A stretch of 64,000 nt of DNA from Sneathiella chinensis (lineage in GTDB: Bacteria > Pseudomonadota > Alphaproteobacteria > Sneathiellales > Sneathiellaceae). Under the pieces are notes generated by a model. The model saw nothing but the letters and a program-made list of their open reading frames with translations, was not told the DNA's origin and did not search any database. Position 1 is the first letter of the stretch; each line of letters opens with the position of its first letter. The stretch spans positions 372,001 through 436,000 of the forward strand of contig NZ_VNWN01000007.1 of NCBI RefSeq assembly GCF_012720115.1. Direction: 5' to 3'. Positions 1 through 64,000 of this stretch are shown here, one piece after another. A program made the translations under genes and the position numbers.

Positions 1-467
1 CCCGGAACCAGCGGCTGGTCGTCTGTCTGGCGGCGCCACGGGTTGACCACATTGCCGTAAAAGCTGGTTTCGTTGGAAGAGCCCATGGCGAACTCGTCAA
101 GGTTTACCTTACCCAGCATGACAGCGCCTTCATTCCACAGATTTGTGGTGACGGTGCTTTCATATTTCGGCTTGAAGCCGTCAAGGATATGGGACGCGGC
201 CGTTGTCAGGGTGTCCTTTGTGCAGAACAGGTCCTTGATGGCCAGCGGAATGCCTTCCATCTTGCCAACGGTTCCCTGCGCACGGCGCTGATCGGAGGCG
301 GTTGCCATCTCGACGGCCTTTTCAGGGGTTTCCGTGATATAGGCGTTCAGGCCTCTTGCGGCATCCATGGAGGTGATATGCGCTGCGGTCAGTTCCACAG
401 CGGAGAACTTGCCGGCGGCCAGCCCGTCGCGGGCCTCGGCAATGGTCAGTCTTGTCAGGTCACTCAT
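1..467 (-). CDS. gatA: Glutamyl-tRNA(Gln)/aspartyl-tRNA(Asn) amidotransferase subunit A, N-terminal part
   Basis: GatA hydrolyses glutamine and delivers ammonia for transamidation of Glu-tRNA(Gln) or Asp-tRNA(Asn) in the GatCAB complex. About 155 residues are present; the gene runs off the left edge. Visible amidase-signature features are the early helical segment ([12 protein letters not shown]) and the catalytic lysine region '[12 protein letters not shown]', followed by the '[11 protein letters not shown]' motif. The downstream Ser-cis-Ser-Lys serines lie outside the window. The ATG shares one base with the gatC stop (TAATG), so translation is coupled to gatC. The assignment is firm from motif and gene order. 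Confidence 0.96.
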
Positions 468-754
468 TATTCAATCACCTTCGGAACAGCAAAGAAGCCA
501 TCTTCATGGCCGGGGGCATTGGCGACAATGTCTTCCTGATAACCGCCATCGGAAATCTCGTCAGTCCGCCAGCGCAGTTGCATATCGGCGACCGAGGTCA
601 TGGGGGCTGTATTCTCGGTGTCAACTTCACCCAGTTGTTCAACCCATCCCAAAATCGAATTCAGTTCAGCGGCAAGCGGTTCAAGGTCTTTTTCCTCAAC
701 CCGGATGCGCGCCAAGTTGGCTACTTTCGCCACAGTGGCTTTATCAAGCGACAT
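467..754 (-). CDS. gatC: Glutamyl-tRNA(Gln)/aspartyl-tRNA(Asn) amidotransferase subunit C
   Basis: GatC is the small subunit that wraps around and stabilises GatA in the GatCAB amidotransferase. The 95-residue length is typical. The N-terminal '[17 protein letters not shown]' helix, the '[18 protein letters not shown]' segment and the C-terminal 'FFAVPKVIE' tail are family hallmarks. It is first in a gatC-gatA operon and divergent from ruvX, a common alphaproteobacterial arrangement. The 110-base gap to ruvX must hold both promoters; I see no clear consensus there. Confidence 0.97.
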
Positions 755-864
755 GTGTCACCCTTTGCTGTATAGATGCTTAATCCGGAAGGTCGGCCCG
801 GAAACTACCTGTATGACTCGAACAGAAGCGCCAAACCGACAATGGGCGCAAATTAGCGTAACGA

Positions 865-1323
865 ATGCTCCTCGGCAACCCCACCCATTTGAAACATTTC
901 ATTGCCCTTGACCAAAGGCTTATGGGATTCGACCCCGGCACAAAAACAATCGGGCTGGCCATCTCGGATACATCCCTGAAAGTGGCGACCCCTCTCAAGA
1001 CCATCAAGCGAAAAAAATTCCGCGATGACGTTGCGGAAATTGCTGCCGTTATCAAGGAGTACAATATCGGTGGCTTTTTGATCGGCCTGCCCCTCAACAT
1101 GGATGGAAGCGAAGGCCCCCGGTGTCAGTCCAGTCGCCAGTTCCAGAAAAACCTGGAAGAGAATTTCGACCTTCCCATGTGTTTCTGGGATGAGCGCCTG
1201 TCCACCGCCGCCGTCACCCGCACCCTGCTGGAGGCCGATGCCTCCCGAAAGCGGCGCAGCGAAGTGGTCGACAAGATGGCCGCCGCCTTCATCCTTCAGG
1301 GCGCCCTTGATTACATGAGTTAG
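865..1323 (+). CDS. ruvX: Putative pre-16S rRNA nuclease / Holliday junction resolvase-like RuvX (YqgF)
   Basis: This is a 152-residue RNase H-fold protein of the YqgF/RuvX family, which processes the 5' end of pre-16S rRNA and has been proposed as a Holliday junction resolvase. The metal-binding first strand is 'LMGFDPGTKTIGLAISD'; 'GFLIGLPLNMDGSEGPR' and 'FWDERLSTAAVTRTLLEAD' follow, and 'DKMAAAFILQGALD' carries the last acidic residue. The N-terminus has about 20 residues before the first strand, which is slightly long. It converges on the histidine kinase gene with a 64-base gap. Confidence 0.95.
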   Translation: MLLGNPTHLKHFIALDQRLMGFDPGTKTIGLAISDTSLKVATPLKTIKRKKFRDDVAEIAAVIKEYNIGGFLIGLPLNMDGSEGPRCQSSRQFQKNLEENFDLPMCFWDERLSTAAVTRTLLEADASRKRRSEVVDKMAAAFILQGALDYMS

Positions 1324-1387
1324 GAATCGGTCCACTGGGAGGGCCGCACCGCGAGATGATGCGGCCTCATATCTCAATGGTCAGACT

Positions 1388-2950
1388 TCAGGAATGAGCC
1401 AACCGGCCTTCCGGCAACCGCAGGGTCACGGTTGTCCCCTCGCCCACAGAACTTTCCAGCGTCAGGTGGCCGCCATGCAACTCGGCAAGGTTGGCGGCCA
1501 GCGGCAATCCAAGGCCAGCCCCTTCATATTTTTTCGTAAAGGCACCGCCTTCCGCCTGCCCGAAGGGGCAAAGGGCAATTCTCAACTGCTCCTCGGTCAT
1601 GCCGATTCCCGTATCCCGGATGATAATTTTCGGACCGTCTTCCAGCCCCACCTCGACAGAGACCTGTTCCCCGCAAGAAAACTTGACCGCATTTGACAGC
1701 AGGTTCAGGACAATCTGCCGGATGCGGCGCATGTCGGCGTGCAGAACAAAATCCTCGCGGATCGTCACATCAAGATCGCATTTACCCTCGCCTTCCTTGT
1801 CGGCGATCATTCTGACCGCGCTGTCAATCACGCCGGAAATCTGGAATTCATTGTCTTCCAGTTCCAGATGATTGCCTTCGATCTTGGCAAGGTCCAGCAG
1901 GTCATTGACCAGCCTCAGCATATGCTCGCCGCTTTCCAGCGCGTAGGACGCATATTCCTCGATCTTTTCCGGGGTCATGGTCTTTGAGCAACTGCGCAGC
2001 AGGGTGCTGAACCCGATAATGGCATTCAGCGGCGTTCTGAATTCATGGCTCATATTGGCAAGAAAAGCGGATTTCGCCGTGTTGGCCACCTCGGCTTCCC
2101 GCAGCGCCTGTTTCAGTCGATCCTCGGCCACCTTGCGATCTGTGGTATCCTTCATGATCCCCACATAATGACAAATCGTACCGTTCTTATCGACGACGGG
2201 CGATACGGACACCTGTGCCCAGTATTCCTGACCGTGTTTGGTCAGGTTGCGGTATTCTCCCCGCCAGATCCGTCCCTGCCGGACCTCCCTGATCATGGTG
2301 ATAAACTGGTCCCGCGGCGTGCTCCGCTTTTGCAGGAAGGCAAGACTGCCGCCGCGCACTTCCTCAAGGCTGTAGCCGGTCCGAACGGCAAACTGCGGGT
2401 TGACATATTCAACGCAGCCCTTGCGATCGGTCACGATAACGCTGTCCGGGCATTGCTCAACCGCACTGCTGAGCGTACGCAGCAATTCGTCCTTTTCCTC
2501 GCGGACACTCAGGTCCCGGAAAACAACCTGTGCGGCAAGGCGATTGCCCCACGCCACCGGGGCCCCCCGGCTTTCGATCAGGCAGGCACCACCGCTTTGG
2601 CGGCGGATCGTATATTCCATGGGGGTCAGGGACAGGCGCTCTTCCATGATGCCGCTGATCCGCGCGAAAACCATTTCCTGATCGTTTGGATGAACGAATT
2701 CAAGAAGGTTGCAACCAATCAGGGAATCGGTGCTTTTCACCCCGAACAAGGGGGCCGCCTTGTCATTTGCAAAAACAATATTGCCATCGATGTGAACGAT
2801 GACCGCATCCGGCATCTGGTTCGCAAGTGTCAGAAACAGGCTGGTATCATCGACTTTCCCATTGCCCGCCTCCTTGGAGTGTTCACCGCAGGAAACATCG
2901 AAATCCCTGCTGAAACCGACTTCAGTGTCAATCTCGAAAGCGACCCTCAT
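1388..2950 (-). CDS. Cytoplasmic PAS-PAS sensor histidine kinase
   Basis: A 520-residue hybrid-free histidine kinase without a membrane segment. Two PAS domains (about 36-148 and 157-272, the second ending in a PAC-like 'GIMKDTTDRKVAEDRL') precede a coiled linker, the HisKA phospho-acceptor His302 ('SHEFRTPLNAIIGFS') and a complete HATPase domain (N-box 'RQIVLNLLSNAVKFS', G1 'IIRDTGIGM', G2 'YEGAGLGLPLAANLAELHGG'). I chose the ATG at 2950 because GGAG lies 6 bases upstream; ATGs 9 and 21 bases earlier are also in frame. No receiver or cognate regulator is adjacent. A perfect FNR-type box lies about 90 bases upstream, suggesting oxygen-linked expression. The ligand of the PAS domains is unknown. 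Confidence 0.93.
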   Translation of the reverse strand: MRVAFEIDTEVGFSRDFDVSCGEHSKEAGNGKVDDTSLFLTLANQMPDAVIVHIDGNIVFANDKAAPLFGVKSTDSLIGCNLLEFVHPNDQEMVFARISGIMEERLSLTPMEYTIRRQSGGACLIESRGAPVAWGNRLAAQVVFRDLSVREEKDELLRTLSSAVEQCPDSVIVTDRKGCVEYVNPQFAVRTGYSLEEVRGGSLAFLQKRSTPRDQFITMIREVRQGRIWRGEYRNLTKHGQEYWAQVSVSPVVDKNGTICHYVGIMKDTTDRKVAEDRLKQALREAEVANTAKSAFLANMSHEFRTPLNAIIGFSTLLRSCSKTMTPEKIEEYASYALESGEHMLRLVNDLLDLAKIEGNHLELEDNEFQISGVIDSAVRMIADKEGEGKCDLDVTIREDFVLHADMRRIRQIVLNLLSNAVKFSCGEQVSVEVGLEDGPKIIIRDTGIGMTEEQLRIALCPFGQAEGGAFTKKYEGAGLGLPLAANLAELHGGHLTLESSVGEGTTVTLRLPEGRLAHS

Positions 2951-3040
2951 ACCCCACTCCATACCATACATTGCGAACGATTATCCGCATACTGAACCTT
3001 GTTACGGCCGGGAGGGTGTCGATTTACCGGCAAGGTCACA

Positions 3041-3054
3041 TTGATTTAAATCAA
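3041..3054. promoter_or_regulatory. FNR/FixK-type operator
   Basis: The 14-base palindrome TTGATTTAAATCAA is an exact match to the FNR-family consensus TTGAT-N4-ATCAA. It lies in the 257-base divergent region between the histidine kinase (ATG 2950) and pyrB (ATG 3208). FNR, FnrL or FixK proteins bind such sites under low oxygen. No good -10 sits at class II spacing for either gene, so which gene is controlled is unresolved; the kinase is the nearer one. Confidence 0.7.
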
Positions 3055-3207
3055 CGCACCTGAAAAACAGTCCCTCGCCCCCACCTCGGACGGCTATTTT
3101 CCGGGATCTGTCCTGCGCCCCCATTTCCCCCCCACAAGCGGCATTCACAGACCGGGCAATCAGACACTTGCCCCAAGCCGGGATGATGGCTATACACTTT
3201 CCTTTTG

Positions 3208-4155
3208 ATGACACAGCTAGACAAATCACGATTTGCCCACAGGGACCTTCTGGATATCGCCCGGCTTTCCGCGCAGGATATTACGCTGCTGCTGGATGTT
3301 GCAGAAGGCTATGTGAACAAATCCCGTGGCCGGGACAAGAAGCTGTCGCTCTTGCACGGCTTCACCCAGATCAATCTTTTCTTCGAGAACTCCACACGTA
3401 CACGGACATCCTTTGAGGCGGCCGGTCTTCGGCTCGGCGCGGATGTCATCAACATGTCCGTGAGTTCCAGTTCGGTCAAGAAGGGGGAAACCCTGATTGA
3501 TACGGCCATGACGCTGAACGCCATGCACCCCGATGTGCTGGTGATCCGCCATTCCGATTCCGGCGCCCCGCACCTGCTGGCCCAGAAAGTGGACTGCGCC
3601 GTGATCAACGCCGGCGATGGCAGTCATGAACACCCCACACAGGCCCTGCTGGACGCCCTGACCATCCGCAACCGCAAGGGACGGCTGGAAGGCCTGACCG
3701 TTGCCATTTGCGGCGACATCCTGCACAGCCGTGTGGCCCGGTCCAACATTGCCCTGCTGAACATCATGGGCGCCCGCGTCCGGCTGGTCGGCCCAACAAC
3801 CCTGCTGCCGTCCAACGCCCGCAAACTGGGGGCGGAGGTCTATCATTCCATGAAGGAAGGCCTGAAGGATGCGGACATTGTCATGATGCTGCGCCTGCAG
3901 ACCGAACGGATGCAGGGCGCTTTCGTTCCGTCCATTCGCGAATATTTCAACCTGTTCGGGCTGGACAAGGAAAAGCTGAAAGTGGCCAAGCCTGATGCGC
4001 TGATCATGCATCCCGGCCCCATGAACCGGGGTGTGGAAATTGACAGTGAAATTGCCGACGACCTGAATATCAGTGCAATTTCCGAACAGGTGGAAATGGG
4101 CGTGGCCGTCCGCATGGCCTGTCTGGACCTTCTGACACAAGGAGCCCGGTCATGA
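3208..4155 (+). CDS. pyrB: Aspartate carbamoyltransferase catalytic subunit
   Basis: This enzyme condenses carbamoyl phosphate and aspartate to carbamoyl aspartate, the committed step of pyrimidine synthesis. The 315-residue protein has the carbamoyl-phosphate loop 'STRTRTSFE' (residues 62-70), the '[10 protein letters not shown]' loop with the lysine reaching across the trimer interface, '[10 protein letters not shown]' (His142) and '[12 protein letters not shown]'. The ATG at 3208 is preferred over an in-frame TTG one codon earlier. No strong Shine-Dalgarno is visible. The stop overlaps the ATG of the next gene by 4 bases (ATGA), so pyrB and the pyrC-like gene are translationally coupled. 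No pyrI regulatory subunit is present. Confidence 0.97.
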
Positions 4156-5447
4156 CCCGGACACATCCCCACGCCCTTCTGAATGCCCGTCTTCTGGACC
4201 CGGCAACCGACCTTGATGTGCGGGGCGGCCTGCTGATCCGAGACGGTCTGGTGGCCGATTTCGGGCCGCACATCACCGCCGACACCCTGCCGGACGGGGC
4301 CTCCTTTGAAGACTGCAACGGTTTTTGCCTCAGCCCCGGCCTTGTGGATGCCCATGCCTATCTGTGTGAGCCGGGCAAGGAACATCGCGAAACCATGGCC
4401 ACCGCCGGCCTTGCCGCAGCGGCAGGCGGTGTTACGACCATCAATGCCTTTCCGGCCACGGAACCGGTGATCGACGAGGCCGCCCTTGTGGAGCTTGTGG
4501 CCCGCCGCGCCCGCGAAACCTGCCCGGTAAATGTGGTGGTGACCGGCGCCCTGTCAAAAGGCCTGCTGGGCGAGGAAATGGCCGAGTTTGGCCTGCTTGC
4601 CGAAGCGGGCGTTGTCGCCTTCAGTGACGGTCAGATGGCGGTTGGGAATATCAATCTCATGCGCCGGGCCCTGTCCTATTCCACCATGTTCGGCCTGCCG
4701 GTCATCGTCCATGCGGAAGAACCGTCGCTGGCCCGCGGCGGTGTCATGACCGCCGGACGGACCGCCACTTTCATGGGTCTGAAATCCATCCCTTCCTGCG
4801 CCGAAGCCATTCTGGTCGAGCGGGATATCCGGCTGGTTGCCATGACCGGTGCCACCTGGCACGCCGCCCATCTCAGCACGGCTGACGCCCTCAATTCCAT
4901 TCGCCGGGCCAAGGACGAACAGTTGAAGGTCACGGCGGGCACCGCCCCGCACTATCATGCCCTCAATGATCTGGAAGTCGGGGAATACCGGACCTTCGCC
5001 CGCGTCTCTCCGCCGCTGCGGGAGGAAGAGGACCGCATGGCGGTTGTCGAGGCCATCAAGGACGGAACCATCGATGTGATCTCGTCCCAGCATCTGCCGC
5101 AAAGCGCCGACAGCAAGCGCGTTCCCTTTGCCCAGGCGAAACCCGGTGTCATCGGACTGGAAACCATGTTGCCGGTCAGCCTGCGTCTCTATCACAATGG
5201 GGATGTGGGATTGCTGGACCTGCTGCGGACCATGACCATTGCCCCGGCCCGCCTGCTGGGGATCGATGCCGGACGCCTTGAAAAGGGCAAGCCTGCGGAC
5301 CTTTGTCTTTTCGATCTGGAAAAACCATGGCAAGTTGATGGCACACAGTTGCAATCAAAGTCCAAGAATACGGCCTTTGATGGTCATCTGCTGCAGGGCC
5401 GCGTTGTAAAAACGCTGGTCGGTGGCAGGACTGTATTTGAACGATAA
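4152..5447 (+). CDS. pyrC: Dihydroorotase-like protein (PyrC family, probably catalytically impaired)
   Basis: This is a 431-residue amidohydrolase-fold protein of the class I dihydroorotase family. Its active site is degenerate. The metal motif HxH plus substrate arginine, normally 'DxHxHLREPG', reads '[10 protein letters not shown]' (residues 66-75), so the second His is Tyr70 and the Arg is Cys72. The catalytic Asp, normally in 'TDHAPH', is Gln313 ('SSQHLPQ'). The histidines of 'VIVHAEE' and 'WHAAHLS' remain. Alphaproteobacterial and Pseudomonas PyrC-like partners of PyrB show similar losses and can be structural (PyrX/PyrC'). I infer a structural or regulatory role with PyrB, with an active dihydroorotase elsewhere. 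GGAG precedes the ATG within the end of pyrB. Confidence 0.88.
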
Positions 5448-5490
5448 CGACAGATCGATAGCCGTAGCTTGAACCACAGAAAGTCAAACC

Positions 5491-6135
5491 ATGCCTGAAC
5501 CCCTTGGCGACCTCAGCTTTACCTGGCCGTTTTTCATGGCCGCGATTGTCGGCTACCTGATCGGCTCCATTCCGTTTGGTCTGGTGCTGACGAAACTGGC
5601 CGGACTGGGCGATGTGCGCAAAATCGGCTCCGGCAATATCGGGGCGACCAATGTGCTGCGGACCGGAAACAAGGGGCTGGCCCTCGCCACCCTTCTTCTG
5701 GATGGGGGCAAGGGCGCGGTTGTCGTCCTGCTGGCCAACGCCTACCTGACACAGGATTATGCGGTTCTGGCAGGCGGCGGGGCGTTTCTGGGGCACCTGT
5801 TCCCGGTCTGGCTGAAATTCAAGGGCGGCAAGGGCGTTGCCACCTTTATCGGGGTCATGCTGGCCGCATCTTGGCCAGCGGGTCTTGCCGTTGCGCTGAC
5901 ATGGCTGGCCTCGGCCCTGCTGTTCCGCATCTCGTCCCTGTCCGCGCTGTTGGCGGCGGCCCTGTCCCCGCTCTATATTTATCTGCTGATGGATTACCCG
6001 ATCGGCGATATCTATTACGGGGATGTTCAGCGCATTCAGTTCGCTGCCTTCATGGCGGTTCTGATCTTTATTCGCCATCATGAAAATATTGCCCGCCTGC
6101 TGACCGGCAAGGAACCCCGGATCGGCAAGAAATAA
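5491..6135 (+). CDS. plsY: Acyl-phosphate:glycerol-3-phosphate acyltransferase PlsY
   Basis: PlsY is an inner-membrane enzyme that moves an acyl group from acyl phosphate to the sn-1 position of glycerol-3-phosphate, the first step of phospholipid synthesis. The 214-residue sequence has the three conserved loops: 'GSIPFGLVLTKL', 'KIGSGNIGATNVLRTGNKG' and 'GHLFPVWLKFKGGKGVAT', between about five membrane helices. It follows the pyrC-like gene by 43 bases. It ends close to a 10-bp perfect inverted repeat that may act in termination or mRNA 3'-end protection. Confidence 0.96.
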   Translation: MPEPLGDLSFTWPFFMAAIVGYLIGSIPFGLVLTKLAGLGDVRKIGSGNIGATNVLRTGNKGLALATLLLDGGKGAVVVLLANAYLTQDYAVLAGGGAFLGHLFPVWLKFKGGKGVATFIGVMLAASWPAGLAVALTWLASALLFRISSLSALLAAALSPLYIYLLMDYPIGDIYYGDVQRIQFAAFMAVLIFIRHHENIARLLTGKEPRIGKK

Positions 6136-6144
6136 GGCTGGATC

Positions 6145-6178
6145 GTCGGTTGTTTTATTGAAAAACGGAACAACCGAC
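6145..6178 (+). terminator. 10-bp perfect inverted repeat after plsY
   Basis: GTCGGTTGTT (6145-6154) pairs exactly with AACAACCGAC (6169-6178) across a 14-base loop, starting 10 bases after the plsY stop. It is not followed by a T-run, so it is not a classical intrinsic terminator. It could protect the 3' end of the mRNA or assist Rho-dependent termination. Confidence 0.4.
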
Positions 6179-6761
6179 ACCACATCCCCTGCGAAACTCG
6201 CTTGTGGAGTGCCCCCATGCCCAGCAACAGTCCAGCGCACAATTACTGTGTGGGCGTCAAACGCCTTGTCCTTCTGGACCATCAAGCGAAACTGCATTTC
6301 ATTGATCAGGTGCTGGCCCTGACCGCCAGAATGCCGCCCCCGTCAAAAATGCGCACCTGTTGCCATCAGCATCGCAATGACAATCGCCGCCGCCCGTCCA
6401 AGCGCAACCAAGCCCCAAGCCGCCCCGCAGCCTCACCCCCAGCCGCCGCGCGCCCCGCAATCTCAACGCCATCTGTGATATCTTCGGCGGCCCCGGAAAC
6501 ACAATCCGCACCCCCTCTCCCCGTATCGGCGGGTGCGTCTTCCTCTTTATCGCCGTCGCTGTCACCGCCACCTTTTCCCGCGCCTCCTTCTGCACCGTCT
6601 TCGCCTGCGCCCCGGCCCTGCTGGTGCAGGCGCCTGCTGTCGCAGTTGTTTGATCTGTCCCCGAAATGCCCTGAAGACGGCACCGGAAATTAGCGCATAA
6701 CTTGTAAAATATTATTTATTTTTCAATTGACGGGTGAAAATTCTTTGTTCACATTTTTCAA
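6179..6761. other. C-rich stretch without a supportable gene
   Basis: About 580 bases separate plsY from dprA. From about 6390 to 6650 the plus strand is extremely C-rich and would encode only proline/serine/alanine-rich low-complexity peptide (frame 6217-6693). None of the six frames shows a recognisable domain, and no start has a good Shine-Dalgarno. The last 60 bases turn strongly AT-rich (6700-6725), which probably marks the dprA promoter region. I see no tRNA or known RNA fold here. Confidence 0.5.
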
Positions 6762-7883
6762 ATGCTTGCGACACAGGAACTCTCATCATCGGAAAAGCTG
6801 GACTGGCTGCGCCTGATCCGGTCGGAAAATGTCGGCCCGGTGACCTTTTATCATCTTCTCGGGCGGTATGGTTCGGCGGGTGAGGCCTTGAAGGCGCTGC
6901 CTGAACTGGCGCGAAACGGCGGCCGAAAGAAACCAATCCGGGTCTGCCCGAAACAACAGGCCGTTCAGGAGGCCCGCGCCCTTGTTGATTTTGGCGGCCG
7001 CATGATCGGGGCCTCGGAACCTGGTTATCCGCCCCTTCTGAAAGAAATTTCCGATCCGCCGCCCCTGATCAGTGTCAAAGGGCCCCCCCACCTTCTGACC
7101 CGCGAGACCCTTGGCATTGTCGGCTCCCGCAATGCGTCTGCCGTGGCCCTGAAGCTGACGGCGCAATTCGCCGCCGGATTATCGAACCGGGGATTGATCA
7201 TCGCCTCGGGTCTGGCGCGGGGCATTGACAGTGCGGCCCATCAGGCATCGCTTGCGGGGGGGACGGTGGCCGTCCTTGGCGGCGGGATCGATGTGACATA
7301 CCCCCGCGAGAACGCGGCCCTGCAACAGCAGATTGCCGAACAGGGATGCCTTGTGGCTGAACAACCCTTTGGCACCACGCCGCAGGCCCGCCACTTTCCC
7401 CGCCGCAACCGGATCATCTCCGGCCTGTCCCGCGCCATTCTGGTGATGGAGGCCACGCCCCGCTCCGGCTCTCTGATCACGGCGCGGTTTGCCGCAGAAC
7501 AGGGGCGCGACGTGTTTGCCGTTCCCGGCTCGCCCATGGATCCGCGGGCGCGGGGCACCAACAACCTGATCCGTAACGGCGCCCTTCTTGCAGAAAGTGT
7601 GGACGACATCATGGCCGAACTTGCAACCGGTCGCGGGCCTGCCCTTGCCGAACCGGATGCCCCCCTTCACGCCCTTGCCCCGGCCCCCTCTCCGGCCGAA
7701 AAAACCCTGTCTGAGGCCCGCCCCCGCATCCTCGAACTTCTCTCCCCGGTGCCCATCAGTATTGATGAGTTGATCCGCCTCTCAGATCAGTCCCCTTCCA
7801 CAATTTTAACGATTTTGCTTGAACTGGAACTGGCAGGCGGACTAGAACGCCATTTTGGAAACAGGGTTTCCTTAACGCGGTAG
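6762..7883 (+). CDS. dprA: DNA-processing protein DprA (Smf)
   Basis: DprA binds single-stranded DNA entering by transformation and loads RecA. The 373-residue protein has an N-terminal SAM-like/HhH region ('LRLIRSENVGPVTFYHLLGRYGSA'), the Rossmann core with 'GIVGSRNAS', 'GLARGIDSAAHQASL', 'AVLGGGIDVTYPREN' and 'FPRRNRIISGLS', plus 'RSGSLITARFA'. A C-terminal winged helix typical of proteobacterial DprA follows ('SPVPISIDELIRLSDQS'). The ATG at 6762 lacks a clear Shine-Dalgarno. It is followed by topA, a gene order common in alphaproteobacteria. Confidence 0.96.
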   Translation: MLATQELSSSEKLDWLRLIRSENVGPVTFYHLLGRYGSAGEALKALPELARNGGRKKPIRVCPKQQAVQEARALVDFGGRMIGASEPGYPPLLKEISDPPPLISVKGPPHLLTRETLGIVGSRNASAVALKLTAQFAAGLSNRGLIIASGLARGIDSAAHQASLAGGTVAVLGGGIDVTYPRENAALQQQIAEQGCLVAEQPFGTTPQARHFPRRNRIISGLSRAILVMEATPRSGSLITARFAAEQGRDVFAVPGSPMDPRARGTNNLIRNGALLAESVDDIMAELATGRGPALAEPDAPLHALAPAPSPAEKTLSEARPRILELLSPVPISIDELIRLSDQSPSTILTILLELELAGGLERHFGNRVSLTR

Positions 7884-7951
7884 CCTCTCTATATTTGGAC
7901 GAATGTCCAACATGCCGAGGCAGGCAAACAAAGAAAGACTGTGGTGTTTCG

Positions 7952-10669
7952 ATGAATGTAGTTGTCGTGGAATCTCCGGCAAAAGCGAAGACGATCAACA
8001 AATATCTGGGCAAGGACTTCACGGTTCTGGCGTCCTATGGTCATATCCGCGACCTGCCATCAAAGGATGGATCGGTGAAGCCGGAAGAAGACTTCGCGAT
8101 GGACTATCAGAATGACGCGAAATCCGCCAAGCATATCAAGGCCATAGCGGACGCTCTTAATGGCGCGGAAAACCTGTATCTTGCCACTGACCCGGATCGC
8201 GAGGGAGAGGCCATTGCCTGGCACGTGCTGAAGGTGATGGAGGATAAGAAAAAGATCAAGGACACCAAGGTCAGCCGCGTGGTTTTCAACGAAATCACGA
8301 AAAAGGCCGTGCTGGACGGGATTGCCAATCCGCGTGAATTGGACATGAACCTTGTGAATGCGCAGCAGGCCCGACGCGCCCTTGACTATCTGGTCGGCTT
8401 CACCCTGTCGCCCGTATTGTGGCGCAAACTGCCCGGTGCCAAATCCGCCGGCCGCGTGCAATCGGTCGCGCTTCGCCTGATTTGCGAACGGGAACTGGAA
8501 ATCGAGGCTTTCAAGCCCGAGGAATACTGGACAATCGATGCCGACTTCCTGACCGGGAAAGGCAGCAGCATTACCGCCCGCCTCACCCATGCTGAGGGGC
8601 AGAAGCTGGAAAAATTCTCCATGCCGAACGCGGACGTGACCAAGGCCATTGCCGACAAGGTCCGCGCCGGTTCCTTCAGCGTGGACACGGTGACCAAGAA
8701 ACCCGCACGCCGCAACCCGGCCATGCCGTTCACCACATCGACCCTGCAGCAGGAAGCCTCCCGCAAGTTGGGATTTGGCGCCAAGCGGACCATGATGGTG
8801 GCACAAAAGCTGTATGAAGGGTTCGATATCGGCGGCGAGACCACCGGTCTGATCACCTATATGCGTACGGACGGTGTCAGCCTTGCGATGGAAGCCATTC
8901 ACGGCTGCCGCGATGTCATCGCCAAGGAATATGGCGAGGAATACGTGCCCGCCTCGCCGCGCATGTACAAGACAAAATCCAAAAACGCCCAGGAAGCGCA
9001 CGAGGCCATTCGCCCCACCGACCTGTCCCGGACGCCGAAAGAAATGGCCCGGTTCCTTGATCAGGAACATCTGCGCCTGTATGAACTGATCTGGAAACGG
9101 ACCGTCGCCAGCCAGATGGAAAGCGCCCAGTTGGAGCGCACCACCATCGATTTCACGGATGGAACGGGCAATATCCTCCGCGCCACGGGCAGTGTGGTCC
9201 GCTTCGCCGGCTTCCTGAAACTCTATGAAGAAGGTCAGGACGACGCCGACGATGAGAAGGATGGCAAGCGCCTGCCCGCCGTCAAGGAAGGGGAAGCTGT
9301 CACCACCGAGGATGTCCGCGAGGACCAGCACTTCACCGAACCGGCCCCCCGCTATTCCGAAGCCAGCCTCGTCAAGAAGCTGGAAGAACTGGGGATTGGC
9401 CGTCCGTCCACCTATGCGTCCATCATCTCGGTTCTGCAGGACCGGGAATATGTCAAGCTGGACCAGAAACGCTTTATCCCGGAAGACAAGGGCCAGTTGG
9501 TTACCGCCTTCCTGTCCTCTTTCTTCACGCGCTATGTGGAATATGATTTCACCGCCCAGCTTGAAGAACGGCTGGACGATATTTCTGACGCCAAGGTGGA
9601 CTGGAAACAGGTCTTGAGGGATTTCTGGAACGATTTCAGCATTGCCGTCGAAGGCACGTCCGAATTGCGCATCACCGATGTGCTGGAAGAACTGAACCGG
9701 GTTCTGGGCCCCCATGTCTTCCCGCCCCGCGAGGACGGAACCGACCCGCGTGCCTGCCCGAAATGTGACGAGGGCCGCCTTGGCCTGAAAACCGGTCGTT
9801 TTGGCGCCTTTATCGGCTGCACCAATTACCCGGAATGCCGCTACACCCGTCAGCTGGGCACATCCGGTGACGATGACGGCAGCTCTGAAATTGATGATGG
9901 GCCAAAGGAGCTTGGCCTTGATCCGGATACCGGCCTGATGATCACCCTGCGGAAGGGCCCCTATGGCCCGTATCTGCAACTGGGCGAGGCCGAACCGAAG
10001 AAAAAACCCAAGCGGGTTTCCATCCCGAAAGACATCCCGCTTGAGGATGTTGATTTTGAAATCGCCGTTCAACTGATGGCCCTGCCCCGACAGATCGGCC
10101 CGCACCCGGAAAGCGGTTCCATGATTACCGCCGGTCTCGGGCGCTATGGCCCCTATGTGGAATGCGACAAGAAATATGGTCGCCTGACCAGTGGCATGGA
10201 AGTCCTGACCGTGGGCATGAACCGCGCCGTGGAACTTCTGGCCAGCGCCAAGACCCGCGGCGGTGCCGGACGGGCAGCCCCGCCCCTTCGGGTTGTGGGG
10301 GCCCACCCGGAAGATGGTGCCGACATCAATGTCAAGGATGGACGCTATGGCCCCTATGTGACCCATGGCGGGATCAATGCGACCATTCCCAAGACATCCG
10401 ATCCCATGACCATCACGCTGGAGGACGCGGTTACCCTTCTGGCGGAACGGGCTGCGAAGTCGGGCAAGAAGCCGAAACTGGCTGGCAAGACCGCTGCGAA
10501 GAAGACAACCGCGGCCAAGAAAGCGCCTGCCAAGAAGGCCCCGGCCAAAAAGCCCGCAGCCAAGAAAACAACCGCAGCCAAAAAGCCGGCGGCCAGCAAG
10601 ACCACCGCGAAAAAAGCTCCGGCCAAGAAAGCCGCTGCCAGCAAATCCGCGTCCGGCAGTGACGCCTGA
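7952..10669 (+). CDS. topA: DNA topoisomerase I
   Basis: A type IA topoisomerase that relaxes negative supercoils. Over 905 residues: a TOPRIM domain ('VVVESPAKAKTI' with Glu7, and 'DPDREGE' at about 80-86), the catalytic Tyr303 in 'ITYMRTDG', one four-Cys zinc ribbon ('CPKCDEG...CTNYPEC') and three C-terminal repeats, each with a 'GPYGPYLQ'-like core. The last 60 residues are an alanine/lysine-rich tail common in alphaproteobacteria, probably for non-specific DNA binding. ATG 7952 is chosen because homology begins there; a TTG 57 bases upstream only extends the frame. It lies 68 bases after dprA. Confidence 0.97.
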   Translation: MNVVVVESPAKAKTINKYLGKDFTVLASYGHIRDLPSKDGSVKPEEDFAMDYQNDAKSAKHIKAIADALNGAENLYLATDPDREGEAIAWHVLKVMEDKKKIKDTKVSRVVFNEITKKAVLDGIANPRELDMNLVNAQQARRALDYLVGFTLSPVLWRKLPGAKSAGRVQSVALRLICERELEIEAFKPEEYWTIDADFLTGKGSSITARLTHAEGQKLEKFSMPNADVTKAIADKVRAGSFSVDTVTKKPARRNPAMPFTTSTLQQEASRKLGFGAKRTMMVAQKLYEGFDIGGETTGLITYMRTDGVSLAMEAIHGCRDVIAKEYGEEYVPASPRMYKTKSKNAQEAHEAIRPTDLSRTPKEMARFLDQEHLRLYELIWKRTVASQMESAQLERTTIDFTDGTGNILRATGSVVRFAGFLKLYEEGQDDADDEKDGKRLPAVKEGEAVTTEDVREDQHFTEPAPRYSEASLVKKLEELGIGRPSTYASIISVLQDREYVKLDQKRFIPEDKGQLVTAFLSSFFTRYVEYDFTAQLEERLDDISDAKVDWKQVLRDFWNDFSIAVEGTSELRITDVLEELNRVLGPHVFPPREDGTDPRACPKCDEGRLGLKTGRFGAFIGCTNYPECRYTRQLGTSGDDDGSSEIDDGPKELGLDPDTGLMITLRKGPYGPYLQLGEAEPKKKPKRVSIPKDIPLEDVDFEIAVQLMALPRQIGPHPESGSMITAGLGRYGPYVECDKKYGRLTSGMEVLTVGMNRAVELLASAKTRGGAGRAAPPLRVVGAHPEDGADINVKDGRYGPYVTHGGINATIPKTSDPMTITLEDAVTLLAERAAKSGKKPKLAGKTAAKKTTAAKKAPAKKAPAKKPAAKKTTAAKKPAASKTTAKKAPAKKAAASKSASGSDA

Positions 10670-10698
10670 CCGGACCGGACATTTGGAAAAGATATATT

Positions 10699-13008
10699 TT
10701 GGACAAGCACCCGAAGACCCCGCCGCCCCTGCCCACCAAGGAGCAGGTAAAGGCCTTTATCGAAAGCAGTGACACCCCCGTTGGAAAACGGGAGATTGCG
10801 CGTGCCTTCAACATTCGGGGAGCCGACCGAATCTATCTCAAGAAGATCCTGAAGGAACTGGTGGGCGAAGGCTCGTTCGATCTGGGCCGGAAACGGGAAC
10901 TGTCGGTCCCCGGTAGCCTGCCCGGAGTGGCGGTACTGGAAATCAGTAATCTGGACCCGGACGGGGACGTTCTGGCAACCCCCACCCACTGGGATCATGA
11001 CAGCCCGCCGCCGACCATTTATGTGGAACAGGCGCCGTCCCGACGGACAGCGGCCCCCGGCAAGGGGGATCGCATCCTTGCCCGTCTTTCGAAACAGAAG
11101 GATGGGACCTATACCGCCCGCATTATCCGTCACCTGAAAACCGCGACCGGCCCGCTTCTTGGGGTTTACACGCAGGTCGGTGAAGATGGCCGCGTGCAAC
11201 CCACCGATCGCAAGATCAAAAAAGAGGTGGTGGTCCGCAAGGAAAATTCCCTTGGTGCCAATTCCGGCGATGTGGTGATTTGCGAACTCCTTCCCGGCCG
11301 CCAGATGGGCCTGCCCGAAGGCAAGATCACCGAACGGCTGGGGGCCATGGGGGATTCCCGCTCCATCAGCCTGATTGCCATCCACGCCCACGGCCTGCCG
11401 CACGAATTCAGCGACAAGGCCATTGCCGAGGCGGAGAAGGCGCAACCTGTCGACCTTGGCGAGCGGACCGACATTCGCGACTGGCCCATTGTCACCATTG
11501 ACCCGGCCGATGCCCGGGACCGGGATGATGCCGTCTGGGCGGCGCCCGATGACGATCCCGCCAACAAGGGCGGCTGGCAGGTGCTGGTCGCCATTGCCGA
11601 TGTGGCCCATTATGTGACCTATGGCTCCGCCCTCGACCGCGAGGCACGGACCCGCGGCAACTCGGTCTATTTCCCGGATCGCGTGGTCCCCATGCTGCCG
11701 CATGAACTGTCCAGCGATCTGTGCTCACTGCACGATGATGTGGATCGGCCCGTCATGGCCGTGCATATGTGGTTCGATGCGGACGGCAACAAGCTGCGGC
11801 ACCGCTTCATGCGGGCCATGATCCGCAGCAAGGCCTCGCTCACCTATACCCAGGCGCAAAACGCCTATGACGGCCATCCCGACGAAATGACCGCCCCCCT
11901 GACAGAGGGCATCATCAAGCCCCTGTTCGGTGCCTATTACGCCCTGAAAAAAGCCCGGGATCGGCGGCAGCCCCTTGATCTGGACCTGCCGGAACGCAAG
12001 ATCGAACTGAACGAGGACGGTTTCATCAAGGCCGTGCACAAGAAGACCCGCTTTGCCGCCCACATGATGATTGAAGAATTCATGATTCAGGCGAACGTGT
12101 CTGCGGCGGAAACCCTGATTGAAAAGCGCCGCCCCTGCATGTTCCGTGTTCATGAGGAACCGGACCGGGAAAAACTGGAAGGCCTGCGGGAAATCCTCGC
12201 CGACATGGATATCAGTTTCGCCAAGGGACAGGTTCTGCGGACCGCGACCTTCAACAACATTCTGGCCAAGGCCCAATCTGAAACCGACAAGGAACTGATC
12301 AGTTCCCTGATCCTGCGGTCTCAGGCACAGGCGGTCTACAGCCCGGAAAACCTGCACCATTTCGGGCTGCATCTGAAAAACTATGCCCATTTCACATCGC
12401 CGATCCGGCGCTATGCCGACCTGCTTGTTCATCGCAGCCTGATTTCCGCGCTGCATTTCGGCAAGGATGGCCTGCGCCCCGAAGAAGAAGAGGCCATGTC
12501 CGAAATCGGCGAGAAAATATCCGGGTTGGAACGGCGCGCCATGGTGGCCGAACGCCAGACCCTTGACCGCTTTACCGCTGTCTTTCTGGCCAATCAGGTG
12601 GGCGCGGTATTCCAGGCCAAGGTGACCGGCGTAACGCGGGCAGGCCTGTTCCTGACCCTCGATGATTCCGGGGCCGATGCCCTTGCCCCCATTTCCACCC
12701 TCGGTCACGACTTTTTCATGTATGACGAGGATCGCCATCGCCTGATCGGCGAGAGAACCGGCGTTGTCTATCGCCTTGCCGACAGGCTGGCCGTGCAACT
12801 GCGGGAAGTGGATATCGTAACCGGCAGCACCATTGTCTCCATCGAGGATGGAAATGGCGGCTCCGCGTTCGATGCGAAGAAGCACCGGCGGGGCCGGACC
12901 ACCACCCAGAAGAAATCCGCTCGCGGCGGCGGAAAGCCGGGATTCGGCCCGAAAAAGAGGAAGCGGACCACCCCGAAAGGCGAAAAACGGAAAAAAGCAC
13001 GGAAGTAA
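10699..13008 (+). CDS. rnr: Ribonuclease R
   Basis: This is a processive 3'-5' exoribonuclease that degrades structured RNA and acts in rRNA quality control. The 769-residue protein has an N-terminal winged helix (about 14-60), cold-shock domains, the RNB catalytic domain with 'DPADARDRDDAV' (family usual 'DARDFDDAV', so the Phe is Arg here) and 'FTSPIRRYADLLVHR', an S1 domain ('GAVFQAKVTGVTRAGLFLTL') and a Lys/Arg-rich tail. No in-frame ATG lies near the N-terminus. The start is a TTG at 10699 with GGAAAAG upstream, which suggests a low initiation rate. It lies 29 bases after topA, so is probably co-transcribed. Confidence 0.95.
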   Translation: MDKHPKTPPPLPTKEQVKAFIESSDTPVGKREIARAFNIRGADRIYLKKILKELVGEGSFDLGRKRELSVPGSLPGVAVLEISNLDPDGDVLATPTHWDHDSPPPTIYVEQAPSRRTAAPGKGDRILARLSKQKDGTYTARIIRHLKTATGPLLGVYTQVGEDGRVQPTDRKIKKEVVVRKENSLGANSGDVVICELLPGRQMGLPEGKITERLGAMGDSRSISLIAIHAHGLPHEFSDKAIAEAEKAQPVDLGERTDIRDWPIVTIDPADARDRDDAVWAAPDDDPANKGGWQVLVAIADVAHYVTYGSALDREARTRGNSVYFPDRVVPMLPHELSSDLCSLHDDVDRPVMAVHMWFDADGNKLRHRFMRAMIRSKASLTYTQAQNAYDGHPDEMTAPLTEGIIKPLFGAYYALKKARDRRQPLDLDLPERKIELNEDGFIKAVHKKTRFAAHMMIEEFMIQANVSAAETLIEKRRPCMFRVHEEPDREKLEGLREILADMDISFAKGQVLRTATFNNILAKAQSETDKELISSLILRSQAQAVYSPENLHHFGLHLKNYAHFTSPIRRYADLLVHRSLISALHFGKDGLRPEEEEAMSEIGEKISGLERRAMVAERQTLDRFTAVFLANQVGAVFQAKVTGVTRAGLFLTLDDSGADALAPISTLGHDFFMYDEDRHRLIGERTGVVYRLADRLAVQLREVDIVTGSTIVSIEDGNGGSAFDAKKHRRGRTTTQKKSARGGGKPGFGPKKRKRTTPKGEKRKKARK

Positions 13009-13090
13009 TATTACTTCTTTACCTATAATTGATTTCACTTTCCGTAATATGTGCGGCAGAGTGTCGCAACCCGGCTATTTGGTTGCATAA

Positions 13091-13148
13091 ATGGTCACCT
13101 TGCATGGTAGCATCGTCTATTCGATCGTGCGAAAGAACAGGTGACCAT
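13091..13148 (+). promoter_or_regulatory. Hairpin that would mask the ribosome-binding site of the DUF983 gene
   Basis: ATGGTCACCT (13091-13100) is the exact reverse complement of AGGTGACCAT (13139-13148), with a 38-base loop. The 3' arm contains both the AGGTG Shine-Dalgarno-like sequence and the ATG start codon of the next gene. Folding would hide both. This could be a translational switch or thermosensor; alternatively the two arms could be a protein-binding site. No T-run follows. Confidence 0.45.
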
Positions 13149-13554
13149 GACTTCCTCTCCTGCGGATAGAAACATGAAAAAGGCCATGCTGCGTGGCTTG
13201 TTGGGGAAATGCCCCGGCTGCGGCAATGGCAAGATTTTTAGTGGCTATATCAAGGTGAACCATACCTGTCCGTCCTGCGGACTGGAACTGTTCCACCAGC
13301 GGGCTGACGATGCTCCTCCCTATTTCACCATGTTCATCGTTCTTCACTTTGTGGTTTCCGGCATCCTGACCGTGGAAAAAGCCTTCAGCCCGGCCATGTG
13401 GGTTCAGTTGGTGATCTGGCTGCCCCTGTCCTGCCTGTTTGCCGTCTGGCTGCTGCCCCATATCAAGGGGGCGCTGATCGGCCTGCAATGGGCCCGCGGC
13501 ATGCACGGCTTCAGCGGCGATACGGATGGCTATTCCGCCCAGCAGATAGACTGA
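13147..13554 (+). CDS. DUF983 membrane protein
   Basis: A 135-residue protein of the DUF983 family, common in alphaproteobacteria and of unknown function. The N-terminal cytoplasmic part has two CxxC pairs forming a probable zinc ribbon ('GKCPGCGNGKIF' and 'HTCPSCGLEL'), followed by 'DDAPPYFTMFIVLH'. Two membrane helices follow (about 62-80 and 88-108), with 'LPHIKGALIGLQWARGMHG' at the end. ATG 13147 follows AGGTGACC; a GTG two codons earlier is possible. The start codon lies inside a 10-bp inverted repeat. It is 138 bases after rnr. Confidence 0.9.
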   Translation: MTSSPADRNMKKAMLRGLLGKCPGCGNGKIFSGYIKVNHTCPSCGLELFHQRADDAPPYFTMFIVLHFVVSGILTVEKAFSPAMWVQLVIWLPLSCLFAVWLLPHIKGALIGLQWARGMHGFSGDTDGYSAQQID

Positions 13555-13742
13555 CCCCTTACTCTCCTCTACGGCCACCTCGCGCCCGCATTCCTGTCTG
13601 CTTCTGACAGTGGGCTTCTGGTCGCCTGCCCGGCAGCGCCCGTCCGCATTTGCACCATGGTCGGCGCTTTTGCCTGTTCTGGGTCTAGACTTGTTCCCCT
13701 CAACCATGGCACTTTAGGGGGGTAAGAAAAGGATTGAGTATA

Positions 13743-14462
13743 ATGAGCGACAACAAAAAAAGAACAATCGCGGAAAACCGCGTTGATGGCTCCAAAGCCC
13801 CGCGTCCGAAAGACGCCGCCTCCATCATCATTTACCGCCAGCAAGGCCCCCGCACCGAAATCCTCATGGGAGAGCGGAGCGGCAAGCACAGCTTCATGCC
13901 CAACACCTATGTGTTTCCGGGCGGCCGTGTCGATCCGGCCGACTCGCGCGTAAAACCTGCAAGGGACCTGCGCGATGATGTGCTGATGCGCCTTTGCCGC
14001 GGCGGATGTAGCCCGGCCCGTGCCCGCGCCCTTGCCATGGCTGCCATTCGCGAAACCTTCGAGGAAACGGGCCTGCTGCTGTCCGCCTCGTTTGACCGGC
14101 CCTACCGCTCGAAAGTGTCGGTGTGGAACGACTTCGGCACCCAGACTTGCGGCCCGGACCTGTCCCGCCTTGACTATATCGCCCGTGCAGTGACACCGCC
14201 CATGCGCAAAAAACGGTTCAACACCCGTTTCTTCGTCGCCGACGGAACGGACATCACCGGCCGTCTGGATGGTTCCGGCGAATTGCTGGACATGAAATGG
14301 GTCACCCTGGATGAGGCCCTTGACCTCAACATTCCGCAAATCACCGAATATATTCTCAAACAGGTGGGCGACTATCTGAAGGCCCGTCCGGCCCCGTCTC
14401 CGGAACGGCCGGTGCAACTGTTCAAGATGGTTGGCGGAAAACGGATTTTTACAACAGAATGA
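13743..14462 (+). CDS. Nudix hydrolase (first of a tandem pair)
   Basis: A 239-residue Nudix-fold hydrolase that should cleave a nucleoside diphosphate linked to another group; the substrate is not predictable. The Nudix box is split by an insertion: 'FPGGRVDPAD' then, about 40 residues on, 'RETFEETGLLL'. The conserved 'FNTRFFVADGTDITG' and 'GSGELLDMKWVTLDEAL' follow. This long form with an insertion resembles the NUDT7/NUDT19-type branch. The ATG at 13743 has AAGGA 9 bases upstream. Its stop overlaps the ATG of a paralogue (ATGA). Confidence 0.9.
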   Translation: MSDNKKRTIAENRVDGSKAPRPKDAASIIIYRQQGPRTEILMGERSGKHSFMPNTYVFPGGRVDPADSRVKPARDLRDDVLMRLCRGGCSPARARALAMAAIRETFEETGLLLSASFDRPYRSKVSVWNDFGTQTCGPDLSRLDYIARAVTPPMRKKRFNTRFFVADGTDITGRLDGSGELLDMKWVTLDEALDLNIPQITEYILKQVGDYLKARPAPSPERPVQLFKMVGGKRIFTTE

Positions 14463-15091
14463 ACAGTTTTTCCCCCACCACACCGGCGCGCCCACGGGAT
14501 GCGGCCAGTCTTTTAATCTATGAACGGAACGGGGACAATGTCTCCGTTCTGATGGGGAAGCGGGCCAAGGGGCACCGCTTTCTGCCCGATGTGTATGTCT
14601 TTCCGGGGGGACGTGTTGACCCGGAAGACCTGACCACCGGCTGCCTGTCCCCGCTCAGAACCCCGGTCAGCAACCAGCTTTCCACACCCGGTGACATGGC
14701 CCACGGTCTTGGCGTTGCCGCCGTTCGCGAAACCTTTGAGGAAACCGGTCTGGTCATCGGCAAGTGCGAGGACAACATCCTGCAGCCCGACCTGTCCAAT
14801 CTGGATTACATCGTCCGGGCCATCACGCCGGCGGGCAATCCGATCCGCTTCAACACCCGGTTCCTGACCGTGGATGCGGCCCATATCACGGGCGACCTTG
14901 GCGGCTCGGGGGAGTTAATCGACCTCAGGTGGTTCCCGCTGGACGAGGCGCTGGCCATGCCCCTTGTGGACGTGACCGAGTTTGTCCTTGAAGAACTGGT
15001 CTCTATCCTGTCAAATAAGGTCAGTCTTTCCGACCCCGTTCAGCTGTATACCTACAGGAACGGTGTCCCCAGCGTTCGCAGAGAAAAGTAG
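14459..15091 (+). CDS. Nudix hydrolase (second of a tandem pair)
   Basis: A 210-residue paralogue of the preceding protein. It has 'VFPGGRVDPED', the split box 'RETFEETGLVI', 'FNTRFLTVDAAHITG' and 'GSGELIDLRWFPLDEAL'. The two proteins share block order and many residues, indicating a local duplication followed by divergence, with a shorter insertion in the Nudix box here. The catalytic Glu residues of REx2EE are intact in both, so both are probably active. It is translationally coupled to the upstream copy by a 4-base overlap and followed within 6 bases by an MFS gene. Confidence 0.9.
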   Translation: MNSFSPTTPARPRDAASLLIYERNGDNVSVLMGKRAKGHRFLPDVYVFPGGRVDPEDLTTGCLSPLRTPVSNQLSTPGDMAHGLGVAAVRETFEETGLVIGKCEDNILQPDLSNLDYIVRAITPAGNPIRFNTRFLTVDAAHITGDLGGSGELIDLRWFPLDEALAMPLVDVTEFVLEELVSILSNKVSLSDPVQLYTYRNGVPSVRREK

Positions 15092-15097
15092 GCCCAA

Positions 15098-16276
15098 TTG
15101 ACAACAGAAGCGGTATTGAGGCGGCGGGCCATTGTGGCCATCATTGCGGCCGTAACGGCCATGTCCATGTCCCTCAGCCTGACCATCCCCCTAGTATCGC
15201 TTAAACTGGAACTGCGGGGTATTGGCAGCGATGTAATCGGCATCATGGGGGCCCTTCCGGCCCTGTCGTTCCTGCTGGCCTCTCCCTTCATTCCGGCCCT
15301 CACCCGTATCTTCGGAACCGGCAAGATTTTGTGGGCGTCTCTCGGGCTGTGCTGCCTGTCCATTGTCGGCCTGGGGATCTGGGACAATCTGGCATTCTGG
15401 TTCCTGCTTCGCCTGCTGATCGGGCTGGCCATGGCGGTTCTGTTTCTAGTCAGTGAAACCTGGCTCAATCAGGTGGCCGAGGAAAAGAAACGGGGCCGCA
15501 CGGTGGCCATCTATATTTCCTCCATGACCTGCGGGTTTGCCATCGGGCCGGTGCTGGTCAATCTTCTGGGGGCGGAGGGGAATTTCCCGTTCTTTGTGTC
15601 CGCCGCCATTATCTCGACCGCCGGTTTCTTCTTTCTCTATACCCGGGGGAATTATCCCAACCTTTCCGGCCACAGCGGCTTTTCCATCTTCACTTTCATG
15701 AAGATGGCCCCCATGATCTGTGCGGCGGCCCTGCTGGTTGCCTTCTTTGACGGATCGATTCTCACCCTGCTGCCGGTATACGGGGTCAAGAACGGCCTGA
15801 CACCGGAAATTTCCGTTCTGATGGCCAGTGTTCTGCTGGCCGGGAATATCCTGCTGCAATTCCCCATTGGCTGGATTGCCGACAGGACCAGCCGGGAGGT
15901 GATGATTCTGGTTTGCGGCCTGCTGGGATTGGCCGGAACCCTGTCCCTGCCCTTTCTCATCAATATCCCGCTTCTCTTATGGCCCATGCTCATCTTCTGG
16001 GGCGGCGCTGTTGTGGGAACTTATACGCTGGCGCTGGTCCTGATGGGACAGCAGTTCAAGGGCGCCGAACTGATCACCGCCAACGCCGCTGTAGGGGTTC
16101 TCTGGGGCCTTGGCAGCCTGATCGGGCCTGCCTCTGCGGGGGTTGCCATGAAAGTCTATGAGCCGCACGGAATGCCGCTTACTTTTGCTGTTATCTGTGC
16201 TATTTTCGTGCTTGTGACCTTTCAACAGGTCCGAAACAAACTCAAGCTGGCGGTCATTGCGGAAAATCGCGAATAA
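15098..16276 (+). CDS. MFS transporter, YcaD-like
   Basis: A 392-residue major facilitator with about 12 membrane helices. 'FLVSETWLNQVAEEKKRGRTVAIYISSM' resembles the YcaD/UMF group, whose substrates are unknown. The second half has 'LQFPIGWIADRTSREVMIL' (MFS motif A-like) and 'TANAAVGVLWGLGSLIGPASAGVAM'. The start is a TTG at 15098, 6 bases after the Nudix stop, with AGTAGG just upstream; no ATG is usable. The tight spacing suggests one transcript with the Nudix pair. Confidence 0.88.
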   Translation: MTTEAVLRRRAIVAIIAAVTAMSMSLSLTIPLVSLKLELRGIGSDVIGIMGALPALSFLLASPFIPALTRIFGTGKILWASLGLCCLSIVGLGIWDNLAFWFLLRLLIGLAMAVLFLVSETWLNQVAEEKKRGRTVAIYISSMTCGFAIGPVLVNLLGAEGNFPFFVSAAIISTAGFFFLYTRGNYPNLSGHSGFSIFTFMKMAPMICAAALLVAFFDGSILTLLPVYGVKNGLTPEISVLMASVLLAGNILLQFPIGWIADRTSREVMILVCGLLGLAGTLSLPFLINIPLLLWPMLIFWGGAVVGTYTLALVLMGQQFKGAELITANAAVGVLWGLGSLIGPASAGVAMKVYEPHGMPLTFAVICAIFVLVTFQQVRNKLKLAVIAENRE

Positions 16277-16290
16277 ATGTGCGACAACGC

Positions 16291-16318
16291 TTGACTTAGG
16301 CGAATAAATCCGTATTTT
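16291..16318 (+). promoter_or_regulatory. Sigma-70-type promoter for rpmG
   Basis: TTGACT at 16291-16296 is followed after 16 bases by TATTTT at 16313-16318, about 60 bases upstream of the rpmG ATG. The -35 is near consensus and the -10 moderate. Confidence 0.5.
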
Positions 16319-16376
16319 CCGGGCTTCAATTATCAATTCACCTGCAATGTGGCAGGCGAAAGACGGAGTATCTCAA

Positions 16377-16544
16377 ATGGCTAAGCCGACCACATTGAAG
16401 ATCAAGCTGGTGAGCACTGCCGGTACCGGTTTCTACTATGTAACCAAGAAGAACCCGCGTACGCTGACTGAGAAGATGGTCATGCGCAAATATGACCCGG
16501 TCGCTCGCAAGCATGTGGAATTCAAGGAAGCAAAAATCAAATAA
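16377..16544 (+). CDS. rpmG: 50S ribosomal protein L33
   Basis: A 55-residue L33 of the zinc-free (C-minus) type: '[20 protein letters not shown]', '[19 protein letters not shown]' and '[12 protein letters not shown]', with no cysteine pairs. ATG 16377 has GGAG 8 bases upstream. It is monocistronic, with its own promoter and a strong terminator 20 bases after the stop. Confidence 0.98.
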
Positions 16545-16563
16545 GGTTTTTGGTTTCTGAATT

Positions 16564-16595
16564 AAAAAAGCTGCGCCTCTGGCGCGGCTTTTTTT
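16564..16595 (+). terminator. Rho-independent terminator of rpmG
   Basis: A 9-bp stem (16569-16577 with 16581-16589, one G-T pair), loop TCT, flanked by A-run and a run of seven T bases. The A-run upstream makes it usable from the minus strand as well, but pleD ends 145 bases further on. Confidence 0.9.
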
Positions 16596-16739
16596 ATGCC
16601 TGCATCCCGGCGCAACATCCGCATCAGCCCCCTGCCCGGCTCCCCGGAAAAGAACGCACCTGTCCCGGCGACAGCAGCCAGCAGGCAGCGATCGCAGAAA
16701 CAGGGATGGCAGGAATAATCAGGAAAGGTGGCTTTTGCC

Positions 16740-18113
16740 TCAGGCCGGGGCGCTGTTGGTCACAACCCGGTTACGGCCGTCACGCTTGGCCTGATAGAGG
16801 GCTTCATCGGCCCGCTTGAGAAGCGTATCGCTCTGTTCGTTGGGTTGGGACATGGTCACACCGATGGAACAGGTGATATCCAGCTCCAGCGTCCCTTGCG
16901 AGACGGAGAAAGGCTGTCCTGCCACTTCGCGGCGCAGACGTTCCGCCACACCGGTTGCCACCGCCAGATCCGTATCCGGCATGACAACGACGAATTCCTC
17001 CCCGCCAAAGCGGCAGGCAAGATCGATTCCGCGAACACTCTTCCCGATCCGGCTGGAAAACTGCTTCAGCACATCATCGCCCACATCATGACCGTGGGTA
17101 TCGTTGACCTTCTTGAAATAGTCGATATCCATGATCAGAAGCGACACAGGCCGGTAATCGGCGCCTGCCTTGGACAACAGCGTGTTCAGGTGATTGGTCA
17201 TGTAGCGGCGGTTATACAGCCCCGTCAGGGCGTCCGTTACGGCCAGTTCCATGCTGCGGTGATAATTGTGACGCAACCGGTCCTGATACTGCTTGCGCAG
17301 CACCTGCGTCCGGGTGCGGACGGCCAGTTCGTTATTGTCGATGGGGCGCATGACATAATCATTCACCCCCAATTCGAGCCCCTTCACAAGACGCTCCGTA
17401 TCCGAATCGTCCACCAGCGTCAGAATGGGCAACTGCCGGGTTTCCTCCAGCGTGCGAATCCGGGAACACAGGCGAAGCGGATCAAAACCCGTACAGTTCA
17501 TGCTGATCACGGCCAGATCGAAATCGCCGCCGCGGGCCAGCACAAGGGCTTCCTCCATGTCGCCCTCGATGGTCACATCATATTTTTCCTCATAGACGGC
17601 GCGAAGCTGCTGGGCGGAAAAATTGTTATCATCAATGGCAAGAATGCGACCCTTCTGGTTCAGCGACCCCGGACCGTCTTCCGGGCTGATTACACCCAGA
17701 TCCTGACTGGTGGCTTCCCGCAGGCGAAACTCATCCATCATCATCTTGAGGCGCAGTAGGGATTTCACACGCGCAAACAGCGCCACATCATCCACCGGCT
17801 TGGTCAGGAAATCATCAGCCCCGGCTTCAAGGCCCTGCACCCGGTCCGCCGTCTCGCTGAGGGCGGTCACCATGACCACGGGGATATGCGCTGTCACCGG
17901 GTTCTTTTTCAGCCGCTGACAGACCTCAAACCCGTCCATCTGCGGCATCATCACATCCAGCAGGATCAGGTCAGGTGACTCTTCCTCGGCAAGGACAAGG
18001 GCATCTGGACCATTATACGCAGTAATGACGTCGTAATATTCAACAGAGAGCTTGGCTTCCAGAATCTTTACGTTGGGAATGACATCATCGACGACAAGAA
18101 TACGAGCAGACAT
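16740..18113 (-). CDS. pleD: Response regulator diguanylate cyclase PleD
   Basis: PleD makes cyclic di-GMP when phosphorylated and controls polar development and motility in Caulobacter. The 457-residue protein is REC (acceptor Asp53, 'LLDVMMPQMDG'), a second degenerate REC with no acceptor ('AVISMNCTGFD'), and a GGDEF domain with GGEEF at 370-374. The inhibitory I-site RxxD is present at 361-364 ('RGID'), five residues before GGEEF, so product inhibition is expected. The ATG is 3 bases after the divK stop, so divK-pleD is one operon, as in Caulobacter and relatives. Confidence 0.97.
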   Translation of the reverse strand: MSARILVVDDVIPNVKILEAKLSVEYYDVITAYNGPDALVLAEEESPDLILLDVMMPQMDGFEVCQRLKKNPVTAHIPVVMVTALSETADRVQGLEAGADDFLTKPVDDVALFARVKSLLRLKMMMDEFRLREATSQDLGVISPEDGPGSLNQKGRILAIDDNNFSAQQLRAVYEEKYDVTIEGDMEEALVLARGGDFDLAVISMNCTGFDPLRLCSRIRTLEETRQLPILTLVDDSDTERLVKGLELGVNDYVMRPIDNNELAVRTRTQVLRKQYQDRLRHNYHRSMELAVTDALTGLYNRRYMTNHLNTLLSKAGADYRPVSLLIMDIDYFKKVNDTHGHDVGDDVLKQFSSRIGKSVRGIDLACRFGGEEFVVVMPDTDLAVATGVAERLRREVAGQPFSVSQGTLELDITCSIGVTMSQPNEQSDTLLKRADEALYQAKRDGRNRVVTNSAPA

Positions 18114-18116
18114 ATC

Positions 18117-18494
18117 TTAATCTAGGAAATCACGCACGGTTTTCAGGAAATTCTCAACGGAGATGGGCTTGGCCACATAGGCTTCGCAGCCACCTTCACG
18201 AATCTTTTCCTCGTCCCCCTTCATGGCGAACGCCGTCACGGCAACCACCGGGATGGATTTCAGATTCTCATCCTCCTTGATCCATTTGGTCACCTCCAGC
18301 CCGGAGACTTCCGGCAACTGGATATCCATCAGGATCAAATCCGGGTTATGCTCCCGCGCCAGAGACAGCGCCTCCATCCCGTCCTTGGTCTGAAGGGTTT
18401 CGTACCCGTGCGCATCCAACAGATCATGAAACAACTTCATGTTCAGTTCATTGTCTTCAACAATGAGTACCTTTTTCTTTGACACCGTTTCCAT
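18117..18494 (-). CDS. divK: Single-domain response regulator DivK
   Basis: DivK is the polarity and cell-cycle receiver phosphorylated by DivJ/PleC-type kinases. The 125-residue protein is a lone REC domain: '[22 protein letters not shown]', acceptor Asp57 in '[24 protein letters not shown]', the '[14 protein letters not shown]' switch and Lys in 'AYVAKPIS'. This matches DivK closely in length and motifs. ATG 18494 starts at the conserved N-terminus; the frame extends further upstream without homology. It is divergent from the DUF3572 gene, a widely conserved arrangement. Confidence 0.96.
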
Positions 18495-18673
18495 TCCTCG
18501 GTTGTCCTTCCCCTGGTGATGCGCTTGGCATTCCGCACCCCGGCAACACCGTGTGACCCACAATAGAGTTTCCTGAATACCTTTCTACAGAAAAACGCTC
18601 CATTTATGATAATAGTGAGCCTAGCCAGACAATTCTCCCTAAATATATTTAATATTCTGTTACTATCGCCATA

Positions 18674-18970
18674 ATGGACAAATTCAGGAAAAACATGAAA
18701 AATCAAGACCTTGCCGATATTATCTGCCTGCAGGCAATCACCTATCTGGTGAGCGACGAAAAAAAATTGAACTGGTTGATGAACGAAACCGGCATCACCG
18801 CAGGGGACCTGACGGAACTGCCCGCCAATCCCGAAGTTTTCGGCGGTACACTTGATTTCCTGCTCAACCATGAAGATATCCTTGTCGATTTCTGCGAACA
18901 ATATGAAATCGCCCCCGACATGCCTGCCCGGATTCGCCCCCTGTTCCCCGGCGCCGTGCAGGATTACTGA
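18674..18970 (+). CDS. DUF3572 family protein
   Basis: A 98-residue soluble, acidic alphaproteobacterial protein of unknown function. Recognisable features are 'LADIICLQAITYLVSDEKKLNWLMNETGI', 'LTELPANPEVFGGTLDFLLNHEDIL' and 'FCEQYEIAPDMP'. It is divergent from divK. ATG 18674 is used; a second ATG 21 bases later (MKNQDL) is possible. Function unknown; the divK neighbourhood hints at a cell-cycle link, but that is only context. Confidence 0.88.
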   Translation: MDKFRKNMKNQDLADIICLQAITYLVSDEKKLNWLMNETGITAGDLTELPANPEVFGGTLDFLLNHEDILVDFCEQYEIAPDMPARIRPLFPGAVQDY

Positions 18971-18986
18971 CAGGAGTTGCACCACC

Positions 18987-19658
18987 GTGTCCCAAGACGA
19001 ACAAATTCACAAAGACGTACAGGAACAATTGAAGTCCCTGCGTCTGGACCCCGACCGACCGCTGATCATCACCGACGCGGATGAGGTCCTGTTCAACTTC
19101 ATGGTCGGGCTGGAAAGCTACCTTGAGGAAGAAGGGCTGTATTTCGACTGGTCGTCCTTTGCCCTGCATGGCAACATCCGCCGCAAGGACACCCAGATCC
19201 CGCTTGAGGCTGAGGCCATCGGCCACCTGATCAACGACTTTTTCGATCGCCAGTGCCACAGTCTTCCGGCGGTGGAAGGCGCAGCGGAGCATCTGGCAAC
19301 CCTGTCCAACCATGCCCAGATTGTCGTGCTCAGCAATGTGCCGCCAAAATATGCCGACAAAAGGCGCACGAGCCTGATCGAGAACGGAATGGATTTCCCC
19401 CTGATCGCCAATGTCGGTCCCAAGGGGCGGGTCGTGAAACACATGACAGACCATGTCACAAGGCCGGCCTTCTTCATTGATGACATCCCTCATAACCACC
19501 AGTCCGTCAGCAAACATGCCGCGCCTGTCAACCGGCTGCATTATATCGCCGACCCGCGCCTGTCCGCCCTGCTTGGCCCCGCCGAGCATTGCCATGTGCG
19601 ACTGGAAAGCTGGCCCGATATCCAGACCCACATTTTCAGCACACTGGAAAAGGGCTGA
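18987..19658 (+). CDS. HAD-like phosphatase-fold protein
   Basis: A 223-residue protein with HAD-superfamily signatures: motif I 'ITDADEVLFNF' (DxD), motif II-like 'IVVLSNVPP' and motif IV-like 'AFFIDDIPHN'. A helical cap region lies between. The substrate is unknown. The GTG at 18987 is preferred because CAGGAG lies 10 bases upstream; the frame itself extends into DUF3572. It is followed after 2 bases by a ROK kinase, so the two may act on related sugar phosphates; this is inference. Confidence 0.75.
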   Translation: MSQDEQIHKDVQEQLKSLRLDPDRPLIITDADEVLFNFMVGLESYLEEEGLYFDWSSFALHGNIRRKDTQIPLEAEAIGHLINDFFDRQCHSLPAVEGAAEHLATLSNHAQIVVLSNVPPKYADKRRTSLIENGMDFPLIANVGPKGRVVKHMTDHVTRPAFFIDDIPHNHQSVSKHAAPVNRLHYIADPRLSALLGPAEHCHVRLESWPDIQTHIFSTLEKG

Positions 19659-19660
19659 TC

Positions 19661-20566
19661 ATGCGCATTGGTGTTGATCTTGGCGGCACAAAAACAGAGG
19701 TCATTGCCCTTGGGCAGGACGGGGATGCGCTTTTCCGCACCCGCAACAGCACCCCGCGCGGGTGTTATGCCGACATCGTGGACAACATCGCCGCTCTGGT
19801 CCAGCTGACCGAACAGGAAACCGGACAGACCGGGACCGTTGGGGTCGGCATCCCCGGCACCCTGTCCCCCCGTACCGGACTAGTCAAGAACGCCAACACC
19901 ACCGAACTGATCGGCCACCCCTTTGAAACGGACCTGTCCGAACGTCTGGCGCGGCCCGTGCGGTTGGCCAATGACGCCAACTGTTTTGCCCTGTCCGAAG
20001 CCACGGACGGCGCCGGGGCGGGCCGGGAAAGTGTCTTTGGGATCATTCTTGGGACCGGGGTTGGCGGCGGCATTGTGGTGCATGGCCGGGTTCTGACCGG
20101 CAGAAACGCCATCGCCGGTGAATGGGGTCACAGCCCCCTGCCCTGGGCCAACCAGAATGAACGACCGGGGCCGGACTGCTATTGCGGCAAGAAGGGATGT
20201 ATTGAAACCTTTCTGTCCGGGCCGGGGCTCAGCGCCTCCCACGATGCGGTCGGGTCGGGCGGCCCCACCCCCGCCGAAATTGTCCGCCTTGCCGAACAGG
20301 AGCAGGATGCCGCCGCAGAGCGGACCCTCGCCAGTTATGAGCGGCGGTTGGCCAAGGCGCTGGCCCATGTGATCAACATTCTGGACCCGGAGATCATCGT
20401 TTGTGGGGGCGGCCTGTCCAATCTGGACCGGATTTACGAGAATGTCCCCCGCCTGTGGCAGGAATATGCCTTTTCCGACGGGATCGACACCCCCTTTGTG
20501 AAGGCCCGCCACGGCGACAGTTCCGGCGTTCGCGGGGCGGCATGGCTGTGGCCCCCGGCGGCATAA
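19661..20566 (+). CDS. ROK family sugar kinase (fructokinase/N-acetylglucosamine kinase type)
   Basis: A 301-residue ATP-dependent sugar kinase. It shows the phosphate loop 'IGVDLGGTKTEV', the catalytic Asp in 'LANDANCFALSEA', 'FGIILGTGVGGGIVVHG', the 'GEWGHSPLPW' motif and the zinc site 'CYCGKKGCIETFLSGPG' that defines the ROK family. 'INILDPEIIVCGGGLSN' closes the fold. The sequence resembles Mak/NagK, but the sugar cannot be fixed from sequence. ATG 19661 follows AAGGG by 6 bases and the previous stop by 2. Confidence 0.92.
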   Translation: MRIGVDLGGTKTEVIALGQDGDALFRTRNSTPRGCYADIVDNIAALVQLTEQETGQTGTVGVGIPGTLSPRTGLVKNANTTELIGHPFETDLSERLARPVRLANDANCFALSEATDGAGAGRESVFGIILGTGVGGGIVVHGRVLTGRNAIAGEWGHSPLPWANQNERPGPDCYCGKKGCIETFLSGPGLSASHDAVGSGGPTPAEIVRLAEQEQDAAAERTLASYERRLAKALAHVINILDPEIIVCGGGLSNLDRIYENVPRLWQEYAFSDGIDTPFVKARHGDSSGVRGAAWLWPPAA

Positions 20567-20580
20567 CCGGCAGGCCCGCC

Positions 20581-21873
20581 ATGACCACGCTTTGCCGAAC
20601 CTGTTTCAGGGTCATCCCGGAAAAGACCACCCCGGACGGGGAACCGGTGCGCCTGCATCGGTGTCCCGCCTGCCGGTCTCCGCGCCTTGTCCGCCATCCC
20701 GAACTGCTGGACCTCAGCATTGCCCATATGGATTGTGATGCCTTTTACGCGGCAGTCGAAAAGCGGGACAATCCCGAACTTCTCAGCAAGCCTGTCATCA
20801 TGGCCTATGACGCGCCCCGCAGCGTGGTCAGCACCTGCTGCTATATCGCCCGCATGTCCGGTGTCCGCTCCGCCATGCCCTTGTACAAGGCCAAGAAGCT
20901 CTGCCCGGACGGGGTCATCGTCACGCCCCGCATGGCCGTCTATTCCGAGGTCAGCAAGGCCATCCATACCCTATTTCAGAAACTGACCCCGTCTATTGAA
21001 CCCTTATCCCTTGACGAGGCCTATCTGGACCTGTCCGGCACGGAAAAGCTGCATGGCCGCAGCCCGGCCCAATCCATGATGTGGCTGGCGGCGGAAATTC
21101 GCAAAACCATCGGCATCACGGTTTCCGTAGGGCTCAGCTACAACAAGTATCTGGCCAAGCTGGCCTCCGATCTGGACAAGCCGGACGGCTTTGCCGTGAT
21201 TGGCCGACAGGAGGCCGTGAAGTTTCTCGCCCCCCGCCCCGTCAGCGACATCTGGGGGGTGGGCAAGGCCCTGAACCAAAAGCTGGCGCGGGATGGCATT
21301 TCCACCATCGGACAGCTTCAACACCGGGAAGAACGAGACCTTGTCGCCCGCTATGGCCAGATGGGCAGCCAGCTTTTTCACCTGTCCCGCGGGCAGGACA
21401 AGCGCCGGGTCACTCCGCGGCAAAAAGCCAAAAGCATCTCGGCGGAGACCACCTTTGCCACCGATACATCCGATATGGACATCCTGCTCGCCCGGCTCTG
21501 GCCGCTCTGTGAAAAAGTCTCGGCCCGCCTGAAAGCGTCAGACAAAGCCGGAAGCACCATTACCCTGAAGCTGAAAACCGGCGATTTCAAAACCCTGACC
21601 CGCAGCCACACCCTGCCCCGGCCAACGCAACTGGCTGAAACCCTGTATCAACTTGTTAAACCGGTTTTGGAAAAAGAGGCGGTTAATAAAAAGTTCCGCC
21701 TGATCGGGATCGGGGTCAGCAGCTTTGGCAAGCGGGAAGACGCCGACGCCCCCGACCTGCTGGACCGGGACAGCGGCAAGCGCAAAACCATTGAAAGCGC
21801 GATCGATCAGGTCCGTCAGAAATTCGGGACGGAGGCCATCGGCAAGGGCCGCAGCCTCCCCCGTAAAAAATAG
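20581..21873 (+). CDS. dinB: DNA polymerase IV with N-terminal zinc ribbon
   Basis: A Y-family translesion polymerase of 430 residues. The palm has 'IAHMDCDAFYAAVEKRDNPEL' and 'SLDEAYLDLSGTEKL' with the catalytic acidic residues; 'VGLSYNKYLAKLASDLDKP', the HhH 'DIWGVGKALNQKL' and a little-finger domain follow. The C-terminus 'SLPRKK' is basic, and no QLxLF-type clamp motif is obvious there. Before the polymerase there is a four-Cys ribbon (Cys5, Cys8, Cys28, Cys31: 'CRTC...CPAC') absent from E. coli DinB but seen in alphaproteobacteria. It lies 14 bases after the ROK gene. No LexA box is apparent. Confidence 0.94.
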   Translation: MTTLCRTCFRVIPEKTTPDGEPVRLHRCPACRSPRLVRHPELLDLSIAHMDCDAFYAAVEKRDNPELLSKPVIMAYDAPRSVVSTCCYIARMSGVRSAMPLYKAKKLCPDGVIVTPRMAVYSEVSKAIHTLFQKLTPSIEPLSLDEAYLDLSGTEKLHGRSPAQSMMWLAAEIRKTIGITVSVGLSYNKYLAKLASDLDKPDGFAVIGRQEAVKFLAPRPVSDIWGVGKALNQKLARDGISTIGQLQHREERDLVARYGQMGSQLFHLSRGQDKRRVTPRQKAKSISAETTFATDTSDMDILLARLWPLCEKVSARLKASDKAGSTITLKLKTGDFKTLTRSHTLPRPTQLAETLYQLVKPVLEKEAVNKKFRLIGIGVSSFGKREDADAPDLLDRDSGKRKTIESAIDQVRQKFGTEAIGKGRSLPRKK

Positions 21874-21883
21874 GCGCCCGGCG

Positions 21884-22981
21884 TCAGGCGCCGCACATGG
21901 CCTTGACGGCGGCCCATTCATCGGCCCCAAGGGCAGGTCCGGCCCCCGTATTCCCCGCCGCCTCAATCTTTTCTATCCGCTCCTCCATCCCCGGATGGGT
22001 GGCAAAGATCGGTACATGCATGAATCGGGCTTTCGGCTCCAGACTGCGCAGCAGCGGGATCATGGCCGACATGTCATACTGCCATTCCGTCATGATGCGG
22101 GTGGCAAGGCTGTCCGCCTCGCGTTCAAAATCACGGGTATAGGCGGCCCCGACCGCCATCTGCCCCACACCGGCGATGATCGTACCGCCGCTGATATCCC
22201 CCAGCACCAGACTGAACACCGTTGCAATGCCCACATTGGTCACGAACAGGTTGATCGGGTGCTTCTCGCGGATATGGGCGATTTCATGGGCCAAAACCCC
22301 GGCCAGTGCGTCCGGGCGGTCGGCGTGGTCAATCATTTCCGAGAAAATCACCATATGCCCGCCCGGCAGGGCCAGCGCGTTGGGCACCTTGCTTTTCACA
22401 ACCGTCAGGGTGATCGGTGTGGATGTCCCGGCCTCGGCCGAGGCAAGCCTTGCGACCAGCCCTTCAAGCGCGGCCTGTCCGGCGGTGCCTTCACAAATGG
22501 CCTTGTCCGGGGACTTGTCCCGTGCAAACGTCTTGATGATATAGTCCTTGGTTTCACGGCCGATCCGATCCCGTGTATCGTCTGACAGCATGTTGGCCAC
22601 CACCGTTGCCAGAAATGGCAAGACGAAGACAAACAGGACCGCAACCGATGCCGCGCCCCCGCCAATCCAGATGGCATAGGGCTTCCACCAGCCAGCCTGC
22701 AGGGGGCGACGCTTGTTCAGGGTCTGACATTGGCGCCGAATATCGGCAATGAAACCGGCATCCCCAATGGTCAGGCGGGCCGGGTCTTCCTCCCCGAAAG
22801 AGAGGGAGATTTCGATCTTTGACGGGACCGGACTGACATCCCGCAGTTCATCCAGAGACCAGACTCCGACAGGCGTCCCGGCTTCATCCTCGATCACCAG
22901 TTCATTCGCCCGGATATAGACCGAGACGGACACGGCCCCGGCACTCCGCCCATCAAACAGACGTCCTGTTGCAAGCCCCAT
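21884..22981 (-). CDS. M48 family membrane metalloprotease
   Basis: A 365-residue zinc protease. One membrane helix lies at about 104-127 after an N-terminal cytoplasmic domain. The zinc motif is 'LAGVLAHEIAHIREKH' (HExxH), with the third ligand in 'YTRDFEREADSLATRIM' and the typical 'ATHPGMEERIEKIE' near the end. It belongs to the HtpX/YcaL/BepA superfamily; the substrate is unknown. Its ATG shares one base with the stop of the DUF898 gene (TGATG). DUF898-M48 pairs recur in proteobacteria, suggesting a joint envelope function. Confidence 0.92.
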   Translation of the reverse strand: MGLATGRLFDGRSAGAVSVSVYIRANELVIEDEAGTPVGVWSLDELRDVSPVPSKIEISLSFGEEDPARLTIGDAGFIADIRRQCQTLNKRRPLQAGWWKPYAIWIGGGAASVAVLFVFVLPFLATVVANMLSDDTRDRIGRETKDYIIKTFARDKSPDKAICEGTAGQAALEGLVARLASAEAGTSTPITLTVVKSKVPNALALPGGHMVIFSEMIDHADRPDALAGVLAHEIAHIREKHPINLFVTNVGIATVFSLVLGDISGGTIIAGVGQMAVGAAYTRDFEREADSLATRIMTEWQYDMSAMIPLLRSLEPKARFMHVPIFATHPGMEERIEKIEAAGNTGAGPALGADEWAAVKAMCGA

Positions 22982-24231
22982 CAGAAGGCCCCCACATCCA
23001 GCGCATCGGCCAGACCTTCGCCGTAGCGCGGCGACTCGCCGGACCGGGCAGCGACCGTCTCGAAGGACGAGATGTCGGTGATATACAGGGTCCGGCAGAA
23101 CAGACGCATCAGCGGCATTACCAGAAACACCGTTTTCAGCACATCAAACAGCAGGTAAATGACCACAAAGAACACCAGAACAAGGACAATCATCATGATC
23201 GGGTCCGCAATCATAAGCTGCGGCAGCAGCATGAAAAGCGCCCCATAGGCCACAATGGTCAGCACCCCCATGATGATAAAGACCAGCAGTACCCGGGATA
23301 CCGGCAGTTCGGAACGGAACCGGGCCTCGCCAAAGGACATGTTGGCCGCCATGAACCGGATTTCATGCACCCTGCCCATGACCATGAAAATCATGGACAG
23401 CAGTGCAACCCCCATAAGGATCAGGGAGAATTCGCCGGTCGCAGCAGTCTGTTCATAGCTGGCCATTTCGCCGCCCCCAAGATCGGAAAAGGTGACGGGC
23501 GAATAGAACACGAAATACAGGATCGCCCCCGACAACAGGAAGGCATTGGACAGGATGAACGGCAGATAGGTCTTGAACATGCCGCCAGCCGTCCCGGTGA
23601 AGCGAAAATTCTGGTCGCCGAACACCGTGTTATTGATCTGATAGTCCAGCAGCTTCTGGCGCAGGACCGGATAAAGCAGTCCGAGGCTGAACAGGCTGGC
23701 CAGCGTCCACAGCAGGGAAATGCCCATGAACCGAAGCCCCTTGCCCTCAAGATAGAAGCGGATGGATCGCCATGAGGTCCGGCTCAGCCGGTAGCGCCAC
23801 AGACGGTAGCGGGCGAACTGCCAGAAGGCGAACAGAACCGCAAAATTCAGCAGGCTTCCGATGATTTCCAGCGCCGGTGCGGTCAGGGCCAGCACCGATG
23901 ACACCACACCCACCACAAACAAAAGGGGTGTCAGGATCACAAGGGCAATCAGGAACCCGATAAACAGTTCCTTACCCGTGCCGTGATATTCCAGCCGGTC
24001 CTCGCCCAACCGGGTGCCGTTCCACAAAAGACGGCGCAAATGCGTCTTTCCCCAGAACCGGTAAAACCCGAGGGTCACAATGCCCAGCAACTTGTTCTTG
24101 TAAATACGGCCCACTACGGGCGCTATTCTGCAATCAAATTCCAGAAAGGGGGAATTGGCCTCTTGCCCTCTGGATGTGTTTTGCCACGGCAGGCCACCAG
24201 CCTCGCCCGATTGGTCCTGTCCCTGATACAT
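22981..24231 (-). CDS. DUF898 (YjgN-like) polytopic membrane protein
   Basis: A 416-residue inner-membrane protein with about nine hydrophobic segments. The family signature 'YKNKLLGIVTLGFYRFWGKTHLRRLLWNGTRLGEDRLEYHGTGKEL' is present near the N-terminus and is echoed by a second half ('LDYQINNTVFGDQNFRFTG'), as expected for the duplicated DUF898 fold. No enzymatic role is known. It is translationally coupled to the downstream M48 protease and lies 62 bases after eipB. Confidence 0.88.
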   Translation of the reverse strand: MYQGQDQSGEAGGLPWQNTSRGQEANSPFLEFDCRIAPVVGRIYKNKLLGIVTLGFYRFWGKTHLRRLLWNGTRLGEDRLEYHGTGKELFIGFLIALVILTPLLFVVGVVSSVLALTAPALEIIGSLLNFAVLFAFWQFARYRLWRYRLSRTSWRSIRFYLEGKGLRFMGISLLWTLASLFSLGLLYPVLRQKLLDYQINNTVFGDQNFRFTGTAGGMFKTYLPFILSNAFLLSGAILYFVFYSPVTFSDLGGGEMASYEQTAATGEFSLILMGVALLSMIFMVMGRVHEIRFMAANMSFGEARFRSELPVSRVLLVFIIMGVLTIVAYGALFMLLPQLMIADPIMMIVLVLVFFVVIYLLFDVLKTVFLVMPLMRLFCRTLYITDISSFETVAARSGESPRYGEGLADALDVGAF

Positions 24232-24293
24232 TTTAGCCCCTTGATCCGGCAGGTTGGAAAGTTCTTTTTAACTACCGGGGCATTCACGAATTG

Positions 24294-25160
24294 TCAATTT
24301 CCACAACCGGCAGTATCCAATATATCCAGTTGAACCAGACTGCCGTTCAGGGAGAAATCCTCGTATTTCAGGACAAGGTCGCTGGCCACACCATTTTCAA
24401 ACATTTTCAAACCCACCTCAAACTCCGGCTCGTTGCTTTGGGCGCTGAGATCAAAATAGGACATCTGCACCGGCCAGTAGGGCAAATTGCCCATATCCCT
24501 GTCCTTCAGAAGGGTGCTGTCGCTTTTTCCGCTCTTGCCGATCACGGTCAGGGTATCGAACAGGCCATTGACCCCGTTCCCGTCATAGATTTTGGCGGAA
24601 AGAAGGTTTTTCCCGGCCTTTGCCGATTTCAGGATTTCCCGGGTATGCCCCGTCGGAAAGATCACCCCTTCGGGCAGGTCAAGGCGGTCCGCCCCGTCTT
24701 CGGAAAAGGTGACACTGCCCCCTGCGGATCCCAAGTTTGCCACACCATCGTAATTCTCGATGGTCCGGCCATTCAGCACATTGGACATGGTGAAGCGCAT
24801 CAACTGACCGGCCCGATCCTCCCAGGTGGACAGGTGATAATCTGATGTCATGCTGTCCCCACTGATATTCAGCAGTTCCACCAGCATCCGCTGGTTCATC
24901 AGCACCCCTTCACAGGAATTCTCTACCTCCATGACGATCCGGCCGCGCACATCCTCGATCCCCCCGTCGCGGTGGAATTCCTTCAGGGTCAGATCATAGA
25001 CCGCCCGATGAGAGGCCAGCGCCACACCCCCTGCATGGGATAAAGCGGGTGCCACCACCGCAAACAGGCCGAACAGGGAAAAAAGTATGGAAAGTCGGTA
25101 GGCGATCTTGTCTGTCATCAAATCAACGCTGCGTTTCAGTTGGGCTGTTTTTATAATCAT
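24294..25160 (-). CDS. eipB: EipB (DUF1849) periplasmic cell-envelope integrity protein
   Basis: A 288-residue exported beta-rich protein. The signal peptide is 'MTDKIAYRLSILFSLFGLF...SHA'. The family blocks are 'ALASHRAVYDLTL', 'GGIEDVRGRIVMEVENSCEG', 'WEDRAGQLMRFT', 'VIFPTGHTREIL' and a C-terminal Cys ('DTAGCGN'). The two cysteines match the conserved disulfide of Brucella EipB, needed for envelope integrity. The ATG at 25160 is used; an ATG at 25118 directly before the signal peptide is equally good. It heads a minus-strand group with DUF898 and M48. Confidence 0.88.
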   Translation of the reverse strand: MIIKTAQLKRSVDLMTDKIAYRLSILFSLFGLFAVVAPALSHAGGVALASHRAVYDLTLKEFHRDGGIEDVRGRIVMEVENSCEGVLMNQRMLVELLNISGDSMTSDYHLSTWEDRAGQLMRFTMSNVLNGRTIENYDGVANLGSAGGSVTFSEDGADRLDLPEGVIFPTGHTREILKSAKAGKNLLSAKIYDGNGVNGLFDTLTVIGKSGKSDSTLLKDRDMGNLPYWPVQMSYFDLSAQSNEPEFEVGLKMFENGVASDLVLKYEDFSLNGSLVQLDILDTAGCGN

Positions 25161-25351
25161 CCAGTAATAAACCTCTGTCCCGCCCGTGTGAAGCTGAAAC
25201 TCTGGCGGTTTGATAAAATTTTACCCATTCGGAAATTCCTGTCCTGCACCCGGAACTTTTTTCCCCCTTGCGACCATAAACAACCTATCCGCCCTCCCAC
25301 CCGGCTGTTAAAGGCGGTTGTTTTTAATGGCAAATTTGGCCTAACCGAAAA

Positions 25352-25367
25352 TGGCACACTCCTTGCT
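25352..25367 (+). promoter_or_regulatory. Sigma-54 (-24/-12) promoter of the diguanylate cyclase gene
   Basis: TGGCACACTCCTTGCT matches the RpoN consensus TGGCACR-N4-TTGCW with exact GG-to-GC spacing. It is intergenic, on the coding strand of the cyclase, with start of transcription expected near 25378 and a 75-base leader. Upstream activator sites were not recognised. Confidence 0.65.
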
Positions 25368-25378
25368 TGTATGGGGTC

Positions 25379-25448
25379 GAGGCGAGAAAAGCCTTTATGA
25401 AAACGGTAATCAGGACGGGCGAAGCCCGGACGACGAGATCAAGGAGTG
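25379..25448 (+). promoter_or_regulatory. Structured leader of the diguanylate cyclase mRNA
   Basis: Two hairpins fit the predicted leader: AGGC/GCCT around GAGAAAA (25380-25394) and CGGGC/GCCCG around GAA (25416-25428). The Shine-Dalgarno AAGGAG (25441-25446) follows. CAAGGAGTG (25440-25448) is also exactly complementary to CACTCCTTG (25357-25365), but that segment is inside the promoter and probably not transcribed. No known riboswitch class is recognised. Confidence 0.3.
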
Positions 25449-25454
25449 GTTTAT

Positions 25455-26186
25455 ATGTCAGCAACATTTTCTGTCGCAGCGGCATTGGACATTAAAACAT
25501 CTGTTCAGAATGGCGGGGATATCACCAAATATCTTGAGGATCTTGCCGACGGCCTGAAGAATAATGACAGGCATCGTCCGGAAGGAGAGGCCAACCACTG
25601 GGCGTTGATCAACCGTGTGCTTGCCTATGCGGCCAGTGCCGAACAGCACATCTTCGAACAACAGGCCCGCATTCGCGAACTGGAGAACCTGTCCTCAACG
25701 GATGAATTGACCGGTCTGCACAACCGTCGCTCCCTGAAAGAATTTCTCGACCGCGAGATTTCCCTTGCCCGCCGCCACGGGAACGAAGGCATTGTCGCCT
25801 TTCTGGATATCGACCGGTTCAAGCAGATCAACGATACCTTTGGCCATGATGCCGGCGACAAGATGCTGCAGAAAATCGCCGAGGTTCTGGCGGCAAACCT
25901 GCGCGATACGGACTTCATCGCCCGTCTTGGCGGGGACGAGTTTGTGTTTGTCCTGACCAATGCCAACCAGAAGGACGGCTTCAATCGCGCCCGGCAAATT
26001 CAGGAAACCCTGTGTGACAGCACCGTCCAGCTTCGTGATGGCGACACCCCCCTGTCCGTCAGCATGGGCCTTGCCGCCTTTGACAGGGACAGCAGCTATG
26101 ACCGTGTCCTGCGGGCAGCGGACCTGAGCATGTACAAGAACAAGAGAGAACGCCGTCAGGCAGGTGCGGCCCGCGCCCTGCAATAG
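25455..26186 (+). CDS. GGDEF diguanylate cyclase
   Basis: A soluble 243-residue protein that should make cyclic di-GMP. The N-terminal 75 residues are helical with no known domain. The GGDEF domain begins at 'SSTDELTGLHNRRSL', with metal Asp in 'FLDIDRFKQINDTFGHDAGD', GGDEF at 159-163 and an I-site RDTD at 150-153, so catalysis and product inhibition should both be intact. ATG 25455 has AAGGAG 8 bases upstream. A sigma-54 promoter precedes it, implying control by an enhancer-binding protein. It converges on a class III nucleotidyl cyclase, placing two second-messenger genes side by side. Confidence 0.95.
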   Translation: MSATFSVAAALDIKTSVQNGGDITKYLEDLADGLKNNDRHRPEGEANHWALINRVLAYAASAEQHIFEQQARIRELENLSSTDELTGLHNRRSLKEFLDREISLARRHGNEGIVAFLDIDRFKQINDTFGHDAGDKMLQKIAEVLAANLRDTDFIARLGGDEFVFVLTNANQKDGFNRARQIQETLCDSTVQLRDGDTPLSVSMGLAAFDRDSSYDRVLRAADLSMYKNKRERRQAGAARALQ

Positions 26187-26209
26187 GGGCCCTGCCCCGA
26201 CCTGCCGGA

Positions 26210-27499
26210 TTAAAGGCAGGTATGCGCCTCAATCAGCAAGGCCGCTTGGGGGGAAAGCCCGAACAGCTCCTTCGGTTTCTCCACACCGCGCAAGACATGG
26301 TGGCCCAGCGGCTGCAGGATTTCCGTGCAGGTTCTGGCCCGCCGGGCAAACTCACCGGAAATCACAAAATCCCGCCCCAGCGCATCACACAGGCTTTCCA
26401 TGCGGCTGACCTCGTTCACGGCGGAACCGACCACGGTGAAATCCAGCCGGGTCTGGGACCCTACATTGCCGTACATCACCTCGCCCACATGCAGGGCCAC
26501 GTCCAGTTCCATACTGAGCAGCCCCTTCGCCTGACGCTCCAGATTAAGTTCCTTGATCCGGGACAGCATTTCAATCGCCGATAACAGGGCCGTCCGGCAG
26601 ATATCCTCCTCCTCGTCCGGCCGCATGGGGAACGTGGCCAGCATGCCATCCCCCATGAATTTCAGAATCTCGCCGCCCGCCCGCTCAATGGGATCGGCCA
26701 TGCGCTCCAGATACTCATCCAGGGTAAACATGATATCGGACTGGTTGATCCGGTCCGACAACACCGTAAACCCCCGAAGGTCGGCAAAGACCAGCACTGC
26801 GTCGATGCTGTCGGCGGCGCCCCGCTGGATATTCCCGGACAGCACCTTGCGGGACGTTCCCCGCCCCACATAGGTTTGCAGCACGGTTTCCGCCATATCG
26901 AAAGAGGCAATCCCCTTGATAGCCAGCCCCAGCAATGGAACGGCCTTGCCCAGCAGAGCAAAATCACGCTCGGTAAAGCCACCGGGCTTGCAGGTCGCCC
27001 ACGAGGTGATCAGGCCTGTGGCGTTCTCGGGAAGAAGATTTTCGTGGCTCCAGCCAAAATCGAAAATCCGGGCGAACCAGTCGGTCAGCCCCTCGTCCCG
27101 GAATTCCACCAGAACAGGGAAATCAAGATCACTGTCTTTTTGCAGCGGGCGGTGCAGGAAATAAGTGTTGTTGGACAGCATGTAGAAGAACGGACTGGCG
27201 AACCAACCCTCCCCCGGCTCGTCCGAATGCAGGATATTGGTACTGAGGACCGTTCCTTCCGACTTGCGCCACGTATACATGAAGGCACTGACCTGCGGAT
27301 GAATGGCACTCAGCGCGATATTGGCCCGCTGTATCCGCACATCCAGCGCCTCAAGACGCTCGCAAAACTGGGCCAGAAGATCCGCAAGGGGCAGACCGGA
27401 AAGACCCGCTTCCATCAGCCAGTCAAAGAATTCCTCTTCCGGGGTTTGTGCAGGCAGGTGCTTACATTCCTGTTCAGTCTTGATCGTCTGCGAACCCAT
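26210..27499 (-). CDS. Class III adenylate/guanylate cyclase
   Basis: A 429-residue soluble protein. Residues 25-205 are an uncharacterised sensor-like region. The C-terminal cyclase domain has the two metal aspartates (Asp240 in 'VFADLRGFTVLSDR', Asp284 in 'ILKFMGDGMLATF'), the base-selecting Lys280, 'VALHVGEVMYGNVGS' and the transition-state Asn/Arg in 'VVGSAVNEVSRMESLC'. The Lys suggests ATP and thus cAMP. ATG 27499 is chosen for the GAGGTGG Shine-Dalgarno. The gene is convergent with the diguanylate cyclase and divergent from the aldehyde dehydrogenase gene. Confidence 0.92.
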   Translation of the reverse strand: MGSQTIKTEQECKHLPAQTPEEEFFDWLMEAGLSGLPLADLLAQFCERLEALDVRIQRANIALSAIHPQVSAFMYTWRKSEGTVLSTNILHSDEPGEGWFASPFFYMLSNNTYFLHRPLQKDSDLDFPVLVEFRDEGLTDWFARIFDFGWSHENLLPENATGLITSWATCKPGGFTERDFALLGKAVPLLGLAIKGIASFDMAETVLQTYVGRGTSRKVLSGNIQRGAADSIDAVLVFADLRGFTVLSDRINQSDIMFTLDEYLERMADPIERAGGEILKFMGDGMLATFPMRPDEEEDICRTALLSAIEMLSRIKELNLERQAKGLLSMELDVALHVGEVMYGNVGSQTRLDFTVVGSAVNEVSRMESLCDALGRDFVISGEFARRARTCTEILQPLGHHVLRGVEKPKELFGLSPQAALLIEAHTCL

Positions 27500-27562
27500 T
27501 ACCACCTCACTACCAGTCACTCGCCTAAAAGCATATAGTAACAACACAGGTGATTAGAAGGC

Positions 27563-27590
27563 TTGACAGAGCACGAGCATCAAATAAAAA
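27563..27590 (+). promoter_or_regulatory. Probable promoter for the aldehyde dehydrogenase gene
   Basis: Consensus TTGACA at 27563-27568 with TAAAAA 16 bases on (27585-27590), 109 bases before the ATG. The -10 is weak. Confidence 0.4.
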
Positions 27591-27698
27591 CTGTTCGATA
27601 TCAAACAATATAAACAGGTCCTGGAGGTAGCCCGGCACATGGTTCGGGCCTGGACGGCGCAAACGGGTAAGGCAAACCACCCGGATAAAGAGGAAACA

Positions 27699-29174
27699 AT
27701 GGCTCAAGAGTTAAAGAAATACTGGCAGAACTATATCGACGGTCAGTGGGTTGACGGTGTGGACGGTGAGCGTATTGCCATCGAGAACCCGGCAACGGCT
27801 GAACATATCGCCGATGTCGCCCGCGCCACACAGGCCGATGTGGATCTGGCCGTTGCGGCCGCCCGGCGCTGCTACAACTCGCGCGAGCTGTACAACATGC
27901 GCCCGACCAACCGGGGCATCCTGATGTTCGAAATTGCCCGCCACCTGACCGAAATGGCGGACGAGATTGCCCTTGCGGAATGCCTCGACAACGGCAAGAC
28001 CCTGACAGGCGGCCGCAACGAGGCCCTCGCGGCGGCGCGTTACTTCACCTATTACGGCGGCCTTGCCGATAAACTGGAAGGCCGGATGATCCCGCTGGGT
28101 GCGGATTATGTGGATTACACGATCCCCTCCCCGTTCGGGGTTTCCGCCCAGATCGTTCCGTGGAACTTCCCCCTTCAGATTGCCGCCCGGTCCGTGGCCT
28201 GCGCCCTTGCGACGGCCAACACTGTGGTCCTGAAATCCCCGGAACTGTCACCGCTGTCCACCTATTTCATCGCCGAGGCCTGTCACCGGGCCGGTGTTCC
28301 AAAGGGGGCGGTCAACATCCTGTGCGGATTCGGCCATGATTGCGGCGCCTATCTTTCCGCCCACCCGGATGTGGATCACATCGTTTTCACCGGTTCACTG
28401 AAAACCGGACAGAGCATCCTTCGGGCGGCGGCGGAACGGGTCCTGCCTTGCGTTATGGAACTTGGCGGAAAATCCGCCGGCATCCTGTTCAAGGACGCCG
28501 ATGTGGATCAGGCCATCAATTCCTCAGCGGCCGGTATCTTCAGCAATGCCGGTCAGGTTTGTTCAGCCCAGTCCCGGCTGATCGTGCCCACCTCCCTGCA
28601 TGATCAGGTGATCGAGAAACTGGTGGCCAAGGTGGCGTCCCTGTCCATTGGCCCCGGCATCGAGGAACACAACATCACGCCTGTGATCTCGGGTCCGCAA
28701 GCCGACAAGATCGACGGCATGTGTCTGGCCGCCCTTCAGGCCGGTGCGGAAGCCGCAACCGGCGGCGGACGGGCGGAAGGCATGGCCGGTCACTTCATCA
28801 AGCCGACCGTCTTCACCAACCTGACCCCGGACATGACCATCGCCCGCGAGGAAGTCTTCGGGCCGGTCCTCTCGATCCTGACCTATGACGACCCGGAAGA
28901 AGCCCTCACCATTGCCAACGGCACCGATTATGGCCTTTGCGCCGGGGTCTATACCCGCGATCTGGCCACGGCCCATTGGGCTGCGGACCGCCTTGTGGCC
29001 GGGCAGGTTTTCGTCAATGAATGGTTTGCGGGGGGTATCGAAACCCCGTTTGGCGGGACAAAGCGATCCGGCTATGGCCGTGAAAAAGGACAAGAAGCCT
29101 TGCTTAATTACGTCCAAACGAAGAATGTAGGCATTCGCATTACAGACGGCGGCGGCGGTCGCCCGGGCGGTTGA
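27699..29174 (+). CDS. NAD(P)-dependent aldehyde dehydrogenase
   Basis: A 491-residue ALDH-superfamily enzyme oxidising an aldehyde to the acid. It has 'VPWNFPLQIA' with the oxyanion Asn, 'FTGSLKTGQSIL', the catalytic Glu in 'MELGGKSAGI', the catalytic Cys in 'SNAGQVCSAQSRL' and 'EEVFGPVLSI'. It is closest in feel to betaine-aldehyde/gamma-aminobutyraldehyde types, but the substrate is open. ATG 27699 has GAGGA 5 bases upstream. A RidA gene follows by 47 bases, which fits amine or amino-acid breakdown generating reactive imines. Confidence 0.93.
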   Translation: MAQELKKYWQNYIDGQWVDGVDGERIAIENPATAEHIADVARATQADVDLAVAAARRCYNSRELYNMRPTNRGILMFEIARHLTEMADEIALAECLDNGKTLTGGRNEALAAARYFTYYGGLADKLEGRMIPLGADYVDYTIPSPFGVSAQIVPWNFPLQIAARSVACALATANTVVLKSPELSPLSTYFIAEACHRAGVPKGAVNILCGFGHDCGAYLSAHPDVDHIVFTGSLKTGQSILRAAAERVLPCVMELGGKSAGILFKDADVDQAINSSAAGIFSNAGQVCSAQSRLIVPTSLHDQVIEKLVAKVASLSIGPGIEEHNITPVISGPQADKIDGMCLAALQAGAEAATGGGRAEGMAGHFIKPTVFTNLTPDMTIAREEVFGPVLSILTYDDPEEALTIANGTDYGLCAGVYTRDLATAHWAADRLVAGQVFVNEWFAGGIETPFGGTKRSGYGREKGQEALLNYVQTKNVGIRITDGGGGRPGG

Positions 29175-29221
29175 TCCAAACCGCCCCATACAGGACAAGA
29201 CAATAAAAGGACGGAAAATAC

Positions 29222-29689
29222 ATGACAGGAACAATCGACGCACGCCTTGCCGAACTCGGCATTGACCTGCCGGAAGCTGCGGCCCCGGCCGCCAATTACG
29301 TCCCCTATGTGGTATCCGGCAATCTGGTCTATGTTTCCGGGCAGGTTCCGGTTGTGAACGGCCAGATCGGGTATCAGGGCAAGGTTGGCGCCGAATACAC
29401 CACCGAGGAAGGCGCCGAAGTCGCCCGTGTTTGCGGCCTGAACATCATCGCACAGGTCAAGGCGGCCTGCGGCGGCGATCTGGACCGGGTCCAGCGGGTT
29501 GTCAAGCTGGGCGGTTTTGTGAACTGCGTGGACGGCTTTGCCGAACAGCCTGTTGTCATCAACGGCGCGTCCGACCTGATGGTTGAGGTATTCGGTGACA
29601 AGGGCCGTCATGCCCGCTTTGCCGTTGGCACCAACGCCCTTCCCCGAAATGCCGCAGTCGAGATTGACGCCGTTGTCGAAATCCGCTGA
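29222..29689 (+). CDS. RidA family protein
   Basis: A 155-residue protein of the RidA/YjgF group with the N-terminal extension of the longer subgroup ('ARLAELGIDLPEAAAPAANYVPYVVSG'). 'YVSGQVPVVNGQIGYQGKVG' and 'VKLGGFVNCVDGFAEQPVVINGASDL' follow, and the C-terminus is 'GRHARFAVGTNALPRNAAVEIDAVVEI'. The conserved Arg that binds the substrate carboxylate in RidA appears as 'PRNAAVEID'. RidA proteins deaminate reactive enamines/imines. AAAAGGACGG precedes the ATG. Confidence 0.92.
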   Translation: MTGTIDARLAELGIDLPEAAAPAANYVPYVVSGNLVYVSGQVPVVNGQIGYQGKVGAEYTTEEGAEVARVCGLNIIAQVKAACGGDLDRVQRVVKLGGFVNCVDGFAEQPVVINGASDLMVEVFGDKGRHARFAVGTNALPRNAAVEIDAVVEIR

Positions 29690-30467
29690 GCCAAAGGCGC
29701 CGGGCTGGCTGACAAGCCAGCCCATCGCCCATCGCGGCCTGCATGACAGCGCCGCCGGCATTGCCGAAAACAGCCTGTCCGCCTTTCGGCAGGCCATGCA
29801 GGCGGGATTGCCCATCGAACTGGATGTGCATCTGTCAGCGGACGGTCTTCCCGTGGTTTTCCATGATGATACCCTGATCCGCATGACCGGTGACCCCCGG
29901 GCTGTCAAACAGGTGTCCTTTGCCGAGCTAACCGCCCTGAAACTGGACAGCGGGCCGGACACCCTGCCCGGCCTGATGGAAGTCCTGCAGGTGGTGAACG
30001 GCACCGTGCCGCTGGTGATTGAACTGAAACACGACCCGGAAGGGCCGGATCGCCTGTCGCAAACCGTTCATGAGGCCCTGACCGGCTATGGCGGGGATTT
30101 CTCGATCCAGAGTTTCGATCCGTGGATCCTGCAATGGTTCCGCCTGAACGCGCCGCACATCATTCGCGGGCAACTGGCCATGAAGTCGCCGCCCAAGAAA
30201 ATGCCCCTGCACCGGAAATTCATGATGGGGCAGATGCTGTTCAACAGAATGAGCGCGCCGCACTATATCGGTTATGATGTCCGGGACGTGCACAGTTGGC
30301 CCGTCCGTCGCGTCCGGCGTCGGAACATCCCGGCACTGGCCTGGACCGTCACCCGTCAGGATCAGCTTGATCATGCCCGCAAACATGCCGACAATGTGAT
30401 CTTTGAAACCCTGACGCCGGACCTTGTCAGAAAACCGGGCTGTTCCCCCAAAAGCAAGAGCCCATGA
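29649..30467 (+). CDS. Glycerophosphodiester phosphodiesterase family protein
   Basis: A 272-residue TIM-barrel phosphodiesterase that releases glycerol-3-phosphate from glycerophosphodiesters. 'IAHRGLHDSAAGIAENSLSAF' carries the first His-Arg and Glu, 'IELDVHLSADGLPVVFHDDTL' the metal ligands and second His, and 'LVIELKHD' the next acidic residue. No signal peptide is seen, so it is cytoplasmic. The start is uncertain: ATG 29649 overlaps ridA by 41 bases, and TTG codons at 29664 and 29673 are alternatives. Its stop overlaps the following ATG. Confidence 0.9.
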   Translation: MPQSRLTPLSKSAEPKAPGWLTSQPIAHRGLHDSAAGIAENSLSAFRQAMQAGLPIELDVHLSADGLPVVFHDDTLIRMTGDPRAVKQVSFAELTALKLDSGPDTLPGLMEVLQVVNGTVPLVIELKHDPEGPDRLSQTVHEALTGYGGDFSIQSFDPWILQWFRLNAPHIIRGQLAMKSPPKKMPLHRKFMMGQMLFNRMSAPHYIGYDVRDVHSWPVRRVRRRNIPALAWTVTRQDQLDHARKHADNVIFETLTPDLVRKPGCSPKSKSP

Positions 30468-31615
30468 CCGTGTCCTATACCCTCAGCACCCTGAACGCCA
30501 TTTCCGAACTGGACGAACAGGACTGGAACGGATGCCTGTCCGACGACCATCCCTTTGTTTCCCACGCCTTCCTGAAGGCGCTTGAAGAAAGCGGATCAGC
30601 CACGGCAGAGACGGGCTGGATGCCCTATCATCTTGTGCTCCGGCGGGACGCGGATCAATCCGTGGCAGGCGTCGCCCCCCTGTATGTGAAGGGTCACAGT
30701 CAGGGGGAATATGTCTTCGACCACAGTTGGGCCCATGCCTATGAGCGGGCTGGCGGGCGCTATTACCCCAAACTGCAACTGTCTGTCCCGTTCTCGCCGG
30801 TGACCGGCCCCCGTTTCCTTGTGCCCAAGGGGCCGGACGAAGCGGAACGAAAGGCGTTGCTGGCCTCTGGCGCCAAACAGATTGCGATCAAGCTGGGCCT
30901 GTCCTCCGTGCATGCTACCTTCCTTCGCGAGGAGGATCTGGCCGCCGCCCGGGAACTGGGCTACCTGATCCGCACGGGCGAACAGTTTCACTGGGTCAAC
31001 GAGGGGTATGAGAATTTTGACGACTTTCTGACCGCCCTGTCCTCGCGCAAGCGAAAGGCCATCCGAAAAGAACGGCGGGAGGCCAACGAACAGGGGCTGG
31101 AATTCGAAACCCTGAGCGGCGACCAGATCACCCCCCTGCATTGGGACGCGTTTTTCTCGTTCTATATGGATACGGGCAGCCGGAAATGGGGCACGCCGTA
31201 CCTGACGCGGGCCTTCTTTGACCAGATTGGCGAGACACTGGGCGATCAGATTGTCCTGTTCATGGTCAAGAATGCGGGCCGCTACATTGCCGGGGCCCTC
31301 AACTTCCAAAGCCGGGATTGCCTGTATGGGCGTTATTGGGGGTGCACCGAGGATCATAAATTCCTGCATTTTGAAACCTGCTACTACCGCGCGATCGACT
31401 ATGCCATCGCCCACGGGATCAACCGGGTCGAGGCCGGGGCGCAAGGCCCGCACAAACTGGCGCGCGGCTATTTGCCGACCAGGACATTCTCGGCACACTG
31501 GATGCAGGACCCCGGATTTCACGACGCGGTCGCCGAATTCCTGAAAGCGGAAACCCGCGATATGGACGCGGAAATCCAGTACATGAACCGCTTTACCCCG
31601 TTTAAAAAGACCTGA
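30464..31615 (+). CDS. FemAB/GNAT-like protein (COG3146, DUF482)
   Basis: A 383-residue protein of the COG3146 family, often annotated as a peptidoglycan-biosynthesis or GNAT acyltransferase. Characteristic segments are 'DDHPFVSHAFLKALEESG', 'YVFDHSWAHAYERAGGRYYPKLQLSVPFSPVTGPRF' (read as two short blocks), 'SSRKRKAIRKERREA' and 'LYGRYWGC...HFETCYY'. The substrate has not been established for the family. It overlaps the preceding gene by 4 bases (ATGA), so it is translationally coupled to the phosphodiesterase. Confidence 0.87.
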   Translation: MTVSYTLSTLNAISELDEQDWNGCLSDDHPFVSHAFLKALEESGSATAETGWMPYHLVLRRDADQSVAGVAPLYVKGHSQGEYVFDHSWAHAYERAGGRYYPKLQLSVPFSPVTGPRFLVPKGPDEAERKALLASGAKQIAIKLGLSSVHATFLREEDLAAARELGYLIRTGEQFHWVNEGYENFDDFLTALSSRKRKAIRKERREANEQGLEFETLSGDQITPLHWDAFFSFYMDTGSRKWGTPYLTRAFFDQIGETLGDQIVLFMVKNAGRYIAGALNFQSRDCLYGRYWGCTEDHKFLHFETCYYRAIDYAIAHGINRVEAGAQGPHKLARGYLPTRTFSAHWMQDPGFHDAVAEFLKAETRDMDAEIQYMNRFTPFKKT

Positions 31616-31659
31616 CCCACCCGCCATATTCGGGACTTGTGGATTAGCTCCATATTACA

Positions 31660-31687
31660 TTGCCATTTCTCCAAAACCGTGTATTCT
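31660..31687 (+). promoter_or_regulatory. Probable promoter of the ferritin-like gene
   Basis: TTGCCA (31660-31665) and TATTCT (31682-31687) are spaced by 16 bases; transcription would start near 31695, at the edge of a 16-bp palindrome. Confidence 0.45.
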
Positions 31688-31694
31688 AATCTTT

Positions 31695-31710
31695 ACGTTT
31701 ACGTAAACGT
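31695..31710. promoter_or_regulatory. 16-bp perfect palindrome, candidate repressor operator
   Basis: ACGTTTACGTAAACGT is its own reverse complement. It sits at the predicted start site of the diiron-protein gene, where a bound repressor would block transcription. The ACGTAAA core is like sites recalled for MerR-family LiuR or TetR-type regulators of acyl-CoA catabolism; that link is from memory and unverified. Confidence 0.6.
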
Positions 31711-31759
31711 CACGCGATAAGAGGCGACAAACGCCCATATCAAATGGAGAAACGTCCTC

Positions 31760-32881
31760 ATGACTGATCATATCAATCACGACCCCATCTATAATGCGGT
31801 GGCCTCCGATGACTTTCCGGCCATGCTTGATCCGGCCCGCTACGGAACCCGCACCAGTGCCTTCGACCAGATCATTTCAGCAACCCACGACCATTTCTGG
31901 GACCCGCTGGACACGGCCTATATCGATTTTTCAACGCCGTTTGACATCAATAACGAAATGATCATGCCTCGGGAAACCTTCCCCGAGCTTCTCAGCGCCG
32001 TGGCCGACCGGCTGGATGAGGGGCAGCAGATCAAGCTGGCCAATGAAAGTACCCGCTGGAGCCTGTCCAGCATCCTGCACGGCGAACAGGGCGCCCTGTC
32101 CCTGAGCGCCAGCCTGTGCCACATCCTGCTGGACCCGGGCGCGCAGGAATATGCGTCGAACCAGACCCGCGAGGAAGCGCGCCACGTCACCGCCTTCAGC
32201 CGCTATATCCAGACCCGGTGGGGCAGCCCCTACCCTGTGGGCGAAAGCCTTGGCGGCCTGCTTCAGGAACTGGTCGGCGCAGAGGAGGTCTACAAGAAAC
32301 TGGTGGGTATGCAGATGCTGGTGGAAGGGTTGGCCATGGGGGCGTTCGCCAGCTTCCATTCCAAAACCAATGATCCGCTGCTCAAGCGCCTGACCCAGCT
32401 TGTCATGACCGACGAGGCCTTCCATCACAAGTTCGGCAAGATCTGGGCCGATCGGACCATTCCAAAACTGTCCCGCGAGGAACATGACCGGGTTGAGGAC
32501 TGGGCAGCAAAATGCTTTGAAACCGTCCTGTTCAACCTGATCAACATTCGCCAGAAACAATCCATCTACGCCCAGTTCGGGCTGGAATGGGAATGGGTTC
32601 GTGATGCCTGCCGCGAGGTTTTTACCGATGCGGACCGGCGCGAGGCGCTGAAAGAATCCACCAACATCTTCCGGGTTCTGGTGAAAACCCTGCTGAAATC
32701 AGGGATCATCACGGACCGCACCCGTCCGCTCTACTCTCACTGGATCGATATGGACGAAATCGACGGCGAGAGCGAGGACATGGTCGGATACGCCATCGCC
32801 GACGAGGGCATCGCCTATCTGAAAGACATCAACCAGAATCGCAAGATCATCGGTCAGAAGCCGATCTCTGCTGCCGGATAA
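31760..32881 (+). CDS. Ferritin-like diiron protein
   Basis: A 373-residue helical protein with a complete diiron ligand set in the order E, ExxH, E, ExxH: Glu109 ('HGEQGA'), Glu139/His142 ('TREEARH'), Glu189 ('LVEGLA') and Glu219/His222 ('TDEAFHH'). This arrangement is that of ribonucleotide reductase R2-like and other ferritin-like oxidases/oxygenases. I cannot name the substrate. GGAG lies 10 bases upstream of the ATG. A promoter with a 16-bp palindrome at its start site precedes it, so expression is probably inducible. The gene is monocistronic and ends at a bidirectional terminator shared with clpA. Confidence 0.85.
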   Translation: MTDHINHDPIYNAVASDDFPAMLDPARYGTRTSAFDQIISATHDHFWDPLDTAYIDFSTPFDINNEMIMPRETFPELLSAVADRLDEGQQIKLANESTRWSLSSILHGEQGALSLSASLCHILLDPGAQEYASNQTREEARHVTAFSRYIQTRWGSPYPVGESLGGLLQELVGAEEVYKKLVGMQMLVEGLAMGAFASFHSKTNDPLLKRLTQLVMTDEAFHHKFGKIWADRTIPKLSREEHDRVEDWAAKCFETVLFNLINIRQKQSIYAQFGLEWEWVRDACREVFTDADRREALKESTNIFRVLVKTLLKSGIITDRTRPLYSHWIDMDEIDGESEDMVGYAIADEGIAYLKDINQNRKIIGQKPISAAG

Positions 32882-32905
32882 TCCGGCTGCACAGCGCGAA
32901 AACAG

Positions 32906-32937
32906 AAAAGGCGGTCCCATTGGACCCGCCTTTTTTT
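32906..32937. terminator. Bidirectional terminator between the diiron gene and clpA
   Basis: AAAAGGCGG-TCC pairs with GGA-C-CCGCCTTTT, a stem with one bulged C and a T-run on the plus strand and T-run from the A bases on the minus strand. It serves both converging genes. Confidence 0.85.
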
Positions 32938-32962
32938 ATTGGTATCAGGAAAAGGATCAGGA

Positions 32963-35320
32963 TCAGACTGTTTCGCTATCCTTGCTTTTCCCTTTTTTGG
33001 TTTTCCCGCCATCGGCTTTTTCCGGTTCGGCACCGCCCGCGGTGCTTTCGATATCGAAGGTCAGTTCGCCCTTCTTCAGGCCGATATTCACATGGCCGCC
33101 CTTGACCAGTTTTCCGAACAGAAGTTCCTCAGACAGGGGTTTCTTGATGGTCTCCTGAATGACACGGGCCAGTGGCCGGGCGCCATTATGGACATCATAT
33201 CCCTTCTCGGCCAGCCACGAGGCCGCCGCATCGGTCAGGGACAGGGTGACATTCCGGTCCTCAAGCTGGGTTTCCAGTTGCAGGATGAATTTCTCGACCA
33301 CCCGTGAGACCACTTCCGGCGGCAACGGGGCAAAGGGAATGACACTGTCGAGACGGTTGCGGAATTCCGGTGTAAAGAGACGCTTGATCGCCTCTTCATC
33401 CTCACCTTCCCGAAGACCGCTGCCAAACCCGATGGCCTGCTTGCTCATCTCCTGGGCCCCGGCGTTGGTGGTCATGATCAGCACCACGTTGCGGAAATCC
33501 ACCTGCTTGCCGTTATGATCGGTCAGCTTGCCATGATCCATGACCTGCAACAGGATGTTGAACAGGTCCGGGTGGGCCTTTTCAATTTCATCCAGCAGCA
33601 AAACCGCATGGGGCTGCTTGTCGATGGCATCGGTCAGCAGTCCGCCCTGATCATACCCCACATATCCCGGAGGCGCGCCAATCAGGCGGCTGACCGTGTG
33701 GCGTTCCATATATTCGGACATGTCGAAACGGACCAGTTCCACCCCCAGAATGGACGCCAACTGGCGGGAGACTTCCGTCTTACCCACCCCGGTCGGCCCT
33801 GAGAACAGATAGGAGCCAATGGGTTTTTCCGGCTCGCGCAGGCCAGCACGGGCCAGCTTGATAGAGCTTGCCAGCGCCTCGATCGCCTGATCCTGACCAA
33901 AGACAACCCGTTTCAGGTCTACATCCAGCTTGCGCAGGTTCTCGGTATCTTCCTTGGATACGGATTTGGGGGGGATGCGGGCAATCTTGGCAACCGTTTC
34001 CTCCACATCCTTGACGCCGATGGTTTTCTTGCGGCGGCTTTCCGGTTTCAGAAGCTGGGCCGCGCCCACCTCGTCGATCACGTCAATGGCCTTGTCCGGC
34101 AATTTCCGGTCATTGATATAGCGGGCGGACAGTTCCACCGCACTTTTCAGCGCATCCGCCGTGTAACGGATGTTGTGATATTCCTCGAAATACGGCTTCA
34201 AGCCCTTCAGAATCTTGACCGCGTCCGGGATGCTGGGTTCGTTCACATCGATTTTCTGGAACCGGCGCAGCAACGCCCGATCCTTCTCAAAGTGGCTGCG
34301 GAACTCCTTGTAAGTCGTTGATCCAACGCATCTTATGGCACCACTCGCCAGCGCGGGCTTCAACAGGTTGGACGCATCCATCGCACCGCCACTTGTGGCC
34401 CCCGCCCCGATAATGGTGTGGATTTCATCAATAAACAGGATGGCATTGTCCATGGCCTCCAGTTCCGAGATGACCGCTTTCAGGCGTTCCTCGAAATCCC
34501 CCCGGTACCGGGTTCCGGCCAGCAAGGAGCCCATATCCAGTGAATAAATCACCGAAGACAGCAGCACCTGCGGCACCTCGCCATTGACGATCCGGCGGGC
34601 CAACCCCTCGGCGATGGCGGTCTTGCCAACGCCGGGGTCCCCCACGTAAAGCGGGTTGTTCTTGGACCGGCGGCAGAGGATCTGAATGGTGCGATCCACC
34701 TCGTCCTGCCGACCGATCAGCGGATCGATCTTTCCCTTGGCTGCCTTTTCGTTCAGGTTGACGCAATAGGCCTCCAACGCTTCGGAAGAGGTCGGATGCT
34801 CTTCTTCAGAGGTGTTTTCCTCCGCCTCGGACTTAAATTCAGAGTCCGTACCGCGCACGACCCGCGTCGTGCTCTTGCCCGGCGCCTTGGCGACCCCGTG
34901 GCTGATATAACTGATGGCATCCAGCCGGGTCATCTCCTGCTTTTGCAGGAAATAGGCGGCATGGCTTTCCCGTTCCGAGAAAATGGCGACCAGAACATTG
35001 GCCCCCGTCACCTCTTCCCGGCCAGAGCTTTCCACATTGATCAGGGCGCGCTGTACCACCCGCTGAAAAGACAGGGTTGGTCGCGCCTCGACGAAAGCGT
35101 CCAGAACCAGATCATCCAGTTCATCGGTGATAAACTCATCAAGATCCTTGCGCAGGATGTCCAGGTCCACATTGCACGCCCGCATTACGGACGCCGCATC
35201 CTGATCTTCTGTCAGGGCGAACAGCAAGTGTTCCAGCATGGCGAATTCGTGGCGTCTGGAGGTTGCCAGAGCCATGGCCCGATGCAGGCTTTCCTCTAGT
35301 GAGTTTGAAAATCCAGGCAC
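32963..35320 (-). CDS. clpA: ATP-dependent Clp protease ATP-binding subunit ClpA
   Basis: ClpA is the AAA+ unfoldase that feeds ClpP, with ClpS as N-end-rule adaptor. The 785-residue protein has the N-domain repeats ('[26 protein letters not shown]'), D1 Walker A '[13 protein letters not shown]' with '[18 protein letters not shown]', and D2 Walker A '[13 protein letters not shown]' with the 'IGFG'-type ClpP loop ('[10 protein letters not shown]'). The C-terminus is Lys/Glu-rich. The GTG at 35320 is chosen because the canonical ClpA N-terminus starts there and GGAGAAGGA precedes it; the ATG 21 bases upstream is a longer, less likely start. The GTG overlaps the clpS stop (TAGTG). Confidence 0.97.
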
Positions 35321-35682
35321 TATTCCTTCTCCATCGTACATTGCAGAGGATGTTGATTTTCGCGTGCAAAATCAATTACCTGCGCAACTTTGGTTTCGGC
35401 CACCTCGTAGGGAAAAACGCCACAATTTCCGACGCCTTTCTGGTGGACATGCAACATAATCCTGGCCGCGGTTTGTTCATCCATGTTGAAAAATCGCTGG
35501 AGCACGTAGACAACAAATTCCATCGGGGTGTAATCGTCGTTCAGTAACAGAACACGCCACATGGACGGCTTTTTGGCCTTGGGCTTGGTTTTCGTCGCAA
35601 TCCCGGTCCCCAGATCGCCATCATCTACATTTTTTTTATCGTTACCGTTGGACACAATAATCACAGCACCTGACTTCCGCAT
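35320..35682 (-). CDS. clpS: ATP-dependent Clp protease adaptor ClpS
   Basis: ClpS binds N-degron substrates and hands them to ClpA. The 120-residue protein has a flexible N-terminus of about 40 residues, then '[25 protein letters not shown]' (the Asn-Asp-Asp N-degron pocket) and '[26 protein letters not shown]' with the pocket histidine. The ORF ends one base into the clpA GTG, so the adaptor and unfoldase are coupled. Confidence 0.96.
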
Positions 35683-35840
35683 TTTTCGATTTTCATGACA
35701 ATGATCAAATAGGCGACGGAATTGTCCCCTCTTTTACATAATTAGAGATCATAGCAGGAATTTCAAAAAAAATTGCTAATTGTCCGGGACTATTTTCAGC
35801 GCTGTCCTGTTCCCCTGCCCGCACGGGCAAGGTCCCCCTG

Positions 35841-36047
35841 TCAATCCAGCCTGAAACCGATTTTAAGGGTCACCTGAAAATGCGCAACATCGCCATTTTC
35901 AAGATGTCCACGGGTATTCACCACCTCGAACCAGTCAAGATGGTCCAGCGAAGAACTGGCCTTCCTGATGGCGTTCCGGATGGCATCATCCGTGCTGTTT
36001 GCGGAACTTCCGACAATCTCGATCATCTTGTAGACATGATCAGACAT
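35841..36047 (-). CDS. Dodecin
   Basis: A 68-residue flavin- or CoA-binding dodecamer-forming protein that buffers flavins. 'MIEIVGSSANSTDDAIRNAIRKA' and 'LDWFEVVNTRGHLENGDVAHFQVTLKIGFRLD' are the dodecin signature; the Trp that stacks on flavin is in 'DWFEV'. ATG 36047 has AGGGGAAG upstream. Monocistronic. The 158 bases between it and clpS show no gene. Confidence 0.94.
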   Translation of the reverse strand: MSDHVYKMIEIVGSSANSTDDAIRNAIRKASSSLDHLDWFEVVNTRGHLENGDVAHFQVTLKIGFRLD

Positions 36048-36179
36048 GGCGACTTCCCCTTCTTTTTTGCTCCTGTTTGCGATGAACTTCCGAACCACAG
36101 AAACAATATAGGGAAAATTTTGGCGTTTTTTCCTTCCGGGCCGCTGAAAAATATCAACATGCCTGTCCGGAAAATGAAA

Positions 36180-36204
36180 AGGGCCTGGAAAATTTCCAGG
36201 CCCT
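36180..36204 (-). terminator. Terminator of the phasin gene
   Basis: AGGGCCTGG pairs with CCAGGCCCT across an A/T-rich loop; on the minus strand the stem is followed by CTTTTCATTTT. It lies 40 bases past the phasin stop. Confidence 0.75.
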
Positions 36205-36243
36205 GATCGGAGACATGCTACTGATTTGACTGTAATTTCAGTC

Positions 36244-36825
36244 TCAGGCCTGTTTCAGGAACTTGTCAAAGCCAGCGGCGTATTGAGCGCCGAGAGGTTC
36301 CATTACGGACTTGGTAGCATCGATCATCATGGTGTTCAGCTTGCCGAACTCCGTTGCGTAGGTTTCCACCGCAGAGCGGGTAAACTCGGACTGAACTTCC
36401 AGAGCCTTCTGAACGTCATCAGCCTTCAGGATGGACCGGTAGGCAGTGAAGCAGGCTTCCACACGACCAGAACCGAAATCCATCAGCTCGGTGCTGATTT
36501 TCTCGCCTTTTTCAACGGCGGTGGTCCCGGCTGTCAGGAACGGATCAGTCAGTTCCGCATCGAAATAGGAGGCTTCGCGCAGGGATTTGGTTGCCTTCTC
36601 AACCTGCGTTTTTCCGTCCTTGACGGCTTTGGTGAAGTTGGTCTTTACCGCTTCACTTCCCGTCTTGAATGCCTTTTCAGCGGCGTCTGTCCCGGACAGG
36701 AAAGCATCCTGCAGGGTTTTGCGGCCTGTGCTGAACAGGGCTTCGAATTCTTTGGTTGCATCAGCGGCGCCGAAAGCAGAGGTTCCGGTTTCCACTTTGT
36801 CTTTGGCAGCAGTTGTCTTGCTCAT
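36244..36825 (-). CDS. Phasin family protein
   Basis: A 193-residue helical protein of the phasin family, which coats polyhydroxyalkanoate granules. The N-terminus is Thr/Ala/Lys-rich ('MSKTTAAKDKVETGTSAFGAADATKEFEAL'), followed by amphipathic helices and the phasin core 'LKADDVQKALEVQSEFTRSAVETYATEFGKLNTM'. ATG 36825 has AAAGG 8 bases upstream. It has a near-consensus promoter flanked by two inverted repeats, which fits control by a PhaR-type repressor. It implies the organism makes PHA, although no phaC is in the window. Confidence 0.92.
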   Translation of the reverse strand: MSKTTAAKDKVETGTSAFGAADATKEFEALFSTGRKTLQDAFLSGTDAAEKAFKTGSEAVKTNFTKAVKDGKTQVEKATKSLREASYFDAELTDPFLTAGTTAVEKGEKISTELMDFGSGRVEACFTAYRSILKADDVQKALEVQSEFTRSAVETYATEFGKLNTMMIDATKSVMEPLGAQYAAGFDKFLKQA

Positions 36826-36856
36826 CAGATTGCCTTTCAAGTAGCGTCTTCCAAAA

Positions 36857-36871
36857 TGTTGCACTGCAACA
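36857..36871. promoter_or_regulatory. Inverted repeat downstream of the phasin -10 (PhaR-like site)
   Basis: TGTTGCACTGCAACA is a perfect 7-1-7 inverted repeat at the expected transcription start of the phasin gene. TGC/GCA-containing repeats of this kind are bound by PhaR in Paracoccus and relatives. Confidence 0.55.
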
Positions 36872-36880
36872 ATACGCACT

Positions 36881-36909
36881 TTATATATTCATAAACCCTC
36901 ACATGTCAA
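36881..36909 (-). promoter_or_regulatory. Sigma-70 promoter of the phasin gene
   Basis: On the minus strand TTGACA (36904-36909) and ATATAA (36881-36886) are spaced by exactly 17 bases. This is one of the best sigma-70-type matches in the window. Confidence 0.75.
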
Positions 36910-36915
36910 GAAAAA

Positions 36916-36930
36916 TTGTGCAGCGCACAA
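36916..36930. promoter_or_regulatory. Inverted repeat upstream of the phasin -35 (PhaR-like site)
   Basis: TTGTGCAGCGCACAA is a perfect 6-3-6 inverted repeat ending 7 bases before the -35. With the repeat at 36857 it brackets the promoter. Confidence 0.5.
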
Positions 36931-37038
36931 AAAATTATACAAGCAATCAAACATTTGATTTTATTGCATAATTTTCAAAACATGAAAAAGGTCACAAAAA
37001 ACAATCCAACTTTTTTTGTGCAAGACCACATCCGCCTT

Positions 37039-37731
37039 TTACAACTTCAGCCCGTTATCCCCCACCTCCATCGAGAAATAGCTGCTGCTGGACATGTCCC
37101 GGCTGTTGGTGGGGCGGGCGCCCCGGTGCTGAAACACAGGTTCCACCGGCGGCGCCACCTTGACCCCGGTCTCGTCATGGGGGGACAGAACCTCCACAAA
37201 CGGCAGGTCTGCCAAATCGGTCGTCCGCTTTGTCCAGGCCTGATACTTGAACACCCCATCCCGGCAAACCATAGCAATCCAGTAAAATTCGTCGGAATGA
37301 AGCTTCAGGCCGTTTCGGGTCGGCGCCTCGAAGCCCGCCTCGATCAGGGCGCGGTCAATGGCCACCAGATCATCAAGGTCCAGCGGAACACGGGAATGAA
37401 AATTGCTTCGGAAATCCACACCGTCACTATAGATATCCACCTGCCCTCCCAGACCACGCCGGAACACCCGCGTTTCCTGTATGCCTTCCCCGGCGCCAAA
37501 CGCCTGGACAATGTCATAGGTGCGGACCTGCTCCTCATATAGCGCGTTATAGATAATCCGGTATCGTGACGTGCCTCCCGGCTCACACAGGGCGCGGATA
37601 TCATCCCCGTTGGCATAGGAGAAATACTGGAACGGCCGAACAATGGGGTTTCCGGTTCCCCCGTCCGCAGCACAGGCCGCCGCACCAACAGCAAGACAAC
37701 AGACAACCCCCAAGCGGGCAAAAACATTCAT
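37039..37731 (-). CDS. Unknown exported protein, possible lipoprotein
   Basis: A 230-residue protein I do not recognise. The N-terminus 'MNVFARLGVVCCLAVGAAACAADGG' is a signal peptide ending in AAAC, a weak lipobox (Ala rather than Leu at -3), so it may be a lipoprotein. Further cysteines are at 'IRALCEPGG' and 'AMVCRDG'. The rest is mixed alpha/beta with no known motif. GAGGA lies 5 bases upstream of the ATG. Divergent from the D-Ala-D-Ala carboxypeptidase gene, across a 254-base AT-rich gap with no clear promoter consensus. Confidence 0.75.
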   Translation of the reverse strand: MNVFARLGVVCCLAVGAAACAADGGTGNPIVRPFQYFSYANGDDIRALCEPGGTSRYRIIYNALYEEQVRTYDIVQAFGAGEGIQETRVFRRGLGGQVDIYSDGVDFRSNFHSRVPLDLDDLVAIDRALIEAGFEAPTRNGLKLHSDEFYWIAMVCRDGVFKYQAWTKRTTDLADLPFVEVLSPHDETGVKVAPPVEPVFQHRGARPTNSRDMSSSSYFSMEVGDNGLKL

Positions 37732-37985
37732 GGCGTTCCTCTTTTCTTTCAGGCCTGCGGTTACCTTATCTTAACAAACCTGCCTTATAATGCTCATGAC
37801 CATAAAAAGGGAAAACGGTTTCTTCGGAACAGTCATTCCAAATGAAAATCCGTCCTTTTCCTGAATTATACGCGACGACAAAGGAATTTGTTGGACATGA
37901 TTCGCAAGTTTTTCTAAACTTCACATTGTGTCAGGGGTACACGTCGTGGTTTGAGTAATTTGTTAAAACAAAAATAGGTTTTCCT

Positions 37986-39308
37986 GTGTCACTTTTCCGG
38001 AAAAACATTGCAAGGCAGCACGCTACTGGCCAAACAAGACAAAAAAGTGGCACGAGGGGACATTTCCTGTCACTTTTCGTTTCCGTGCTTGCCCTTTTCG
38101 TTGTTCTGGCTGCCACACTGGCGCCGACAACCGCAGAAGCCAGCCGCTACGCCTCCGTTGTGATGGACAGCCGAACCGGCAAGATCCTTTTCTCCAGAAA
38201 CGCGAACCAGCGGCTGTACCCGGCCTCCCTGACCAAGATCATGACCCTGTACATGACCTTCGAGGCCATTAACCAGGGCAAGCTCAGCTTTGACCAGAAA
38301 CTGAAGGTATCCGCCCGTGCCGCAGGCCAGACCCCGACAAAACTGGGCCTGAAAAAAGGCAGCACCATTTCGGTTCGCGATGCCGTCTTTGGCCTGATCA
38401 CCAAATCCGCCAACGATGCCGCAACGGTTCTGGCCGAAGCCATGGCCCCGACCGAGGCCGCCTTTGCCCGCATGATGACGGAAAAGGCCAGCAAACTTGG
38501 CATGCACCGGACATCCTTCCGCAATGCCAGCGGGCTGCCGAACCGGCGCCAGCGCAGCACGGCCCACGACATGGCCATTCTGGGCGCGGCCATGATCCAC
38601 GACTTCCCGCAATTCTATCACTATCTCTCGCTGCAGAGTTTTGATTACAAGGGCAAGAGCTTCAAGAACCACAACAACCTGCTGTCCAGCTACAAGGGCG
38701 CGGATGGCATCAAGACCGGTTATATCCGGGCGTCCGGCTTCAACCTTGTTGCCTCCGCCAAGCGCGGCAACCACCGCCTGATCGGCGTTGTGTTCGGCGG
38801 TCGCACCGCCAAAAGCCGTGACCTGCACATGAAATCCCTGCTCGACAAGGGCTTTGAGCGTATGGAACTGGCGCAACCCTCCGTGGTTCCCATTCCCAAC
38901 TCCCGCCCGGTCAGCATTGCCCTTGGTAGCCCCCACAACACCGTTGAGGGCGGCATCATGAAGGCATCAACCGCCAGCACCGCAGCAACCATCCCGACGC
39001 CGCAGCCGGCGATCCTGCCCGATCCGTCCGATGGGGACTGGGGCATTCAAGTGGGGGCCTTCTCTCGCGTTGGCAATGCACGGGACCAGCTGAACCATGT
39101 TACCGGCCTGACTGGCGGGATGATGGACGGCGGACGCTTCAACATCCAGAAGGTCAGCACCGACAGCGGCTCCATCTATCGGGCGCAAATGGTTGGCTTC
39201 ACCGAACAGAACGCCAAATCCATCTGCCGGACATTGATGGACAAATCCGTTGCCTGCTTCGTGGTCTCTCCGGTGGATGGCAACCTGATCCGGGTGGCCC
39301 GCAACTAA
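37986..39308 (+). CDS. D-alanyl-D-alanine carboxypeptidase with C-terminal SPOR domain
   Basis: A 440-residue periplasmic low-molecular-weight penicillin-binding protein (S11). An N-terminal basic region and hydrophobic segment (about 27-50) act as signal or anchor. Active-site motifs are Ser81-LTK, Ser141-AN and Lys243-TG. The enzyme trims the terminal D-Ala of peptidoglycan stem peptides. A SPOR domain follows at about 365-440 ('WGIQVGAFSRVGNARDQL' through 'VACFVVSPVDG'), which binds denuded septal glycan. The only plausible start is a GTG at 37986. It ends at a strong terminator. Confidence 0.94.
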   Translation: MSLFRKNIARQHATGQTRQKSGTRGHFLSLFVSVLALFVVLAATLAPTTAEASRYASVVMDSRTGKILFSRNANQRLYPASLTKIMTLYMTFEAINQGKLSFDQKLKVSARAAGQTPTKLGLKKGSTISVRDAVFGLITKSANDAATVLAEAMAPTEAAFARMMTEKASKLGMHRTSFRNASGLPNRRQRSTAHDMAILGAAMIHDFPQFYHYLSLQSFDYKGKSFKNHNNLLSSYKGADGIKTGYIRASGFNLVASAKRGNHRLIGVVFGGRTAKSRDLHMKSLLDKGFERMELAQPSVVPIPNSRPVSIALGSPHNTVEGGIMKASTASTAATIPTPQPAILPDPSDGDWGIQVGAFSRVGNARDQLNHVTGLTGGMMDGGRFNIQKVSTDSGSIYRAQMVGFTEQNAKSICRTLMDKSVACFVVSPVDGNLIRVARN

Positions 39309-39390
39309 CCTGACGGACGGTCTGGCTCACCCTGAAAGCAAGCACCTTTATCGCGCTCTTCTGGCCGCGAGCATACAAACAGAAAACATT

Positions 39391-39430
39391 AAAAAAAGGC
39401 GGCACTCCCGATCGGAATGCCGCCTTTTTT
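39391..39430. terminator. Bidirectional Rho-independent terminator
   Basis: AAAAAGGCGGCA and TGCCGCCTTTTT form a 12-bp stem with T-runs on both strands. It separates the converging carboxypeptidase and blh genes. Confidence 0.93.
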
Positions 39431-39473
39431 GTCTTGGAATCCGAGGTGCCCCTGCAGCGCCCCCCGTTTATGA

Positions 39474-40334
39474 TTACAGGGCGTTCACAGGAATTTTCAG
39501 ATAGCTGACGCCGTTATCCTCTGGTTCCGGGAAATGTCCGGCGCGCATATTGACTTGCACAGACGGCAGGATCAGAAGCGGCATATCCAGTTCCTTGTCG
39601 CGGGTCGTCCGCATCTCGACGAACTGCGCTTCGGAAACACCGTCATGAACGTGGATATTCTTTTCCTTCTGCTCGCCCACGGATGTCAGCCACTGATATT
39701 CGCGGCCACCCGGCGCATAATCGTGACACATGAACAGGCGGGTCTCATCCGGGAAGGACAGGATTTTCCGGATAGAGCGATAAAGCTGCGCCGCATCCCC
39801 GCCCGGGAAGTCGCACCGGGCCGTCCCGAAATCGGGCATGAACAGGGTATCCCCCACAAAGATCGCATCACCGATATGGTAGCTCATGCAGGCAGGTGTG
39901 TGCCCCGGCGTTGCGATGGCATGAATGCGAAGTCCGCCGCATTCCAGAACCGCGTCATCGGCCAGCAACACATCAAACTGGGTGCCGTCCGTGCACATCC
40001 CCTCGCCTGCATTGAAAACGCCCTTGAAGACTTTCTGTACCGCCGTGACCTGCTCGCCGATGACAATCTGTCCGCCAAGCTGCTCCTTCAGATAGGGCGC
40101 GGCGGTGATATGGTCCGCATGAACATGCGTCTCCAGAATCCACACAACATCAAGATCGTTCTGACGGACATAATCCGCAATGGCATCCGCTGCCTCTGTC
40201 GCCGTCCGGCCTGATTTATGGTCAAAATCAAGGGCTGTATCAATCAGCACGCATTTCCGACTTTCCGGGTCCTTCACAAGATACGAGACCGTAAAGGTCG
40301 GCTTGTGAAAAAAGGCTGTGACGTCCGGTTTCAT
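39474..40334 (-). CDS. blh: Blh-type persulfide dioxygenase (metallo-beta-lactamase fold)
   Basis: A 286-residue MBL-fold protein of the ETHE1/Blh group, which oxidises glutathione persulfide to sulfite in sulfide detoxification. The metal motif is 'ETHVHADHIT' (HxHxDH), followed by 'HAIATPGHTPACMSYHIGD', 'FVGDTLFMPDFGTARCDFPGGDA' and 'RLFMCHDYAPGGREYQW'. The start is ATG 40334 with GGGGA 6 bases upstream; an in-frame GTG lies 12 bases earlier. It is divergent from bigR across an 81-base control region. Confidence 0.93.
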   Translation of the reverse strand: MKPDVTAFFHKPTFTVSYLVKDPESRKCVLIDTALDFDHKSGRTATEAADAIADYVRQNDLDVVWILETHVHADHITAAPYLKEQLGGQIVIGEQVTAVQKVFKGVFNAGEGMCTDGTQFDVLLADDAVLECGGLRIHAIATPGHTPACMSYHIGDAIFVGDTLFMPDFGTARCDFPGGDAAQLYRSIRKILSFPDETRLFMCHDYAPGGREYQWLTSVGEQKEKNIHVHDGVSEAQFVEMRTTRDKELDMPLLILPSVQVNMRAGHFPEPEDNGVSYLKIPVNAL

Positions 40335-40379
40335 TTCAATCCCCACACATAATTTCCAATGATCGTCTTCTCATTCTAT

Positions 40380-40408
40380 TTGACTTTATATTCATATCTA
40401 TGTAGATA
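40380..40408 (+). promoter_or_regulatory. bigR promoter with overlapping operator
   Basis: TTGACT (40380-40385) and TAGATA (40403-40408) are spaced by 17 bases. TATCTATGTAGATA (40395-40408) is a perfect 6-2-6 inverted repeat covering the -10, and an outer pair TATTCATA/TATGAATA (40389-40396, 40415-40422) extends over the start codon. This is the expected position for autorepression by BigR, and it may also control blh. Confidence 0.65.
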
Positions 40409-40415
40409 CGCAAGT

Positions 40416-40724
40416 ATGAATATCGAGGAAATGAGAAAATCTGCCGGTCGCGCAAGCATTCTGATGAAGGCCCTCTCGAACGAGACGCGCCTCATGTTGC
40501 TGTGCCAGCTTAACGATGGGGAAAAGTCCGTGGGGCAGCTTGCGGACATGCTGCAACTTCGCCCCTCGACGATTTCCCAGCAACTGGCCCTGCTCAGAAA
40601 AGACGAACTGGTGGAAACCCGCCGCGAAGGCCAGACCATCTACTATTCCCTGACCGGGGATGAGGCCCGCAACGTCATCTCCACCCTTTACAACCTTTAC
40701 TGCAAGGATAACGGGGACACATGA
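40416..40724 (+). CDS. bigR: ArsR-family persulfide-responsive repressor BigR/SqrR
   Basis: A 102-residue winged-helix repressor. The recognition region is 'KSVGQLADMLQLRPSTISQQLALLRKDELV' and the wing 'ETRREGQTIYYSLTG'. Cys30 ('LMLLCQLND') and Cys96 ('LYNLYCKDNG') are 66 apart, the same spacing as the redox pair of BigR (42/108) and SqrR (41/107), which form a polysulfide bridge and release DNA. No metal-binding CVC motif is present. ATG 40416 starts the conserved N-terminus. Its stop overlaps the sulP ATG. Confidence 0.93.
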   Translation: MNIEEMRKSAGRASILMKALSNETRLMLLCQLNDGEKSVGQLADMLQLRPSTISQQLALLRKDELVETRREGQTIYYSLTGDEARNVISTLYNLYCKDNGDT

Positions 40725-42487
40725 CGGAACTCGCCCAACGCCTTGTCCCGGCCTATGGCTGGCTGAAAAACTATGACCGCCGGCATTTCTCGGGCGACCT
40801 GACCGCCGGGATCATCACGGCCATCCTGCTGATCCCGCAGGCCATGGCCTATTCGGCCCTTGCGGGACTGCCCCCTGAAATCGGTCTGTATGCCAGCATC
40901 GCCCCGCCGCTCCTCTATGCGCTGTTTGGCAGCAGCCGGACGCTGGCCGTGGGGCCGGTGGCGGTGGCATCGCTGATGGTTGCCTATTCCCTGTCCAAGA
41001 TTGCCGAGCCCGGCAGCGAAACCTATATCGCGTCGGCCGTCATCCTGTCCTTCATGGTTGGGGTCGGCTTTCTGTTGATTGCCCTGTTCCGGGTTGGCTT
41101 CATGACCGAATTTCTCAGCCACCCCGTCATGTCCGGCTTTACCAGTGCGGCGGCCCTTGTCATCGCCTTCAGCCAGCTTTCCCCCCTTGTGGGACTGGAC
41201 GGAAAACTGGCCTTCTCCGATCTGTTCTCGCTTAAGGAACTGGAGGCCCTGCCCGACCGGTTGAACCAGACCACTGTCATGATCGGGCTTGGCAGTGTTG
41301 TCCTGTTGCATCTGGCCCGGAAGTATCTTGCCCCGCTGATCGAGAAAATTCCGCCCCTGAAGCCCCTGTCCGCCGGGCTATCCAAGACCGGGCCACTGAT
41401 GGTGCTGATCCTGATGACAGTTCTGGTCTTGTCCCTTGACCTGAACGGAACGGCAGGCGTTGCCATTATCGGCACCATACCGGAAGGCCTGCCCTCCATC
41501 GCCCTGCCGGATGTGACCCTCGGGATGGGGATCGCGCAGGATCTGCTGCCCTCGGCCCTGCTGATCACCCTGATCAGTTATGTGGAAAGTGTTGCCATCG
41601 CCAAGGTTCTGGCCTCACGGCGACGGGAAAAACTGGATGTCAATCAGGAAGCCTGGGGCCTCGGTTTCGCCAATCTGGGATCGGCCTTTACGGGGGCCAG
41701 CCCGGTTTGCGGCGGGTTCAGCCGGTCCGTGGTCAATTTTGCGGCAGGCGCCAACACCCAGCTTGCCGCCATCATCACCGCAACCCTGATTGCAGCCACG
41801 CTGGTCCTGTTCACCCCCCTGTTCCATTCGGTCCCGAAATCGGTTCTGGCCGCCATTATCCTTGTGGCCATTCTGGACCTTGTGGACATCAAGGGCTTTC
41901 TCAAGAACCTCGCCTATGACAAGGCGGACGGCATCGCACAGGGCATCACCTTTGTGGCGGTCCTGCAATTCGGGATCGAACAGGGGCTGATCGCCGGCCT
42001 TGCCATTTCGCTGGCGCTGCATTTCTGGCGCAGCAGCCGCCCCCATATCGCCATTGTCGGACAGGTAGGCGATACGGAACATTTCCGCAATGTGCGGCGC
42101 CACAAGGTCAGGACCTATCCGCACCTTTTGGCGCTCCGCATTGACGAAAGCCTGTTCTTTGCCAACACCGCCTATCTTGAGAATTTCATCCTGAACGAGG
42201 TGGCGGCCCGCAAGGACCTGACGGATATCCTGCTGATCTGCAGCGCCATCAACAGCATCGACGGCAGCGCCCTGCACACCCTTGAGATGATGCAGAAGGA
42301 ACTGGCCGAAACCGGCATCCGCCTGCATCTGGCAGAGGTCAAGGGACCGGTCATGGACCGGCTTCAAAACACCGAATTTTTCAAACAGCATCATTCGGGG
42401 CAGGTTTTCCTGAGCACCTATGATGCCTTCAAAACCTTGTCTGAAAAAGGCAATCCGCTCTTCAACCATCCGGACTGGAGTATTTAA
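40721..42487 (+). CDS. SulP family anion permease with STAS domain
   Basis: A 588-residue SLC26/SulP transporter. The N-terminal signature 'RRHFSGDLTAGIITAILLIPQAMAYSALAGLPPEIGLYAS' marks the first helices (two short blocks); about 12 membrane segments extend to residue 430. A STAS domain follows ('LALRIDESLFFANTAYLENFI' and 'INSIDGSALHTLEMMQKEL'). Family substrates include sulfate and bicarbonate. It is translationally coupled to bigR (ATGA overlap). In this operon export of sulfite or sulfate produced from sulfide is a reasonable inference. Confidence 0.93.
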   Translation: MTELAQRLVPAYGWLKNYDRRHFSGDLTAGIITAILLIPQAMAYSALAGLPPEIGLYASIAPPLLYALFGSSRTLAVGPVAVASLMVAYSLSKIAEPGSETYIASAVILSFMVGVGFLLIALFRVGFMTEFLSHPVMSGFTSAAALVIAFSQLSPLVGLDGKLAFSDLFSLKELEALPDRLNQTTVMIGLGSVVLLHLARKYLAPLIEKIPPLKPLSAGLSKTGPLMVLILMTVLVLSLDLNGTAGVAIIGTIPEGLPSIALPDVTLGMGIAQDLLPSALLITLISYVESVAIAKVLASRRREKLDVNQEAWGLGFANLGSAFTGASPVCGGFSRSVVNFAAGANTQLAAIITATLIAATLVLFTPLFHSVPKSVLAAIILVAILDLVDIKGFLKNLAYDKADGIAQGITFVAVLQFGIEQGLIAGLAISLALHFWRSSRPHIAIVGQVGDTEHFRNVRRHKVRTYPHLLALRIDESLFFANTAYLENFILNEVAARKDLTDILLICSAINSIDGSALHTLEMMQKELAETGIRLHLAEVKGPVMDRLQNTEFFKQHHSGQVFLSTYDAFKTLSEKGNPLFNHPDWSI

Positions 42488-42931
42488 ATGGAGAATTTCA
42501 CACCCTTCCTGTCACTGGCAGGCGGCCTGATCCTCGGGATCTCGGCCACCCTGATGCTGGCCGGGGGCCGCATTGCCGGTATTAGCGGCATTCTGGGCGG
42601 CCTGATCCCGCCCACCCTTGACTTTGCCCGCTGGCGTATCCTGTTCATTCTGGGACTGATCGGCGGCGCGGCCCTGTTTCCCGTTCTCGGCGGTGATATC
42701 AGCTTCATCAACATCAACCCCTACAATTTTTCCGATGACGTCCACTATGCGGCGCTGATCGTCGCCGGCCTGCTGGTCGGTGCGGGAACCAATATCGGCG
42801 CCGGTTGCACCAGCGGTCACGGCGTATGCGGCATTGGCCGTCTGTCTGTCCGCTCGCTGGTGGCCACAATGACCTTCATGGTCGTCGCGGCGCTTGTTGT
42901 TTTCATTATTCGTATGGTGACGGGGTCCTGA
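42488..42931 (+). CDS. YeeE/YedE family protein (PmpA-like)
   Basis: A 147-residue membrane protein of the YeeE/YedE (TsuA/PmpA) family, involved in movement of sulfur-containing ions. Four membrane segments are visible. The Cys-containing pore motif 'GAGTNIGAGCTSGHGVCGIGRLS' is split here as 'GAGTNIGAGC' and 'TSGHGVCG', with both cysteines present. ATG 42488 directly follows the sulP stop. It forms one half of a split transporter with the next gene. Confidence 0.92.
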   Translation: MENFTPFLSLAGGLILGISATLMLAGGRIAGISGILGGLIPPTLDFARWRILFILGLIGGAALFPVLGGDISFININPYNFSDDVHYAALIVAGLLVGAGTNIGAGCTSGHGVCGIGRLSVRSLVATMTFMVVAALVVFIIRMVTGS

Positions 42932-42933
42932 TC

Positions 42934-43350
42934 ATGTTCAATATTATCGCAACACTCGCAGGCGTTCTGTTTGGGTATGGTCTTGCCCTGTCCGGCATGG
43001 TCAGCCCCGGCAAGGTTGTCGGCTTCCTTGACATCACCGGCAACTGGGACCCCAGCCTCGCCTTCGTCATGGGCGGCGCGGTCGGCGTCACCTTTATCGC
43101 CTTCCGTCTTCTGCTGAAGCGGCCGCACCCGATTTTCGGGGACAAGTTTCACGTTCCCACCCGGCAGGATATTGACAGCCGCCTGATCATTGGCGCAGCC
43201 CTGTTCGGTATCGGTTGGGCCGTTGGCGGACTATGCCCCGGACCGGCCATCAGTTCCCTTGCCTATGCGGAACCTAAAATCCTGACCTTCGTCCTGTCCA
43301 TGGTCGTGGGTATCTTTGGCGCGAAAATCCTGTTTCCCGCGTCACGATGA
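42934..43350 (+). CDS. YeeE/YedE family protein (PmpB-like)
   Basis: A 138-residue membrane protein, the second half of the split YeeE/YedE transporter. It has 'LFGYGLALSGMVSPGKVVGFLDITGNWDPSLAF' (read in two blocks) and the Cys motif 'GGLCPGPAISSLAY'. It starts 2 bases after the first half. In Agrobacterium and Xylella bigR operons, such a pair accompanies Blh. The 3' end overlaps the 3' end of psuG by 9 bases. Confidence 0.92.
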   Translation: MFNIIATLAGVLFGYGLALSGMVSPGKVVGFLDITGNWDPSLAFVMGGAVGVTFIAFRLLLKRPHPIFGDKFHVPTRQDIDSRLIIGAALFGIGWAVGGLCPGPAISSLAYAEPKILTFVLSMVVGIFGAKILFPASR

Positions 43351-44250
43351 CAAACCGGCGGCCAGCTTGGCAGCAAGCCGGCCGTTATTCAGCGCAAGGG
43401 CCATATTCACCTCGCTGGTGCGTCCCCCGGACACCCGGTTGAGGGCCCCAAGGACATAGGGGGTCATCGCGGCCCCCTTGATCCCCGCCGCGACGGCCTC
43501 AGCCCTTGCCTGATCCACCAGCGCCTCCACCTCTTCATTGGAAAGCGCGTCTTTTTCCGGGATGGGATTGCAAACCAGCATCCCCGATGGCAATTCCAGC
43601 GCAAAATGCTGCCGGGCAATCCGGATCAGGTCCGCCGTGCTATCTGCGACCGCCGGGACAGGCAGACCGCTTGAAAGGCTGTGAAACGCCGGGAAAGTGC
43701 TGGTTTTATAGCCCACAACCGGCACGCTGTAACTTTCCAGAACTTCCAGCGTGGCCGGCAGGTCCAGAATGGATTTTGCCCCTGCCGCCACCACGATGAC
43801 CCGGGATCGGGACAATTCCAGAAGATCGGCGGAAACATCAAACCCGTCCGCGCCTTCCTCGGCCCGGTGGACCCCGCCAATGCCGCCGGTGGCGAACACG
43901 CGAATACCGGCCCGCTCCGCGATATAGGATGTGGAGGCCACCGTTGTGGCGCCAGTCCGGTCACTGCCGACAACCACCGGCAAATCCCGAACAGAGCATT
44001 TCAGAACGCCGTCGGATTTGGCCAGATGCTCAAGCTCCTCGGCGCTGAGGCCACACTTGATCTCGCCCCGGATGATGGCGATGGTGGCGGGAACGGCCCC
44101 CTCTTCGCGGATGACGGCCTCCATCTCGGCGGCCACATCCATATTCTTCGGATAAGGAAACCCATGACTGATAATGGTGGATTCCAGCGCAACAACCGGC
44201 TGTCCGGCCTCAAGGGCGGCAGCCACCTCAGCAGAATACGCAATCTTCAT
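43342..44250 (-). CDS. psuG: Pseudouridine-5'-phosphate glycosidase
   Basis: PsuG reversibly cleaves pseudouridine 5'-phosphate to uracil and ribose 5-phosphate. The 302-residue sequence has 'PVVALESTIISHGFPYPKNM', 'PATIAIIRGEIKCGLS', the phosphate/metal region 'GATTVASTSYIAERAGIRVFATGGIGGVHR' (two blocks) and 'GYKTSTFPAF' with the catalytic Lys. ATG 44250 has GGAAACATC directly upstream. The usual partner PsuK is not adjacent. The gene overlaps pmpB tail to tail. Confidence 0.95.
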   Translation of the reverse strand: MKIAYSAEVAAALEAGQPVVALESTIISHGFPYPKNMDVAAEMEAVIREEGAVPATIAIIRGEIKCGLSAEELEHLAKSDGVLKCSVRDLPVVVGSDRTGATTVASTSYIAERAGIRVFATGGIGGVHRAEEGADGFDVSADLLELSRSRVIVVAAGAKSILDLPATLEVLESYSVPVVGYKTSTFPAFHSLSSGLPVPAVADSTADLIRIARQHFALELPSGMLVCNPIPEKDALSNEEVEALVDQARAEAVAAGIKGAAMTPYVLGALNRVSGGRTSEVNMALALNNGRLAAKLAAGLSS

Positions 44251-44422
44251 GATGTTTCCTTTCCATATAGGGGCCGATCCCAACCCGTCGTTATGGCCGT
44301 ACCCCGTCATCCACGGGGGATCAAGCCTTTTTTAAACCGGAAAGGCGCCTTTTCCATTGAAAGGCCGCAAGGCTTCAAGCTACTCTCCCGCCAATAAAAA
44401 ATAACAATTGGAGGAACTAAGG

Positions 44423-45190
44423 ATGGTCTCATCCAACAAAGTCGCCATCGTCACCGGATCAGCCACCGGGGCCGGGGCGGCCATTGCAATCGCCCTTGCC
44501 AAGAAGGGCTATAATGTTGTCGTCAACTACACAAAAAGCGAAGACGACGCCAAGGCAACCCTGTCCGAAGTGGAAAAGTGCGGTGTTGAAGGCCTGCTGT
44601 TTCAGGGCGATGTCTCAAAAGACGAGGATTGCCGCGCCATGGCGGCGGCTGCTGTCCAGAAATGGGGCCGGATTGACGCCCTGATCAACAATGCGGGTCG
44701 CACCAAGTTTGTCGCCCATCAGGACCTTGACGGACTGGATGTGCAGGACTTCCACGACATTTATGCCGTCAACACCATTGGCCCGTTCCAGATGACCCGC
44801 GCCTGTGAGCCATATCTTCGCAAAAGTGACGCTGGCCGGGTGGTGATGATCTCTTCCGTTGCGGGCACGCACGGGCACGGCTCCTCCATCGCCTATGTGG
44901 CGTCCAAGGGCGCGCTCAACTCCATGACAAAGGCCCTTGCCCGGATCATGGGACCACAGGTGACGGTCAATGCCGTCTGCCCCGGCATGATCGAAACCCG
45001 CTGGCTTCGCGAAGGCTGGGGCGATCAGGATTACGAGCGGAACAAGGCCGGCCTTCTGAAAACCGTACCCATGGCAAAAGTCGCTCAACCGGAAGATGTA
45101 GCCGACGCCGTCCTCTGGTTTGTTGAGGGAACAGCCCTCGTGACCGGCGAAACCGTCATCATCGATGGCGGAATGCATCTGGTTCGCTAA
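44423..45190 (+). CDS. Short-chain dehydrogenase/reductase
   Basis: A 255-residue classical SDR. It has the cofactor motif 'AIVTGSATGAGAAIA' (TGxxxGxG), 'NNAG' at 'ALINNAGRTKF', the catalytic Ser in 'VVMISSVAGTHGHGSSIAYVASKGAL' (YxxxK present) and 'VNAVCPGMIETRW'. 'TGETVIIDGGMHL' ends the fold. The substrate is unknown. ATG 44423 has GGAGG 8 bases upstream and is preferred over an in-frame TTG. It stands alone, divergent from psuG. Confidence 0.93.
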   Translation: MVSSNKVAIVTGSATGAGAAIAIALAKKGYNVVVNYTKSEDDAKATLSEVEKCGVEGLLFQGDVSKDEDCRAMAAAAVQKWGRIDALINNAGRTKFVAHQDLDGLDVQDFHDIYAVNTIGPFQMTRACEPYLRKSDAGRVVMISSVAGTHGHGSSIAYVASKGALNSMTKALARIMGPQVTVNAVCPGMIETRWLREGWGDQDYERNKAGLLKTVPMAKVAQPEDVADAVLWFVEGTALVTGETVIIDGGMHLVR

Positions 45191-45200
45191 CCGAATAGAA

Positions 45201-45250
45201 GGAAAAGGTGATAAATTAATTACAATTTTTTTCAATTCATTACCTTTTCC
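45201..45250 (+). terminator. Possible terminator or operator after the SDR gene
   Basis: GGAAAAGGTGAT (45201-45212) pairs with ATTACCTTTTCC (45239-45250), one G-T pair, around an AT-rich loop. A T-run begins only 9 bases later, so efficiency as a terminator is doubtful. Confidence 0.35.
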
Positions 45251-45363
45251 TCCCCACTTTTTTTCGATAACATGCCGCCAGCATCACCGGGAAAGGATTA
45301 AGGGACCTTCCCGTCAAAGGTGAGATACGAGGGGGGACTTCATCCAATGAACGGGCATAAATC

Positions 45364-45777
45364 ATGACAGATACAACTGTCTTCAAGCCTGACGGAACAA
45401 CCGCTGCGCAAGACACAGCAAAGCGCCTGCTGATTATTGATGATGAGCGGGACTTCGGCGACTATGTCGGTGAAGTGGGTAAGAATCTGGGGTATGATGT
45501 TGTTGTTACGGACAATGCGTCCGACTTCAAGAAATCCTATCGGGAGACACCGCCTGACGTTCTGGTTCTGGATATGGTCATGCCCGGCACCGACGGGGTT
45601 GAGCTGATCGGTTGGCTGGCAAAACTAAAATGTACGTCACGGATTATCATCGTATCAGGGTACAACCCCCGGTATGTGGAACTGGCGGAAAATCTGGGCG
45701 ATGCCCGTGGCCTCTCCGGTATCCAGAGCCTGACCAAACCCGTCAAGCTGGCGGACCTGCGTGAGGCGCTCTCCTGA
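45364..45777 (+). CDS. Single-domain response regulator
   Basis: A 137-residue protein with a short N-terminal extension and one REC domain: 'RLLIIDDERDFGDYVGEVGKNLGYDVV', phospho-acceptor Asp in 'DVLVLDMVMPGTDGVELIGWL', 'IIIVSGYNPRYVELAENLG' and 'SLTKPVKLADLREAL'. It has no output domain, so acts by protein contact or as a phosphate sink. No kinase is adjacent. It lies 20 bases before the next gene and may head a short operon. Confidence 0.92.
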   Translation: MTDTTVFKPDGTTAAQDTAKRLLIIDDERDFGDYVGEVGKNLGYDVVVTDNASDFKKSYRETPPDVLVLDMVMPGTDGVELIGWLAKLKCTSRIIIVSGYNPRYVELAENLGDARGLSGIQSLTKPVKLADLREALS

Positions 45778-45797
45778 TTTTGTAACAGGACCGTTGC

Positions 45798-46535
45798 ATG
45801 CTTGCGGAAAAAGACGATCTGGAACGCGCCCTGCGCTATCCCTACACTAGGCCGGAAGGCTCCTTCCTGCTGGACAGGGGGGAATGCCATCCCCTGCCGG
45901 CGTCTCTTGATTTCAGGAACCGCATTCCCGTTCTGGCGTCTGGCTCCAACGCGGCACCGGAACAGTTGATGCGGAAGTTCCCGAAGGAGGGAAACTTCGC
46001 CCCGGTCTTCGTCACGGCCGCCCAGCTGCAAGGGTTTTGCTGTGTCTATTCCGCTCATTTTTCCGGCTATGGTGCTGTTCCGGCAACCCTGCATCCCAGC
46101 CAAACAGGGGGCACCCGCTGCCACATCACCTGGCTGACACCGGACCAGCTTTCCCGTATGCACGAGACCGAGGCGGTCGGGAAGAATTACCGCTACTCCC
46201 GCCTTGAAAGGCTGTCCCTGACCTGTGATGTCACCGGCAGGCTTGAGATGGCCCATGCCTATATCAGCCGCTTTGGTGCCCTTGCTCCGGACGGAACGCC
46301 GGTGGCACTTGCCGAATTACCCGGCGATCGGGGCGATTTCAGCGCCCTGACCCAGCGCCAGATACAGGAAAAAATCAAAACCACTCTTGCGCCGGACACG
46401 GAACTCGGCGACTTTATAAGGGAAAATATTCTTTCGGCCCCGATCCGAGAACAACGCACAGAAAAAATGGGGCCGATTTCCCTGCCGTTTTCCTATTCTT
46501 TTGAAACGGTTCTGCAAGGTCACCAAGAGCCATGA
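45798..46535 (+). CDS. Unknown protein, gamma-glutamylcyclotransferase-like fold suspected
   Basis: A 245-residue soluble protein. 'PVLASGSNAAPEQLMRKFP' resembles the GGCT substrate loop (YGSN-type), and 'MHETEAVGKNYRYSRLE' could supply the catalytic Glu; 'LQGFCCVYSAHFSGYGAVPATLHP' also fits that fold. These are weak similarities, and the function is not assigned. It follows the receiver gene by 20 bases and overlaps the next ATG by 4 bases. Confidence 0.7.
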   Translation: MLAEKDDLERALRYPYTRPEGSFLLDRGECHPLPASLDFRNRIPVLASGSNAAPEQLMRKFPKEGNFAPVFVTAAQLQGFCCVYSAHFSGYGAVPATLHPSQTGGTRCHITWLTPDQLSRMHETEAVGKNYRYSRLERLSLTCDVTGRLEMAHAYISRFGALAPDGTPVALAELPGDRGDFSALTQRQIQEKIKTTLAPDTELGDFIRENILSAPIREQRTEKMGPISLPFSYSFETVLQGHQEP

Positions 46536-47140
46536 AAATAGATACGCTCGAAAAACTGGAAAGCCTGTATGGCCCCGTCCGTGAGGCTGTCCGCAAGAAA
46601 CTTCTCCCCTCTCTCGATCCGCATTCCCGGCATTTCATCTCCCTCTCCCCGTTTCTGGTGATGGCCACCTCGAACCGGGATGGATGGGAAGATGCCTCCC
46701 CCAAGGGGGATGAGCCCGGCTTTGTCAGGGTTGTGGATGACAAAACCCTGCTGATCCCCGACCGGATCGGCAACAACCTGACCGACAGCCTGCGCAATAT
46801 CCTGGAAAACCCGGAAATCGGGCTAATTTTCTTTCTGCCGGGCATTCGGGAAACCCTGCGCGTAAACGGCCCCGCAGACATTATCGCGGCCCCCGACCTG
46901 CTTCAGGAATTTTCCGTGAACGGCAAGCCGCCTCGCTCGGTCATCCGTGTTACGGTGCGCGAGGCCTACATGCATTGCGGCAAAAGCATCATTCGCTCTG
47001 ATCTGTGGGGTGACAGCCACCGGATCGACCAGAAATCCTTCCCAAGCCTTGGTCAGATTCTCGCGGACCAGATTGCCGGTCATGATGTCCGGGAACTGGA
47101 TGCGGCTCTTGAAACCTCCTACAAGGAAAAGCTTTACTGA
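46532..47140 (+). CDS. Pyridoxamine 5'-phosphate oxidase-like flavoprotein (MSMEG_1061 type)
   Basis: A 202-residue split-barrel protein expected to bind FMN or F420-like flavin. Characteristic blocks are 'HSRHFISLSPFLVMATSNRDGWEDASPKGDEPGFV' (two blocks), 'LLIPDRIGNNLTDSLRNILENPEIGLIFFLPG' and 'ETLRVNGPADI', with 'VREAYMHCGKSIIRSDLW' near the end. The MSMEG_1061 group is widespread and its reaction is not established. It is coupled to the preceding gene by an ATGA overlap. Confidence 0.88.
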   Translation: MKIDTLEKLESLYGPVREAVRKKLLPSLDPHSRHFISLSPFLVMATSNRDGWEDASPKGDEPGFVRVVDDKTLLIPDRIGNNLTDSLRNILENPEIGLIFFLPGIRETLRVNGPADIIAAPDLLQEFSVNGKPPRSVIRVTVREAYMHCGKSIIRSDLWGDSHRIDQKSFPSLGQILADQIAGHDVRELDAALETSYKEKLY

Positions 47141-47230
47141 TCTTTCTGCCTCAAGGCTGGCCTCCGCCTGCCCTGTCCCGCCCCCTCACTCTCTCCTCCT
47201 CTCACCCTCACTTTTCGGTAGTACCCTGTC

Positions 47231-48280
47231 ATGAATGGAACCCTGAAATCCCTCTGTTACGGCGCTGTAGGCGGTCTGGCTTTCTTTCTCCTCGACCTGC
47301 CGCTCGCGTGGATGATGGGGTCCATGTGCCTGACCACCGTTCTGGCCTTGCGCGGGATGACGCTTCAGGTTCATGACGGCCTTCGCAAGGTTATGACGGC
47401 GGTTCTCGGGGTCATGCTTGGCAGTAGTTTTTCACCCGGCCTGTTCCAGAACCTGTCCGTCTGGCAGAACGGTCTGGCCCTGCTGACCCTGAATGTGGTC
47501 CTGTCCATGATCGTCATCTACTGGTATTATCGGAAAATCGGCGGGTTCGACCCCATCACCGCGTATTTTTCCAGTGCGCCGGGGGGTTTCAACGTAATGT
47601 ATGAGGTTGGCGAGGCGAAAGGCGGCGACGGGCGGGCCATTGCCCTGATCCACGCAACCCGCATCCTGTTTCTGGTGATGACTGTTCCCCTTGCCTTTCG
47701 ATACGGGGCGGATATCCAGTCCGGCGCAAGCGAGTTGGACCTGATCGGCAACTGGGGCGACCTTGAAGGCTATCTCTGGCTGTCCCTTGCCGCCGTGGTT
47801 GGTTATGTGGGCGGCGGACTGATCCGGCTGCCGGCATCCCACCTGATGGGCCCCCTTGCCGTGGCCGCCATCTTCGAGATTACCGGCATCACCAGCGCCA
47901 AGCCGCCCATGCTGATTGTCTATGCGGCCCAGCTTGTGATCGGCACCGCCATCGGCCTGCGTTTCCTTGGCACCACATGGCATGAAATCCGGCATATCAT
48001 CGTTCTCAGCCTTGGATCGACCGTTGTCATGATGCTGCTGGCGGTCCTGCTGTCCTATTTCGCGACCTCCTTTGTGGGGGTCAGCATTCCCGGCCTGATC
48101 CTTGCCCTGTCACCGGGCGGACTGGCGGAAATGTCACTGGTTGCGCTGGCCCTTGGCATTGATGTGGCCTTCGTGTCCATCATGCATGTGATCCGGATCA
48201 CCGCCATTATCTCCATTGTGCCGCTGGCCTATCCAACGGTAAGCAAACTTTGGGACAGACAGAAACCGGACCCGTCCTGA
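47231..48280 (+). CDS. AbrB family (duplicated) membrane permease
   Basis: A 349-residue polytopic protein of the AbrB/ammonia-monooxygenase-like family, with about ten membrane segments arranged as two repeats. 'PLAWMMGSMCLTTVLALRG' and 'ASHLMGPLAVAAIFEITGI' are equivalent repeat motifs, 'AYFSSAPGGFNVMYEVGEAKGGD' and 'LALSPGGLAEMSLVALALGIDVAFVSIMH' the paired re-entrant segments. Such proteins may transport small organic acids; function is unproven. A 90-base pyrimidine-rich leader separates it from the flavoprotein gene. Confidence 0.88.
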   Translation: MNGTLKSLCYGAVGGLAFFLLDLPLAWMMGSMCLTTVLALRGMTLQVHDGLRKVMTAVLGVMLGSSFSPGLFQNLSVWQNGLALLTLNVVLSMIVIYWYYRKIGGFDPITAYFSSAPGGFNVMYEVGEAKGGDGRAIALIHATRILFLVMTVPLAFRYGADIQSGASELDLIGNWGDLEGYLWLSLAAVVGYVGGGLIRLPASHLMGPLAVAAIFEITGITSAKPPMLIVYAAQLVIGTAIGLRFLGTTWHEIRHIIVLSLGSTVVMMLLAVLLSYFATSFVGVSIPGLILALSPGGLAEMSLVALALGIDVAFVSIMHVIRITAIISIVPLAYPTVSKLWDRQKPDPS

Positions 48281-48322
48281 CCGGTCGCCGCCCCTTCCCC
48301 CGTCCCTGTCATGCCATGCCTG

Positions 48323-49651
48323 TCATGCCATGCCGCGGGCCCGCTTCAGGACACGCGGATAGACCCATGTCAAAGTCAGGCCCCGCATGACCATGAACAC
48401 CACCAGCCCGGCCCAAAGGCCGTGTGCGCCCCAAAAGGACGAAAACACATGCAGGGCGGCGAAATAGGCCGCAAAGGACAGAATCATACCGTTCCGCATT
48501 TCCCGCGACTGCATGGCCCCGATAAAGACCCCGTCCAATTGATAGGGCCACACCGCCACAAGCGGCATCACCACCACCCAGATCAGATAGTCATTCGCCA
48601 CGTCCCGAACCCCGCTGACGCTGGTCAGAAGATTGATGAAGTCCGGCCCGAACACAGCATAGATCCCTGCATAAAGCAGCGCCACGGCACCCGCCCAGAA
48701 ACTGCTGATCCCCACAACCTGATTGAGCCTGTCCGGTTGCCCCCGGCCCACGGCCCGGCCCACCAGCCCTTCTGCCGCATGGGCGAACCCATCCAGACCG
48801 AAGGACAGGAAATGGACAAAATTCATCAGGACCGCCATGGCGGCCAGTGTCTCTTCGCCCATTTTGGCCGCCTGCGCGGTGAAATAGGCGAAAGAGAAAA
48901 TCAGCAGGATTGTCCGCACAAAAATATCAAGATTGACGGCCAGCAACTGCTTCATGTCCGACAGGGACAGGATCGCCTGTTTCAGCCAGCGACCGCCAAT
49001 CATCAACAGTTCGCGCCGCACCAGATAGGCCCCCAACAGAACCGCGCTATATTCCGCCAGCACCGTGGCGAAGGCCACACCGGGAACGCCCATATCCAGA
49101 CCCAGCACGAAAATCAGGTCCAGACAGATATTCACCGCGTTCATGAAGACCTGCGTCATCAGGGCGGCGCGGGTATTCCCAAGGCCGATGAAAAAACCCA
49201 GAAACGCATAATTTGCCAGAACCGCCGGCGCGCCCCAAACCCGGATACTGAAATAGGCAGTGGCCCCGGCCTCAACGGCCTCGCTCCCCTCCACCAGATA
49301 AAGGGCGGCGGCGAGGACCGGCACCTGACATAGCAGGATCAGCACCGCCAATCCGCCCCCCAAAATCAGGGCACGGGCCAGAACGGTCCGAATTTCGTCG
49401 CTGTTTTCCGCCCCGGCCGCCTGCGCAACAAAACCGGTGGTCCCCATGCGAAGGAAGCCGAACCCCCAATACAGGAAACTGAAAATCATGGCCCCGATGG
49501 CAACCGCGCCCAGATATTGTGGGCCCGGAAGATGCCCAACCACCGCCGTATCCACCGCCCCCAGCAAGGGTACCGACAGGTTGGAAAGGATAATCGGCCA
49601 CGCCAGCCACAGGACTTCACGATGGGTTGCCGAATGAAACAGGGAATTCAT
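48323..49651 (-). CDS. MATE family efflux transporter (DinF type)
   Basis: A 442-residue transporter with 12 predicted helices. 'WPIILSNLSVPLLGAVDTAVVGHL' and 'FSFLYWGFGFLRMGTTGFVAQAAGA' are the N-terminal MATE/DinF signatures, with 'FIGLGNTRAALMTQVFMNAVNICLD' and 'DGFAHAAEGLVGRAVGRG' in the middle. Such proteins export cationic compounds with sodium or protons. Next to the amine-oxidase-like flavoprotein gene on the same strand (32 bases). Confidence 0.93.
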   Translation of the reverse strand: MNSLFHSATHREVLWLAWPIILSNLSVPLLGAVDTAVVGHLPGPQYLGAVAIGAMIFSFLYWGFGFLRMGTTGFVAQAAGAENSDEIRTVLARALILGGGLAVLILLCQVPVLAAALYLVEGSEAVEAGATAYFSIRVWGAPAVLANYAFLGFFIGLGNTRAALMTQVFMNAVNICLDLIFVLGLDMGVPGVAFATVLAEYSAVLLGAYLVRRELLMIGGRWLKQAILSLSDMKQLLAVNLDIFVRTILLIFSFAYFTAQAAKMGEETLAAMAVLMNFVHFLSFGLDGFAHAAEGLVGRAVGRGQPDRLNQVVGISSFWAGAVALLYAGIYAVFGPDFINLLTSVSGVRDVANDYLIWVVVMPLVAVWPYQLDGVFIGAMQSREMRNGMILSFAAYFAALHVFSSFWGAHGLWAGLVVFMVMRGLTLTWVYPRVLKRARGMA

Positions 49652-49683
49652 GTCTTTTCAGGTCTTTCACATACGAATAGAGA

Positions 49684-50973
49684 TCAGAACCGCAATCTGT
49701 CGCGCATCTGATAACCAGCCATGGCAAAGGGCAGGAACCACGGGGTTCCCCTATACCACGGGCGGGTTGGAAAAGGTAAATCATCAAACGCGGTCTGCCC
49801 ATCGGCGTGACCCAGAATTTTCAAGGCCGCCTTGTGCCCCAGATACCCGGACATGGCGACGCCCGACCCGCAATATCCAAGGGCATACCATATCCCCTCC
49901 TGCCGGCCGATGGTGGGGAGCGCCTCAAAATCATAGGCAACCTTGCCGGACCAGACATGGCTGATCCCTGTTCCGGCGAGTTCCGGGAAAATCTCGACCA
50001 GCCTGCGCCGCAGGGCATCAGCCTGCCGCGCCGGGGACGCGGGCAAGACGGTTGGACGCCCGCCCAGCAACACCCGGCGCCCATCCGGTGAGGGCCGGTA
50101 ATAACTCAGCATCTTGCGGCTGTCCGTAATCATGCGCCCCGTCGGGAACAGCGCCCGAACCTGTTCTTCCGGCAATGGTTCCGTGGCAATCATGGTGCTG
50201 CCAACCGGAATGACCCGGCGCTGCAAGAAGGGAAACACGGGCCCGCTATATCCATTTGTGGCCAGCAGGACCTGATCCGCCTGAACCACCCCTGCCTCGG
50301 TCACAAGTTCAAACCCCTGACGGCGCCGATGCACGGCCAGAACCCGGTTCGGGGCGGATATCCTGACGTTGTGGGCAAGAACGGCGGACACCATTCCCTT
50401 CACATACTTGGCCGGATGCAAGCCGCCCGTGCCCAGTTGCCGAACCCCGCCCACATAAAGATCACTTTTCACATCGTCCCGGCAAGCATCGGCGGAAACC
50501 ACATCTTCCGACGTTCCCAGCAGGGTTTTACGCCTCTCTGCCTCCCGCGCCATGGCCTCCAGATGTTTTGGCAGGACCGCCGGGTACAACCGCCCGCTGA
50601 GGGCCAGATCACAGTCTATCCCCTCTTCCTGCACCCGGTCTTTCAGGAAAGCAACCGACTGCAGGGCCTCGGCATATACGGCCTTGGCCTTGTCCTCGCC
50701 ATATGCCGCGATCAGCCCGCCAAGGCCGGGTTTCAAAAGATATCCGACCATGCCCCCGTTGCGGCTGCTGGCCCCGGCACCGGGCCGGTCCGCATCCAGC
50801 ACCAGAACGGAAAGACCTGCCTTACCCAGGGTCAGGGCCGCCGACAGCCCGGTAAATCCGGCCCCCACAATCGCCACATCCACCCGCGAGGACGGCAGGT
50901 CCGGGTTCGGTTCTGAGAGCGGTGCGGCTTCCCACCACCAGGGTTTTTCCTGTGCCTGTTCGCGAACGCCCAT
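49684..50973 (-). CDS. FAD-dependent amine oxidoreductase (PuuB/DadA-like)
   Basis: A 429-residue DAO-family flavoenzyme. 'VDVAIVGAGFTGLSAALTLGKAGLSVLVLD' is the FAD dinucleotide fold, 'GAGASSRNGGMVGYLLKPG' is the segment preceding the flavin, and 'PTIGRQEGIWYALGYCGSGVAMSGYLG' the C-terminal FAD site. The N-terminal 'WWWEAAPL' resembles gamma-glutamylputrescine oxidases, so oxidation of a polyamine or N-substituted amino acid is likely. GGGGGAAGG directly precedes the ATG. Confidence 0.9.
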   Translation of the reverse strand: MGVREQAQEKPWWWEAAPLSEPNPDLPSSRVDVAIVGAGFTGLSAALTLGKAGLSVLVLDADRPGAGASSRNGGMVGYLLKPGLGGLIAAYGEDKAKAVYAEALQSVAFLKDRVQEEGIDCDLALSGRLYPAVLPKHLEAMAREAERRKTLLGTSEDVVSADACRDDVKSDLYVGGVRQLGTGGLHPAKYVKGMVSAVLAHNVRISAPNRVLAVHRRRQGFELVTEAGVVQADQVLLATNGYSGPVFPFLQRRVIPVGSTMIATEPLPEEQVRALFPTGRMITDSRKMLSYYRPSPDGRRVLLGGRPTVLPASPARQADALRRRLVEIFPELAGTGISHVWSGKVAYDFEALPTIGRQEGIWYALGYCGSGVAMSGYLGHKAALKILGHADGQTAFDDLPFPTRPWYRGTPWFLPFAMAGYQMRDRLRF

Positions 50974-51087
50974 CCTTCCCCCTGTACTGTCGGTTGTTTT
51001 TATGTGATCAATATCGGATTTGAAAAACGCCTGTTCAGGGCCTACTTAAATCTAAACGGGAGCATTCCAAACCAACGTCCTATTAAA

Positions 51088-51795
51088 ATGAGCCATGAAC
51101 TAGATAAAACCTCAAGCCAAAACAACAAAAGCGATGTTGAGGCCTTCCTTCGGAAAGTATCCGTCACCCCGGTCAGAACCACCGGCGGGGCCAATGGACG
51201 ACTGATTTTTGCCATTGATGCCACGGCCAGTCGGCAGCCCACATGGGACCATGCGGCCCATTTGCAGCGGGAAATGTTCGACGCCGCCGCCGAAACCGGA
51301 AAGCTGGAGCTTCAGATCGCGTTCTTTCGCGGGTTCGGTGAATTCAAGGCAACGCCCTGGACAACCGACAGCCGCGCCCTTGTCCGCCCCATGTCGCGGG
51401 TAACCTGCCTTGGTGGGCATACCCAGATTGGCAAGGTCCTGAAACATACCCTTCGCCAGAACGACCAGCAGAAGGTCAACGCGGTGGTCTATGTGGGGGA
51501 CTGCATGGAGGAAGACGCCGATCACCTGTGCCATCTGGCCGGAAAGCTGGGCCTGAACAATGTTCCTGTGTTCATCTTTCAGGAAGGATATGAACCCACG
51601 GCGGAAACCTGTTTCCGGCAAATCACCAAATTGACGGGCGGGGCCTACTGCCGGTTTGACATGAACAGCGCCACCACCCTTCGCAATCTTCTGAAGGCGG
51701 TTGCTGTCTATGCCACGGGCGGACGCAAGGCCCTTGAGAATTACAGCAACAAAGCGGCCAGAGAAGTTCTTCTGTTGGCCAAACAAATCAAGTAA
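51088..51795 (+). CDS. vWA-like protein with MIDAS motif
   Basis: A 235-residue protein with a von Willebrand factor A fold. The metal-site signature is 'LIFAIDATASRQPTW' (DxTxS at 44-48), with the conserved Thr in 'TCLGGHTQIGKVL' and Asp in 'VVYVGDCMEEDADH'. No signal peptide or membrane helix is visible. The start ATG 51088 is chosen at the domain boundary; the frame extends upstream with no homology. It is 9 bases before a membrane J-domain gene. Confidence 0.82.
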   Translation: MSHELDKTSSQNNKSDVEAFLRKVSVTPVRTTGGANGRLIFAIDATASRQPTWDHAAHLQREMFDAAAETGKLELQIAFFRGFGEFKATPWTTDSRALVRPMSRVTCLGGHTQIGKVLKHTLRQNDQQKVNAVVYVGDCMEEDADHLCHLAGKLGLNNVPVFIFQEGYEPTAETCFRQITKLTGGAYCRFDMNSATTLRNLLKAVAVYATGGRKALENYSNKAAREVLLLAKQIK

Positions 51796-51804
51796 ACTGG
51801 CCTC

Positions 51805-52539
51805 ATGCTTGCTTATTTTATCATCGGGATCTCCCTACTGGTGGCCCTTATCGTAGGGGGACAGGCATTGGCGAACGCCAATCCCCGGACCCTCATCAAG
51901 GCCTTTCGCATCAGCGGCGCCATTGTGCTGGGCGGCCTTGCGGCTTTCTTTGCCTATACAGGCCGCTTCCAGTTTGCCCCGCCCCTTGCCATCGCGGCGT
52001 TTTTCCTGCTCAGGAACCGCCCGCTGTTTCGCCCCTCCCGCCCCTCACCCGGGCAGCAGTCGGACGTAAAAACCGAATGGCTGCATGCCATACTGGATCA
52101 CGATTCAGGGGACATGGATGCGGAAGTCCTGCAGGGAAGTTTCGAAGGGCGCCGCCTGTCTGATCTGTCACAGGCGGAACTGGCCGCGCTGGAAGCGGAA
52201 CTGTCCGCCGATGCCCAAAGCGTTGCCATCCTGAACACCTATCGGGATCGCCGTTTCGGACAGGACACGGAACAGGACGACCACCGGGACCAGCAGGAAC
52301 AGGGCAACAGCCAAAACGGCAGGCAACAGTATAAAGGCAATGGACATGCCCGCCCGAACGGCAGCGAGATGAGCCGCACGGAAGCCCTTGAAATTCTTGA
52401 ACTGAAGTCAGGCGCCAGCCAATCCGATATCCGGGCCGCCCACAGGCGCCTGATGAAAAAATTCCATCCCGACCGCGGCGGCTCTGCCTACATGGCCGCA
52501 AAAATCAATCAGGCCAAGGATGTTCTCATCAATTCGTAA
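51805..52539 (+). CDS. Membrane-anchored J-domain protein
   Basis: A 244-residue protein with two N-terminal hydrophobic helices (about 3-22 and 38-68), a middle region ending in a Gln/Asn/Asp-rich hydrophilic linker (about 150-188) and a C-terminal J-domain: 'SRTEALEILELKSGASQSDIRAAHRRLMKKFHPDRGGS' (read as two blocks), HPD at 221-223. The topology is that of DjlA/Pam18-like Hsp70 co-chaperones, so it should recruit DnaK to the membrane. It is paired with the vWA gene. Confidence 0.9.
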   Translation: MLAYFIIGISLLVALIVGGQALANANPRTLIKAFRISGAIVLGGLAAFFAYTGRFQFAPPLAIAAFFLLRNRPLFRPSRPSPGQQSDVKTEWLHAILDHDSGDMDAEVLQGSFEGRRLSDLSQAELAALEAELSADAQSVAILNTYRDRRFGQDTEQDDHRDQQEQGNSQNGRQQYKGNGHARPNGSEMSRTEALEILELKSGASQSDIRAAHRRLMKKFHPDRGGSAYMAAKINQAKDVLINS

Positions 52540-52609
52540 CATTTCCCCGCTTGCATGGGGCGTATCAGAGTGCGATAAACCCGTAACCATGTAACAAATA
52601 GGTTCATTT

Positions 52610-53491
52610 ATGCCCCAAATGGTACGCAAAGCCATATTTCCGGTTGGCGGACTTGGCACGCGGTTTCTGCCCGCGACAAAAGCCATGCCCAAGGAAATGC
52701 TTCCCGTGGTTGACAAGCCCCTTATCCAGTACGCCGTTGATGAAGCCCGCGCCGCTGGTATCGAGGAGTTCATTTTCATCACGGGCCGGGGCAAGGTCAC
52801 CATTGAAGACCATTTCGATCATAATTTCGAACTGGAAAGCGTCCTGCAGGAACGGGGCAAGGACAAACTGGTCAAGATCCTGAAAGATTGCCTGCCGGAA
52901 AACGGCTCGGTCGCCTATATCCGGCAACAGGACCCGTTGGGCCTTGGCCATGCGGTCTGGTGCGCCAAGAAATTTGTCGGCAATGAACCTTTTGCTGTCA
53001 TTCTGGCTGACGACCTGATCCTGAGCGAAACCCCCTGCCTTGAGCAGATGATGAAAATCCGCGATGAACTGGGCGGCGGGAATATTCTGGCGACCATGGA
53101 AGTCCCCCATGAACACACGTCCCGCTACGGCATTGTAAAACCCAGTTCCGACAACGGCAAAACCGTGACCGTGGAACATATGGTTGAAAAACCCGACCCC
53201 AGCGAGGCCCCGTCCAATCTGGCGGTCATCGGACGGTATATTCTGGAACCGTCCATCTTCGGTATTCTGGAAAACCAGACCCGCGGCGCTGGCAACGAAA
53301 TCCAGCTCACCGACGCCATGAGCCAGTTGCTCAAGACCAGTTCCTTCTATGGCCTCCGGTTCGAGGGAACGCGGTTTGATTGCGGGGACAAGGCCGGCTT
53401 TCTGAAAGCCAATATCGCCTTTGCGCTGGAGCGTGAAGACATGCGCCATGAAATGATCCACGCCATCCGGCAGTTTGCCGCCGACCTTTAA
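52610..53491 (+). CDS. galU: UTP--glucose-1-phosphate uridylyltransferase
   Basis: GalU makes UDP-glucose from glucose-1-phosphate and UTP. The 293-residue protein has the nucleotide-binding 'AIFPVGGLGTRFLPATKAMPKEMLPVVDKP', 'FITGRGKVTIEDHFD', 'QDPLGLGHAVWCAK', 'ILADDLI' and 'RFDCGDKAGFLKAN'. It heads a galU-UDP-glucose dehydrogenase-phosphomutase cluster that supplies UDP-glucose and UDP-glucuronate for surface polysaccharide. Confidence 0.97.
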   Translation: MPQMVRKAIFPVGGLGTRFLPATKAMPKEMLPVVDKPLIQYAVDEARAAGIEEFIFITGRGKVTIEDHFDHNFELESVLQERGKDKLVKILKDCLPENGSVAYIRQQDPLGLGHAVWCAKKFVGNEPFAVILADDLILSETPCLEQMMKIRDELGGGNILATMEVPHEHTSRYGIVKPSSDNGKTVTVEHMVEKPDPSEAPSNLAVIGRYILEPSIFGILENQTRGAGNEIQLTDAMSQLLKTSSFYGLRFEGTRFDCGDKAGFLKANIAFALEREDMRHEMIHAIRQFAADL

Positions 53492-53538
53492 GACATCACA
53501 AATTACCCCAGTATCGGAAAGTCAGGAGAGACCTCACC

Positions 53539-54849
53539 ATGCGTATTGCCATGATCGGAACCGGATATGTTGGATTGGTCTCGGGTACCTGCTTTTCAGA
53601 ATTTGGTCACGATGTCATCTGTGTTGACAAGGACCACTCAAAAATTGACGCCCTCCGGCAGGGAGAAATTCCCATCTTTGAACCCGGCCTGAAAACGCTG
53701 GTGCGCAAGAATGTGGACGCCGGGCGCCTGACCTTTGGCACGGACCTTGGTGCGGCTGTCCGCTCGGCCGATGCGGTCTTTATCGGGGTGGGCACCCCCA
53801 GCCGCCGGGGCGATGGTCAGGCCGACCTGACCTTCGTGTTCGAGGCCGCCCGCGAAATTGCCGCCGCGATTGAGGGCTATACGGTGGTGGTCACCAAATC
53901 AACCGTTCCCGTTGGCACCGGCCGACAGGTGCAGGACCTGATTGCCAGCCTGTGTGACCGCGACATGTTTGATGTTGTCTCCAACCCCGAATTCCTGCGC
54001 GAAGGCGCCGCCATCGAGGATTTCATGAGGCCCGACCGGGTGGTTGTCGGCACCTCGTCCGAGAAGGCCCGGCAGGTTATGGAGGCCATTTACCGCCCCC
54101 TGTCGCTGATCCAGACGCCTATTCTGTTTACCTCGCTGGAAAGTTCTGAACTGACCAAATATGCCGGAAACGCCTTTCTGGCCACCAAGATCACCTTCAT
54201 CAACGAAATCGCCAACCTGTGCGAAAAGGTGGGGGCGGACGTTCATGACGTGGCCCGCGGGATCGGTCTTGACGGGCGGATCGGCCCGAAATTCCTGCAT
54301 CCCGGACCGGGCTTTGGCGGCTCCTGTTTTCCCAAGGATACCCGCGCCCTTCTGGAAACCTCGCGCATGGTGGAAACCCCCTTACGGATTGTCGATGCGG
54401 TCATTGACATCAACGAGAACCGCAAACTGGAAATGGCGGAAAAGGTTATCGCGGCCTGCGGCGGCGATGTGGACGGAAAAAAGATTGCCGTGCTTGGCCT
54501 GACCTTCAAACCCAATACGGATGACATGCGCGAAAGCCCCAGTCTGGACATCCTGCCCAAGCTGCAGGCCCACGGCGCCCGCATTCATGCCTATGATCCT
54601 GAAGGCATGAAAGAGGCGGCCCTGCTGCTGACAGACATAAATTTTTGCGATAATGCCTACCAGACACTGGACAATGCGGACGCGCTTGTCATCATTACTG
54701 AGTGGAACGAGTTTCGTGCCCTTGACCTTGACCGGGTCAAACAATCCATGAAAACACCGGTCATGGTCGATCTTCGCAACGTGTACGAACCGGACCTGAT
54801 GGTGGAACGAGGATTTTCCTATACCTGTATCGGACGGCCGGTACGCTAA
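53539..54849 (+). CDS. UDP-glucose 6-dehydrogenase
   Basis: A 436-residue NAD-dependent enzyme that oxidises UDP-glucose twice to UDP-glucuronate. 'MIGTGYVGLVSGTCFSEFGHDV' is the NAD fold, 'TKSTVPVGTG' and 'NPEFLREGAAIEDFMRPDRVVVG' follow, the lysine is in 'ELTKYAGNAFLATKI', and the catalytic Cys is in 'GPGFGGSCFPKDT'. CAGGAGAG precedes the ATG. It is 47 bases after galU and 27 before the phosphomutase, so the three form an operon. Confidence 0.97.
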   Translation: MRIAMIGTGYVGLVSGTCFSEFGHDVICVDKDHSKIDALRQGEIPIFEPGLKTLVRKNVDAGRLTFGTDLGAAVRSADAVFIGVGTPSRRGDGQADLTFVFEAAREIAAAIEGYTVVVTKSTVPVGTGRQVQDLIASLCDRDMFDVVSNPEFLREGAAIEDFMRPDRVVVGTSSEKARQVMEAIYRPLSLIQTPILFTSLESSELTKYAGNAFLATKITFINEIANLCEKVGADVHDVARGIGLDGRIGPKFLHPGPGFGGSCFPKDTRALLETSRMVETPLRIVDAVIDINENRKLEMAEKVIAACGGDVDGKKIAVLGLTFKPNTDDMRESPSLDILPKLQAHGARIHAYDPEGMKEAALLLTDINFCDNAYQTLDNADALVIITEWNEFRALDLDRVKQSMKTPVMVDLRNVYEPDLMVERGFSYTCIGRPVR

Positions 54850-54876
54850 ACGCACAAAAACATCAAGGGGACTGCC

Positions 54877-56262
54877 ATGCCCGTGGAAAAGCACCATTTT
54901 CACCCGACCATCCTGCGTGAATACGATATTCGCGGCATTGTGGGCGAAACGCTCTTTCCCGCCGATGCAGAGGCCATTGGCCGCGCCTTTGGCAGCCAAA
55001 TGATCGAGAACGGGGACCAGAGGGTCGCCGTCGGATATGATGGCCGCGCCAGTTCCCCGGAACTGGAACAGGCCCTTGTGCGCGGCCTGCGCGCCTCAGG
55101 CGTGGATGTGATCCGCATTGGCATGGGACCGACCCCCATGCTCTATTTCGCCACATACGAGCTTGAAACCCGCAACGGCATCATGATCACCGGGTCCCAT
55201 AACCCGCCATCCCATAACGGGTTCAAGATGGTCCAGATGGGCAAACCGTTCTTTGGGGCCCATATTCAGGCCTTGGGACAACGGGCCGCCAGCGGACAGT
55301 TCACGGACGGTGAAGGGGCCGTTTCCGACGATCCGGTTATGGACCGCTATGTGGCCCGGATGCTTCAGGATTTCCAGAACCCCAGCGACCTGTCCATTGT
55401 CTGGGATTGTGGCAATGGTGTCACCGGCGAGGCCGTCCGCAAGACCGTCTCGAAACTGCCGGGCCGTCATGTGCTGCTGTATGATGAGATCGACAGCAGC
55501 TTTCCCAATCACCACCCTGACCCCACCGTCGAGGAAAACCTGCAGGACCTGATCCGCACCGTGAAGGGCATCGGCGCCGATCTTGGCATTGCCTTTGATG
55601 GGGATGGCGATCGCATTGGTGTTGTAGACAGCCGGGGCAATATCATCTGGGGTGACCAGCTTCTGGGCATCCTGTCCCGCGAAGTGCTGGCCGCCAACCC
55701 GAACGCGCCGATTATTGCCGATGTGAAGGCCAGCAAGGTTCTGTTTGACGAAATCGCCAATCTGGGCGGCGCCCCTGTCATGTGGAAAACCGGCCATTCC
55801 CTGATCAAGACCCGGATGGCGGAACTGCAAGCCCCCCTCGCCGGCGAGATGAGCGGCCATATTTTCTACAACGATACCTATTACGGCTATGATGACGCCC
55901 TTTATGTGGGGCTCCGGTTGCTCAATTTCCTGGGCTCACAGGACAAGACCATTGACGATCTTCTGGATGCCCTGCCCCGCATGATCAACACGCCCGAAAT
56001 GCGGTTCCCCTGCCCGGACGAGGAAAAATTCGACGCCGTGGACCGGATTACCGCGATCCTGAAAGACGCAGGCGCGGATTTTTCCGATATTGACGGGGTT
56101 CGGGTTACCAGCGGCGGTGGCTGGTGGCTGCTGCGCGCCTCGAACACACAGGCCGTTCTGGTTGCCCGCTGCGAAGCCCGGCATGACGAGGAACTGGAAA
56201 GCGTCAAGGCGGACATGCTGGACTATCTTTCCCGTGCCAACATCGACTGTCCGGCCCTGTAA
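54877..56262 (+). CDS. Phosphomannomutase/phosphoglucomutase
   Basis: A 461-residue hexose phosphomutase of the alpha-D-phosphohexomutase family (AlgC/ManB type). The active serine loop is 'ITGSHNPPSHNGFKM', the metal loop is 'IAFDGDGDRIGVVD', the sugar loop includes 'GEMSGHIFYND', and the phosphate-binding domain carries 'RVTSGGGWWLLRASNTQ'. It probably provides glucose-1-phosphate or mannose-1-phosphate to the upstream enzymes. The bifunctional label is by family. AAGGGG precedes the ATG, and a terminator follows the stop. Confidence 0.95.
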   Translation: MPVEKHHFHPTILREYDIRGIVGETLFPADAEAIGRAFGSQMIENGDQRVAVGYDGRASSPELEQALVRGLRASGVDVIRIGMGPTPMLYFATYELETRNGIMITGSHNPPSHNGFKMVQMGKPFFGAHIQALGQRAASGQFTDGEGAVSDDPVMDRYVARMLQDFQNPSDLSIVWDCGNGVTGEAVRKTVSKLPGRHVLLYDEIDSSFPNHHPDPTVEENLQDLIRTVKGIGADLGIAFDGDGDRIGVVDSRGNIIWGDQLLGILSREVLAANPNAPIIADVKASKVLFDEIANLGGAPVMWKTGHSLIKTRMAELQAPLAGEMSGHIFYNDTYYGYDDALYVGLRLLNFLGSQDKTIDDLLDALPRMINTPEMRFPCPDEEKFDAVDRITAILKDAGADFSDIDGVRVTSGGGWWLLRASNTQAVLVARCEARHDEELESVKADMLDYLSRANIDCPAL

Positions 56263-56288
56263 TCGCCTGAGCGGGCGGAAATCGTCAC

Positions 56289-56329
56289 AAAAAAGCCGCC
56301 TCAAACCTTGTGATTGAGACGGCTTTTTT
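56289..56329. terminator. Terminator between the phosphomutase gene and the small exported protein gene
   Basis: AAAAAAGCCG-C-CTCAA pairs with TTGAG-A-CGGCTTTTTT, with one mismatch and T-runs on both strands, between converging genes. Confidence 0.9.
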
Positions 56330-56349
56330 GATTATAAATCAGCCTCTTA

Positions 56350-56715
56350 TCAGCTAATTTTCTCTTTTTTCTTCACCGGGATTCCCATCCATGCCTGCCC
56401 GGAGGCCATGACGCAGGTCGCGCCATTGGGCTGGGTCAGGACAATGGTCCAGGTTACCCCGTCTTCACTGGTAAAAACCTCCAGAACACTGCCATTGGCG
56501 GCAAGACCCGCCGCGACAGGAACCTCTGAAAACTTCAACCCGAGATGTTTGACAAGCGCCCCCCGCTCAAAACAGGCGTTCTGAGCAAATGCGTCTGTCA
56601 CTTGAAATGAAACCATCGCAGCGGCCAGAACCAATACGGAAAGTCCACAAGAAATGACAGAGCGCATGCGCAGTACAGAAAATGACTGTCTGATACGTTT
56701 GATCAAGCTGGACAT
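56350..56715 (-). CDS. Small exported protein with a Cys pair
   Basis: A 121-residue protein with a signal peptide or anchor (about 15-46, ending 'DAFAQ'), so secreted or periplasmic. The mature part 'CFERGALVKHLGLKFSEVPVAAGL', 'NGSVLEVFTSEDGVTWTIVLTQPNGATCVMASGQAW' has two Cys that may form a disulfide. This matches a small uncharacterised alphaproteobacterial family I recall by pattern (EVF...GTWTI...GxxC). AGGAGGAG lies 4 bases before ATG 56715, the best Shine-Dalgarno around; an upstream in-frame extension is rejected. Confidence 0.82.
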   Translation of the reverse strand: MSSLIKRIRQSFSVLRMRSVISCGLSVLVLAAAMVSFQVTDAFAQNACFERGALVKHLGLKFSEVPVAAGLAANGSVLEVFTSEDGVTWTIVLTQPNGATCVMASGQAWMGIPVKKKEKIS

Positions 56716-56883
56716 ACGCTCCTCCTGACGAATGGCGACAATTAGGAAGCAGAACCATACGGTTACTCTTCCCCTATACATATATATAATATTTAATGAG
56801 AAATTGTTAATATATGATATACAGGTTAATTTTTGTGACCCCTATCACCCGTCCCGGCGTGTTTCCTACCCCATAACCCCCCA

Positions 56884-56915
56884 TAAAAAAACAGCGGCCC
56901 GAAGCAGGCCGCTGT
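56884..56915 (-). terminator. Terminator of mipZ
   Basis: ACAGCGGCC (56891-56899) pairs with GGCCGCTGT (56907-56915). On the minus strand the stem is followed by a run of seven T bases, 36 bases after the mipZ stop. Confidence 0.88.
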
Positions 56916-56951
56916 GAAAAACTGGAAATCGGGAAATCTGCCGCTCGGCGA

Positions 56952-57836
56952 TCAGATTCTTTCAAGCCGCTCTTCCACGCCGGGCAGGTTCAGGGCGCGG
57001 ATCAGGTGGCGGACCTCCTGACGGGCGGCCACATGGCTCATGGACATTTTGACCCCGACGCCTTTCTTCTGCAAATCCAGCATGGTCAGGCCTTTCAGGA
57101 ACAATTCCCGGAAAATCACCCGTTCACCAAAACCGGGGGCAGCCCGAAAGGAAATGCGGGATGCCAGCTTTTCCAAAATGGTCTCGATATTCCGCTTGTT
57201 GCGGGCATCGGTATGGGACAACCGGTTCCGCATGACAATCCAGTCGATCTGGTGCTTGTCGATCAGTGCCCGTCGCTTGCGCTGCTCCCAGACCATTTCG
57301 CTGTACCAGCTCGGTTTTTCCACATCGAGGGTCTTCTCGTTCACGGTTGCCAGAAGGTCCAGATCGATAAAGCTGTCATTCATGGGGGTCAGCAGCGTGT
57401 CGGCAAAGGAATGCCCCAGCTTGGCAATGAAACTGTCCGCGCCGGGACAATCCACCACCACGAAATCATTCTTGTAAACCAGTTCCTGCAAGGCCCCGAC
57501 AAAACGGGTCCGTTCGTCACTCTGGGCTTCGTCCATGTTTTTCTTGTCGCTGGGCTCGATCACCCGCAAGTCCGGCATGGGCAGGTCCAGACGGCGCTGC
57601 GTCACGAAGGCCTGACGGTTTTCGATATACCGGCCCATTGTCTTCTGCTTGCCGTCCAGATCGATGGCCCCAACCTTGTATCCCATGGTCAGCAGGGAGA
57701 CCACCACATGCATGGCGGTTGTGGATTTTCCGGATCCCCCCTTGGCGTTCCCAATAACGATAATATGCGCTCTGGTGGCCGGGTCAGTTGTGGCTGGCTT
57801 GGTCTCTTCTACAGTTACAGTCACGTCGAACTCCAC
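56952..57836 (-). CDS. mipZ: Division-plane positioning ATPase MipZ
   Basis: A 294-residue ParA/MinD-like ATPase. MipZ forms a gradient from the ParB-bound origin and blocks FtsZ near the poles. The deviant Walker A is 'GNAKGGSGKSTTAMHV' (residues 29-44), with 'AIDLDGKQKTMGRYIENR' and 'DFVVVDCPGAD' as switch and Walker B. 'ADTLLTPMNDSFIDLD' and 'RNRLSHTDARNKRNIE' are typical MipZ blocks. The start is one of two in-frame GTG codons: 57836, or 57824 with GGAG 6 bases upstream. Confidence 0.95.
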   Translation of the reverse strand: MEFDVTVTVEETKPATTDPATRAHIIVIGNAKGGSGKSTTAMHVVVSLLTMGYKVGAIDLDGKQKTMGRYIENRQAFVTQRRLDLPMPDLRVIEPSDKKNMDEAQSDERTRFVGALQELVYKNDFVVVDCPGADSFIAKLGHSFADTLLTPMNDSFIDLDLLATVNEKTLDVEKPSWYSEMVWEQRKRRALIDKHQIDWIVMRNRLSHTDARNKRNIETILEKLASRISFRAAPGFGERVIFRELFLKGLTMLDLQKKGVGVKMSMSHVAARQEVRHLIRALNLPGVEERLERI

Positions 57837-58084
57837 TCATGGACGGGAACGCAATCCAATTGCTCCGGAGACATTCCGGCTCCCGGCATCAGAATTAAAC
57901 CAGCCACCGTCTCATGACAAGTATCAAGATATCGTGGCTGCTGCCTTGCAGGGGGCCTATGGCGCAATTGCTACAGCCGCCAAATTATCGCTTTCCTCAG
58001 GTTGTGCCTTCCTCGCCCCCACTTTCATGATACCCTGCGGCAAAAGAATATCGTAACGACACAGCAACAACACTGACACCAGAC

Positions 58085-59188
58085 ATGCAATACGACATCG
58101 AGACAATCGTCATCGGCGCCGGCGTTATCGGCCTTGCCATCGCCCGCGAACTGTCCCGGCGGGGACAAGAGGTCCTGATCCTTGAGGAAGCCCCCCATTT
58201 CGGCGAAGGGACCTCGTCGCGCAACAGTGAGGTTATTCACGCCGGAATCTATTACCCGAAAGACAGTCTGAAGGCCCGTTTCTGTGTGGACGGCAAGAAA
58301 CGCCTGTACCGGTATTGCGAGGATCACGCCATCCCGCACCAGAGAACCGGCAAACTGATCGTTGCCACCACCCCGGAAGAAACCGGCATTCTGGCCGCCA
58401 TTCAGGAAAAGGCCCGCAATAACGGAGTGGATGATATTCGCCGCCTGAGCCGGGCCGAGGCAGAGGCACTGGAGCCCGCGGTTCGCTGCGAAGGGGCGCT
58501 GCTGTCCCCGTCCACCGGCATCATCGACACCCATCAATATATGCTGTCCCTTGTTGGGGAGATCGAATCCCACGGCGGGGCCATTGCCTATCTGTCCCCG
58601 TTCGAGAAAGCGGATATCCTGCCCGGCGGCTTTCAGGTCGAGGCGGGCGGCATGACATTGACAGCCCGAAAGCTGATCAACTCCGCCGGGTTGCAGGCGC
58701 AAGGGGTGGCCGAAAATATCCGGGGGTTGGACGCCGCCCATATCCCGACCCGCCACCTGACCAAGGGCAGCTATTTCACCATGCACGCCCCCTCCCCCTT
58801 CCGGCACCTGATCTATCCGGTGCCCAACACGGCCAGCCTTGGCATTCATGTGACCCTGGACCTTGCCGGGCAAATCCGCTTTGGCCCCGATCAGCAATGG
58901 GTGGATGATCTGCAATATGACGTGGACCCGGCGCGGGCCGACGATTTTTATGATGCCATTCGGAAATATTACCCGGACCTGAAAGACGGCTCTCTGATCC
59001 CTGCCTATTCCGGTATCCGGCCAAAAATTCAGGGACCGAACGACCCCGCCATGGACTTTGCCATTTACGGCATGGACCAGCATGGCGTTCCCGGCCTGAT
59101 CAACCTGTTTGGCATGGAAAGCCCGGGCCTGACCTCCAGCCTCGCCATTGCCGATCATGTTGCCGATCTGCTGGAAAGGCGCCCCTGA
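58085..59188 (+). CDS. NAD(P)/FAD-dependent oxidoreductase, L-2-hydroxyglutarate oxidase-like
   Basis: A 367-residue DAO-family flavoenzyme. 'TIVIGAGVIGLAIARELSRRGQEVLILEE' is the FAD fold, 'GEGTSSRNSEVIHAGIYYPKDSLKARFCVDGKKRL' (two blocks) is the LhgO signature, and 'YSGIRPKIQGP' plus 'LFGMESPGLTSSLAIADHV' close the fold. LhgO-type enzymes oxidise L-2-hydroxyglutarate to 2-oxoglutarate and pass electrons to the membrane quinone pool. The substrate is inferred. The 248 bases between it and mipZ hold no gene I can support. Confidence 0.92.
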   Translation: MQYDIETIVIGAGVIGLAIARELSRRGQEVLILEEAPHFGEGTSSRNSEVIHAGIYYPKDSLKARFCVDGKKRLYRYCEDHAIPHQRTGKLIVATTPEETGILAAIQEKARNNGVDDIRRLSRAEAEALEPAVRCEGALLSPSTGIIDTHQYMLSLVGEIESHGGAIAYLSPFEKADILPGGFQVEAGGMTLTARKLINSAGLQAQGVAENIRGLDAAHIPTRHLTKGSYFTMHAPSPFRHLIYPVPNTASLGIHVTLDLAGQIRFGPDQQWVDDLQYDVDPARADDFYDAIRKYYPDLKDGSLIPAYSGIRPKIQGPNDPAMDFAIYGMDQHGVPGLINLFGMESPGLTSSLAIADHVADLLERRP

Positions 59189-59292
59189 ATCATGGCCTGA
59201 GCATTTCGGCGGGGCGTGTGCCCCGGGAAAAGGGCCGATAAAAAATTTCCCGTTCCCGCCGAAACAGGTAACAAACCCACCCGCCGCCGGAC

Positions 59293-59326
59293 AAATACGC
59301 AAACTTGCTGCGTATTTCACGCAAAC
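59293..59326. promoter_or_regulatory. Inverted and direct repeats upstream of the amino-acid dehydrogenase
   Basis: AAATACGCA (59293-59301) and TGCGTATTT (59309-59317) form a perfect 9-bp inverted repeat with a 7-base spacer. ACGCAAAC recurs at 59297-59304 and 59319-59326, 22 bases apart (two helical turns). Such in-phase repeats suggest a regulator binding as a multimer about 90 bases before the ATG. Confidence 0.5.
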
Positions 59327-59412
59327 GGGCGAAAAGCGTTGATTTTTCTGCCCATCGCGAAACCCTCATACATATGGGCTTTGCCAAAAAAATCAGTCTA
59401 GCGAGGAAACCA

Positions 59413-60492
59413 ATGTCAGTGTTTGCATCCAAGGATTTTGATGATCATGAATCCGTCCTGTTCTTTCATGACAGAAACACCGGCCTGAAAGCCATCATCG
59501 CCGTACACGATACGACCCTTGGCCCGGCTTTGGGCGGAACGCGAATGTGGGCCTACCGAAATGATGAAGAAGCACTGGAGGATGTGCTGCGTCTTTCGCG
59601 GGGCATGACCTATAAATCGTCGCTGGCGGGCCTGAACCTTGGCGGCGGAAAGTCGGTCATCATCGGCAATGCCCGGACGGACAAGTCAGAAGCCCTGTTC
59701 GAGGCCTTTGGCCGGGCCGTTGATACCCTTGGCGGGAAATACATCGCCGCCGAGGATGTGGGAACCAGCGTCGCCGATCTGGAAGCCGCAAGACACACCA
59801 CCCCCCATATCGCCGGGATCAGCGAAGGCAAGGTGGGCGATCCCTCCCCCGCAACCGCATGGGGGGTCTTCAACGGCCTTTTGGCAGCCGCGGAATTCCG
59901 CCTGAAGCGTCCGGACCTGAAGGGTGTGCGGGTGGCCGTACAGGGGCTGGGCCATGTGGGATATGGCCTGTGCGAATATCTGGCCGAGGCCGGCGCGGAA
60001 CTGGTGGTATCGGATATCTATGACAAGCTGGTCAACAAGGCCGTCCAGAATTTGGGTGCCGTTGCCGTTGCCCCGGAAACCATCACCTCACAGGACGTGG
60101 ATATCTTTGCGCCCTGCGCTCTTGGGGCCATCCTGAATGACAAGACCATCCCGGACATGAAAGCCACAATCGTTGCCGGTTCCGCCAACAACCAGTTGGC
60201 CGAACCACGGCATGGAATTGACCTGATGAACCGGAATATCCTCTATGCCCCGGATTATGCCATCAATGCCGGGGGCATCATTATCATCAGTCACGAAGGC
60301 CCCGGCTTCAACCGGCAGAAAGCCATGCAGGAAGTGGCCGGCATTCACCAAACCGCCCTCCGCATTTTTGAAAGAGCGGCACGAGACAACAAACCCACCG
60401 GGGAAATCGCCGATACCCTGGCGTGGGAACGCATTGAGGCCGCACGGGCCAGAAAACATGAAAACACCAAAATAAGAAAAATAACCGGTTAA
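59413..60492 (+). CDS. Leucine/valine/phenylalanine-type amino-acid dehydrogenase
   Basis: A 359-residue member of the Glu/Leu/Phe/Val dehydrogenase family, oxidatively deaminating a branched-chain or aromatic amino acid with NAD. 'GPALGGTRMWAYRNDEEALEDVLRLSRGMTYKSSLAGLNLGGGKSVI' (read as two blocks) contains the catalytic Lys residues, 'AAEDVGTSVADLE' the family motif, and 'VAVQGLGHVGYGLCEYLAEAGAELVVSD' the NAD fold. ATG 59413 has GAGGAAACC just upstream. It is preceded by repeated operator-like sequences, pointing to regulation, possibly by an amino-acid-responsive factor. Confidence 0.94.
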   Translation: MSVFASKDFDDHESVLFFHDRNTGLKAIIAVHDTTLGPALGGTRMWAYRNDEEALEDVLRLSRGMTYKSSLAGLNLGGGKSVIIGNARTDKSEALFEAFGRAVDTLGGKYIAAEDVGTSVADLEAARHTTPHIAGISEGKVGDPSPATAWGVFNGLLAAAEFRLKRPDLKGVRVAVQGLGHVGYGLCEYLAEAGAELVVSDIYDKLVNKAVQNLGAVAVAPETITSQDVDIFAPCALGAILNDKTIPDMKATIVAGSANNQLAEPRHGIDLMNRNILYAPDYAINAGGIIIISHEGPGFNRQKAMQEVAGIHQTALRIFERAARDNKPTGEIADTLAWERIEAARARKHENTKIRKITG

Positions 60493-60513
60493 AACAAATT
60501 TTGATGAATATCG

Positions 60514-61410
60514 TCAGTCCGACCAGCGGTTATGAACCCAGAACCAGTGGTCGGGCTTTTCCCGTATCCAATCCTCGTACATCTCGTTGATCCGGGTCAG
60601 GGTCTCGATCACATCCTGTTGCCGGTCCCCCGTATCGGGAAGGTCCAGCGGGGCGGATACGGTCACCCTGAAACGCCCTTCCGGCAGGCGTTCCGCCTTC
60701 ACCGGATAAATGGGCAGGGAATACCGGCAGGCCAGTTCCCCAATCGCCGGGGCGGTCATCACATCCCGACCAAAGAACGGGATGGGCAGCCCCTGATTGA
60801 GCTTCTGGTCGTTCAGAAGGGCAATGGCGCCTTTTTTCTGGACCGCCCGCATGATGGCAAGAGCGCCGGTTTTTCCCTTGGGCACGAACGTGCTGTAGGG
60901 ATCATGACGCTGATCCTGAAAAAACCGGTCCACCAGCGGGTTGTTGGCCGCCCGGTAAACAATGGTGATCGGTACCTGGCAATGCTTGCCGACGCTGGGG
61001 CACATTTCCCACGGCCCAAAATGGGCCGAGACAAAAAAAGCGGCCTTGCCGGAGCGGGCATATTCATCCAGATAATTCGCCCCCACCAGCTCCACATCCG
61101 GGGACGCAAAATCCAGTTGCCCGATAAAGGGAAGTTCACCGATATTCCGGCCCAGATTGTCCCACATGCGGTCCAGCAGGACCGCCCGCTCTGCGGCATC
61201 AATTTCGGGCAGGGCCCGTGCCATGTTGCGTTCCGCCGTTTTATGGGCTGACAGTCTGGGGCCGACCTTGCGGGCCAGCCATCCGCCCAGCGCCGACGAA
61301 CGCCGACGCCCCAGCGCCCTGAACAACCAGAATGCAAACCGGACCAAAAGCCATTCAAGACGGTACCGCAGCGACACCTCTTCTTCGGCGGGACGTTCAG
61401 GCATCTTCAT
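60514..61410 (-). CDS. Lipid A biosynthesis lauroyl/myristoyl acyltransferase (LpxL family)
   Basis: A 298-residue acyltransferase adding a secondary acyl chain to lipid A on the inner face of the cytoplasmic membrane. A hydrophobic N-terminal stretch (about 20-32) is followed by the HX4E motif 'VSAHFGPWEMCPS' (His130, Glu135), 'VYRAANNPLVDRFFQDQR', 'IALLNDQKLNQGLPIPFFG' and 'YPVKAERLPEGRFRV'. ATG 61410 has GGGAG just upstream and overlaps lpxK by 14 bases; ATG 61404 is an alternative. It is last in the lipid A cluster. Confidence 0.92.
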   Translation of the reverse strand: MKMPERPAEEEVSLRYRLEWLLVRFAFWLFRALGRRRSSALGGWLARKVGPRLSAHKTAERNMARALPEIDAAERAVLLDRMWDNLGRNIGELPFIGQLDFASPDVELVGANYLDEYARSGKAAFFVSAHFGPWEMCPSVGKHCQVPITIVYRAANNPLVDRFFQDQRHDPYSTFVPKGKTGALAIMRAVQKKGAIALLNDQKLNQGLPIPFFGRDVMTAPAIGELACRYSLPIYPVKAERLPEGRFRVTVSAPLDLPDTGDRQQDVIETLTRINEMYEDWIREKPDHWFWVHNRWSD

Positions 61411-62383
61411 GTTCTCCCAAACGCCGGGTAAACAGTTTTTGTAAATCGGCAGGCTTCTGGAAAACCAGTTCCACATCAAAGGCGGTGGTCATCAATTTCG
61501 CATCATCCGGCAGGCGCACATAATCCTTGCGCGTGGTCACAAGGGCAGCATCATGCAGGGCTGCCTTTTCCACAAGTTTCATGATGTCTTCCTGTGTGAA
61601 GGCATGGTGATCGGGGAATTCCACCGCTTCCACCAGTTCCGCCCCCGCATCCATCAGGCTTTCAAAGAATTTGGCAGGTCGCCCGATCCCGGCGAAGGCC
61701 ACCACCTTTTCCCCGACAAGTTCATTCATCATGGCTTTCGGCACCAGTTTGGCCCGGAAGGACAGGATCGAGGCCCCCTCAGGCAGGGCCAGTCCCGGAC
61801 CGTTGCCAATGGTCACCACCGCATCGGCCCGTGACAGCGCACTGTCCACGGTCTCGCGCATGGGGCCAGCCGGAAGAACCCGGCCATTGCCGACCCCGAA
61901 CCCCGCGTCCACCACCAGAATGGAGATATCCTTGTGCAGGCTGAAATTCTGGAACCCGTCGTCCATGACCAGAACGTCGGCACCGGCCTTGACGGCCGCC
62001 TCCGCGCCCTTGACGCGGTCTTTTGCGACCCATGTGGGGGCCACCGCCGCTAACAACAAAGGCTCATCCCCGACATCGGCCGCCTTGTGCACATCCTGAA
62101 CCACCCGGACCGGCCCTTCGGCCTTGCCGCCATAGCCGCGAGACAGAAAATGCACATTCCATCCTTCCGACATCAGGTATCGGGCCACCGCAAGGGCTAC
62201 CGGGGTTTTTCCGGCCCCGCCCGCGATAATATTGCCGATACAGATCACCGGAATGCCAACAGAATGGGTGCGCGTCAAACGCCGGTTGACGGCATCCGCC
62301 GCCCTGTACAGGAAACTGATCGGTTCAAGAATGGTTGGCCAAATGGAGCCGCTGTCGCGTTTCCAGAAAGTCGGGGCTTTCAC
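61397..62383 (-). CDS. lpxK: Tetraacyldisaccharide 4'-kinase
   Basis: LpxK phosphorylates the 4' position of the lipid A disaccharide, making lipid IVA. The 328-residue protein has 'PVICIGNIIAGGAGKTPVALAVARYL' (Walker A), 'FLSRGYGGKAEGP', 'DVGDEPLLLAA', the catalytic acidic pair in 'LVMDDGFQNFSLHKDISILVVD' and 'FPDHHAFTQEDI'. The start is GTG 62383 with GGAGAAGCC upstream, and it overlaps the waaA stop by 4 bases (GTGA). Confidence 0.96.
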   Translation of the reverse strand: MKAPTFWKRDSGSIWPTILEPISFLYRAADAVNRRLTRTHSVGIPVICIGNIIAGGAGKTPVALAVARYLMSEGWNVHFLSRGYGGKAEGPVRVVQDVHKAADVGDEPLLLAAVAPTWVAKDRVKGAEAAVKAGADVLVMDDGFQNFSLHKDISILVVDAGFGVGNGRVLPAGPMRETVDSALSRADAVVTIGNGPGLALPEGASILSFRAKLVPKAMMNELVGEKVVAFAGIGRPAKFFESLMDAGAELVEAVEFPDHHAFTQEDIMKLVEKAALHDAALVTTRKDYVRLPDDAKLMTTAFDVELVFQKPADLQKLFTRRLGEHEDA

Positions 62384-63651
62384 GGCTTCTCCCCTGTCAT
62401 AGTCTCTTCCACCTTCCTGACCAGATGACCAAGAAGCGCCTCTCCCTTTTTTACAACTTCCTGTGCATTATTGGAAAGGCGTGATCGCACATTTATATCG
62501 GCGAACAGGGTTTTGGTGGCCGTGATCAACTCGCCCTGATTGTTCACCCGCAGGGCAGCCTTCTCATTATACAGGTCCTCGGCGATCTCGGCAAAATTGC
62601 TCATATGCGGGCCGTGCATGATTGCACAGTTCAACCGTGCGGCCTCCAGCGGGTTCTGCCCGCCCTTCTCGACCAGCGATCCGCCGATGAAAACAATATC
62701 CGCCAGCCGGTAAAACACGCCAAGCTCGCCAATGGTATCGGCCAGATAGATATCCGTCTGCGGCGTGACGTTTTCGCCGCGGGATCGTTGCGCCACCACA
62801 AGCCCCGATTCGGTCAGTTTCTGGATAATCGCATCGCCCCGTTCCGGGTGACGCGGGACAATCACCGTCAACAAACGCGGCACCGAATTCTTCAGGGCCT
62901 GATGGGCGGCGGCAATGATCCCTTCTTCGCCCTTGTGGGTGCTGGCGGCCAGAAACAGACGGCGCCCCTCGAACGCGGCGCGGGCGGCCCGGAACCCTTC
63001 TGTATGGAAGGGCAGCGGCGGCGAGCAGAATTTCAGGTTGCCAAGCACCTCGACATTCTTTGCCCCCAGATATTTCAGCCGTTCCCCGGCGATGGAGGAT
63101 TGCGCATGGATATAGGTGAACTTGCCCAGCAGGCGTTTGGCAAAGCCGCCCGTCTTCCGCCACATGCTGAACGAACTTTCCGTAATCCGGGCATTGATCA
63201 TCAACATGGGAATATGGCGCCGGTGGGTCTGGTTGATCAGGTTCGGCCAGATTTCCGATTCCATCCAGACCGCTGCCTGCGGCTGCCAGTAGTCAAGGAA
63301 ACGGCCCACCGCTTCCTTGGTGTCAATGGGGACAAACTGGTGCAGGGCGCCCGGCGGCAACTGATCCTGCATCAGGCGCGCCGATGTCACCGACCCGGTT
63401 GTCAGAAGAACCGAACGGCGCCTGTCCCGCGCTACCAGCTCCCGGATCAGGGGAAGGACGGATACCGCCTCCCCCACCGAAGCGGCATGGATCCAGACCA
63501 ATGGCCCCGGCGGGCGCACGCGGGTCGGCTCGCCAAAGCGTTCCTCGAACCGGGCGGCATCCTCCTTGCCATTGTCCAGTCGTTTCTTCATATGGCGTTT
63601 GATAAACGGATAGGCCAGCGCCAACAGGCCGTTATAAAGCGACATATACAT
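62380..63651 (-). CDS. waaA: 3-deoxy-D-manno-octulosonic acid transferase
   Basis: WaaA (KdtA) adds Kdo to lipid IVA at the inner membrane. The 423-residue protein has a membrane-associated N-terminus, 'VWIHAASVGEAVSVLPLIREL', 'WMESEIWPNLI', 'INARITESSF', 'FLAASTHKGEEG', 'IVPRHPERGDAI' and the C-terminal 'FIGGSLVEKGGQNPLEAA' motif of GT30 enzymes. ATG 63651 is used; a second in-frame ATG two codons later is equally possible. It follows the DUF374 gene by 6 bases. Confidence 0.96.
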   Translation of the reverse strand: MYMSLYNGLLALAYPFIKRHMKKRLDNGKEDAARFEERFGEPTRVRPPGPLVWIHAASVGEAVSVLPLIRELVARDRRRSVLLTTGSVTSARLMQDQLPPGALHQFVPIDTKEAVGRFLDYWQPQAAVWMESEIWPNLINQTHRRHIPMLMINARITESSFSMWRKTGGFAKRLLGKFTYIHAQSSIAGERLKYLGAKNVEVLGNLKFCSPPLPFHTEGFRAARAAFEGRRLFLAASTHKGEEGIIAAAHQALKNSVPRLLTVIVPRHPERGDAIIQKLTESGLVVAQRSRGENVTPQTDIYLADTIGELGVFYRLADIVFIGGSLVEKGGQNPLEAARLNCAIMHGPHMSNFAEIAEDLYNEKAALRVNNQGELITATKTLFADINVRSRLSNNAQEVVKKGEALLGHLVRKVEETMTGEKP

Positions 63652-63657
63652 GGGCGG

Positions 63658-64000
63658 CTACGATACCTTCTTTGCGGCGCGGACGGAAGCTGCCGGATCA
63701 GCGGGATCCGCCGGTTCAACCGGCTCGTGACCGCAGCGCAGATCAGCTTCACGGGTCAATTCGTTCAGGCGGTTCTCAATTTCCAGCCGTGCGTCCTCAT
63801 AGGCTGCCGGGTCCTCCTGCCGGGCGACCTCGATCGGGTCCCCCCACAGCATGACACCGCGACTGAACGGCTTGGCCAGAAAAAACCGGTCCCAGCTTTT
63901 CAGGAACCGTCCCCGGGTCGTGGAGTAACTGACCGGAAAGACCGGCACCCCGGTCAGGGCGGCAATCCGCACCACACCATCCTGTGCCCGCATACGGGGG
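63658..64000 (-). CDS. DUF374 lysophospholipid acyltransferase-like protein, C-terminal part
   Basis: Only the last 113 residues are in the window. 'GVVRIAALTGVPVFPVSYSTTRGRFLKSWDRFFLAKPFSRGVMLWGDPIEV' (read as two blocks) matches the C-terminal part of the DUF374 acyltransferase-like family, seen before waaA in many alphaproteobacteria. The catalytic HX4D motif lies outside the window. The last 30 residues are a Pro/Ala/Asp-rich tail ('EPADPADPAA') unlike the core. It heads the visible part of the DUF374-waaA-lpxK-lpxL operon; an upstream start cannot be seen. Confidence 0.88.
   Translation of the reverse strand, partial: PRMRAQDGVVRIAALTGVPVFPVSYSTTRGRFLKSWDRFFLAKPFSRGVMLWGDPIEVARQEDPAAYEDARLEIENRLNELTREADLRCGHEPVEPADPADPAASVRAAKKVS

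Follow-up and report, generated by a model that had tools for sequence, protein, structure and literature searches.

A putative FlbD- and sigma-54-controlled diguanylate cyclase gene in Sneathiella chinensis and its relatives

Genes and signals at the locus

The window, as the term is used here, is the whole 64,000 nucleotide stretch of the Sneathiella chinensis genome that was analysed (accession: NZ_VNWN01000007.1, 372,001 bp–436,000 bp, forward strand), and positions are given as those of the window. The assembly from which it was taken comprises 3.55 Mb in 19 contigs and is 99% complete. Within the window, a diguanylate cyclase gene was flanked by a divergent EipB-like gene and a convergent class III nucleotidyl cyclase gene, with the following features:

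24294–25160, minus strand: EipB-like gene, divergent, given as the longest frame (the true start may lie further in); partner of the diguanylate cyclase gene in 20 of 20 genus loci
25164–25192, minus strand: probable sigma-70-type promoter of the EipB-like gene, TTCACA-N17-TATTAC, read by eye
25252–25264, no strand assigned: predicted FlbD site, palindrome GGAACTTTTTTCC with core GGNAN5TNCC, 100 nt upstream of the −24 element, located with a flgF matrix
25352–25367, plus strand: sigma-54 promoter with −24/−12 elements, TGGCACACTCCTTGCT, based on a pattern match and ortholog conservation
25378, plus strand: predicted transcription start, placed by a position rule 12 nt past the C of the −12 GC
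25379–25395, plus strand: hairpin H1, GAGGC / GCCTT, with GAAA in the loop, based on near-clade pairing with the arms placed by eye
25416–25428, plus strand: hairpin H2, CGGGC-GAA-GCCCG, based on covariation in an unguided alignment
25441–25446, plus strand: Shine-Dalgarno sequence AAGGAG, of which GGAG is invariant across the near-clade alignment
25455–26186, plus strand: diguanylate cyclase gene (ATG at 25455) encoding 243 amino acids, with a GGDEF domain, GGDEF active site and RxxD I-site
26210–27502, minus strand: convergent gene for a class III nucleotidyl cyclase, with ATG 27502 taken as its start; present in 19 of 20 genus loci

Letters similar to the putative sigma-70-type promoter of the EipB-like gene were seen in many of the upstream sequences; the promoter scan did not report it. 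Beyond the genus, a divergent EipB-like gene was present in 13 of the 23 class-level loci L163–L185, with a piece of it at the locus edge in three more, and also at L019, L020 and L030; the EipB pairing reaches other families. Among the 20 genus loci the convergent class III cyclase gene was absent only from L102, which ends at a contig edge, and it was found additionally at L116 and L165; these neighbour counts come from loci most of which extend for 1.5 kb only. These conserved neighbours indicate that the linkage is old. It had been proposed that two second messengers meet at this locus. Conserved synteny upheld the convergence of the two cyclase genes, and nothing pointed to shared control of the neighbours. 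The strand of the class III cyclase gene carried no TGGCAC-N5-TTGC-like site with up to two mismatches in its upstream region (27502 bp–29378 bp).

The sigma-54 promoter and its conservation

The TGGCACACTCCTTGCT sequence was the sole exact match to TGGCAC-N5-TTGC within the window. It lay on the same strand as the GGDEF gene with 87 nt between it and the start codon, which bears out the original prediction of a near-perfect −24/−12 site upstream of that gene, as the AAGGAG sequence does for the predicted consensus Shine-Dalgarno. A single copy of RpoN was encoded by the genome (PF04552 match, 228.9 bits). When up to two mismatches were allowed, the pattern occurred 79 times in the window, against 86 expected from shuffles. 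Genome-wide there were 10 exact matches and 8 to the reversed control; at least five of the 10 fell well within reading frames, and others stood before a flagellin gene, flgF and a gene for an unknown 325 amino acid protein. Genome-wide enrichment was dropped as evidence as there was no surplus over the reversed control. The bare pattern is weak evidence, so the argument has to rest on conservation.

Orthologs of the cyclase were sought in 40 genomes (the S. chinensis genome, 23 congeners and 16 others of the class), with a clear ortholog defined as one scoring at least 220 bits. This revealed clear orthologs in 19 of the 23 congeners and in two other families (G024 and G032), which together with the window gave 22 ortholog loci. 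The congeners without a clear ortholog were G006, G007 and G010, which are 66%, 84% and 65% complete respectively, and G015, which is 94% complete; G007 carried an ortholog fragment at a contig end, while G015 encoded FlgF and FlbD and no cyclase ortholog was found in it. An alignment of the upstream regions of relatives had been suggested as a check on the GG and GC dinucleotides, and both were found to be retained with exact spacing (GG-N10-GC) in all 22 loci, the complete TGGCAY-N5-TTGC being present in 19.

A wider search of the class returned matches in 54 of 385 genomes at E ≤ 1e-38, and the loci of 30 of these were taken in; orthologs at this level were picked by score and not by tree. 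The 25 class-level loci examined were L116, L117 and L163–L185, the first two of which were also among the 22. With score weights set by hand from the sigma-54 consensus, a site scoring at least 0.91 was present in 24 of the 25, the exception being L182. A mechanical rule, which took the longest frame as the gene, placed a site in 20/20 genus loci, 21/25 class-level loci and, among named records, all four alphaproteobacterial loci of the short form: L016 (Aestuariispira insulae), L019, L020 (Terasakiella brassicae) and L030. The additional class-level misses under this rule were L170, L181 and L184, in each of which the earlier class-level scan had found the site. Under the same rule, the site preceded only 3 of 75 other GGDEF genes (75 of 76 control loci were usable, and they included the long alphaproteobacterial GGDEF proteins L035 and L083, which had no site) and occurred in 0.5–2.5% of shuffles. 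Among relatives that lack the ortholog, none of the eight best GGDEF genes had the site.

The lack of enrichment of the bare pattern in the window or genome is what would be expected if the promoter-like sequence were a chance match. The conservation of position, spacing and enhancer among orthologs, and the rarity of the site before other GGDEF genes, make this explanation exceedingly improbable. The original observation of the site at 25352–25367 is confirmed, and control of the diguanylate cyclase gene by RpoN is supported at the level of sequence.

The enhancer and candidate activators

Six matches to enhancer-binding proteins were found in the S. chinensis genome, four of them strong. Two were in an ntrBC–ntrYX arrangement (names assigned by eye), one was elsewhere, and one lay within a fliF-fliG-motA-flhA region, approximately 8 kb from a ctrA-like gene (several of these names were assigned by eye). 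The activator in the fliF-fliG-motA-flhA region was identified as FlbD (NCBIfam NF050807, 781.6 bits against a cut-off of 750), and FliX was also encoded by the genome (PF10768, 118.1 bits against a cut-off of 25).

An enhancer matrix was built with flgF promoters only, taken from 20 genomes (S. chinensis and 19 congeners). In each of these promoters its core, GGNAAAWTTNCC, was located at −97 to −100 relative to the −24 element, within a preset range. When this matrix was scanned over the 200 nt before the 22 cyclase promoters, 17 again had their top match at −97 to −100 and five had it elsewhere, and a shuffle p ≤ 0.05 was obtained in 21/22. For the cyclase promoter in the window, the top match was the palindrome at 25252–25264 (shuffle p 0.01). 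The S. chinensis fliK, flgF and probable flgI promoters shared the enhancer, at −99, −98 and −86 respectively. Since the enhancer occupies the flgF-type position and RpoN, FlbD and FliX are all encoded by the genome, FlbD, a flagellar protein, is the most probable activator of the cyclase gene.

RpoN control had been predicted to tie c-di-GMP synthesis to motility or to nitrogen. The enhancer common to flgF, together with FlbD and FliX, favours motility, and the poor NtrC-like matches speak against nitrogen. Consensus patterns were used in the searches for NtrC, CtrA and IHF sites. The best NtrC-like match in the window had four mismatches, none of the 22 promoters had a match with fewer than two, and nitrogen control was rejected. 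The two activators in the ntrBC–ntrYX arrangement could in principle drive the promoter and couple c-di-GMP to nitrogen status, but with NtrC matches this poor, and a conserved enhancer that resembles those of flgF promoters, regulation by NtrC or NtrX is very unlikely. The remaining activator of the genome, at C14:460972, is complete and carries a receiver domain; as a driver of this promoter it deserves equally little credence, given that the cyclase enhancer is common to flgF promoters across the genus. Exact CtrA boxes (TTAA-N7-TTAA) were present in 2 of the 22 promoters, and the best in the window had two mismatches. FlbD might also act in the opposite direction, repressing the cyclase gene as it does the early gene fliF in Caulobacter, and the accessible text of PMC3930126 reports that it acts both ways at ftr sites. 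We consider repression here quite improbable, as a complete sigma-54 promoter follows the site after approximately 100 nt, just as at flgF.

An IHF-like sequence was found between the enhancer and the promoter. Of the 22 cyclase promoters, 14 had it at −43 to −39, compared to 7 of 1056 background windows, and it was located at about −30 in 18 of 20 flgF promoters, compared to 13 of 1040 background windows, the range used for flgF (−33 to −29) having been picked after inspection of the sequences. The two positions are approximately one helical turn apart. In the window itself the element was poor, with three mismatches.

The FlbD motif of Caulobacter is given in the accessible text of PMC3333781 as CCCGGCA-N5-TGCCGGG, the core of which (GGCA-N5-TGCC) is spaced like the enhancer found here. 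At least 10 of the 14 positions of this consensus were matched in 20 of 24 class-level promoters (14% of shuffles) and at least 11 in 11 of 24 (2.5% of shuffles), and before other GGDEF genes the corresponding counts were 8/76 and 1/76. Within the genus, p ≤ 0.05 was reached in only 3 of 20 cyclase promoters, and the best match in the window (10/14, p 0.08) was at −52, not at 25252–25264. Two of the four named-record loci reached 10/14 and none reached p 0.05. As the flgF promoters of the genus themselves rarely fit the consensus (10/14 was reached in only 5 of 20), it is likely that the genus uses an A/T-rich variant of the FlbD site. Comparison with the published consensus speaks in part against the window site and in part in favour of the cyclase family.

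The distribution of the two proteins was also compared among the 385 class genomes, of which 54 encoded the cyclase, 185 encoded FlbD (E ≤ 1e-110) and 40 encoded both. FlbD was present in 40/54 genomes with the cyclase and in 145/331 without it (Fisher p 2.8e-5, which is optimistic because the genomes are related). Thus 145 of the 185 FlbD-positive genomes lacked the cyclase at the threshold used. Full FlbD was absent from 14 of the 54 cyclase genomes, and the cyclase was thus not found exclusively alongside FlbD. FlgF was also missing from nine of these 14, four of which (G135, G231, G334 and G401) retained a sigma-54-like site before the cyclase gene; G048, G082, G146 and G363 encoded FlgF without full FlbD. 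Missing contigs or recent loss is likely in G231, G334 and G401, because their congeners G397, G251 and G237 have FlbD. The four genomes that keep the site may be incompletely assembled, or a different activator may be at work in them. In G320, also one of the 14, FlbD was in two pieces; L182, alone among the class-level orthologs in having no sigma-54 site, belongs to this genome, which fits joint decay.

Two further sites were noted in passing. At L129:19770 (minus strand), a TGGCATGATGCTTGCT site was found approximately 100 nt downstream of a GGTAAAATTTGCC palindrome, and no clear gene followed it. At L131:7856–8833 (minus strand, promoter at L131:8872), a gene for a 325 amino acid protein had a perfect sigma-54 site, an enhancer-like palindrome, CCCGGAAATTAATTCCGG, and an IHF-like sequence. 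The protein had no Pfam or NCBIfam match, and the gene may be an unrecognised flagellar gene.

The encoded enzyme, its mRNA leader and related systems

The cyclase had a single Pfam domain, GGDEF (149.5 bits), with an RxxD motif five residues upstream of GG[DE]EF. Among the 49 ortholog proteins, 46 could be parsed by pattern: 44 had GG[DE]EF, two had GGDEY, and RxxD was present in all 46; the remaining three had SGDEF or AGDEF. By these features the protein would be an active, product-inhibited diguanylate cyclase. A structure model (mean pLDDT 79, built from 5 sequences, the first 20 residues being poor) showed N-terminal helices followed by a long helix, residues 42–108, that runs into the catalytic domain. 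The best conserved part around the start of the domain was the helix segment EQxxRIxxLExLSxTDELTGL. The identity of the protein was compared with that of two described cyclases. DgcB of Caulobacter, as described in the accessible text of PMC7885107, is associated with the stator and links the motor to c-di-GMP. Its catalytic glutamate is E261 whereas that of the window cyclase is E162, so the N-terminal parts of the two proteins differ and identity with DgcB was rejected; both are diguanylate cyclases linked to the flagellum, but in that text DgcB is tied to the stator and not to FlbD. Identity with SiaD (NCBIfam NF038266) was also rejected, at 151.2 bits against a 290-bit cut-off, and the likeness to SiaD-type small GGDEF proteins extends over residues 74–235, the catalytic half only.

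Taken with the promoter and enhancer, these features make it likely that the gene encodes a soluble diguanylate cyclase of the late flagellar regulon under FlbD and sigma-54. Once the MS ring, C ring and export gate, which are early parts of the flagellum, are in place, FliX would let FlbD bind the enhancer, and bending of the DNA, probably by IHF, would carry the FlbD-bound enhancer to the RNA polymerase holoenzyme. The genes for rod, hook and filament would then turn on together with that for the cyclase. In cells that have just gained a flagellum this enzyme would make c-di-GMP, with its own I-site setting a limit. A swimming cell would thus already carry the enzyme that would later lower motility and promote attachment. 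This arrangement suggests a coupling between flagellum building and production of the signal that terminates swimming.

To our knowledge, little is known of how swimming cells prepare to stop in alphaproteobacteria outside Caulobacter. If the proposal is true, an enzyme of motility exit is made as part of building the flagellum, from the same promoter class as the rod and hook genes, and its presence in many families offers a concrete, testable gene where the c-di-GMP wiring is unknown. In enteric bacteria, PdeH belongs to the FlhDC/FliA regulon. It is likewise a c-di-GMP enzyme within a flagellar regulon, but a phosphodiesterase under sigma-28 rather than a cyclase under sigma-54.

One of the closest known parallels is in Caulobacter, where FlbD and FliX activate the middle and late flagellar genes after assembly of the early parts (accessible text of PMC3930126, PMC3096577 and PMC7064773). 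The cyclase locus shares with those promoters the sigma-54 promoter, a distant palindromic enhancer with the published core spacing, FlbD and FliX in the genome and the IHF-like sequence between enhancer and promoter. It differs in encoding a signalling enzyme and in lying apart from the flagellar regions that were fetched. The outer arms of the Caulobacter consensus are not kept at the window site, and no such target is named in the accessible text of those articles. DVU1063 of Desulfovibrio vulgaris, an FlbD-like sigma-54 regulator with flagellar targets, has a motif resembling that of FlbD (GGCAxxxxTGCC, PMC3333781); it belongs to a different class, and in the accessible text of that article no GGDEF gene is named as a target and GGDEF appears only among the domain names in a figure legend. 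No description of an FlbD-controlled diguanylate cyclase was found in the accessible open-access literature, including the available text of PMC12363192, PMC3333781, PMC3096577, PMC3930126, PMC7885107, PMC4287350, PMC7064773, PMC13432727 and PMC5845226. This does not establish novelty. The promoter type, the activator and the enzyme are each of known kinds, and their combination looks like an unnamed, widespread member.

The predicted leader of the cyclase mRNA is 77 nt long. Folded as a single sequence, it was slightly better than mononucleotide shuffles (z −1.6). Of the two hairpins originally predicted in it, both are present and differ in how they were recovered. Hairpin H2 was returned by an unguided alignment of nine near-clade leaders, 5 of its 7 consensus pairs showing double changes, and with its arms placed by eye 62 of 72 positions paired between cognate arms of the nine sequences, compared to 39.9 between swapped arms. 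H1 was not recovered by the unguided fold of the near-clade leaders. It was seen with arms placed by eye, when 38 of 40 positions paired between cognate arms compared to a mean of 25.1 between swapped arms (8 of the 9 near-clade leaders, L114 being omitted). Placing the arms by eye favours pairing in both counts. Seven leaders of a more distant subclade had another, longer hairpin with weak covariation, and the other six of the 22 leaders were folded singly only. The covariation of the hairpins could point to a riboswitch that gives feedback from c-di-GMP or another ligand. No Rfam family was found in the window at the gathering threshold or at E up to 1, the structure comprises just two short hairpins, and the distant subclade has a single, different and longer one; a riboswitch is accordingly most improbable. 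Probably these structures either stabilise the transcript or gate its translation.

A broader reading is possible, though we regard it as doubtful. The cyclases would form an unnamed FlbD/sigma-54 family that spans many alphaproteobacterial families, is often divergent from eipB and converts the checkpoint of flagellar assembly to a signal carried by c-di-GMP. A second, translational checkpoint, comparable to the control of flagellin by FlbT, would come from the covarying leader, and in the genus cAMP signalling would be linked through the convergent cyclase.

The flgF leaders of the genus (L133–L152) were also inspected. Many of them carried a GGCAGATCAATTTGTGCC-like inverted repeat just past the predicted transcription start.
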